A stretch of 38,187 nt of DNA from Bacteroidota bacterium (GTDB lineage: Bacteria > Bacteroidota > Bacteroidia > Flavobacteriales_D > Sanyastnellaceae): assembly GCA_027619225.1 (NCBI GenBank), contig JAQCFW010000018.1, positions 1 to 38,187 of the forward strand, read 5' to 3'. Under the pieces are notes generated by a model, which saw only the letters and a list, made by a program, of their open reading frames with translations, was not told where the DNA came from and searched no databases. Positions 1 through 38,187 of this stretch are shown one piece after another. The position numbers were made by a program, and so were the translations under genes. Within the stretch, counting starts at the first letter, position 1. Every line of letters begins with the position of its first letter.

Positions 1-283
1 CTACGGCTTTTCTGCTCGTTGCGTCCGGGATTAAAAATTTTAAATTATAGCGACGCAGTCGCGCGTTGGTAAATCACGAGCCGGGCGTGAGCGCGGGGAG
101 TGATTTTGTGATTTGTCATGCTGCTATTTTGCTGTGAATTCAATGTATAAAGATAAAATGGAATTATTCTGAATCTGTTTGGGTTTATGTTTTTGATGTA
201 TCGTTGTTATAGCCGTTAATTATTTGTTTTTTTTCGGTGCGTGAAAAACGTATTTGGTCTTAGTCTCTTCATATATTTATCGA
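1..283. other. Non-coding leader region with GC-rich hairpin patch
   Basis: No convincing gene is visible here. Most of the stretch is AT-rich, but about 45-100 is clearly GC-richer. It holds a perfect small hairpin (gcgac at 50-54, gtcgc at 58-62, loop gca). It also holds a 7-base inverted repeat, aaatcac at 71-77 with gtgattt at 100-106, the latter repeated directly at 108-114. Short open frames ending near 72 do not resemble any protein I know. The patch could be a dispersed intergenic repeat, a structured RNA or a decayed gene end. The 12-mer tatatttatcga at 272-283, directly before the first gene, recurs at 37854-37865 upstream of the last gene. Confidence 0.4.
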
Positions 284-1066
284 ATGAACTCACACGAAGT
301 AGACTACAATATTTTCGGAGATGACCTCCAGGCCGTAGAAGTTGAATTAGACCCCCAAGAAACAGTCATAGCTGAAGCCGGAGCGATGAATTGGATGGAA
401 GACGGAATTACCTTCGAGGCTATGATGGGGGATGGGTCTAAGCCCAACAGCGGGTTTTTTGGGAACCTGTTAGGTGCGGGAAAACGCATATTAACGGGCG
501 AATCACTTTTCATAACGCATTTCACCAATGAGGGGGTGGGCAAGAGTAAAGTGGCTTTTGCTTCCCCGTATCCAGGAAAGATTATGCCCATTAACCTCTC
601 TGAGATTGGGGGGTGCATTACATGCCAAAAGGATGCTTTCCTTTGTGCTGCAAAAGGCACAGAAATTTCAATCACTCTCAACAAGCGTCTCGGTTCAGGA
701 TTCTTCGGAGGTGAGGGGTTTATCCTCCAAAAACTTCGTGGTGACGGAATGGCATTTCTCCATGCAGGAGGAACCATCGTAGAGAAAAAATTAAATGGAA
801 ATAAATTACGAATAGACACAGGTTGTATCGTCGCCTTTACCGGAGATATAGATTACAACATAGAGCGTGCAGGTGGCCTGAAGTCAATGCTATTTGGTGG
901 AGAAGGCCTATTCCTCGCCACACTTCAGGGAACCGGAACCGTATATCTGCAATCCCTTCCATTCAGCCGTTTGGCAGACCGCATATTACGTCATGCGCCC
1001 AGCCATGGCGGTAAGTCAAAGGGCGAGGGTTCAGTCCTTGGATCCTTAGGCAGACTTATCGACTGA
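284..1066 (+). CDS. TIGR00266 / AIM24 family protein
   Basis: A 260-residue protein of the AIM24 (PF01987, TIGR00266) family, a beta-rich fold with no settled biochemical role; the family is named after yeast mitochondrial AIM24. The N-terminus ([16 protein letters not shown], then [18 protein letters not shown]) and the repeated glycine-rich motifs [10 protein letters not shown] and FGGEGLF are family hallmarks. I chose ATG at 284 over the TTG at 254 because the family begins a few residues before the 'xxxYxIFGDD' segment. There is no signal peptide or membrane helix, so it is probably cytoplasmic. It is transcribed alone, and its last 21 bases overlap the 3' end of lpxB on the other strand. 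Family assignment is firm; function is not known. Confidence 0.9.
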
Positions 1067-2134
1067 GATAAGACCAAGTATCGTCCCGGCAATCTTTTCT
1101 GAGGCTCCCTTTCCACCAAGTGCCAATCTTAATTCTTGAAATGCCTCACTTTGGGCGCTTACTTTTTCAGATTGTAATTCACGCTGGATATTTGCGGCAG
1201 TGCAATCTGCTTGGATGAGCTCTGGAACGACTTCTCGTCCGAGTATTAGGTTAGTCAGGCCTATGAATTTCACCTTGACGAATAGCTTTGCTGCAGCGTA
1301 AGTAAGTGCGCTTGTTTTGTAAACAAGTACGTGAGGCGTTCCTAAAAGAGCCGCCTCAAGTGTAGCTGTGCCAGAAGTAATGACGGCAAGTTTTGCGGAG
1401 GATAGGACCTCCTTTGTTTTTCCAAACACAACTCTTACGCCAGCTTTTTCTGCGAGTTCATACAATTCCATTGAAGCGCCTGGAGCTCCTGCGACAATAG
1501 GGCTCATAGATGGATTCTTTTGAGCAACTTCGAGTAGTAGTGGAAGCAACTTGCTGATCTCCTGCTTGCGGGAGCCGGGTAGCAGGGCTAGAATGGGTTT
1601 TTCGCTTTCAACGTGATCTTTCACTTCAGTAAAGTCATCGTCGAGGGTGTCGAGTATGGGGTGGCCGTGATAGATAGAGGTTACGCCAGATGCGGAGAGA
1701 AGGTCGTGTTCAAAGGGCAGGACTGGAAATACAGCGGAGTAGTCGCGAGCTAATTTTTTCACTCGACCTTTTTTCCAAGCCCAAACCTGAGGTGCCACCA
1801 CTTGGTAGACTTTGATGCCAGCCTTTCGAGCCTTACGTGCTATCCGCATATTAAACCCGGGGAAGTCGATCAGAACAAGTGCGTCGGGTTTGAAGTCCTG
1901 TATTTCATCCCAACAAGTATCTATGTTTTTGAGAATGGTAGGGAGGTGAGAGATGACTTCCCACAGGCCCATGTAAGCAAGCTCCCGATAATGTTTAGAG
2001 ATAGTGACACCTGAGGACTGCATGTTTTCTCCACCCCAACCGCGAAGAGTTAAGGTTTGGTCTGAGAAATGCTTCGCTATGAGGCCACCATAAATGTCTC
2101 CTGAAGCCTCACCTGCGACCATGAAAATCTTCAT
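1046..2134 (-). CDS. lpxB: Lipid-A-disaccharide synthase
   Basis: LpxB joins UDP-2,3-diacylglucosamine to 2,3-diacylglucosamine-1-phosphate (lipid X), giving the lipid A disaccharide at the inner face of the cytoplasmic membrane. It is a GT19 glycosyltransferase. Visible marks are the N-terminal AGEASGD motif (residues 7-13), [12 protein letters not shown] in the middle, [10 protein letters not shown] at the start of the nucleotide-binding half, and a [21 protein letters not shown] segment near residue 275-295. Length, 362 residues, is normal. I start it at the ATG at 2132-2134 ([13 protein letters not shown]) and not at an earlier in-frame start, because this gives an ATGA overlap with the upstream membrane protein and removes a non-homologous 29-residue extension. 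It is the last gene of the pepD-surE-orf-lpxB operon. Confidence 0.96.
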
Positions 2135-2454
2135 GAAATGCCAGCTTGCATCTGGAAATAGATGATGAGAGGGACTGTGGCCATGATGAACATGAGGAGG
2201 CCGCGACAGAATCGCCACCATTCCGCTCGAATGCCAACATAGAATATACCCACGTTAAACAGCGTGCTGATTGTGAGTATGCTATCCCGATACAGAAGGG
2301 ATCTCGATGCGATGTTTTCAATGAAATAGGTTAGTTCGACGGAGTTTGAGTAAGACCAGTATGCGCCTAAGATGAGGAAGCCCAAAAGGGTTCCTAAGAT
2401 TCCAGTTGTTATTCCGCCTAATATGGTGTCGAGGAATTTTCGCATTCCGTTCAT
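2131..2454 (-). CDS. Small three-helix membrane protein, unknown function
   Basis: A 107-residue protein I cannot name. It has three hydrophobic segments, at about residues 7-31, 55-72 and 80-99, separated by short charged loops (for example RAEWWRFCRG), so it is predicted to sit in the inner membrane. The chosen ATG (2452-2454) overlaps the surE stop by ATGA, and its own stop overlaps the lpxB start the same way. It is therefore translationally coupled on both sides and clearly a real gene. An upstream ATG at 2466 would lengthen it by four residues and overlap surE more. Its place directly before lpxB hints at an envelope role, but that is inference only. Confidence 0.8.
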   Translation of the reverse strand: MNGMRKFLDTILGGITTGILGTLLGFLILGAYWSYSNSVELTYFIENIASRSLLYRDSILTISTLFNVGIFYVGIRAEWWRFCRGLLMFIMATVPLIIYFQMQAGIS

Positions 2455-3227
2455 GTAAGACCCCAACTATTTAATTCGGATATAGCATGGTGAGCCGTGA
2501 GATCGAATTGTGTGGGTACGACAGATGCGTAGCCTTGGGAAAGGGCGTATTCGTCTGTGTCTTCGCCTTTGTCAGGGTTGGTAAATTCTCCAGTGAGCCA
2601 AAAGTAGCTCTCTTTGTTAGGTGCTTTGCGTTCGTCAAATCCGTCCTCCCAATAGCCAGCGGCCTGGCGGCAAACTTTGATGCCTTTGAGCTCTTCTCCT
2701 TCGCTGATTTTAGGAATATTTACATTGAGGCAAACTCCGTGGGGAAGTCCGCGCTTGAGAACTTCCATCGTCATTTGTCTTACGACTTTCTTCGCGTTTG
2801 TGAAGTCGGCGTCAGGGTCGTGGTCCAGAAGTGAGAATCCGATAGCGTTGATGCTTTCAACGGCGCCTTCGACTGCGGCAGACATCGTGCCGGAGTAAAT
2901 GACGTTGATTGAGCTGTTGCTACCGTGGTTGATGCCAGAAAGTATAAGGTCGGGTTTACGCCCGAGGACTTTATATATGGCGAGTTTGACGCAGTCAACG
3001 GGTGTGCCAGAAGTGCTGTGGGCGGTCACACCTTTAATGGGGAAGTACGCTGATTTAATGCGTAATATTTCTCCTATGGTGACAGCGTGTCCCATTCCCG
3101 ACTGCGGGCTGTCTGGAGCCACAACATGGATGTCACCTAGATCTAAAACTGCTTCTGCGAGAGAGCTTATGCCTTTTGATGAGATGCCGTCGTCGTTGGT
3201 GATTAATATGAGAGGTCGCTTTGACAT
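2451..3227 (-). CDS. surE: 5'/3'-nucleotidase SurE
   Basis: SurE is a metal-dependent phosphatase that removes phosphate from nucleoside 5'- and 3'-monophosphates (and short polyphosphate in some species) in the cytoplasm. All four metal ligands of the family are visible: the DD pair in ITNDDG (D12, D13), S43 in the APDSPQSGMGH segment, and N100 in SGINHGSN. The length of 258 residues is typical. The start at 3225-3227 (MSKRPLILITNDDG) is three bases after the pepD stop, and the stop overlaps the following membrane protein gene by four bases, so it sits in the middle of a tight operon ending in lpxB. Confidence 0.96.
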   Translation of the reverse strand: MSKRPLILITNDDGISSKGISSLAEAVLDLGDIHVVAPDSPQSGMGHAVTIGEILRIKSAYFPIKGVTAHSTSGTPVDCVKLAIYKVLGRKPDLILSGINHGSNSSINVIYSGTMSAAVEGAVESINAIGFSLLDHDPDADFTNAKKVVRQMTMEVLKRGLPHGVCLNVNIPKISEGEELKGIKVCRQAAGYWEDGFDERKAPNKESYFWLTGEFTNPDKGEDTDEYALSQGYASVVPTQFDLTAHHAISELNSWGLT

Positions 3228-3230
3228 GAT

Positions 3231-4697
3231 TTATGAACGTTTGGGGGTGCGGATTAGAGCTTCTAAGTAGAAATCCCAGAATTTTAATACTGAAGAGATT
3301 TGACAGCACTCATCTGGAGAGTGAGCTCCACGGATATTTGGTCCGAATGAAGCCATATCCATGTCGGGGTAGTTGGTGCTGAGAATTCCGCACTCAAGAC
3401 CTGCGTGACAGGCCATCACCTTTGGCTCTTTGTTGAATTTCTCAACGTAAAGTGCGCGAAGCATCTCTACTGCTGCAGAAGATGGGTTAGGGGTCCAACC
3501 CGGGTAAGCTCCTCCTTGTTCAGTTTTAAGTCCAGCAAGAGTGAATGCGGCTTCTATAGATCGTGCGAGATCCCACTTCTCTGAATCTACAGAGCTTCTG
3601 TTGAGGCATTTAATACTTACGTTGCCGCAACATACTTCTATTCGAGCAAGATTGTTTGAGGTTTGGACTAAGCCTTCTATATCGGAACTCATTCGGTGGA
3701 TGCCCACAGGTGCTACTTGAAGGGCTAACAGAAGGGCGTTTTGAACGTCTTCCGGGAGAGCCTCGTCAGGAGTCGCCTCGCGTTCCCAACTGATATTGAG
3801 GTTGGGATCAGTGGTTTTATACTCAGCCTTAAGATCAGCGGTGGTAGAGTTTAGAGCCGCCTCGAGAGTAGTCATGTCCTGCTCAGAAGCAACGATAAGG
3901 GCATGCGCTTCACGAGGGATTGCGTTGCGAAGACCACCACCTTCAATCTCGCTTACGCGGATATCAACAGATTCGAGGGCTTCTAAAAGAATCCGGTTAA
4001 TGAGTTTGTTGGCGTTCGCTATTCCTTTGATGATATCCATTCCGCTGTGACCTCCAGATCCTCCCTTAACTGTTATCTTAAGGCCGGTAGTCTCTTCCTT
4101 AGACGTCTTCTCTGGGTCGTATGTGCCTGTAGAAGTGAGGTCGACTCCTCCAGCGCAACATATGCTAATCTCATCGTCGTCCTCAGTATCTAAGTTAAGA
4201 AGGATGGTGGCTTTGAGGTGCCCAGCCTTGAGTCCGAGAGCTCCAGTCATTCCCGTCTCTTCGTCAATCGTAAAAAGAGCTTCAAGAGGAGGATGAGGGA
4301 TGTCGATGCTTTCTAAAGTTGCTAAGATTGTAGCAACACCGATTCCGTTGTCAGCGCCAAGCGTGGTTCCTTCAGCTCTAACCCAGTCGCCATCGACATA
4401 CATTTTGATGCCTTCTGTCATAAAGTCAAACTCGGTGTCGTTGTTTTTTTGGCATACCATATCGACGTGACTCTGGAGTACTACTGTTTGTCGATCTTCC
4501 ATTCCAGGTGTCGCAGGTTTTTTTATAAAGACGTTCTTTACGTCGTCTTGCCAAGCTTCAAGGCTGTGGTCCTCAGCCCATTGTAAAAGCCAAGCGCATA
4601 CCGCCTCTTCATGTTTTGAAGGTCTGGGTATTTCGTTTAAGTCTGCAAATCTGTTCCAAAGAGCAGATGGTTTTAGGTCTCGAATAGCTGATGACAT
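3231..4697 (-). CDS. pepD: Aminoacyl-histidine dipeptidase (M20 family, PepD)
   Basis: A 488-residue cytoplasmic zinc dipeptidase of the M20C group, which cleaves Xaa-His and other unusual dipeptides. The two-metal site looks complete: H77 and D79 in QSHVDMVCQ, D116 in LGADNGIG, the E146/E147 pair in TIDEETGMTGA, D170 in LLNLDTED, and a C-terminal histidine in NIRGAHSPDE. The central lid/dimerisation domain begins with VKGGSGGHSGMDI. I start it at 4695-4697 (MSSAIRDLKPSALW), which matches where the family begins; the upstream in-frame extension is AT-rich non-coding sequence shared with the divergent parE leader. It is the first gene of the operon with surE and lpxB. Substrate assignment is by family only. 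Confidence 0.94.
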   Translation of the reverse strand: MSSAIRDLKPSALWNRFADLNEIPRPSKHEEAVCAWLLQWAEDHSLEAWQDDVKNVFIKKPATPGMEDRQTVVLQSHVDMVCQKNNDTEFDFMTEGIKMYVDGDWVRAEGTTLGADNGIGVATILATLESIDIPHPPLEALFTIDEETGMTGALGLKAGHLKATILLNLDTEDDDEISICCAGGVDLTSTGTYDPEKTSKEETTGLKITVKGGSGGHSGMDIIKGIANANKLINRILLEALESVDIRVSEIEGGGLRNAIPREAHALIVASEQDMTTLEAALNSTTADLKAEYKTTDPNLNISWEREATPDEALPEDVQNALLLALQVAPVGIHRMSSDIEGLVQTSNNLARIEVCCGNVSIKCLNRSSVDSEKWDLARSIEAAFTLAGLKTEQGGAYPGWTPNPSSAAVEMLRALYVEKFNKEPKVMACHAGLECGILSTNYPDMDMASFGPNIRGAHSPDECCQISSVLKFWDFYLEALIRTPKRS

Positions 4698-4832
4698 GTA
4701 GTCTGAAATAATGTTTGTTTGAGTTTCGCAAGTTAGGAAAGAAAAGTAGTTAAAAACAGTGGATGAAATGTGGAAAAAGTCTAGTGTAAATAAGGTATAT
4801 GGCAATTAGATATCTCTAACTTGTGGCGCTTA
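4698..4832. promoter_or_regulatory. Divergent intergenic region, pepD / parE
   Basis: This AT-rich 135-base gap separates two operons read outward, so it must carry a promoter for each. I found no perfect TAnnTTTG -7 element on either strand. The nearest on the minus strand is TACTTTTC, one mismatch. A perfect 8-base palindrome, agatatct, lies at 4808-4815 about 18 bases before parE. No specific promoter call is made. Confidence 0.4.
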
Positions 4833-6761
4833 ATGGCAGAGCAAGTAGAATATACAGAAGACAACATCCGATCTCTATCGTGGAAGGAGCATATTCGTAT
4901 GCGTCCCGGAATGTACATAGGTAAATTGGGTGATGGGAAAGACGCCGATGATGGAATTTATGTCCTATTAAAGGAGGTCGTAGATAACAGTGTAGATGAG
5001 TACACCATGGGCAATGGTAAGAGCATCGAGGTGGGTATTAGAGATGGAGAAGTGCGTGTTCGCGACTATGGTCGTGGCATTCCACTTGGTAAAGTCATCG
5101 ATTGCGTATCTAAAATAAACACCGGAGGTAAGTACGATTCTCGTGCATTTAAGAAAACGGTAGGTCTGAATGGAGTTGGAACAAAGGCTGTAAACGCCCT
5201 TTCAGCGATGTTCAAAGTGGAGAGCTTTAGGGAAGGGGAATGCAAGAGCGCGACCTTCTGTATTGGTGAGGTTACTGAAGATAAAGACCAGGAGGCGACC
5301 ACGAGTCGCAATGGTACTAAGATCACTTTCCGACCTGATGAGAGTGTTTTCAAAGGATACAAGTACAGGATGGAGCATGTGGAAAAGCTTCTCTGGAATT
5401 ACGTGTATTTAAATACTGGACTATCAGTTTACTTAAATGGCGACAAGTATAAGAGTGACAATGGTTTACTAGATCTTCTAGAGTCTTCCATGGACGGTAG
5501 CCCTCGCTACCCAATCATCCATATAAAAGCTGACGATATAGAACTTGCTGTGACTCATTCTGAGACTTATGGTGAGGATATTCAAAGTTTTGTGAATGGT
5601 CAGTATACCCCTCAAGGTGGTACTCATCAGGCGGCATTCAGGGAGGCATACGTGAGGGTGGTGAGAGATTTCTTCGGTAAAGATTACGACACCGGGGATG
5701 TTCGTTCTGGGGTCGTGGCAGCTATCAGCGTAAAGGTTGAGGAACCCATTTTTGAATCTCAAACGAAAACCAAACTCGGTTCCAGCGATATGGGCCCCAA
5801 AGGCCCTACATTAAAAAGCTTTATGTTCGACTTCCTGAAAAGGGAGCTGGACAACTACCTACACAGAAACCCTGAGGTAGCTCAAGCTCTTCAGACGAGG
5901 ATTCTTCAAAACGAGCGTGAAAGGAAAGACCTTGCTGGCATTAAGAAGCTCGCAAGAGCAAGAGCAAAGAAGGCTTCTCTCCATAACAAGAAGCTCCGCG
6001 ATTGCAGGGCTCACTTAAACGAGAAGAAAGACCGCAGAGAGGACTCAACGATCTTTATTACTGAGGGTGATTCAGCTTCGGGTTCGATTACAAAGGCGAG
6101 GGATGTAGTTACTCAGGCTGTGTTCTCGCTGAAGGGAAAGCCATTAAACTGCTTCGGGTTAACTAAGAAAATTGTGTACCAAAACGAGGAGTTCAACCTT
6201 CTCCAAGCCGCCCTGAACATTGAGGAGAGCATTGATGATCTTCGATACAATAAAGTTGTGATTGCGACAGACGCCGATGTCGATGGAATGCATATTCGCC
6301 TACTCCTGATTACATTTTTCCTCCAGTTTTTCCCGGATTTAGTAAAGAAAGGTCACTTATATGTTTTGCAAACTCCGCTTTTCAGAGTGCGTAATAAGAA
6401 AGAAACTCATTACTGTTATGACGAGTCTGAGAAAAAAGTAGCAATGAAAAAATGTGGTGAGAGGGCTGAGATAACTAGATTTAAGGGGCTTGGAGAGATC
6501 AGTCCCGATGAGTTCAGTTTCTTTATCGGAGATGATATGCGCATTGACCCGGTGGTAATAGGGCGTGAAGCAAATATCCAGGAAATGCTAGGGTTCTTCA
6601 TGGGTAAAAACACGCCAGACAGACAAAAATTCATTATCGAAAACCTTCGAGTAGACAAGGACGACCCTGATGACGATTCTGATGAGGATTCTGATGAGGA
6701 TGTTGAAGGCGATGTTGTTGATGATGTTGTTGATGATGTTGAAGAAGCATTAGAGGTATGA
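4833..6761 (+). CDS. parE: DNA topoisomerase IV subunit B (type IIA, ATPase)
   Basis: ATP-binding subunit of topoisomerase IV, which with ParC decatenates replicated chromosomes. At 642 residues it is of normal length. GHKL ATPase motifs are present: E48 (general base) and N52 in LKEVVDN, DYGRGIP (78-84) and [13 protein letters not shown] (111-123), with the QTKTKLG switch loop near 310-316. The TOPRIM metal site is EGDSASGS (411-418) plus DADVD (480-484). I prefer the ATG at 4833 ([15 protein letters not shown]) over an upstream TTG at 4821. The last 35 or so residues are a highly acidic, probably disordered Asp/Glu/Val tail coded by 12-base tandem duplications. The gene overlaps parC by ATGA. 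The gyrase alternative is less likely given the parC partner and the typical Bacteroidota N-terminus. Confidence 0.95.
6675..6734 (+). repeat. Two 12-bp tandem duplications in the parE acidic tail
   Basis: The unit gattctgatgag occurs at 6675-6686 and 6687-6698, coding DSDE twice. The unit gatgttgttgat occurs at 6711-6722 and 6723-6734, coding DVVD twice. All are in frame and code for acidic, probably disordered sequence. They look like replication-slippage products tolerated in a flexible tail. Confidence 0.9.
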
Positions 6762-9544
6762 TAGATAACGACGAAAACGTGATAGACGACAACCAGAGTG
6801 AAAGCCATGGTGAAAACGAGCAAGATGGCACAGGGATAGAATCAGGTGAAATGGATAGGGTAGTTCACGTGCAGGGGATGTACAACGAGTACTTTCTCGA
6901 TTATGCCTCTTACGTAATTTTAGAGCGTGCGGTGCCTCATCAGTACGATGGTCTCAAGCCGGTGCAACGCCGTATTCTTCATTCCTTGGATGAGATGCAT
7001 GATGGCCGCTATCACAAGGTAGCGAACGTAATTGGTAACACGATGAAGTTCCATCCTCACGGGGATGCTTCTATAGGTGATGCCATGGTTCAAATAGGCC
7101 AAAAGGATCTTCTTCTCGATTGTCAAGGAAACTGGGGTAACATCCTCACGGGTGATAGAGCAGCTGCTGCTCGTTATATCGAAGTACGCCTTAGTAAATT
7201 CGGAACAGAAGTACTATTTAACCACAAGACTACAACGTGGCTAGCTTCTTATGATGGACGTAACAAAGAACCAGAGACCGAGCCGGTAAAATTCCCGCTT
7301 CTGCTTGCTCAAGGAGTAGAAGGAATCGCGGTGGGACTGGCGTGCAAAATTCTCCCCCACAATTTCATCGAGCTTATAGACGCAAGCATCGCTACCCTAG
7401 AGGGAAAGAGATTTACACTCGTCCCAGACTTTCCGACAGGGGGCATGGCTGATGTGGAGCTTTACAATGATGGTCTCAGAGGAGGCCGAGTAAGAGTTCG
7501 CGCCCGAATCGACAAGCTCGATAACAAAACCCTTGTGGTAAAGGAAGTCCCCTTTGGAGTAACCACAAGCTCACTCATAGATAGCATCTTGAAGGCGAAT
7601 GAGAAGGGGAAAATTAAGGTTAAGAAAGTTGAAGATAACACAGCAAAAGACGTAGAGGTCGTTGTCCACCTTGCCAATAACGTTTCACCTGATAAAATGT
7701 TGGACGCTCTTTATGCCTTTACAGATTGCGAAGTGTCTATAGCGCCTAACGCGTGTGTAATCCTAGACGATAAACCACAATTTATAGGAGTAACAGAGAT
7801 TTTAAAGACTTCAGCAGAGCGAACGAAATATCTTTTAGGTCGTGAGCTTGAAATAGAGCTTGGCGAACTTCAAGAAACATGGCATTTCTCTTCTCTCGAG
7901 AAAATATTCATAGAAAAGAGAGTTTACCGAGATATTGAAGAGTGTGAAACTTGGGAGGCGATACTAGAAACGATTCACGCCGGATTAAAGCCCCACACAA
8001 AGCTGCTTCTTCGAGCTGTTACAGACGAAGATGTGACAAGACTCACAGAAATAAGAATTAAACGTATTTCTAAGTTTAACTCCTTCAAGGCCGATTCGAA
8101 AATTGCTGGACTCGAGGAAAGTATCGTTAAGGTGAAAGAAAACCTTGCCACACTCACGGAGTTCACAGTGGACTGGTTTAAGAATTTGAAGAAGAAGTAC
8201 GGCGCGGGTCGTGAGCGTAAGACAGAACTGAGGACTTTCGATACTATTGACAGGACGAAGGCCGCTGTTGCAAATGCGAAGCTTTATGTCCAAAAAGAAG
8301 AGGGTTTTGTCGGAACTGGCCTCAAGCGAGAAGAAGGCGAGTTTATTTGTGATTGTAGCGACATAGACGATGTAATCGTATTCCGTAAGGACGGTATCAT
8401 GCAGGTGAGTAAAATTTCACAAAAGGCGTTCTTCGGAAAAGATATTATTCACGTAGCTATTTGGAAGAAGGGAGATATAAGAACGACTTATAATGCAATC
8501 TATTTAGACGGAAGTTCTGGAAGGAGTATGGTGAAGAGGTTCAATGTGATGTCTATCACAAGAGATAGAGAGTATCCCATTACGAAAGGAACCGCGAAAT
8601 CCAGGGTGCTATACTTCACCGCAAACAGAAATGGAGAAGCTGAGGTAGTAAACGTGCTGCTCAAGCAGTCAGCGAGGTTGAAGCGCTTGAAAATTGAGGT
8701 AAATTTCTCAGACATTGCAATTAAGGGTCGTGGAGCTGGTGGAAATATTGTTTCGAAATTCGAGGTAAAGAGGATAGAGTTGAAAGAGGAGGGAGTGTCG
8801 ACTTTGGGCGCGCGCAAAGTTTGGTATGATGAGACTGTAAGGAGGATGAATGGCGATGGTAGAGGGACGTTCTTAGGCGAGTTCAATGCCGAGGATAAGG
8901 TTATGGCTCTGCAGTCGGATGGAGTGTATTCTCTAACAAGTTTCGATTTCAGCACGCACTTCGATGACAAGATGTTCTCTGTTGAGAAATGGGATGAAGA
9001 GAGACCTGTATCGGTCGTTTACTATGACGGAGAAAAACAGGATTGGTATGTGAAGAGGTTCTTGCCAGAGATGTCTGTTAAACCGGCTGGGTTTATAGGT
9101 GATCATGAGGATAGCAAACTCGCTTTTGCAACATCTTTGTATCATCCCCAGGCACGTGTGAAATTTAATAGGAGGTTCAAGCATTCTCGTGATAAGGAAG
9201 ATGAGATTGTCGACCTTAGAGGATTTATCATTTTAAAAGGAGTTCGAGCTCTTGGTAATAAGCTCAGTACTCTGCCAGTTACAGAGGTCGTTTTAGAGCC
9301 AGTTAATTCGGAGTTAGAGGACTCAGCTGCATCTGAGGTCCTGGAGGCCCGTAAACTTGATGATGTGGAAGACGAATCTGCGGACGAATCTGCGGACGAA
9401 TCTGTCGAGCCGGTAGAAGAGCCTTCTGTCCCAAATCCATTGGAATTTGTCCCAGAAGAAGCAAAGCCCGTTGAGGTGAAGCTTGTGATAAAAAGGCATA
9501 AAGCGTCAGATGTTGATGAAGACGGGCAGGGGAGCTTGTTTTAA
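6758..9544 (+). CDS. parC: DNA topoisomerase IV subunit A (type IIA, DNA cleavage)
   Basis: DNA-breaking and rejoining subunit of topoisomerase IV, 928 residues. The first 33 or so residues are an acidic, low-complexity extension. The winged-helix core follows, with [11 protein letters not shown] (64-74), HPHGDASIG (99-107) and the catalytic tyrosine Y140 in [11 protein letters not shown] coiled tower region lies near 380-480. A C-terminal beta-propeller-like region from about 520 binds DNA; it lacks a clear QRRGGKG GyrA box, favouring ParC over GyrA. The end is an acidic tail with three near-identical 12-base repeats (9371-9406), finishing ...GQGSLF, which resembles a bacterial sliding-clamp-binding pentapeptide. 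Start codon overlaps the parE stop (ATGA), implying coupled translation. Confidence 0.95.
9371..9406 (+). repeat. 12-bp in-frame tandem repeat (x3) in the parC acidic tail
   Basis: Three consecutive units: gacgaatctgcg at 9371-9382 and again at 9383-9394, then gacgaatctgtc at 9395-9406. They code for [12 protein letters not shown]. The unit length is a multiple of three, so gain or loss keeps the frame. Two similar 12-base duplications lie in the parE tail (6675-6698 and 6711-6734). Confidence 0.9.
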
Positions 9545-9557
9545 AAAAAAAAGAATC

Positions 9558-10980
9558 ATGAAAACAGTTGCTCAATCCATTCTATTTATAAGCGTACTAA
9601 CTATGGCGGCGTGCGGAAGTGTAGAGAATGCGAGTACGCCATCGGTAGTTTTAGGATCTGGAGATACTGAGGATGTGTTGAAGCATGGGGATTGGTCTAA
9701 AAATGCAACTATATATGAGGTGAATTTGAGACAGCACACTGCTGAAGGGACATTTGAGGCATTCGCGAAAGATCTGCCCAGATTGCAGCAGTTGGGGGTG
9801 GATATCCTGTGGTTAATGCCAGTACATCCGATAGGGGAAGTAAATAGGAAAGGTGGAGAAAACAGCGACAACTACATCGCGGAAATGGGGAGCTCGAGCC
9901 TAGGGAGTCCGTATAGCGTGAGGGATTACATGGCGGTGAATCCAGATTACGGAACCTTAGAGGAATTGAAATCGGTGGTATCTCAAGCCCATGCATTGGG
10001 GATGAGAGTGATACTTGACTGGGTAGCGAATCACAGCGCGTTCGATTGTGAATGGACTCAAAGTCACAGAGGATATTATCTATTAGACTCGTCCGGTAAT
10101 TTACAACCGCCAACAGGTACGGATTGGTGGGATGTGACACAGCTCGATTGGGCTAACGGAGTGCAGAATGGTCTTTATGAAGCAATGGTTAGCGCTATGG
10201 AGTTTTGGGTGGAAGAATGTGACGTGGATGGATTTAGGTGTGATGTGGCGGAAAAGGTGCCAGTAGCGTTTTGGGAAATGGCAAGAAGAAGGTTGGAGAT
10301 TGTGAAGCCAGATGTGTTTATGCTAGCTGAAGCAGATCAGCCTATTCACCACAACAGGGCTTTCGATATGAGCTACGCCTGGCATTACCACCACTTGACA
10401 AATGAAATAGCCCAAGGCCGTGCAGAGGTGTCTGTTTTAAGGGAGTACCTGAGTGAGGAATATTACAAATTCCCAGCTGATGCCTATCGGATGGGTTTCG
10501 CAACGAACCACGATGAGAATTCATGGAATGGGACGATATCTGAGAGATATGGAGAAGCAGCAGATGCGATGGTAGTGCTCTCAGCTACTTTGTTCGATAT
10601 GCCTTTGATTTACTCGGGCCAAGAGGCTGGTTTAGATAAGCGCCTTCGTTTTTTCGAAAAGGATACAGTTGAGTGGGGGGATTATTCAAAGTCGGATTTT
10701 TACCTTTCGATCAATACCCTTCATCACGAAGAGGAGGCGCTTTGGAATGGGGAGTTTGGAGGTTTCCCGGTGCTTTTAGAGTGTGAGTCGCCAGAAAGAT
10801 TTTTTGGATTTACGAAGTCAAAAGCTGAAAGCCAAGTAGTCGTGATTCTCAACCTTAGTAACGAGCCTGCTTTCTTAAGCGTGAATATGCCAGAGGGGAC
10901 GTTTGAGCCTGCGATAAGTAAGGGAGTTGGAAAAGATGGGATTGTAGCCCCTTGGGGTTATATCGTATTAAGAAAGGTGA

Positions 10981-10988
<8 letters not shown>
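9558..10988 (+). CDS. GH13 alpha-amylase-family lipoprotein
   Basis: A 476-residue glycoside hydrolase of family GH13, acting on alpha-1,4-glucans or maltooligosaccharides. The barrel motifs are all present: region I DWVANH (154-159), region II GFRCD with nucleophile D229, acid/base E258 in MLAEAD, and transition-state stabiliser D319 in ATNHDEN. The N-terminus is a short hydrophobic signal ending TMAAC, so C19 is probably lipidated and the enzyme tethered to the outer membrane or periplasmic face. I start at the ATG at 9558; an upstream in-frame start would run back through parC. A run of ten A (9543-9552) precedes the start. It lies 13 bases after parC and overlaps prmC by 8 bases, an odd position for a saccharolytic enzyme. 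No SusC/D neighbours are seen. Confidence 0.92.
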
Positions 10989-13938
<2,950 letters not shown>

Positions 13939-13942
<4 letters not shown>

Positions 13943-15963
13943 TAGATGATTTCTAGTGGGCCAATGTGAGATCCAGTTTGGACTTCATCACATAAATACA
14001 TGTAATCAAGCATAATCATGTATGAGCCAGGGCTTAAAAGCGACCCATTAGCCCTGCCATCCCAAGCCAAAGGCAGACCGTTATTTTGAAACACGAGGAT
14101 TCCCCAACGATTAAAAATCTTCAGGTTGTAGACGTCTAAAATAGACAGAGCGCTTACCTCTGGAAGATCTTTGAGGAAGGGGGTGAGGTAGTCGTTGAAT
14201 CCGTTGCTCGTTCCTGGAGTTAGGACGTTAGGAACGGTAAGGCTGGAAATGTCAATGAAGGAGCTGTCATCTTCTTCTACTGTAACCACAGAGTTCGCCA
14301 CAGTAGAGCATCCTGTTTCAAGGAAGGTGACGGTGAGGAGGTAGTCGCCAGGGAGAAGAGCCGTGGGTTGGTCGTCTGTCGGATCGAGTAGAGTGCCTTC
14401 TCCTTCAGACCATGACCACTCTATGATGCTGGTATACCCATCGGGATAAATCTCAGTGCCTAATATATTGACGGACAGATTGTCACAGTTGATCATGCCG
14501 TCAGGCTGTCCCAGTAATATTTCTGGTTCGGTGAAGTCGGCCGCCAACACCATGTCGTCTGAGGAGATGCATCCGTTGAGGGGGTTAGTTACAGTTAACT
14601 CGTAGACGCCTCCAGCGATAGCTGTCGGTTGGGCGATGTTGTTGTTTCCGAATAAAGCACCGTTCTCAGATGTAGTCCAAAAATAATCAGCGTTCTCACC
14701 CTCACTTCCACCAAGAAGAACCGTTGTGGGTTCGTAGCAGTTGATGACTCCATCTGGACCGGCATCGGCGGTGAAGGGAATGGTGTCGATTTCTAGTGTG
14801 TAGGTTTCTTCGGCAGTACATGCCCCGTCATCAAAGGAGGCGTTAACTTGATAAGTTCCAGCTTCGTTTACCTCGGCTTCCCAATCGTTGGAGCTTGTGA
14901 TGTTCCCCTCACCGGCGACCTCCCAGGAGAAGTTGACTCCGCTAGGGAAATTGGAGCTCGCAAGTAAAGTTGAGGAGGTGTTAATGCAGTCTAGGATGTC
15001 GTAATCGGTTGTAATTTCCACTTCTAAGGGTTCTGCAAAAACCTCGACACTCGTGGTTTGTATGTCGCCACAAAAATCCGTGTAAGTGACTGTATATACT
15101 TGGGTAGAGATGGGTGATGCGGTGGGGTTGTAAATATTGGGGTCGCTTAGAAAATCGGCTGGTTCCCAGCTGAAGGGCTGGCTAAGGTCGCCGGGGGCGA
15201 TAAGTTGTGTGGTTTGGCCTAGACATAGAATAACATCTCCAGTAGGGGTAGCATTTTCATACAAGCAAACAGTCTGCACGTTGTTGGCCCCACCTGTAGC
15301 TGCGGTGAATCCCCAGGTCACTATCGTATTTCCTTCGAAGATGTCGTTGATTAAATCCACGTTTGTAGAAAGGCGAAATTCGCAATCGAAGTACACCTCT
15401 ATATTCTGCTCTGCAGGATCCCAAACGATCTCTACAGCATAATCCTCCCCATTCTCAATATCCGTACTTTCAGAAGTAGCTGTCACCGGCCCAGCAAGTG
15501 AAGTCGCTAGGTTGTGGTTTACGCTTCCGTTCGTCATAATGCCAATATGATCAGCTGTGATATCTCCCATATTCTGATTCCAATAGGTGTCAAACTCGAT
15601 TCCTAAACTCGGAGCAAAACCAGCAAAGCCTAAGCCTTCACCCGGAAGTCCTAGCGCTGAGGGGCCATCTGTTTGCATCACGAACATCATCCCGTCAGCC
15701 CCGGGGTTCGAGCTGCCGCCAGCTCCATTGTTGGTCCCAAAATTCATCTTAAACTGAAGTTGAAAAGGCTGTTCTAAATTGATTGTTTCATCGTACCAAA
15801 CAGCACCTATTTCGTTAGGTAGAGCATCTGTGAGTTGATAGCAATTGCTGCCTGTGGCGATTGCATCTCCCTGTAAAGTATACTGTTCTTGAGCTGTCGC
15901 TTCAGAAATATCAGTCAAAGCAAATAGGGTGCTTAGAATACATATATATGCTGGAGTTCTCAT
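13939..15963 (-). CDS. Secreted L-type lectin protein with T9SS type-B sorting domain
   Basis: A 674-residue secreted protein. Residues 1-25 form a signal peptide (cleavage probably after EATAQ). Residues about 28-230 look like a bacterial legume-type (L-type) lectin domain: the GADGMMFVMQ, LGIEFDTYWN and DHIGIM segments are typical of this sugar-binding jelly roll. A cysteine-containing PKD/Ig-like repeat region follows (about 240-570; each unit carries a phrase like 'TYQVNASF' or 'VYELTVTNPLNGC'). The last 90 or so residues (VPNVLTPGTSNGFND ... IFNRWGILVFQ ... WDGRANG) are the gliding-motility-type CTD (CHU_C, TIGR04131), the type-B signal for T9SS export. Three bases separate it from the TonB receptor gene, so the two are probably co-expressed. 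Likely cell-surface carbohydrate binding; the ligand is unknown. Confidence 0.9.
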
Positions 15964-15966
15964 GTT

Positions 15967-18543
15967 TTAAAACTCTAAATGAAGCTTCAGGTTCAGTCTT
16001 CTCCCAGTAAGGAAATTAGGGATAGCGTAAAGTCGGCCATTGACATCTTCTATCCATGTGTGGTTAATCGTGTTGTTAATCCCCAATATATTAAATACTT
16101 CAAGGGAAATATATCCGTTTTTATCGATGTATTTGTCTGATGTAAGTAGTTCTTTCGAGAAGCCCAAATCCACTCTTCTGTATGCGGGAGTTCTCAGAAC
16201 GTCTTCATACCGATTCATTGTGGGTGGGCCATAGGGGAGGCCTGACCCGAAAAACAAGCTCAGAAGCACTTTGTAGTCAGGGTTCTTAGGCATCTCGTCT
16301 TGGAAGAGTAGGCTTACTGAGATTCTTTGGTCGCTTGGTCTGGCGATAAATCCAGGCTCAATAAGGACTGTGTCTACAGCTACGTCATTCCAAGTGTAGC
16401 CAGGGATTATTCTGATGCCTTCATCGTTGTAGAGTTCGATATAGAAATCGTCCGAAATATCCTCCTCAGTTTTCAAAGCGCTAACTCGCATCCAGCTCTG
16501 AATACCGTCAATAAACTCTCCGTTCAGCATGAGGTCTATCCCTGTGGCGTATCCGCTAGAGTTGTTTACTGCGTAGTATCTCTGGCGTACATTCTCGACT
16601 TCGTAGGGAATGATTTGGTCTAAATCCTTGTAATACAATTCTCCCACAAATTTAAATGTACGCGTGTACATCTCGAAAAGGTGGTCGACTCCTGCCACGG
16701 CGTGGATGGCTTTTTGTGGAAGGATGTCAGGGTTGACGGATCCGTCAATGGCTCTCATCTCTCTGTAGAATGGAGGTTGCCAGTAATATCCTCCAGCTAA
16801 AGACCAAATCGTAAGGGGTTTATTTTTCGACGTATAGCTAATGTGAGCCCTCGGGCCACCAACAAGGTGGTTGCGAGAGTGATCTGTAGGTGTGTCATAG
16901 ATGTGTAAATTCCAGAAGTGGAAGCGGGCTCCCAAATTAGAATTTATAGTTCCTTTCTCGAGATCGACAGACCAAGTATCTTGTATGTATCCGGTAACCC
17001 TATTTGAATACACATGGTTAGTTGTTCGAATTACGTTGTCGAAAGTGAGTGGCTGAAATGGTCTCTCGTCTTCATTTAAGTATCCCACATTGTCTTGTGG
17101 GTGAGGAGAGATGTACCCCGAACTGTCTACAAATGACCACTCAGATAGATCGTCATTAATTATTTCAGCAGACACTTTTGCACCCCATTCAATATAATGC
17201 TTTCCTTTATTCAAGTCTACAGAACCCTTTAGTGCAGAGGACACTACAGTTGCATCAAGTTGATTTCGAGCGTGGTTTAAAAACCCGCCCACACCGAGAT
17301 TGTTTGCGGACTCTCCAAACTCGTCCGACCCAGGATCAAGTTCCAATTGATCTAGCCAGTATGCACCTAATATATCGAATGACTCGCGCTCCACAGTTCT
17401 GAAAATGGAGTTTATCCATCTCAATCTTGAAGTTTCTGTAACGCGCTCGAAAGCAAGAGCTCCGAAGCCGGTTTGGTATGAAGTTTCCTCCTTTCCATCA
17501 AAGAATATTTTCAAACGAATAGCGTCATTAATCGTCCCGATATCAGTCTCCCGCGTTTGTGGAATAAATTGAAAATCATTCTGTCCATAGATGCCCAGTA
17601 TCTGAATTTCCCATGGTCCATAACCATCAGGATCCCAGGTAATGTAGGTTTGAGCGTCTAAGTAAGTAGGATTGTATTCACCTGTTTCGTCAAGGGTTCC
17701 CAAGATATATGAGTTGTTTCTGTATCGAAGTCCAGAATTTATACGAACTTTTCCATTTGAGGTTAGACCGTCGTGTTGTATTTGCCCACCGAGCAAGCTT
17801 GCTGTAACCTGAGTTTTTCGTTTCGTGGGTTTGCGATAGTGTATGTCAAGTACTGAGCTTAGCTTATCTCCATATTTACTTTCGAATCCGCCAGCACTGA
17901 ATCTTATCCTCTGCACCATGTCTGGGTTAGGAAAGCTTAGTCCCTCTTGTTGTCCACTTCTAACAAGAAACGGCCTGTATACTTCAATGTCGTTTACGTA
18001 AACCAAGTTTTCGTCAAAGCTTCCTCCTCGAACATTGTACGAACTCGAAAGCTCAGACGTGAAATTTACAGGGGCTTGTAGTAGAGCGTCTTCCACGGTG
18101 CCTCGAGGTGAGGGAATCCGATTTGCTATCCTTGGGTCTATTCTCTTAATTGATACGTTTCCTCTTCCTTGTTCCGAGACTTCCGCTACACCCACGTGTA
18201 CCGTGCTTTCTAGCGTAATCTGAAGGTTAAGTGTTGTTTTATTTCCGAAATCTAGCTTAATTTCCTGTAACGTGTATCCAGTCATGGAGCATCGCAATGT
18301 CCAAGGCCCTGAGGAGGGTAGAGTAAGTCTGTAATACCCTAGCTCATCAGTAGATACTCCGAGTCTGGAATTTTGCAGGGCAGTTAAAGAGGCCCCGGGA
18401 AGGTGCTCTCCCTCGCTTCCTCTAATATGCCCAGTTACGACGTATTCAGTTTTGGACTCCTGAGAAAACAATGTGTTTAAAGATCCAGTCCAGCAAAATA
18501 CAGCGCTCAAAATAATAAATATGTTCTTGAGCCGTCTCATCAA
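15967..18543 (-). CDS. TonB-dependent receptor with CarboxypepD_reg-like domain
   Basis: An 858-residue outer-membrane transporter powered by TonB. A signal peptide (about 1-28, ending TLFSQ) is followed by a CarboxypepD_reg-like beta domain (about 34-112: VTGHIRGSEGEHLPGASL ... TDELGYYRLTL). The plug domain comes next (about 140-240: VEDALLQAPVNF ... YNVRGGSFDENLVYVNDIEVY ... GGFESKYGDKLSSVLDI), and then a long beta-barrel ending in an aromatic residue (LKLHLEF). There is no SusD partner, so it need not be a glycan importer; the substrate is unknown. The downstream lectin gene begins three bases after its stop, and the upstream 217-residue protein carries the same kind of N-terminal domain, suggesting a functional group at the surface. 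Confidence 0.93.
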   Translation of the reverse strand: MMRRLKNIFIILSAVFCWTGSLNTLFSQESKTEYVVTGHIRGSEGEHLPGASLTALQNSRLGVSTDELGYYRLTLPSSGPWTLRCSMTGYTLQEIKLDFGNKTTLNLQITLESTVHVGVAEVSEQGRGNVSIKRIDPRIANRIPSPRGTVEDALLQAPVNFTSELSSSYNVRGGSFDENLVYVNDIEVYRPFLVRSGQQEGLSFPNPDMVQRIRFSAGGFESKYGDKLSSVLDIHYRKPTKRKTQVTASLLGGQIQHDGLTSNGKVRINSGLRYRNNSYILGTLDETGEYNPTYLDAQTYITWDPDGYGPWEIQILGIYGQNDFQFIPQTRETDIGTINDAIRLKIFFDGKEETSYQTGFGALAFERVTETSRLRWINSIFRTVERESFDILGAYWLDQLELDPGSDEFGESANNLGVGGFLNHARNQLDATVVSSALKGSVDLNKGKHYIEWGAKVSAEIINDDLSEWSFVDSSGYISPHPQDNVGYLNEDERPFQPLTFDNVIRTTNHVYSNRVTGYIQDTWSVDLEKGTINSNLGARFHFWNLHIYDTPTDHSRNHLVGGPRAHISYTSKNKPLTIWSLAGGYYWQPPFYREMRAIDGSVNPDILPQKAIHAVAGVDHLFEMYTRTFKFVGELYYKDLDQIIPYEVENVRQRYYAVNNSSGYATGIDLMLNGEFIDGIQSWMRVSALKTEEDISDDFYIELYNDEGIRIIPGYTWNDVAVDTVLIEPGFIARPSDQRISVSLLFQDEMPKNPDYKVLLSLFFGSGLPYGPPTMNRYEDVLRTPAYRRVDLGFSKELLTSDKYIDKNGYISLEVFNILGINNTINHTWIEDVNGRLYAIPNFLTGRRLNLKLHLEF

Positions 18544-18546
18544 AAA

Positions 18547-19200
18547 TCAGTCTTTCCCCAGATCACCATTTTTCAAAGCGCGAAGGAATTGAGCCCAAGC
18601 TAAAGGATTGAGTAGGTTGGTCGTCGGTATAGATCCTGCTGATGCGTACTCTAAGGACATCTGTCTTAGCTCTAAGGAGGACGCTGCCTGCCCATCAAGC
18701 CCCACGTCTATCAGTCTGTCGTAGATATCGAAAGGGTCGATGGCTTGTTGGCCTATGTTGAAGGCCGTTTCATCAAGACCTAGAGCCATAAACTCTCTTT
18801 TAAAGGTCTCTCGTGAAGGCCAAGGGTAGATGTATGCTTCGTTCACCATAACGGTATCTCGGCCCATTGGTTGTACTAGGCTGAGTCTGTTTTTATAGCC
18901 TCCGTTGGGGATGATTACATCTCTAGGGATGTACCCGGTACTGGAAAATCGAATGGTGTCACCTTCAAGAACTGGTATTGAGAAAAATCCTCTGGCGTCT
19001 GTCATCGTTCCCCTTGAGTCTCTTATGCGAAACACTGTCGCAAAAGGAAGGGGCATTAGGGAGTCGCCAGTCACTACGAGGCCGCTCACCTGTACGACTT
19101 CTTGGGCAACGGTGGTAGAGTCTGTTTGGGCTGTAAGGTTAAGTCCTAGTAGAAAAAAACCTAAAGTCATGAGATATATAGCCTTTTGCTTGAGGGTCAT
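18547..19200 (-). CDS. Exported protein with CarboxypepD_reg-like domain
   Basis: A 217-residue protein with a signal peptide (about 1-25, ending LNLTAQ). A carboxypeptidase regulatory-like beta domain follows (about 38-105: VSGLVVTGDSLMPLPFATVF ... DARGFFSIPVLEGDTIRFSSTGY). The C-terminal half (about 110-217) has no motif I recognise. Proteins of this shape are common in Bacteroidota and usually uncharacterised. It is three bases upstream of the TonB receptor gene, whose own N-terminal domain is of the same type, so it may act with the receptor in the periplasm; that is inference. It starts 11 bases after the prfC stop and is probably part of the same transcript. Confidence 0.82.
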   Translation of the reverse strand: MTLKQKAIYLMTLGFFLLGLNLTAQTDSTTVAQEVVQVSGLVVTGDSLMPLPFATVFRIRDSRGTMTDARGFFSIPVLEGDTIRFSSTGYIPRDVIIPNGGYKNRLSLVQPMGRDTVMVNEAYIYPWPSRETFKREFMALGLDETAFNIGQQAIDPFDIYDRLIDVGLDGQAASSLELRQMSLEYASAGSIPTTNLLNPLAWAQFLRALKNGDLGKD

Positions 19201-19211
19201 CTGTGTTTCAT

Positions 19212-20807
19212 TTAAACCTGTTCCGTTTTAAACTCACTGGTAACGTGGAAGGTTATTTCCGGAAAGTTATTCATTTCCATCTGCAATAGGAAAGGAGAAG
19301 GAGCGAGGTAAACTTCGTTGTCGTCTTTGTCACGGACGATATCGTTAGACTTTATACGTCTGAACTCTCCCAATCTTTCTTCGTTATCTGAAACGAGCCA
19401 ACAAGCCTTGTGATAAGGTTTGGGCTGGAATTCACATTTGGCACCATACTCGTGCTCTAATCTGTATTGAATAACCTCAAATTGAAGCTCACCCACCGTT
19501 CCAACGATTTTCCTTTTTCCAGCTTCGCGAATAAAGAGTTGGGCGACACCCTCGTCTGTGAGCTGTTTAATGCCTTTTTCTAACTGCTTGCTCTTCATGG
19601 GGTCCTTATTCACAAGTTCCTTAAAGATCTCAGGGCTGAAGCTTGGAATGCCTCTGAACTGTAAATCTTCACCCTCAGTGAGCGTGTCACCAATCTTAAA
19701 GTTTCCAGTATCGTAAAGACCTACAACATCTCCGGGCCAAGCTTCTTCAACAAGGCTTTTGTCTTTAGCGAGGAAGGTTACTGGGTTGGAAAACTTGAGT
19801 CGTTTTCCCAGCCTAGTGTGTTTGTAAAAGGTGTTGCGCTGGAACTTGCCAGAGCAGATTCTCATGAATGCAATCCTGTCTCTGTGCTTGGGGTCTATGT
19901 TCGCGTGTATCTTGAAGATAAAGCCCGTAAGACTCTCTTCTTCAGGGTGTACTATTCTTGTGCTAGTTTCAATCGGGCTCGGGTCAGGTGCGATCTTTAT
20001 GAATGTATCAAGCATCTCCTGTATCCCGAAATTGTTCACCGCACTGCCGAAAAATACGGGAGCTACATCTGCATCTAAATAAGGTTGGGGATCCCACTCG
20101 TCATACACTCCATCAATAAGTTCGATATCTTCTCGGAGTTGGTCTGCATGTTCTCCGACGAGGGTGTCGAGTGATTCGTCAGCAAGGTCCTTAATCGCAA
20201 ACACCTCTTTTGCCATCTTCGTCTTGTCAGCTTGGAATAATCTCACATTGTGATCGTACAGGTTGTAAACTCCTTTGAATGTTGCTCCTCCGCTGATAGG
20301 CCAACTTAGAGGTCTAACGTGTATACCAAGCTTTTCCTCCAATTCATCAAGCAAATCAAAAGGATCCTGGCCCTCAAGGTCCATCTTGTTTACGAAAACG
20401 ATTACTGGGGTGTTGCGCATGCGACAAACTTCCATAAGTCGCTCTGTTTGGGCTTCCACCCCCTTCACACAGTCAATCACGAGGATAACGCTGTCGACAG
20501 CTGTAAGCGTCCTGTAAGTGTCCTCAGCGAAATCCCTGTGACCAGGTGTGTCGAGGAGGTTGATCAATATGTTTTTGTAGTTGAAAGCCATGACGGAGGT
20601 GGCTACAGAAATCCCCCTCTGTCTCTCAATTTCCATAAAGTCAGACGTCGCTGTCTTTGTGATTTTGTTGTTTTTCACAGCACCAGCAGTCTGAATAGCT
20701 CCCCCGAAAAGAAGAAATTTCTCAGTCAAAGTAGTTTTCCCCGCGTCAGGGTGAGAAATGATGGCGAATGTTCGCCTCTTAGAGATTTCGTCTTTTATAG
20801 TGGGCAT
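19212..20807 (-). CDS. prfC: Peptide chain release factor 3
   Basis: RF3 is a translational GTPase that removes RF1/RF2 from the ribosome after peptide release. The G motifs are clear: SHPDAGKTT (18-26), RGISVATSV switch I (64-72), DTPGHRDF (86-93) and NKMD (140-143). The RF3-specific domain II and III segments follow (for example [17 protein letters not shown] near 440-460). The length of 531 residues is typical. A perfect TAnnTTTG -7 element lies 28 bases upstream of the ATG (20836-20843), so it may have its own promoter besides reading through from the SDR gene. With prmC in the same window, two translation termination factors are present, though in separate operons. Confidence 0.97.
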
Positions 20808-20835
20808 AGGGGTGTTTCAAATGCAAATAGCAGTG

Positions 20836-20843
20836 CAAAAGTA
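20836..20843 (-). promoter_or_regulatory. Candidate -7 promoter element for prfC
   Basis: Read on the minus strand this is TACTTTTG, a perfect match to the Bacteroidota -7 consensus TAnnTTTG, 28 bases upstream of the prfC ATG. It falls in the 39-base gap after the SDR gene. I found no good TTTG -33 element at the usual spacing, so the promoter may be weak. Confidence 0.4.
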
Positions 20844-20846
20844 CGA

Positions 20847-21572
20847 TTAATTGCGGCGGTCTGGTCTTAGTGTAATCTCACTATAAATGCCACTTCCATT
20901 TGCTTCGATTGCCTGTAATACCGCTTTTGCAATAAATTCAGGATTCATGCCTGAGGCGAAGGTTGGTTTGTACTTTTCCTTAAGTTCTTCGTTGTTCGTT
21001 TTCTCAATAAATGCTGTATCTACTGATCCAGGATTTATCGTAGTAATTGCCAAACGATCTGCAAACTCTATTTTTAAGGATTCACTGATGGCCAAAACAG
21101 CATGTTTTGTAGCACAATAAACCCCGCTATCAGGGAACACATTGCGTGCAGCCACAGACCCGATATTTATGATGTGGCCTTTTGATTTTACAAGGTGCGG
21201 CAGGGTAGCGTGGATTGTTCTCAGCACACCTGTGACATTTACATCTACCATTAACTCCCATTCTTTGATACTCCCCTTATGAAGCGGGTTGAAAAACCCT
21301 ATCCCTGCGTTAGGTATTAATATATCAAGATTGCTAAATCTAGATAAGCACAAATTGCTTGCTTTTTGTAAGTCATCGTTAGAGGTAACGTCACCAGCAA
21401 AAAAATCCAAGTTTCCGCTCATATTTGAGCACGATGTTTTTAAATCATGTAGTTTGGCCTCTCTTCTAGCAAAAGCAAAAACATTGAGACCATTGCTACA
21501 TAAAGTCCTTGCAATACTCGCTCCAATTCCTTCCGAAGCTCCTGTGATAAAAACTGTATATGGTTTTTTCAT
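20847..21572 (-). CDS. SDR family NAD(P)-dependent oxidoreductase
   Basis: A 241-residue short-chain dehydrogenase/reductase, a Rossmann-fold enzyme that oxidises or reduces an alcohol/ketone substrate. The cofactor motif TGASEGIG (10-17), the structural NAG (88-90), N112, and the catalytic S139, Y152 and K156 (YCATK) are all present. ARR after the second strand (35-38) favours NADPH over NADH. The C-terminal part (TTINPGSVDTAF) is typical of the classical SDR group. The substrate cannot be told from sequence. The start lies two bases after the stop of the T9SS plug gene, so the two are almost certainly one operon, but nothing suggests a shared function. Confidence 0.9.
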   Translation of the reverse strand: MKKPYTVFITGASEGIGASIARTLCSNGLNVFAFARREAKLHDLKTSCSNMSGNLDFFAGDVTSNDDLQKASNLCLSRFSNLDILIPNAGIGFFNPLHKGSIKEWELMVDVNVTGVLRTIHATLPHLVKSKGHIINIGSVAARNVFPDSGVYCATKHAVLAISESLKIEFADRLAITTINPGSVDTAFIEKTNNEELKEKYKPTFASGMNPEFIAKAVLQAIEANGSGIYSEITLRPDRRN

Positions 21573-21574
21573 TG

Positions 21575-22843
21575 TTATTGAGGATCGTTATTCCACTGTG
21601 CAAATCCGACAACTCTATCGTAGCCTTCAAAGTCCGCGTAGTATACAAAAATAGTGTATAGATTGTCTGTCGCAAAGTGGTTGCCTTCTATGTCTGCCGT
21701 CATTCCAATTTCACTTTCTCGTGCGTTAGCGTCTTTAACGAGATAAATGAAGTTGTAGTATCCCTGTTTTAAAAGAAGCTTAGATTCATAGGCAGATTTC
21801 GACTCGTTCCATTTCATTCGATGTGTTGGTAGATATTTCCCATTGCTTAACTCCCCGAAAATATAGACCTGTCTTTCGTGCAATTCATATGGCATGGGCA
21901 AAGTGAAATGAGTCATCGTATAGTCACTTCCTGTATGTATCTCATATCTGTCGTTAGATATTACAAACGCCCCGTTGATGTCTGGCTGTGATGAGTAGTA
22001 GGTGTATGTTCTTCTTGGGCTGGGTTCGAGAAGATGGTGGAATGTTAAGTCTCCCTCAGAGATCCCCGCTACTCCTCTGGCTGTGTAGCTTAAACTTTTA
22101 AGGTCGGCGAATCGATATGAGTTTCCACCGGGAAAAACATACCCCACCTGAGTGAATTCAATTTCTTTGCCTTTGATGTACTTCGGCGGTAGGTCGCTCA
22201 TGGAGTTGTCCCAACGCGCATTTTGAAGAACAGCAGTATGCAAGTCGCTGTAAGGGTCGAGGAAGGTGTAATTGTCCTCCGTAACCACAAATGTTATGTC
22301 TTGGTGAGTTCTGCGAAGGGCGACATCTGCAGGCTCTCTAACCACAGCCTCCACAAAGCAAAGGTCTTCGAACAATACAAATCGCCTCGAAATCACAATC
22401 TCATCTGGGTTCTCAGGGTTGAATACTTCTAAAACATAATTGCCGCTGCGGGTAACAATCATATCATCTCTCGGAATGTCTGTTGTATAGTGAGTGTAAT
22501 TCACTTTGGTGCCGAAGCTGTCCTCCATGTCATCAATAACCACATCGAAAAACCCGTCTATGTATTCGCTGGGATGCAAGTCGCTGTACCACCAATCGTG
22601 GGTACAGTGTCTGACACGAACATAATATGTTGTGTAGTCAGCTCTCAAGTCGTCAAATCCTAAGGTAAGAACTCCTCCTTGGAGTGGTACGAATGGGGGA
22701 GAGATGGCTAAGTCTTTAGGGTGGAGGGTCACGGACGCAAGGCCCATTGCCGTTTCATTCAAGCCGACTATTTGGCCCAACATATTTACAGACGAAACAA
22801 TAACAAGTATGACAGTAATGCTGCTGTTTTTACAATAACTCAT
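21575..22843 (-). CDS. Type IX secretion system plug protein (DUF5103)
   Basis: A 422-residue exported protein with a signal peptide (about 1-23, ending NMLGQ). It matches the DUF5103 family, now called T9SS plug: the LGFDDLRADYTTYYVRVRHCTHDW region and the GVLTLGFDDL start are characteristic. Structural work on Flavobacterium johnsoniae showed such a protein closing the periplasmic side of the SprA outer-membrane translocon when no substrate is bound. The first half is probably an Ig-like beta domain (about 30-160). A C-terminal half follows with QGYYNFIYLVKD, another family hallmark. It is divergent from nqrA and heads the operon with the SDR gene. The type-B lectin at 13939-15963 would be one of the secreted clients of this system. 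Confidence 0.88.
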   Translation of the reverse strand: MSYCKNSSITVILVIVSSVNMLGQIVGLNETAMGLASVTLHPKDLAISPPFVPLQGGVLTLGFDDLRADYTTYYVRVRHCTHDWWYSDLHPSEYIDGFFDVVIDDMEDSFGTKVNYTHYTTDIPRDDMIVTRSGNYVLEVFNPENPDEIVISRRFVLFEDLCFVEAVVREPADVALRRTHQDITFVVTEDNYTFLDPYSDLHTAVLQNARWDNSMSDLPPKYIKGKEIEFTQVGYVFPGGNSYRFADLKSLSYTARGVAGISEGDLTFHHLLEPSPRRTYTYYSSQPDINGAFVISNDRYEIHTGSDYTMTHFTLPMPYELHERQVYIFGELSNGKYLPTHRMKWNESKSAYESKLLLKQGYYNFIYLVKDANARESEIGMTADIEGNHFATDNLYTIFVYYADFEGYDRVVGFAQWNNDPQ

Positions 22844-22849
22844 GGTCCA

Positions 22850-22868
22850 AAGTTCGTAACTCGAACTT
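22850..22868. promoter_or_regulatory. 19-bp dyad (possible operator) before the T9SS plug gene
   Basis: Perfect 7-base inverted arms aagttcg (22850-22856) and cgaactt (22862-22868) flank a 5-base centre. The site is 7 to 25 bases upstream of the plug-protein ATG and about 40 bases from the nqr -7 element, in the shared divergent region. It could bind a dimeric regulator or form a 5' leader hairpin. No regulator is identified. Confidence 0.4.
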
Positions 22869-22908
22869 ATGTTTTGACAACAGATTATAAATTCAAGACC
22901 AAGGGCAT

Positions 22909-22916
22909 TATCTTTG
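22909..22916 (+). promoter_or_regulatory. Candidate -7 promoter element of the nqr operon
   Basis: TATCTTTG is a perfect match to the Bacteroidota -7 consensus TAnnTTTG. It lies 28 bases upstream of the nqrA ATG, predicting a leader of roughly 20 bases. A tttg at 22873-22876 is too far away (32 bases) to be a standard -33 element. Confidence 0.5.
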
Positions 22917-22944
22917 CGCCCCGAATTGAATCAATTCTAAAGGA

Positions 22945-24312
22945 ATGAGCCGTAAACAACGGATTAAAAAAGGTGTCGACATTCGATTGAGTGGTCGCCC
23001 TGCAGACACAGTAATATCTGCTCCATCTGCGAGCGTGTATGCTGTCAAACCACCTGATTTTACAGGTGTTACACCAAAACTTTGTGTTCGCATAGGCGAC
23101 GTGGTCGAAGCTGGTACTTGTATTTTTTACGATAAAAAAACGCCTTCTGTGCAGTTTGTCAGCCCCGTTGCTGGAACTGTTAAGGAAATCGTTCGAGGAG
23201 CGAAAAGACGCATCCTTGCCGTTGAAATAGATGCGTCAGAAAACAACGTATATAAAGATTTCGGTGTTTTAGATGTGAATCAATCTGATAAGAACGCGAT
23301 TTTATCTCGGGTTTTAGAAGGAGGGATGTTCCCGTATTTCCGTCAACGTCCATTCGATGTTGTCGCAAATCCCGAGGACGCTCCAAGGTCTATTCACGTA
23401 AGTGGTTTTGACTCTTCTCCATTGGCGGCTTCTACTTCTGTTGCTTTAGAAGGTAGAATGTCAGATTTTCAGAATGGAATCGACGCATTGGCTAAATTGG
23501 GTGGCGTAGGTGGTGTGCACTTGGGGATTAAAAACTTAGACGCTACACTTGCTGGGGTTAGAAACTGTGAAATAACTGAATTTGAAGGTCCTCATCCATC
23601 TGGAAATGTTGGGATTCAGCTTCATCACACCGCTCCGTTGAGTAAGGGAGAGGTGGTTTGGACTATAGGATACCAAGACGTAGCCAACCTAGGGGCAATG
23701 CTCTCTTCTGGGAAGTACATTCCCACGAAAGTTGTGGCAGTAGGTGGATCTGAGTGCGCCTCACCTCAGCACGTAAAAACCCTAGCTGGCGCTTCTGTTT
23801 CTAGCATAGTAAACGTGCCTGAGGCCGCTAGTAACGGTGATTCTGTCAGAGTGATTTCTGGCAGCCCCCTCACTGGAGATCAAATTTCCAAGAATGACTA
23901 CATCGGAGCTTTTCACTCTGCGATCGCTCTTCTTGCTGAAGGTAGTGAGCCTAAGTTCATCATCACAGAAGGATGGTTGGGTTTGGGATTAAAACGTTTT
24001 TCTTTAAATCATTCATTCCCAACTTGGTTAATGCCTAAGAGTAAGGAGTGGGATCTCGATACGAATATGGGAGGAGAGGAGAGAGCATTTGTTGTTACTG
24101 GCGAATATGAAAAAGTATTTCCCATGGATATCTATCCTCAACACCTGATCAAGTCAATTATCGTAAATGATATAGACTCTATGGAGAAACTCGGTATCTA
24201 CGAAGTAGCACCTGAAGATTTCGCGCTTTGCGAGTATGGATGTACGTCTAAGATTCCAGTTCAGAAACTTGTACGCGAAGGATTAGATAACCTAAGAAAC
24301 GAACTCGGTTAA
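22945..24312 (+). CDS. nqrA: Na+-translocating NADH:quinone reductase subunit A
   Basis: NqrA is the peripheral cytoplasmic subunit of the sodium-pumping NADH:quinone reductase and helps form the quinone site. This protein has 455 residues, close to the family norm. It has the typical start (KKGVDIRLSGRP ... PPDFTGVTPKLCVRIGD), a barrel-sandwich-like segment (CIFYDKKTPSVQFVSPVAGTV), and the family ending with CEYGCTSKIPVQKLVREGLD. No membrane helix or cofactor cysteine cluster is present, as expected. The ATG at 22945 opens the nqrABCDEF-apbE operon, two bases before nqrB. Confidence 0.97.
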   Translation: MSRKQRIKKGVDIRLSGRPADTVISAPSASVYAVKPPDFTGVTPKLCVRIGDVVEAGTCIFYDKKTPSVQFVSPVAGTVKEIVRGAKRRILAVEIDASENNVYKDFGVLDVNQSDKNAILSRVLEGGMFPYFRQRPFDVVANPEDAPRSIHVSGFDSSPLAASTSVALEGRMSDFQNGIDALAKLGGVGGVHLGIKNLDATLAGVRNCEITEFEGPHPSGNVGIQLHHTAPLSKGEVVWTIGYQDVANLGAMLSSGKYIPTKVVAVGGSECASPQHVKTLAGASVSSIVNVPEAASNGDSVRVISGSPLTGDQISKNDYIGAFHSAIALLAEGSEPKFIITEGWLGLGLKRFSLNHSFPTWLMPKSKEWDLDTNMGGEERAFVVTGEYEKVFPMDIYPQHLIKSIIVNDIDSMEKLGIYEVAPEDFALCEYGCTSKIPVQKLVREGLDNLRNELG

Positions 24313-24314
24313 TC

Positions 24315-25529
24315 ATGAAAGCACTTCATAAACTCATTGAATCTGTAAAGCCGCATTTCGAGGAAGGTGGAAAGTTGTCGAAGTTTTGGGTGGTATTCGA
24401 TTCCCTCGAGACATTTACATTTACGCCAGGTCACGTAACCAAATCAGGTTCACATATTCGTGATGGTATCGACCTTAAGCGTACCATGTTTACAGTTATT
24501 GTTGCTCTTATTCCAGCTCTTCTTTTCGGAACATGGAACATCGGAGACCAATACTTCGCAAGCATAGGTCAAGACGCCGATCTTTTAGAAAAAATGTTTG
24601 TCGGAGCAATTAAAGTCATTCCTCTAATTGTGGTTAGCTACGGAGTTGGTCTTGGAATTGAATTTTACTTTGCGGCAAAGCGCGGTCATGGAATTAACGA
24701 AGGTTTCCTCGTTTCAGGCATGCTCATACCACTCATTATGCCGGTAGATGTACCTCTGTGGATGGTTGCTGTAGCTGTTGCTTTCGCTGTAATAATCGGA
24801 AAAGAAGTTTTCGGTGGTACAGGAATGAACATTGTAAACGTTGCCCTTACTTCTAGAGCCTTCCTCTTCTTCGCTTACCCGAAGCAGATGTCAGGTGAGA
24901 TTTGGATTCACGATGTTGCATCGAGTAAAGGGGCTGATCTGTTGGTGGATGGTCACACAGGAGCTACTGCTCTCGGGCATCTGGCAGGAACAGTAGGGAA
25001 AGTCATTGATACCCCCGCAGTCCAAGGCATTATGGGAATGTTCGCAGACGGAGGGATGTTCTCACTGCACAACTGTATTATAGGTAACATTCCAGGCTCA
25101 ATAGGTGAGACTTCAGTGATCGCAATTCTGATCGGAGCAGTCATTCTTATTGCTACTGGAATTGGTAGTCTTCGCATCATGGCCTCGTTCCTTGTGGGGG
25201 GGCTGTTTATGGGATTCCTATTCAACCTTATGGGAATGAATGCATTCATGACTCTTGCTCCTTTACACCAAATCGTGATAGGTGGTTTCATGTTCGGTAT
25301 GGTGTTCATGGCCACTGATCCTGTTACAGCTGCATCTACGAACACTGGAAAGATTATCTACGGTTTTCTTGGTGGATTTTTGTCAATTATGATCAGGGTA
25401 TTCAATCCAGCTTATCCTGAGGGAGTAATGATGGCTGTTCTATTTATGAATGTAATGGCGCCAATGATTGATCACTACGTTCTTCAAGCAAACATTAACC
25501 GCCGTCAAAAGCGTCTTCAGAATATTTGA
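24315..25529 (+). CDS. nqrB: Na+-translocating NADH:quinone reductase subunit B
   Basis: Integral membrane subunit, 404 residues with about ten helices, that carries riboflavin and one covalently bound FMN and lies in the sodium/electron path. The FMN attachment motif is visible as D-G-H-T-G-A-T-A-L at about 212-220, so T218 is the expected FMN-linked threonine; this fits the ApbE target D-x2-[ST]-G-A-[ST]. Other family segments are GTGMNIVNVALTSRAFLFFAYP (about 168-189) and HNCIIGNIPGSIGETS. The ApbE enzyme that would add the FMN is encoded at the end of the same operon. It lies two bases after nqrA and one base before nqrC. Confidence 0.97.
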   Translation: MKALHKLIESVKPHFEEGGKLSKFWVVFDSLETFTFTPGHVTKSGSHIRDGIDLKRTMFTVIVALIPALLFGTWNIGDQYFASIGQDADLLEKMFVGAIKVIPLIVVSYGVGLGIEFYFAAKRGHGINEGFLVSGMLIPLIMPVDVPLWMVAVAVAFAVIIGKEVFGGTGMNIVNVALTSRAFLFFAYPKQMSGEIWIHDVASSKGADLLVDGHTGATALGHLAGTVGKVIDTPAVQGIMGMFADGGMFSLHNCIIGNIPGSIGETSVIAILIGAVILIATGIGSLRIMASFLVGGLFMGFLFNLMGMNAFMTLAPLHQIVIGGFMFGMVFMATDPVTAASTNTGKIIYGFLGGFLSIMIRVFNPAYPEGVMMAVLFMNVMAPMIDHYVLQANINRRQKRLQNI

Positions 25530-25530
25530 T

Positions 25531-26280
25531 ATGGCAATTAATAAAAACAACACAGGTTATACATTCCTATTTTCCATCATCATGGTGTTAATCGTAGGAA
25601 CAGCTCTCGCTTACACTTCGCTGTCTCTTAAGCCACTTCAAAAGAAGAATGCGGCAGACAAGAAAATGGTAGATATACTTGGTGCTATAGGTGTTACCAC
25701 AACTAGGGAAAATGCAAAAACTGATTTCCCGATATATGTTAAGGAGAGGTTATCTATAGATTCTGAAGGAACTGTATTGAATAACTCATCTGGAAATGTT
25801 GATCCGGCAGATTCGTCAGACCCATTTAACTTGGATGTGAAGAAAGATTACAGAAGCAAAAAACCAGCATCTGAGCTTAGTTTCCCCCTTTATGTATGTG
25901 AAAGCGACCTTGGCGACAAAGTATATGTCATACCTGTTGTTGGTTCTGGACTTTGGGGGCCGATTTGGGGTTTTGTGGCACTTGAAAGTGACATGAATAC
26001 GATCTACGGAGCTAAGTTTGATCATAAGACTGAGACTCCAGGTTTGGGAGCTGAAATAAAAGACAACGAATTCTCTGATAAGTTTAAGGGACAAAAGCTT
26101 CGAGAGGCATCTCCATATTTTACCATTATAAAAGGTGGTAGAAAAATAGAAGACATGCACAGTGTTGATGGAATCACAGGAGGAACGATCACATCTGTAG
26201 GAGTAGGAGAAATGATTGATAGGACCATCTCCATTTACCAGCGTTACTTCATGTCTTTAACCAATTCAAGCGCCAACTAA
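25531..26280 (+). CDS. nqrC: Na+-translocating NADH:quinone reductase subunit C
   Basis: NqrC has one N-terminal membrane helix (about residues 9-30) and an extracytoplasmic FMN-binding domain. The FMN is attached by a phosphoester to a threonine near the C-terminus; here the motif is D-G-I-T-G-G-T-I (213-220), so T219 is the candidate. The fourth motif position, usually Ala, is Gly here. I start it at the ATG at 25531 (MAINKNNTGYTF), one base after the nqrB stop; an earlier in-frame start would overlap nqrB by about 60 bases with no family support. The length of 249 residues is normal. The WGPIWGFVAL and PGLGAEI segments are typical of the FMN-binding domain. Confidence 0.96.
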   Translation: MAINKNNTGYTFLFSIIMVLIVGTALAYTSLSLKPLQKKNAADKKMVDILGAIGVTTTRENAKTDFPIYVKERLSIDSEGTVLNNSSGNVDPADSSDPFNLDVKKDYRSKKPASELSFPLYVCESDLGDKVYVIPVVGSGLWGPIWGFVALESDMNTIYGAKFDHKTETPGLGAEIKDNEFSDKFKGQKLREASPYFTIIKGGRKIEDMHSVDGITGGTITSVGVGEMIDRTISIYQRYFMSLTNSSAN

Positions 26281-26281
26281 G

Positions 26282-26971
26282 ATGAGCACAGATAATTCAT
26301 TAGCTACTCCTAAAAGAGAGTCGCTATTCAGCAAGAAGAATCGCAAGCTTCTTAAAGATCCACTCAGCGATTCTAATCCAATAACGATACAGGTTCTGGG
26401 GATATGCTCAGCACTAGCGATTACTGTTCAGCTGCAACAAGCCGTTATTATGAGTTTGTCAGTACTGTTCGTAATGATAAGTGGAAACGTCATCGTTTCC
26501 TTGCTTCGTAACCTTATCCCGGACCGAATTAGAATCATTGTTCAACTTGTAATCGTAGCTTCTCTTGTAATTATTGTGGATGAAGTCCTCAAAGCTTATC
26601 AGCCTGATATCAGTGAGAAGCTTTCAGTCTTTGTGGGACTTATTATTACGAACTGTATCATCATGGGACGTCTTGAAGCATTTGCTCTCGCAAATAAACC
26701 TGGCCCATCTGTTTTCGATGCGATCGGAAATGGAATGGGGTATGCCTGGGTACTTCTTGTTGTTTCTATTGTTCGTGAGATTTTCGGATCGGGTGCGATT
26801 TCACTTCCTGGTATGGGGCAAGTGAAATTTCTACCACAAGATTGGTTTATTGCATCTGGCGGATTCTACGAGAATAACAACTTTATGATCTTGCCTCCTA
26901 TGGCCCTTGTTGTCGTTGGAATTATTATATGGATCCAAAGATCAAGTAACGAAGCTTTAATTGAAGACTAA
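26282..26971 (+). CDS. nqrD: Na+-translocating NADH:quinone reductase subunit D
   Basis: A 229-residue integral membrane subunit with about six helices. With NqrE it forms a pseudo-symmetric pair that holds an intramembrane iron centre (reported as Fe or [2Fe-2S]) through two cysteines from each subunit. Here these are C42 (LGICSAL) and C125 (ITNCIIMGR). The N-terminal 25 or so residues are charged and cytoplasmic. It begins one base after nqrC, and its stop overlaps the nqrE start by one base (TAATG). The RnfE homologue is excluded by the operon context. Confidence 0.97.
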
Positions 26972-27585
26972 TGGAATATTTCAGCATTTTCGTAAAAGGT
27001 ATTTTTGTGGAGAACATGATTTTTGCCTATTTCCTAGGCATGTGTTCTTACCTCGCGGTATCAAAAACCGTTAAAACCGCTAATGGTCTAGGGCTCGCTG
27101 TCATTTTCGTTTTAGGTATTACGGTGCCGATTAACTATTTACTAGAAAACTACGTTCTTCAAGAGGGAGCTTTGGCATGGTTAGATCCTGATTTTGCTAC
27201 TGTTGATCTCAGCTTCCTGAGCTACATCATGTTCATCGCGGTAATCGCTTCTATGGTACAGTTGGTTGAGATGATCGTTGAGAAATTTGCGCCTGCTCTT
27301 TATGGGGCTCTTGGAATATTCCTACCACTTATTGCAGTAAACTGCTCAATCTTAGGTGGGGCTCTCTTCATGCAAGAACGTCAGTATCCCTCTATAGGAG
27401 AGGCAACAATATTTGGTTTAGGTAGCGGAGTAGGATGGTGGCTTGCGATTGTTGCAATAGCTGCGATTCGCGAGAAGATACGTTATTCAAATGTCCCCGC
27501 TCCGTTACAAGGCTTAGGCATTACGTATATTATTACAGGTCTCATGGGCATTGCTTTTATGAGTTTTATGGGAATTGAAATCTGA
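26971..27585 (+). CDS. nqrE: Na+-translocating NADH:quinone reductase subunit E
   Basis: A 204-residue membrane subunit, the partner of NqrD. The two iron-centre cysteines are C25 ([10 protein letters not shown]) and C125 (AVNCSILGG). About six hydrophobic helices are visible. The typical NqrE start ([25 protein letters not shown]) is intact. The gene shares one base with the end of nqrD and is three bases before nqrF. Its paralogue RnfA is similar, but the position between nqrD and nqrF fixes the assignment. Confidence 0.97.
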
Positions 27586-27588
27586 TAG

Positions 27589-28896
27589 ATGACTACTACT
27601 ACTACTACTATTTTTTTAGCAATTGCATTTTTTCTGCTTCTCATACTTATGTTGGTGAGTTTGCTTCTTTTTGCAAAGGCCAAACTCTCACCCAGTGGCT
27701 TAATTACAATCACAATCAACAATGACAAGAAGATTGAGGTTGAAGGTGGATCTACACTCTTAAACGTACTTAGCAACAATGGGGTATTCCTTCCATCTGC
27801 TTGTGGAGGAGGAGGTACTTGTTCACAGTGTATTTGTCAGGTTCATGCGGGCGGAGGTTCTATCCTACCTACTGAAGAGCCAACATTTTCACGAAAAGAA
27901 ATCGCGAATAACTTTCGTCTTGGATGTCAAGTGAAGGTGAAAGAGGATATGGAAATTCAAATTTCGGAAGAAGTCTTCGGCGTACAGAAATGGGAATGTG
28001 AAGTCGTTTCAAATTACAATGTGGCTTCCTTCATTAAAGAATTCGTTGTACGTCTTCCCGATGGTGAAAATCTTGAATTCGAAGCGGGAGGCTACATTCA
28101 AATTGATGTTCCCGAGATCGTTGTCGACTTTAAGGATGTTGATGTCACTGCACACCCAGATCACCATGATGATCCCATGAAGTTTAAGACTGAGTGGGAT
28201 AAATTTGCGCTGTGGGATTTAAAAATGACCAACAACGAACCTATTGTAAGAGCTTATTCTATGGCCAGTCACCCAGCAGAAGGGAATATCATCATGCTGA
28301 ATATTCGTGTTGCTACTCCACCATGGGATAGAAATAGAAATGGTTGGATGCAAGTGAATCCAGGAGTTTGCTCTTCATATGTATTTAATTTAAAACCTGG
28401 AGACAACATTCAAGTCTCTGGTCCTTATGGTGATTTCTTTATTAAAGAAACAGAAGCTGAAATGCTATACATAGGTGGAGGCGCGGGAATGGCGCCTATG
28501 CGTTCGCACCTCTTCCATCTTTTTCATACTGTGAAAACTGGTAGAAAGGTGACATTTTATTATGGAGGACGTTCTAAACGCGAGCTCTTTTATTTGGAGG
28601 ACTTTAAGAAAATCGAAAAGGAGTTTCCGAATTTCACTTTCCACGTTGTTCTTTCAGAACCTGCTCCTGAGGACAACTGGGTAGAGAAAAAAGACAACAA
28701 TGATTCTGAAGGTGATGGGTTTTTAGGATTCGTTCACAATGCTGTTATCGAACACCATCTTGAAGGACATGATGATCCTGAGGACATCGAACTTTATTTC
28801 TGTGGCCCACCTTTAATGAATCAAGCTGTTCTTAAAATGGCTGACGACTGGGGTATTCCTGATGAGAACGTTGCTTTTGATGATTTCGGAGGATAA
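27589..28896 (+). CDS. nqrF: Na+-translocating NADH:quinone reductase subunit F
   Basis: The NADH-oxidising entry subunit, 435 residues. One N-terminal membrane helix (about 8-29) is followed by a ferredoxin-like domain with [2Fe-2S] cysteines C72, C78, C81 and C113, and then a ferredoxin-NADP reductase-type module. The FAD motif is RAYSMAS, the NAD-binding motifs are YIGGGAGMAPMRSH and YGGRSKRELFY, and the C-terminal part has YFCGPPLMN. The start is unusual: an (ACT)6 triplet run right after the ATG codes for six threonines. The gene is three bases after nqrE and three before apbE. Confidence 0.97.
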   Translation: MTTTTTTIFLAIAFFLLLILMLVSLLLFAKAKLSPSGLITITINNDKKIEVEGGSTLLNVLSNNGVFLPSACGGGGTCSQCICQVHAGGGSILPTEEPTFSRKEIANNFRLGCQVKVKEDMEIQISEEVFGVQKWECEVVSNYNVASFIKEFVVRLPDGENLEFEAGGYIQIDVPEIVVDFKDVDVTAHPDHHDDPMKFKTEWDKFALWDLKMTNNEPIVRAYSMASHPAEGNIIMLNIRVATPPWDRNRNGWMQVNPGVCSSYVFNLKPGDNIQVSGPYGDFFIKETEAEMLYIGGGAGMAPMRSHLFHLFHTVKTGRKVTFYYGGRSKRELFYLEDFKKIEKEFPNFTFHVVLSEPAPEDNWVEKKDNNDSEGDGFLGFVHNAVIEHHLEGHDDPEDIELYFCGPPLMNQAVLKMADDWGIPDENVAFDDFGG

Positions 28897-28899
28897 TTA

Positions 28900-30009
28900 A
28901 TGATGACAACGATCTTAAATGCCAAAATGCGAACGGCTGTAACAGTCGCCTGTATGTTGGCATTTTTGTTTTTAGAAGGTTGTAGTTCAGAAGCCGAAGA
29001 GCAAATTATTTCTGGTGAAGCTCAAGGAACTACCTATGTGATTAAGTATGTAAGTGAACATTCAGTTTCTAAGTTTTCAGTTGATTCACTTCTCGAGGTG
29101 ATGGATTTTGAAATGAATACTTGGCGAAAAGACTCAAGGATTTCTCAGATCAATGAATTTTCGCGAGAGGATACAGTTTTTAGGTTTTATGACAACACTA
29201 AGATTTGGACTGTGCTGTGGGATATGACTTGGGAAATACACAGAGACTCTGATGGTGCATTCGATCCAACGGTGAAGCCGTTGGTTGATTTGTGGGGGTT
29301 TGGTTTAAATCATGTAGAAACGGTCGATTCAGCAGATGTGGACAGCATCATGAAGTTTGTGGGATTTAGAACTGAGAATATAGACTTTGATGATATAGAG
29401 ACGAGGACGGAATACGTAGAATCACATATCAGCAAAGGTGAAGGCCGTTCGCAATTGGATTTTAATGCAATAGCCCAAGGTTATACCGTGGATATGCTTG
29501 TCGATTTACTTGTAGACGCAGGAGTTGAGAACGCCATGGTTGAGCTAGGTGGAGAGGTGAGGTGTATGGGGCTGAATAAGAATGGGATAGCTTGGAGAAT
29601 AGCAGTGGATAAACCCATTGCTCAGGATCTTGTTGATGGCAGACCCCTGCAGGCAATCATTGATGTTCAAGATGCTGCAGTATGTACAAGTGGGAACTAT
29701 AGAAAGTTTATTGAGGTAAATGGAATGAAGTATTCCCACACTTTAGATCCACGCACTGGTTATCCGTCTTACAATGGCTTATTAAGTGTGACTGTTCAGG
29801 CAAATTCAGCTGCAATCGCTGACGCTTATGCTACGGCATGTATGGTTCTAGGGCCTGAAGATGGTGTTGAATTTATTGAGAAGATGAGGGGAGTCAGGTC
29901 GGGAGTCCCGATTGAAGCTTTATTCATCATGAATCAAGAAGGCTCAGACTCAGAATTTGAGTTCTGGACGACGCCTGGATGGAGTGAGAAAATAACTTGG
30001 CTAGACTAA
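28900..30009 (+). CDS. apbE: FAD:protein FMN transferase (lipoprotein)
   Basis: ApbE takes FMN from FAD and links it to a threonine in NqrB and NqrC. The 369-residue protein has a lipoprotein signal (CMLAFLFLEGC, lipid-carrying Cys at about 28), so it acts outside the cytoplasm, where the NqrC FMN domain lies. Family motifs are visible: GAFDPTVKPLVDLWGFG (about 124-140), LDFNAIAQGYTVDML, VELGGEVRCMG, TSGNYRKF and SHTLDPRTGYP, plus the metal-site region AAIADAYATACMVLG. The start may be the ATG at 28900, 28903, or 28927 (MRTAVTVACM, which gives a more standard signal peptide). It closes the nqr operon three bases after nqrF and overlaps the NqrM-like gene tail to tail by four bases. Confidence 0.96.
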   Translation: MMTTILNAKMRTAVTVACMLAFLFLEGCSSEAEEQIISGEAQGTTYVIKYVSEHSVSKFSVDSLLEVMDFEMNTWRKDSRISQINEFSREDTVFRFYDNTKIWTVLWDMTWEIHRDSDGAFDPTVKPLVDLWGFGLNHVETVDSADVDSIMKFVGFRTENIDFDDIETRTEYVESHISKGEGRSQLDFNAIAQGYTVDMLVDLLVDAGVENAMVELGGEVRCMGLNKNGIAWRIAVDKPIAQDLVDGRPLQAIIDVQDAAVCTSGNYRKFIEVNGMKYSHTLDPRTGYPSYNGLLSVTVQANSAAIADAYATACMVLGPEDGVEFIEKMRGVRSGVPIEALFIMNQEGSDSEFEFWTTPGWSEKITWLD

Positions 30010-30227
30010 GCCGTTTTAGAAGCTTCTTCTTCGTCTTCATTAAGACACTGCTCTGAGGGTCTTGCCCCACACACGCTACACGATCCGCTGTCATCTTGGA
30101 ACATGGGATTGTTGCTGGCACATGTACCAGCAAATTCCCCATCTTTTTTAAGGAGTAACTTAATTGCGATTCCAGCAAATGCGATTCCGATTAATCCTAT
30201 AGACAAGAGAACTACTTTCCATTCCAT
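30006..30227 (-). CDS. Small one-helix four-cysteine protein, candidate NqrM-like factor
   Basis: A 73-residue protein with one N-terminal membrane helix (about 4-26), a short basic stretch (LLLKKDGEF) and a soluble tail carrying four cysteines: C36 (FAGTCAS), C50, C53 (SCSVCG) and C61 (SEQC). The end is acidic. The set of one helix plus four cysteines, next to a full nqr-apbE operon, resembles NqrM (DUF539), shown in gammaproteobacteria to be needed for maturation of Na+-NQR, probably for the iron centre held by NqrD/NqrE. Here the gene lies on the opposite strand, convergent with apbE (4-base overlap), with its own strong consensus promoter. From memory, similar small proteins are widespread in Flavobacteriia, often annotated only as 'membrane or secreted protein'. 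The NqrM link is a hypothesis; a general metal or redox role is the alternative. Confidence 0.75.
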   Translation of the reverse strand: MEWKVVLLSIGLIGIAFAGIAIKLLLKKDGEFAGTCASNNPMFQDDSGSCSVCGARPSEQCLNEDEEEASKTA

Positions 30228-30231
30228 ACAG

Positions 30232-30262
30232 CAAATTTACATATTGAAGTTTTATATTCAAG
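30232..30262 (-). promoter_or_regulatory. Consensus Bacteroidota promoter of the NqrM-like gene
   Basis: On the minus strand the order is CTTG (30262-30259), 19 bases, then TAAATTTG (30239-30232). This fits the Bacteroidota TTTG / 19-21 / TAnnTTTG pattern, with a perfect -7. The ATG (30227) begins only four bases after the -7 element, so transcription should start at or next to the start codon, giving a leaderless or near-leaderless mRNA. Confidence 0.6.
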
Positions 30263-30320
30263 GATTAATTCCAATCTTTAACAAGCATGTAAACTTCAGT
30301 AAAAATGATATCTTCGCACC

Positions 30321-31109
30321 ATGCATACACGTGAGGAAAAACTAGCAGCTTTCGGTCGACTTTTAGATATCATGGACGAGTTACGTGAAAAATGTCCTTG
30401 GGATAAAAAGCAAACTTTCGAATCTCTTCGTCACCTCACTATTGAGGAGACCTATGAATTGGCAGATGCCATTCTAGAAGGAGATGTTCAGGAAATTAAA
30501 AAGGAAACAGGAGATGTACTTCTTCACATGGTTTTTTACGCAAAACTTGGATCTGAAATCCCCGAGGAAGATGGAGGTTGGGATATCGCTGATTCCCTCA
30601 ATTCAATTTCGGACAAGCTCGTTTATCGACACCCACATATATATAGTGATGTAGAAGCGAATGATGAGGCAACAGTGAAAGCAAACTGGGAAAAACTCAA
30701 GCTCAAGGAGGGGAATAAGTCCGTGCTCGAAGGTGTTCCTCGATCTCTGCCTAGCCTAGTAAAAGCTTATAGAATTCAAGACAAGGTGAGGGGAGTGGGC
30801 TTTGATTGGGATAACGTAGATCAAGTCTTAGATAAGGTGAATGAAGAGTTAGGTGAGCTTGCATATGAGGTGGAACATAAATCTGACCGTATCGCAGATG
30901 AGTTTGGCGATGTTCTTTTCGCTCTGATTAATTACTCAAGGTTTTTAGACGTGAACCCCGATGAAGCTCTTGAGAGAACGAATCGCAGATTTATCAAACG
31001 TTTCCAACATCTTGAGGCATCCATCAAAGCTGATGGAAAGGATCTAGGCGAAATGCCTCTCAAGGAAATGGACGAGTATTGGAGTAGGGCAAAAACAGCT
31101 TTGGGCTAA
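30321..31109 (+). CDS. mazG: Nucleoside triphosphate pyrophosphohydrolase MazG
   Basis: MazG converts (d)NTPs to monophosphates and pyrophosphate, clearing unwanted nucleotides in the cytoplasm. The 262-residue length matches the two-domain E. coli form. The N-terminal domain has the metal-binding pattern IEETYELADAI (E42, E43, E46) with KKETGDVLLH (E62, D65); the C-terminal domain has NEELGELAYEVE and DEFGDVLFALINYSR. The CPWDKKQT phrase at about 25-32 is a strong family mark. The ATG at 30321 gives MHTREEKLAAFGRLLDIMD, the usual start. It is divergent from the NqrM-like gene (93-base gap). A weak -7 match (TATCTTCG, 30309-30316) lies very close to the start codon. Confidence 0.95.
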   Translation: MHTREEKLAAFGRLLDIMDELREKCPWDKKQTFESLRHLTIEETYELADAILEGDVQEIKKETGDVLLHMVFYAKLGSEIPEEDGGWDIADSLNSISDKLVYRHPHIYSDVEANDEATVKANWEKLKLKEGNKSVLEGVPRSLPSLVKAYRIQDKVRGVGFDWDNVDQVLDKVNEELGELAYEVEHKSDRIADEFGDVLFALINYSRFLDVNPDEALERTNRRFIKRFQHLEASIKADGKDLGEMPLKEMDEYWSRAKTALG

Positions 31110-31194
31110 TATTTAGACAATCTTATGACTTTTTATTTATGGCATCTCTTTCAGATAGCTGTAAATTGCGGTTCTCAATTAGAATAAACCCTAC

Positions 31195-33576
31195 ATGAAA
31201 ACTCGCATACTTACTCTTGCATGTGCTGTAATATCAGCTATTTGCATGATGGCACCCGCCAATGCTCAGCAAGAAGAAATCAGCCGCACCAACACGAATG
31301 TGTTTCGTCAGCTTAGAACAGAACTTCCGACTCCCAACGTGTACCGAACAGCTTCAGGAGCTCCTGGCCATGAATACTGGCAGCAGCAAGTCGATTATGA
31401 CATGCACATCACATTGGATGACAATACGCAGCGCATCGATGGCTCTGAAACGATTACTTACACGAACAATAGCCCGGATGTGCTACGCTATCTTTGGGTT
31501 CAATTGGACCAAAACGTTCGTTCTAAAGACTCAGACTCCCACAAAATCGGTGAGGAATCTTGGGGAAACCGCGAAAGTTTTAGTACAGTTAACAAGCTCG
31601 AACCCACTTTCGAAGGAGGGTTCAATATCGAGAGCGTGAAAGACCTAGCAGGAAAAGCACTCAGCTACACAATTAACAAAACGATGATGCGTGTGGATCT
31701 TCCTCGCCCTCTAAATTCAGGTGGTGTTTTTAAGTTTAGCATAGACTGGTGGTACAATATCAACAACCGCATGGAAATAGGTGGTCGTTCAGGATACGAG
31801 CATTTCGAAGAGAACGACAATTATCTCTACACGATTGCTCAGTTCTTTCCGCGACTCGCGGTTTATTCCGACAACGAAGGATGGCAAAATAAGCAGTTCT
31901 TAGGATCGGGTGAGTTTACGCTATGTTTTGGAGATTACACAGTAGCTATAACTGTGCCTTCAGACCACATCGTGGCTTCTACAGGAGAGCTAACGAATCC
32001 TAAAACTGTTCTGACAGCACAGCAGCGCGCGAGATTTGAGCTTGCTAAGGTTACAACGGATCACCCTGTTATTATCGTAACTGAGGAGGAAGCTCGTGAG
32101 GCTGAGAAGACGAAAGAAAAGGGACTTAAGACTTGGGTTTTTACAGCGAAAAATGTTAGAGATTTCGGATTTGCAACCAGCCGAAAGTTCATTTGGGATG
32201 CGATGACTGTCCCTGTTGGGAAGTACCGCCCCCTTGCAATGAGTTTTTATCCCAAGGAAGGAAATCCGCTTTGGGAGCAGTATAGTACGAAAGCTGTAGC
32301 CCAAACCCTTCGCACTTATTCTAAGTACACGATAGACTACTCTTACCCAGTAGCAATATCGGTGCATACCAAATGGATAGGAATGGAGTACCCTATGATT
32401 AGCTTCAATGGGGGCCGCCCATCTGCGGACGGCACGTACTCACAACGCACGAAGCATGGGATGATCTCAGTCATCATACACGAAGTGGGTCACAACTTCT
32501 TCCCTATGATCATTAACTCTGACGAGCGCCAGTGGACGTGGATGGACGAAGGTCTCAACACATTTGTTCAATTCCTCGCTGAGCAGGAGTTCGATAGAGA
32601 TTATCCATCTCGCCGAGGTTCTGCCAGAGATATAACCAGTTATATGGGGGGTGACAAAAAGCGTATTTCTCCTATTATGACGAACTCGGAATCGATTTAC
32701 CAATTTGGTCCCAATGCTTATGGAAAGCCATGTACAGCTCTAAACATTCTTCGTGAAACTGTGATGGGACGCGACCTCTTTGATTACTCCTTTAAGGAGT
32801 ACAGCAGACGTTGGGCATTTAGGCATCCTACACCTGCCGATTTCTTTCGCAGTATGGAAGATGCGTCGGGAGTTGACTTAGACTGGTTCTGGAGAGGTTG
32901 GTTTTACACAAACGATCACGTAGATATCGCTATGGAAGATGTTAAGTGGATGCAAATCAACACTCAAAATCCAGATGTAGAATCGGCATTCAATCAAGCT
33001 GCTTCTGAAAGAGTGCCAGCAGATATTTCTCATGAGCGCAATCTGACAGACACTCCAAAGACGTATTTAGATGCAGACCCAACGTTAAACGACTATTACA
33101 CGACTACAGGTAAGTTCGAAGTCCTCGAACTCGACCGAGTTGAGTACCGTGAATTGTTAGATGGTATGTCTGAAGAAAATACGGCAATGCTTGCTAGTGG
33201 AAATAACTTCTACGAGATTACATTCCGAAATATTGGAGGTTTGGTGATGCCGCTCATCGTAGAGTTCGAATATGAGGATGGAGAGAAAGAAATTCGACGT
33301 ATTCCGGCTGAGGTTTGGCTTATGAGCGAACCTACAGTTACGAAGGTTTTCTCTACAGATAGACCAGCTGTAAGAATCGTTCTCGACCCTATGCTAGAAA
33401 CCGCTGACTGCGACGTGTCTAACAACAGCTGGCCTCCACGACCTGAGCCGACTCGCTTCGAAATATTCAAGCAGAATGGCAGTGGTTATAGTCGCTACGG
33501 TCCACAGGGGGACAATCCGATGCAAAGAGCAATTAAGAATGAAGAACTGCTAAATAAAGAGGACGCTTCAGAATAA
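31195..33576 (+). CDS. Secreted M1 family zinc metallopeptidase
   Basis: A 793-residue exported aminopeptidase-like enzyme. The signal peptide covers about residues 1-25 (ending APANAQ). An N-terminal beta domain (about 55-340) leads into the catalytic domain, with GMEYPMISFNGG in place of the GAMEN exopeptidase motif (about 396-407). The zinc site is HEVGH at 429-433 followed, after 18 residues, by E452 in WMDEGLNT, the M1 pattern. The C-terminal region (about 580-793) has no motif I recognise and no clear T9SS CTD. It probably works in the periplasm or at the surface on peptides. It is a single gene, 85 bases after mazG and convergent with the DMT transporter gene. Confidence 0.93.
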   Translation: MKTRILTLACAVISAICMMAPANAQQEEISRTNTNVFRQLRTELPTPNVYRTASGAPGHEYWQQQVDYDMHITLDDNTQRIDGSETITYTNNSPDVLRYLWVQLDQNVRSKDSDSHKIGEESWGNRESFSTVNKLEPTFEGGFNIESVKDLAGKALSYTINKTMMRVDLPRPLNSGGVFKFSIDWWYNINNRMEIGGRSGYEHFEENDNYLYTIAQFFPRLAVYSDNEGWQNKQFLGSGEFTLCFGDYTVAITVPSDHIVASTGELTNPKTVLTAQQRARFELAKVTTDHPVIIVTEEEAREAEKTKEKGLKTWVFTAKNVRDFGFATSRKFIWDAMTVPVGKYRPLAMSFYPKEGNPLWEQYSTKAVAQTLRTYSKYTIDYSYPVAISVHTKWIGMEYPMISFNGGRPSADGTYSQRTKHGMISVIIHEVGHNFFPMIINSDERQWTWMDEGLNTFVQFLAEQEFDRDYPSRRGSARDITSYMGGDKKRISPIMTNSESIYQFGPNAYGKPCTALNILRETVMGRDLFDYSFKEYSRRWAFRHPTPADFFRSMEDASGVDLDWFWRGWFYTNDHVDIAMEDVKWMQINTQNPDVESAFNQAASERVPADISHERNLTDTPKTYLDADPTLNDYYTTTGKFEVLELDRVEYRELLDGMSEENTAMLASGNNFYEITFRNIGGLVMPLIVEFEYEDGEKEIRRIPAEVWLMSEPTVTKVFSTDRPAVRIVLDPMLETADCDVSNNSWPPRPEPTRFEIFKQNGSGYSRYGPQGDNPMQRAIKNEELLNKEDASE

Positions 33577-33588
33577 CATCTTCTAATT

Positions 33589-34464
33589 CTATGCGATCAT
33601 CAATATGATGATGCTCAGGCAACCAATTGCCAGGCCAGACCAAGCGACTTTGCTTGGTCTGTCTTTGTATATAGCCACAGCACTAAGAGTGCTGAACAAC
33701 ACCACTCCGATATTCACCACTGGGATGATTACAGATTTATCTATCCCAGGAATGCCGTAAGCTCCAAGTAGGAAAAACAACGAGCCGAAATTTACCACAC
33801 CTAAAAGTAAACCTGCTAGGAGGTCTTTTTTAACAGGAATCTTAGAAAAACCGTTTTGGAAAAACCAAATCCCGGCACCCAAAATAAACGCAACAGTAAA
33901 TGGTACAGATGTGAAAGCCATCGCGTACTCAGATGATGGAATAAATTCTGGTCCGCTAAACCACGCGAAAACCAGATCTATCGCCCCGCTGCCTGTGAAA
34001 ATAATAACAGGTAGAATAAATGCCCACTTAGAGTGTGAAAGGTGTTTTGAATCATTTCCGAGAGAACTTAACACGATCGCCACTAAAGCGAGAACGAGAG
34101 CCAGGGCTTTAAGGCCAGTAATGATATCGTTAGGGTCAATGATTAAAAACACCACTACAGGGAGTACGAGGCTCAGTTTAGATGCGATTGATGCTACGGC
34201 TACTCCGAGCACAGCAGTGCATTTGGCCATTAAATTGAATAGGTAAAGAAAGCCAGCACCCATAATAGCTGTTGTGATAAACCAAGGCATTTCGTATGCG
34301 CTTTTCATCATCGGCACCCCTCCCGCTAAAGTCCAACCCAGTGTAGAAGCAACCCCGTAATTAACAACAATCGCAGTAAAGCGATCAACGCCCCATGTTT
34401 CAAACGCTCTAAAGGTTAGAAAAACGCCTCCAGTTGCAATGATCACTAATAAAATATAAATCAT
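33589..34464 (-). CDS. EamA/DMT family transporter next to ribD
   Basis: A 291-residue integral membrane protein with about ten hydrophobic helices, in the two-times-five pattern of the drug/metabolite transporter (DMT, EamA) superfamily. Family-like segments are the RAFETWGVDRFTAIVVNYG region near the start and the C-terminal ending with FSTLSAVAIYKDRPSKVAWSGLAIG (about 255-280). The chosen ATG (34462-34464) overlaps the ribD stop by ATGA; a start 18 bases earlier would overlap more. Coupling to ribD makes a flavin or riboflavin-precursor substrate plausible, since RibN and ImpX riboflavin transporters belong to this superfamily, but EamA proteins are diverse and substrates cannot be read from sequence. 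Confidence 0.88.
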   Translation of the reverse strand: MIYILLVIIATGGVFLTFRAFETWGVDRFTAIVVNYGVASTLGWTLAGGVPMMKSAYEMPWFITTAIMGAGFLYLFNLMAKCTAVLGVAVASIASKLSLVLPVVVFLIIDPNDIITGLKALALVLALVAIVLSSLGNDSKHLSHSKWAFILPVIIFTGSGAIDLVFAWFSGPEFIPSSEYAMAFTSVPFTVAFILGAGIWFFQNGFSKIPVKKDLLAGLLLGVVNFGSLFFLLGAYGIPGIDKSVIIPVVNIGVVLFSTLSAVAIYKDRPSKVAWSGLAIGCLSIIILMIA

Positions 34465-35525
34465 CCCCGAATGTAATGCCACAGGGTGTCTGCACCAACG
34501 GAAGTCTCACAGACTTTTCCACTTTTAGGTTGTGTGATTAGCGGCGCCTTAATCCCGCCCCCAAATTCGTCCACCCCTTTAAATACGTAAATCTCATTGT
34601 AAAGACCTTCCTCTAAAAATTTTCCGTGCGTAAACGCTCCTCCCTCTACGAATAAACTATGGATTCCGTTTTTTCTTAGTCTTTTCAGCATCACCGGTAA
34701 ATCTCCATCTAACCAAGGTTTTACTTCGGCTCCCGAGATGTGCCTTTTAAATCCCGGTTTACAAATTATCCAAGTTTCTCCCTCATTGCCAATCATCTTC
34801 AACTTAGAATCATCAAGCCTCAACTCAGGGTCAATAACAATCCTCACAGGATTAAGCCCTTTCACTTCGCGAACATTTAAAGACGGGTTGTCCACCTCAG
34901 CAGTCTTGCGTCCTACAAGTATCCCGGAATTTTCGGTCCTTAATTGGTGAACCTGACGCATCGTCTCAACAGAAGTAATTGCAACTCCACCTCTGCCGTG
35001 AGCTGCCGATACTTCCGGGTCCATATATCCGTCAAGAGATTGAGCCCATTTTAAAACAACATAGGGAAGGTCAGATTTTTGGAGATGTAAAAACTTTCGG
35101 TTCAACAAACGCGCTTCGACTTCTAAAACCCCACCCACAACTTCCAAGCCTGCTTCCTTTAGTAATGAATGTCCAGAACCGCTAACTAAAGGGTTGGGAT
35201 CTTCTAGAGCGTAAACAACTCTTCCAACACCTCTGTCTATAAGCAGGTTTGCACATGGAGGTGTCTTCCCGAAATGGCTACATGGCTCAAGTGTAACATA
35301 TGCAGTTGCGCGAGCTAAAACTTCACGACTTAATTCCGGAATAGCGGCCAGAGCATTCACCTCCGCGTGACCTTCTCCATATTTCTCATGGTATCCCTCT
35401 GCAATAGCCACTGAATCTAAAACGATCACACAACCAACCATGGGGTTGGGTAGGGTAGAGGAGCTGCCCTTTGCAGCAAGCTCTATTGCTCGCTGCATCC
35501 ATTTTGTGTCATCTTTTTGAAGCAA
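34461..35525 (-). CDS. ribD: Bifunctional riboflavin biosynthesis deaminase/reductase RibD
   Basis: RibD deaminates and then reduces the pyrimidine intermediate derived from GTP in riboflavin synthesis. The N-terminal deaminase domain has PNPMVGCVIV, the zinc ligands H53 and E55 (GHAEVNAL), and PCSHFGKTPPC (C82, C91). The C-terminal reductase domain (about 150-354) includes VLKWAQSLDG, GILVGRKTAEVDNP and LFVEGG. The start is doubtful: the best in-frame candidate is TTG at 35525, overlapping folD by 17 bases; the first ATG (35498) would cut nine residues and leave almost none before the conserved MQRAIELA helix. Length is then 354 residues, as usual. The gene is coupled to folD upstream and the DMT transporter downstream. 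Confidence 0.94.
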   Translation of the reverse strand: MLQKDDTKWMQRAIELAAKGSSSTLPNPMVGCVIVLDSVAIAEGYHEKYGEGHAEVNALAAIPELSREVLARATAYVTLEPCSHFGKTPPCANLLIDRGVGRVVYALEDPNPLVSGSGHSLLKEAGLEVVGGVLEVEARLLNRKFLHLQKSDLPYVVLKWAQSLDGYMDPEVSAAHGRGGVAITSVETMRQVHQLRTENSGILVGRKTAEVDNPSLNVREVKGLNPVRIVIDPELRLDDSKLKMIGNEGETWIICKPGFKRHISGAEVKPWLDGDLPVMLKRLRKNGIHSLFVEGGAFTHGKFLEEGLYNEIYVFKGVDEFGGGIKAPLITQPKSGKVCETSVGADTLWHYIRG

Positions 35526-36387
35526 GACGGGCTCTTAGTGTATTTTGCAAAAGGGTGGCGATGGTCATTGGACCCACTCCGCCAGGAACAGGAGTAATCA
35601 AGCTGCACTTTTCAGCTACATTCTCAAAGTCTACATCACCTGTTAACCTCCTGCCTGATTTCCGGCTTGAATCCTCGATGCTGTTTATCCCCACATCCAC
35701 TACCACAGCACCCTCTTTCACCATGTCGGCTGTCACAAAGTTTGGTCTTCCAACTGCGGCTATAATAAGGTCTGCTTTTAAGGTGTGAGATTTTAGATCA
35801 ACAGTCCTGCTGTGGCACTGCGTAACCGTACAATTCCCAGGCTCTGCATTTCTGCTTAATAGAGAAGTCATGGGATTTCCCACAATATCACTCCTACCGA
35901 TCACCACAGCATGCATCCCCGTAGTTTTTACACCATTTCTCTCAAGCAAAGTCATTATCCCTCCTGGTGTGGCAGGTAAGAATGTCGGAAGTCCCAATGA
36001 CATACGCCCCACATTTTCAGGATGAAACCCATCTACATCTTTAGAGGGCTTCACCGCTTCAATCACTGCTTGATTATCTATATGAGAAGGAAGGGGGAGT
36101 TGGACTATAAATCCATCAACCGAATCATCTTCATTCAACGCTCGCACAATCTCTAAAAGGTCTGCTTGGGAAATATTTTCCTTTTGCTCAATCAGCGAGC
36201 TTTTAAACCCTGCTTTCGCACACGCCTTCACCTTATGTCCTACATAAGCTTTGCTCGCGGGGTCGTCACCAATCAATATTGCCGCTAAATGGGGTTTGCG
36301 ACCACCATTTGCAATGTGGGCTTGCACTTCAGCTGCTATTTCAGTCTGAAGTTCTAATGAAAGTGTCTTTCCGTCAAGTAATTTCAT
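35509..36387 (-). CDS. folD: Methylenetetrahydrofolate dehydrogenase/cyclohydrolase FolD
   Basis: FolD interconverts 5,10-methylene-, 5,10-methenyl- and 10-formyl-tetrahydrofolate, supplying one-carbon units for purines and formyl-Met. The 292-residue protein has the catalytic Y48 and K52 (AYVGHKVKAC), the VDGFIVQLPLP segment (about 94-104), PSKDVDGFHPENVG (about 123-136), the NADP-binding VIGRSDIVGNPM and the C-terminal TPVPGGVGPMTIA. All are family signatures. The ATG overlaps the ffh stop by four bases (ATGA) and its end overlaps ribD, so it sits in the middle of an ffh-folD-ribD-transporter operon. Confidence 0.97.
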   Translation of the reverse strand: MKLLDGKTLSLELQTEIAAEVQAHIANGGRKPHLAAILIGDDPASKAYVGHKVKACAKAGFKSSLIEQKENISQADLLEIVRALNEDDSVDGFIVQLPLPSHIDNQAVIEAVKPSKDVDGFHPENVGRMSLGLPTFLPATPGGIMTLLERNGVKTTGMHAVVIGRSDIVGNPMTSLLSRNAEPGNCTVTQCHSRTVDLKSHTLKADLIIAAVGRPNFVTADMVKEGAVVVDVGINSIEDSSRKSGRRLTGDVDFENVAEKCSLITPVPGGVGPMTIATLLQNTLRARLASKR

Positions 36388-37721
36388 CTTCCACGACCCA
36401 TCCCAGGCATAGGCAAACGTCCGCGCCCTTTTTCACCTCCTTTATTCATCATTTGCATCACCTTTTTCATATCCTCAAATTGTTTCAGTAGCTTATTCAC
36501 CTCCTCAACCTTTGTTCCACTTCCCTTTGCAATCCTCTTTTTTCTGCTTAAGTCTAAACTCCTCGGCATCGATCTCTCCTTAGGAGTCATACTCCTTATA
36601 ATAGCTTCAACTTGGTTAAAGGCATTGTCATCAATATCGACACCTCTCAATGCTTTGCCTATTCCAGGCATCATCCCCAATAGATCTTTAACATTGCCCA
36701 TTTTTCGAATCTGCTGTATTTGGGATAAAAAGTCTTCAAGGTCAAACTTGTTCTTGCGAATCTTCTCCTCTATTTTCTTAGCCTCCTTTTCATCTACGAC
36801 TTGCTGAGCGCGCTCGACAAGTGTAACCACGTCACCCATACCTAATATACGCTCCGCCATTCTATTCGGATGGAAAATCTCAAGAGCGTCCATTTTCTCA
36901 CCAACCCCAACGAATTTAATCGGCTTACCTACTATACTAAATATCGAGAGCGCTGCCCCCCCTCGTGCGTCACCATCTAATTTCGTGAGGATAACACCTG
37001 TGAAGTCGATTCTATCATTAAAGGCCTTGGCAGTTTGTACTGCGTCTTGACCTGTCATGGCGTCAACTACGAAAAGCGACTCGTCTGGTTTAATAGCCTT
37101 ATTGATCGCCTCGATCTCATCCATCATCTTAGAATCCACGGCCAAACGACCCGCCGTATCGACGATAACAGCTCCGAATCCGTTCTTCTTAGCATACTCT
37201 ACTCCACGCTTTGCAATCCCGACAGCATCGATGACACCTGGCTCTGCAAAAACTTCGACCTCGACCGACTCGCCCACAACCTGTAATTGATCGACCGCCG
37301 CAGGACGGTATACATCACAGGCAACTAAAAGCGTCTTCCTATTTTTATCCGTAATATACTTGGCGAGCTTCCCGGCATGGGTAGTCTTTCCCGCTCCTTG
37401 TAATCCCGCCAGTAAAATCACGGAGGGCTTTGCCTTGAGCTCAAATGGCGCTGCCGCCTTGCCCATAAGTTCGGTGAGTTCCTCTTGCGTGATCTTAATA
37501 AGGAGTTGACCAGGCTGTAGCGCCGTCAAAACTTTCTTGCCCAATGCCTTCTCTTTGACGTTTTTCACAAAGGTCTTCGCCGTTTTATAATCAACATCCG
37601 CGTCTAGTAAAGCTTTCCTCACTTCCTTTAAAGTGTCCCCAACATTTACTTCAGTTATGGAACCATGACCTTTAAGTACCTTAAAAGCTCTCTCAAACCG
37701 TTCTTGTAAGTTGTCAAACAT
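36384..37721 (-). CDS. ffh: Signal recognition particle protein Ffh
   Basis: Ffh binds signal sequences of nascent membrane proteins together with 4.5S RNA and, with FtsY, delivers ribosomes to the translocon. The 445-residue protein has the N domain (1-90), the G domain with GLQGAGKTT (106-114), DTAGR (188-192) and TKLDGDARGGAALS, and the methionine-rich M domain (about 310-445). The M domain carries the RNA-binding SRKKRIAKGSGT motif and a tail of Met/Gly/Arg (PMPGMGRGR). It is the first gene of its operon, divergent from the secreted protein at 37884. No perfect -7 element is seen upstream; TAACTTCG (37751-37744) is the closest. Confidence 0.97.
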   Translation of the reverse strand: MFDNLQERFERAFKVLKGHGSITEVNVGDTLKEVRKALLDADVDYKTAKTFVKNVKEKALGKKVLTALQPGQLLIKITQEELTELMGKAAAPFELKAKPSVILLAGLQGAGKTTHAGKLAKYITDKNRKTLLVACDVYRPAAVDQLQVVGESVEVEVFAEPGVIDAVGIAKRGVEYAKKNGFGAVIVDTAGRLAVDSKMMDEIEAINKAIKPDESLFVVDAMTGQDAVQTAKAFNDRIDFTGVILTKLDGDARGGAALSIFSIVGKPIKFVGVGEKMDALEIFHPNRMAERILGMGDVVTLVERAQQVVDEKEAKKIEEKIRKNKFDLEDFLSQIQQIRKMGNVKDLLGMMPGIGKALRGVDIDDNAFNQVEAIIRSMTPKERSMPRSLDLSRKKRIAKGSGTKVEEVNKLLKQFEDMKKVMQMMNKGGEKGRGRLPMPGMGRGR

Positions 37722-37883
37722 AGTGTTTTGTCTTATTAAGTTGCGAAGTTACGAGGTTAGCTTTAACTTGCTTCTAGAACTGACGAGTTGTTGTTTTTTA
37801 TCGATGAATGATAATTTTTTAAAGTTTATTGTGTCAATAGCTTCGACTTGTCGTATATTTATCGAGTAAAAATCTTTCAAATC
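37722..37883. promoter_or_regulatory. Divergent intergenic region, ffh / secreted protein
   Basis: This 162-base gap should hold promoters for both flanking genes. On the plus strand, TTG at 37829-37831, 22 bases, then TATATTTA at 37854-37861 (one mismatch to TAnnTTTG) gives a reasonable promoter for the secreted protein, with a leader of about 16 bases. The minus strand has only the one-mismatch TAACTTCG for ffh. No hairpin or riboswitch was seen. Confidence 0.35.
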
Positions 37884-38187
37884 ATGCGTAAGTATATAAG
37901 TCTTGCCTTTATGGCCTTCCTATCTTGTTCAATGCTAACAAGCGTCTCTGCTCAGTATTCACTGACAATTGAGAGTTCTGAAGCAGTAAACGTACCAGGT
38001 AATACTGTGTACCGCTTCTATGTAAATTTGACCGATGCGTCAGATAAATTCAGCGCCGTTTTCGGTAATGATCAAGATCCATTGGTCATTAATTCCCCCG
38101 GCGGAATCTTCAATAGTACTTTTAACGCAAGTTGGAGTGCTTCAGGAATTAACCCTGCATTCTTGGGATTCTTCCCAGACATGGCAG
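37884..38187 (+). CDS. Secreted protein, N-terminal part (cut by window end)
   Basis: An open frame from ATG 37884 to the window edge, 101 residues seen, no stop. It starts with a clear signal peptide (about 1-24: MRKYISLAFMAFLSCSM then LTSVSAQ), so it is exported. The mature part begins YSLTIESSEAVNVPG and contains TVYRFYVNLTDASDKFSAVFGND and FNSTFNASWSASGINPAF. From memory this N-terminal module, with the 'YRFYV... D..SAVFGN...' phrase, recurs in large secreted proteins of marine Flavobacteriales that end in T9SS sorting domains; I cannot name its function. Whether a T9SS CTD is present here lies outside the window. Confidence 0.85.
   Translation, partial: MRKYISLAFMAFLSCSMLTSVSAQYSLTIESSEAVNVPGNTVYRFYVNLTDASDKFSAVFGNDQDPLVINSPGGIFNSTFNASWSASGINPAFLGFFPDMA

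Follow-up and report, generated by a model that had tools for sequence, protein, structure and literature searches.

What does the small gene next to the nqr operon of this Bacteroidota genome do, and is its product a counterpart of NqrM (DUF539; Pfam ID PF04400), which serves the assembly of Na+-NQR in gammaproteobacteria? The window, i.e., the whole stretch of 38,187 nucleotides that was analyzed, carries an nqrABCDEF-apbE cluster followed by this gene, here named X73. The job done by X73 is probably the one that NqrM does elsewhere, with no clear resemblance between the two proteins. NQR is argued to have arisen in the Chlorobi/Bacteroidetes group (PMC4014512, PMC12174285). The portions of the literature that were searched, passages of one review included, name no maturation factor for the NQR of this group. 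X73 would be a single deletable gene that fills the gap in NQR maturation in Bacteroidota, and a likely role can now be given to a widespread protein not covered by any Pfam or NCBIfam family.

The nqr locus and the X73 gene

The nqrABCDEF-apbE cluster occupies positions 22945 to 30009 of the plus strand. It consists of nqrA (22945..24312; Pfam NQRA domains), nqrB (24315..25529), nqrC (25531..26280; start assigned in this analysis), nqrD (26282..26971; Pfam Rnf-Nqr, E value of 1e-54), nqrE (26971..27585; Pfam Rnf-Nqr, 9e-58), nqrF (27589..28896), and the flavin transferase gene apbE (28900..30009; Pfam ApbE, 6e-73); nqrC was assigned from its open reading frame, and nqrB and nqrF were assigned from their frames and the usual order of nqr operons. 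X73 (30006..30227, minus strand) starts with ATG and encodes 73 amino acid residues. Its stop codon (30006 to 30008) overlaps that of apbE (30007 to 30009); the two genes are therefore convergent, and the originally described position, at the end of the operon and on the opposite strand, is correct. The divergent neighbor of X73, mazG (30321..31109, plus strand; Pfam MazG), is regarded as lying outside the X73/NQR system. At the other end of the cluster, a protein with the type 9 secretion "plug" domain (PF17116) is encoded divergently from nqrA (21575 to 22843, minus strand); a PF17116 match is found on 20 of 65 NqrA loci and adjoins nqrA in those listed.

The AlphaFold2 model of X73 contains a helix at residues 3 to 26 (30150..30221, minus strand), with approximately the first 20 residues modeled confidently. 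The cysteine tail (residues 34 to 61; 30045..30128, minus strand), a putative metal site, includes the GTC and CxxCG motifs and Cys61 and is poorly modeled (mean pLDDT of 71, pTM of 0.34). The open reading frame and the model agree with the predicted one-helix protein with cysteines at positions 36, 50, 53, and 61. In GTDB genomes, at least 523 relatives of X73 were confirmed out of 590 candidate stretches. In the alignment of the window protein with the best 80 of these relatives (81 rows), all four cysteines are invariant, and the core pattern is GIxIK...K..G.F.GTC...P...C..CG......C. A helix followed by a four-Cys tail, with the first Cys in G-S/T-C, is found in 81 of 81 of these proteins, as well as in 53 of 53 X73 proteins from the phylum sample described below; one member of the family shows a C-x1-C spacing. 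Between X73 and its closest relative (L001), dN is 0.036 and dS is 0.64 (61 codons). The sole Pfam match of X73 falls far below the cut-off, and neither Pfam nor NCBIfam has a family for it; matches to IGFBP, zinc ribbon, and PDB entries are too weak to claim a family.

Among the 80 loci, apbE is convergent with X73 within 1 kb at 43, in tandem with it at 2, and further off at 4, and there is none at the remaining 31. The convergent orientation, listed in the original prediction as an oddity, is thus common among the close relatives. An NqrA to NqrF match is visible at 38 of the 80 loci. In a whole-genome search, nqrB was found in 40 of the 42 other genomes; it was not found in two assemblies, of 1.7 and 1.4 Mb, one of which (L009) has apbE adjoining X73. 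Synteny therefore varies, and NQR is nearly always present. A contig titled Euryarchaeota (L061) carries nqrABCDEF-apbE-X73-mazG with 59 to 94% identity to the window genes and is probably a misassigned Flavobacteriales-like contig.

Co-occurrence of X73 and NQR

The phylum sample consists of 392 genomes, at least 90% complete, each of which was searched for X73 and NqrA. NqrA matches are found in 97 of them. Those with E values of 5e-24 or better, a cut-off of our own, define 70 NqrA-positive genomes; the next match has an E value of 4e-6, and the 27 genomes with only weak matches were classed as NqrA negative. X73 matches are found in 56 genomes, 53 of them strong (E values of 4e-14 or better), and the four-Cys motif can be read in all 53 strong proteins. 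Four-Cys X73 is encoded in 53 of the 70 NqrA-positive genomes versus none of the 322 NqrA-negative ones (Fisher P value of 5e-51, with kinship ignored). The three weak matches come from G337 and G340, which are NqrA positive, and from the NqrA-negative G373, where the only X73 relative is cut off by a stop codon (L117) and the NqrB match, only 34% identical, is probably RnfD. RNF has subunits homologous to those of NQR, and the weak NqrA matches in the 27 genomes are taken to be putative RnfC. None of these 27 genomes has an X73 match; X73 therefore appears to go with NQR and not with RNF.

The same association is seen at closer range, in samples that overlap slightly with each other and with the phylum sample (e.g., in G084). 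Both genes are found in 147 of the 149 genomes of family f6; G021 has neither, and G496 has an intact X73 (L156) with neither NqrA nor NqrB found in the genome. In genus g8, which is a better control than the phylum sample, X73 is encoded in 15 of 15 NqrA-positive genomes and in 1 of the other 135 (Fisher P value of 1e-19, again with kinship ignored); a match in G632 (E value of 3e-4, inside a 419-residue frame) was not counted as X73. The single exception, G662 (L202), has an intact X73 and no NqrA found in an assembly that is 95% complete and split into 290 contigs. Missing contigs or a recent loss of NQR would explain G496 and G662; with these two set aside, four-Cys X73 is limited to NQR-bearing genomes in the three samples. 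X73 lies far from nqr in family f6 and in most g8 genomes, and its link to NQR persists when the two are not neighbors. The co-occurrence count that the original prediction had asked for is strongly positive at the phylum, family, and within-genus levels. As X73 is almost confined to NQR genomes, it probably helps to build NQR.

Genus g8 also contains two kinds of NQR. Its 17 NQR genomes (15 from the genus sample plus G154 and G289 from the phylum sample) fall into two NqrA groups, of 6 and 11 genomes, that are ~50% identical to each other. The X73 type of the six-genome group is SGTCSSNNPL, with the gene ~7 kb from nqrA, and that of the eleven-genome group is AGTCASQSPFLN, with the gene elsewhere. 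These sequences are explained most simply if each NQR arrived together with an X73 of its own.

Relation to NqrM and proposed role

The Pfam NqrM profile gives no match over the cut-off for X73 or in any of the 71 genomes searched (the 70 NqrA-positive ones plus G373); in a control, it matches 3 of 3 proteobacterial NQR records and 0 of 2 Bacteroidota records. Weak PF04400 matches in 25 of the 71 genomes (E values of 0.03 to 1) are read as chance. A set of 17 NqrM proteins was assembled, of which 10 are annotated as such and 7 were assigned from position and motif; in L138, considered as a possible further source, no NqrM was found. Alignment of the X73 profile with this set by hhalign gives a probability of 93 to 95% for an alignment of 50 columns in which the first cysteines coincide. 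Shuffling of the tail columns of NqrM, however, yields scores with a mean of 38.5 and a standard deviation of 2.7 versus the observed 39.2, which is reached by 84 of 300 shuffles; with a 154-row X73 alignment, which includes some repeated rows, the observed score is reached by 20 of 200. When the X73 tail is aligned with the NqrM tail alone, the probability is 0.3%. The match, which is not significant beyond the helix, rests on the membrane helix, and profile homology was rejected as evidence because shuffled tails score about as high. The suggested HMM-HMM comparison with DUF539 thus did not rise clearly above its controls: the originally proposed counterpart is supported as a Bacteroidota protein that accompanies NQR but not as a relative of DUF539. 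Of the two findings that together were to count against the prediction, one is seen, as significant profile similarity is absent, and the other is not, as the gene is rare in genomes that lack nqr.

X73 might still be a very divergent but true NqrM orthologue that descended together with NQR and changed too far for profiles to detect, an explanation to which we give slightly less than even odds. It concerns descent, not function, and can hold together with a role in assembly. The HH probability and the register of the first Cys speak for it, as do the similar sizes (53 to 82 residues in NqrM, 61 to 84 in most X73 proteins), the single N-terminal helix, the first Cys in G-S/T-C soon after it (residue 33 to 36), the three further cysteines, and the company of nqr and apbE kept by both proteins. 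The cysteines of NqrM are at approximately positions 33, 45, 47, and 51 in the gamma- and betaproteobacteria sampled but at 33, 45, 48, and 64 in Rhodobacterales. The C..CxxC..C arrangement of X73 recurs in six proteins of Rhodobacterales, of which five carry the NqrM annotation, so that the spacing, taken in the original prediction as a mark of divergence, is no such sign. The shuffled-tail controls, the tail-to-tail comparison, and the absence of any NqrM match over the Pfam cut-off in the 71 genomes all argue against common descent. The motifs differ as well, with GSCGG in NqrM and GTCAS.NP in X73, and the NqrM gene is usually codirectional with apbE or nqrF and placed after it, whereas X73 often converges on apbE or is remote from nqr; with only two tandem loci, an NqrM-like gene order is not what X73 shows.

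Whatever its descent, X73 is best regarded, at a probability of roughly 60%, as an assembly factor dedicated to NQR, probably for the [2Fe-2S] centre of NqrD-NqrE. The main ground for this reading is the link with NQR, including the X73 types that match NQR lineages and the truncated relative in the NqrA-negative G373. Further grounds are the plan, size, and NQR company that X73 shares with NqrM, the retained ligands in NqrD and NqrE, the charge pattern around the helix, and the zinc ribbon matches, which make a role in Fe-S assembly the likeliest. The NqrD and NqrE proteins of Vibrio cholerae are described as carrying an intramembrane [2Fe-2S] centre (PMC10643135). All four ligand positions are kept in the window: NqrD has Cys42 and Cys125, NqrE has Cys25 and Cys125, and neither has any further Cys. 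These align with the only cysteines of NqrD (positions 32 and 115) and NqrE (positions 26 and 120) from an Enterobacter nqr operon. The need for a maturation factor, originally read from these ligands, is an extrapolation: four NQR genomes carry only an X73 relative with His in place of Cys and no four-Cys motif (see below). In 138 of 154 rows, the residues behind the X73 helix carry more positive charge than those in front of it, and in 6 they carry less, which suggests a cytoplasmic tail. Of 45 X73 members, 32 give weak matches to a zinc ribbon model (best E value of 2e-4), in line with a putative metal site.

In the mechanism proposed here, the single helix would anchor X73 in the inner membrane, with the tail (GTC, CxxCG, and the fourth Cys) on the cytoplasmic side. 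The tail may bind iron or an Fe-S cluster and pass it to NqrD-NqrE, whose four cysteines would hold the intramembrane [2Fe-2S] centre; the binding and the delivery are what we infer for the tail. Comparable statements exist for NqrM, which is said to seem required for insertion of the [2Fe-2S] centre (PMC12174285) and for which Fe delivery to these two subunits was predicted (PMC6209661). Several observations weigh against the proposed role: X73 without a detected NQR in G496 and G662, NQR without four-Cys X73 in 17 genomes of the phylum sample, the lack of association with RNF despite its homologous subunits, and a profile match to NqrM that is not significant beyond the helix. The NQR of Prevotella bryantii, described as functional and as setting up a sodium-motive force (PMC8516057, PMC10739449), is named on the same side.

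The association with NQR would look alike if X73 were not an assembly factor but a small accessory subunit that stays in the finished complex, or a sensor of redox state or metal for NQR, and the weak zinc ribbon matches would fit as well. We consider this unlikely, as the complex of V. cholerae is described with six subunits (PMC8516057). A helper of ApbE, acting in flavinylation of NqrB or NqrC and not on the Fe-S centre, is a still weaker candidate. The nearest gene to X73 is apbE at 45 of the 80 loci, within 1 kb, and seven nqr loci without four-Cys X73 or the CCGGG type described below (L083, L085, and L112 to L116) have no apbE near nqr. Set against this are the genomes of f6 and most of g8, where X73 is far from nqr, and the four cysteines, which suit metal handling better. 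Flavinylation is not known to need more than ApbE. That X73 belongs to mazG and is linked to NQR only through a shared neighborhood is hardly credible. A mazG match does occur at 49 of the 80 X73 loci and, in f7 and f8, whose nqr genes lie elsewhere, on 9 of the 10 longer X73 loci, but all 29 genomes tested encode MazG, including 20 that lack both X73 and NqrA, and X73 follows NQR inside one genus. A partnership with MazG was rejected because MazG is present regardless of X73 and NqrA.

NQR genomes without four-Cys X73

NQR does not always come with four-Cys X73: 17 of the 70 NqrA-positive genomes of the phylum sample lack it. These comprise 12 genomes with a CCGGG-type protein, 4 with a His-substituted relative, and 1 (G264, with 3% contamination) in which no X73-like protein was found. 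The CCGGG type is a one-helix protein with a CCGGG[HNS]C...C tail that all 12 NqrA-positive genomes of family f17 have in the nqr locus (L106, positions 11030 to 11233; also L107 to L111 and L207 to L212). It resembles X73 in the single helix, the Cys-rich tail, and the company of NQR but differs in the tail motif, and its alignment with X73 covers only the helix (72.8%). Against NqrM, 30 of 200 tail shuffles reach its score, as with X73. The one member scanned has no Pfam family over the cut-off and a weak match to FeoB_associated (E value of 0.11). The CCGGG type is possibly a third kind of NQR-linked Cys protein.

The His-substituted relative is found in 4 of 4 NqrA-positive genomes of f11 and f12: G230, G238, G337, and G340. 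It is encoded in L118 (6592 to 6810), L119 (6423 to 6641), L141 (6414 to 6647), and L142 (6182 to 6415). This protein was found with the X73-relative profile and shares the helix and the K..G.F linker with X73, with an HH probability of 96.5% before any tail shuffling. It differs in having N[TG]H in place of GTC, i.e., His for the first Cys, and one or two cysteines after the helix. Four cysteines are thus not always needed, and these natural Cys-to-His variants bear on what the cysteines of X73 do.

One-helix Cys proteins might have evolved separately for the same step of NQR assembly, with NqrM in proteobacteria, X73 in most NQR genomes of the phylum, the CCGGG type in f17, and the His-substituted relative in f11 and f12. 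We put this forward as a tentative, somewhat improbable scenario.

In L118 and L119, the gene for the His-substituted relative adjoins a conserved gene for a lipoprotein-like protein of ~200 residues, presumably OmpH-like. The NQR-positive genome G582 encodes a shortened second X73-like copy (L206).
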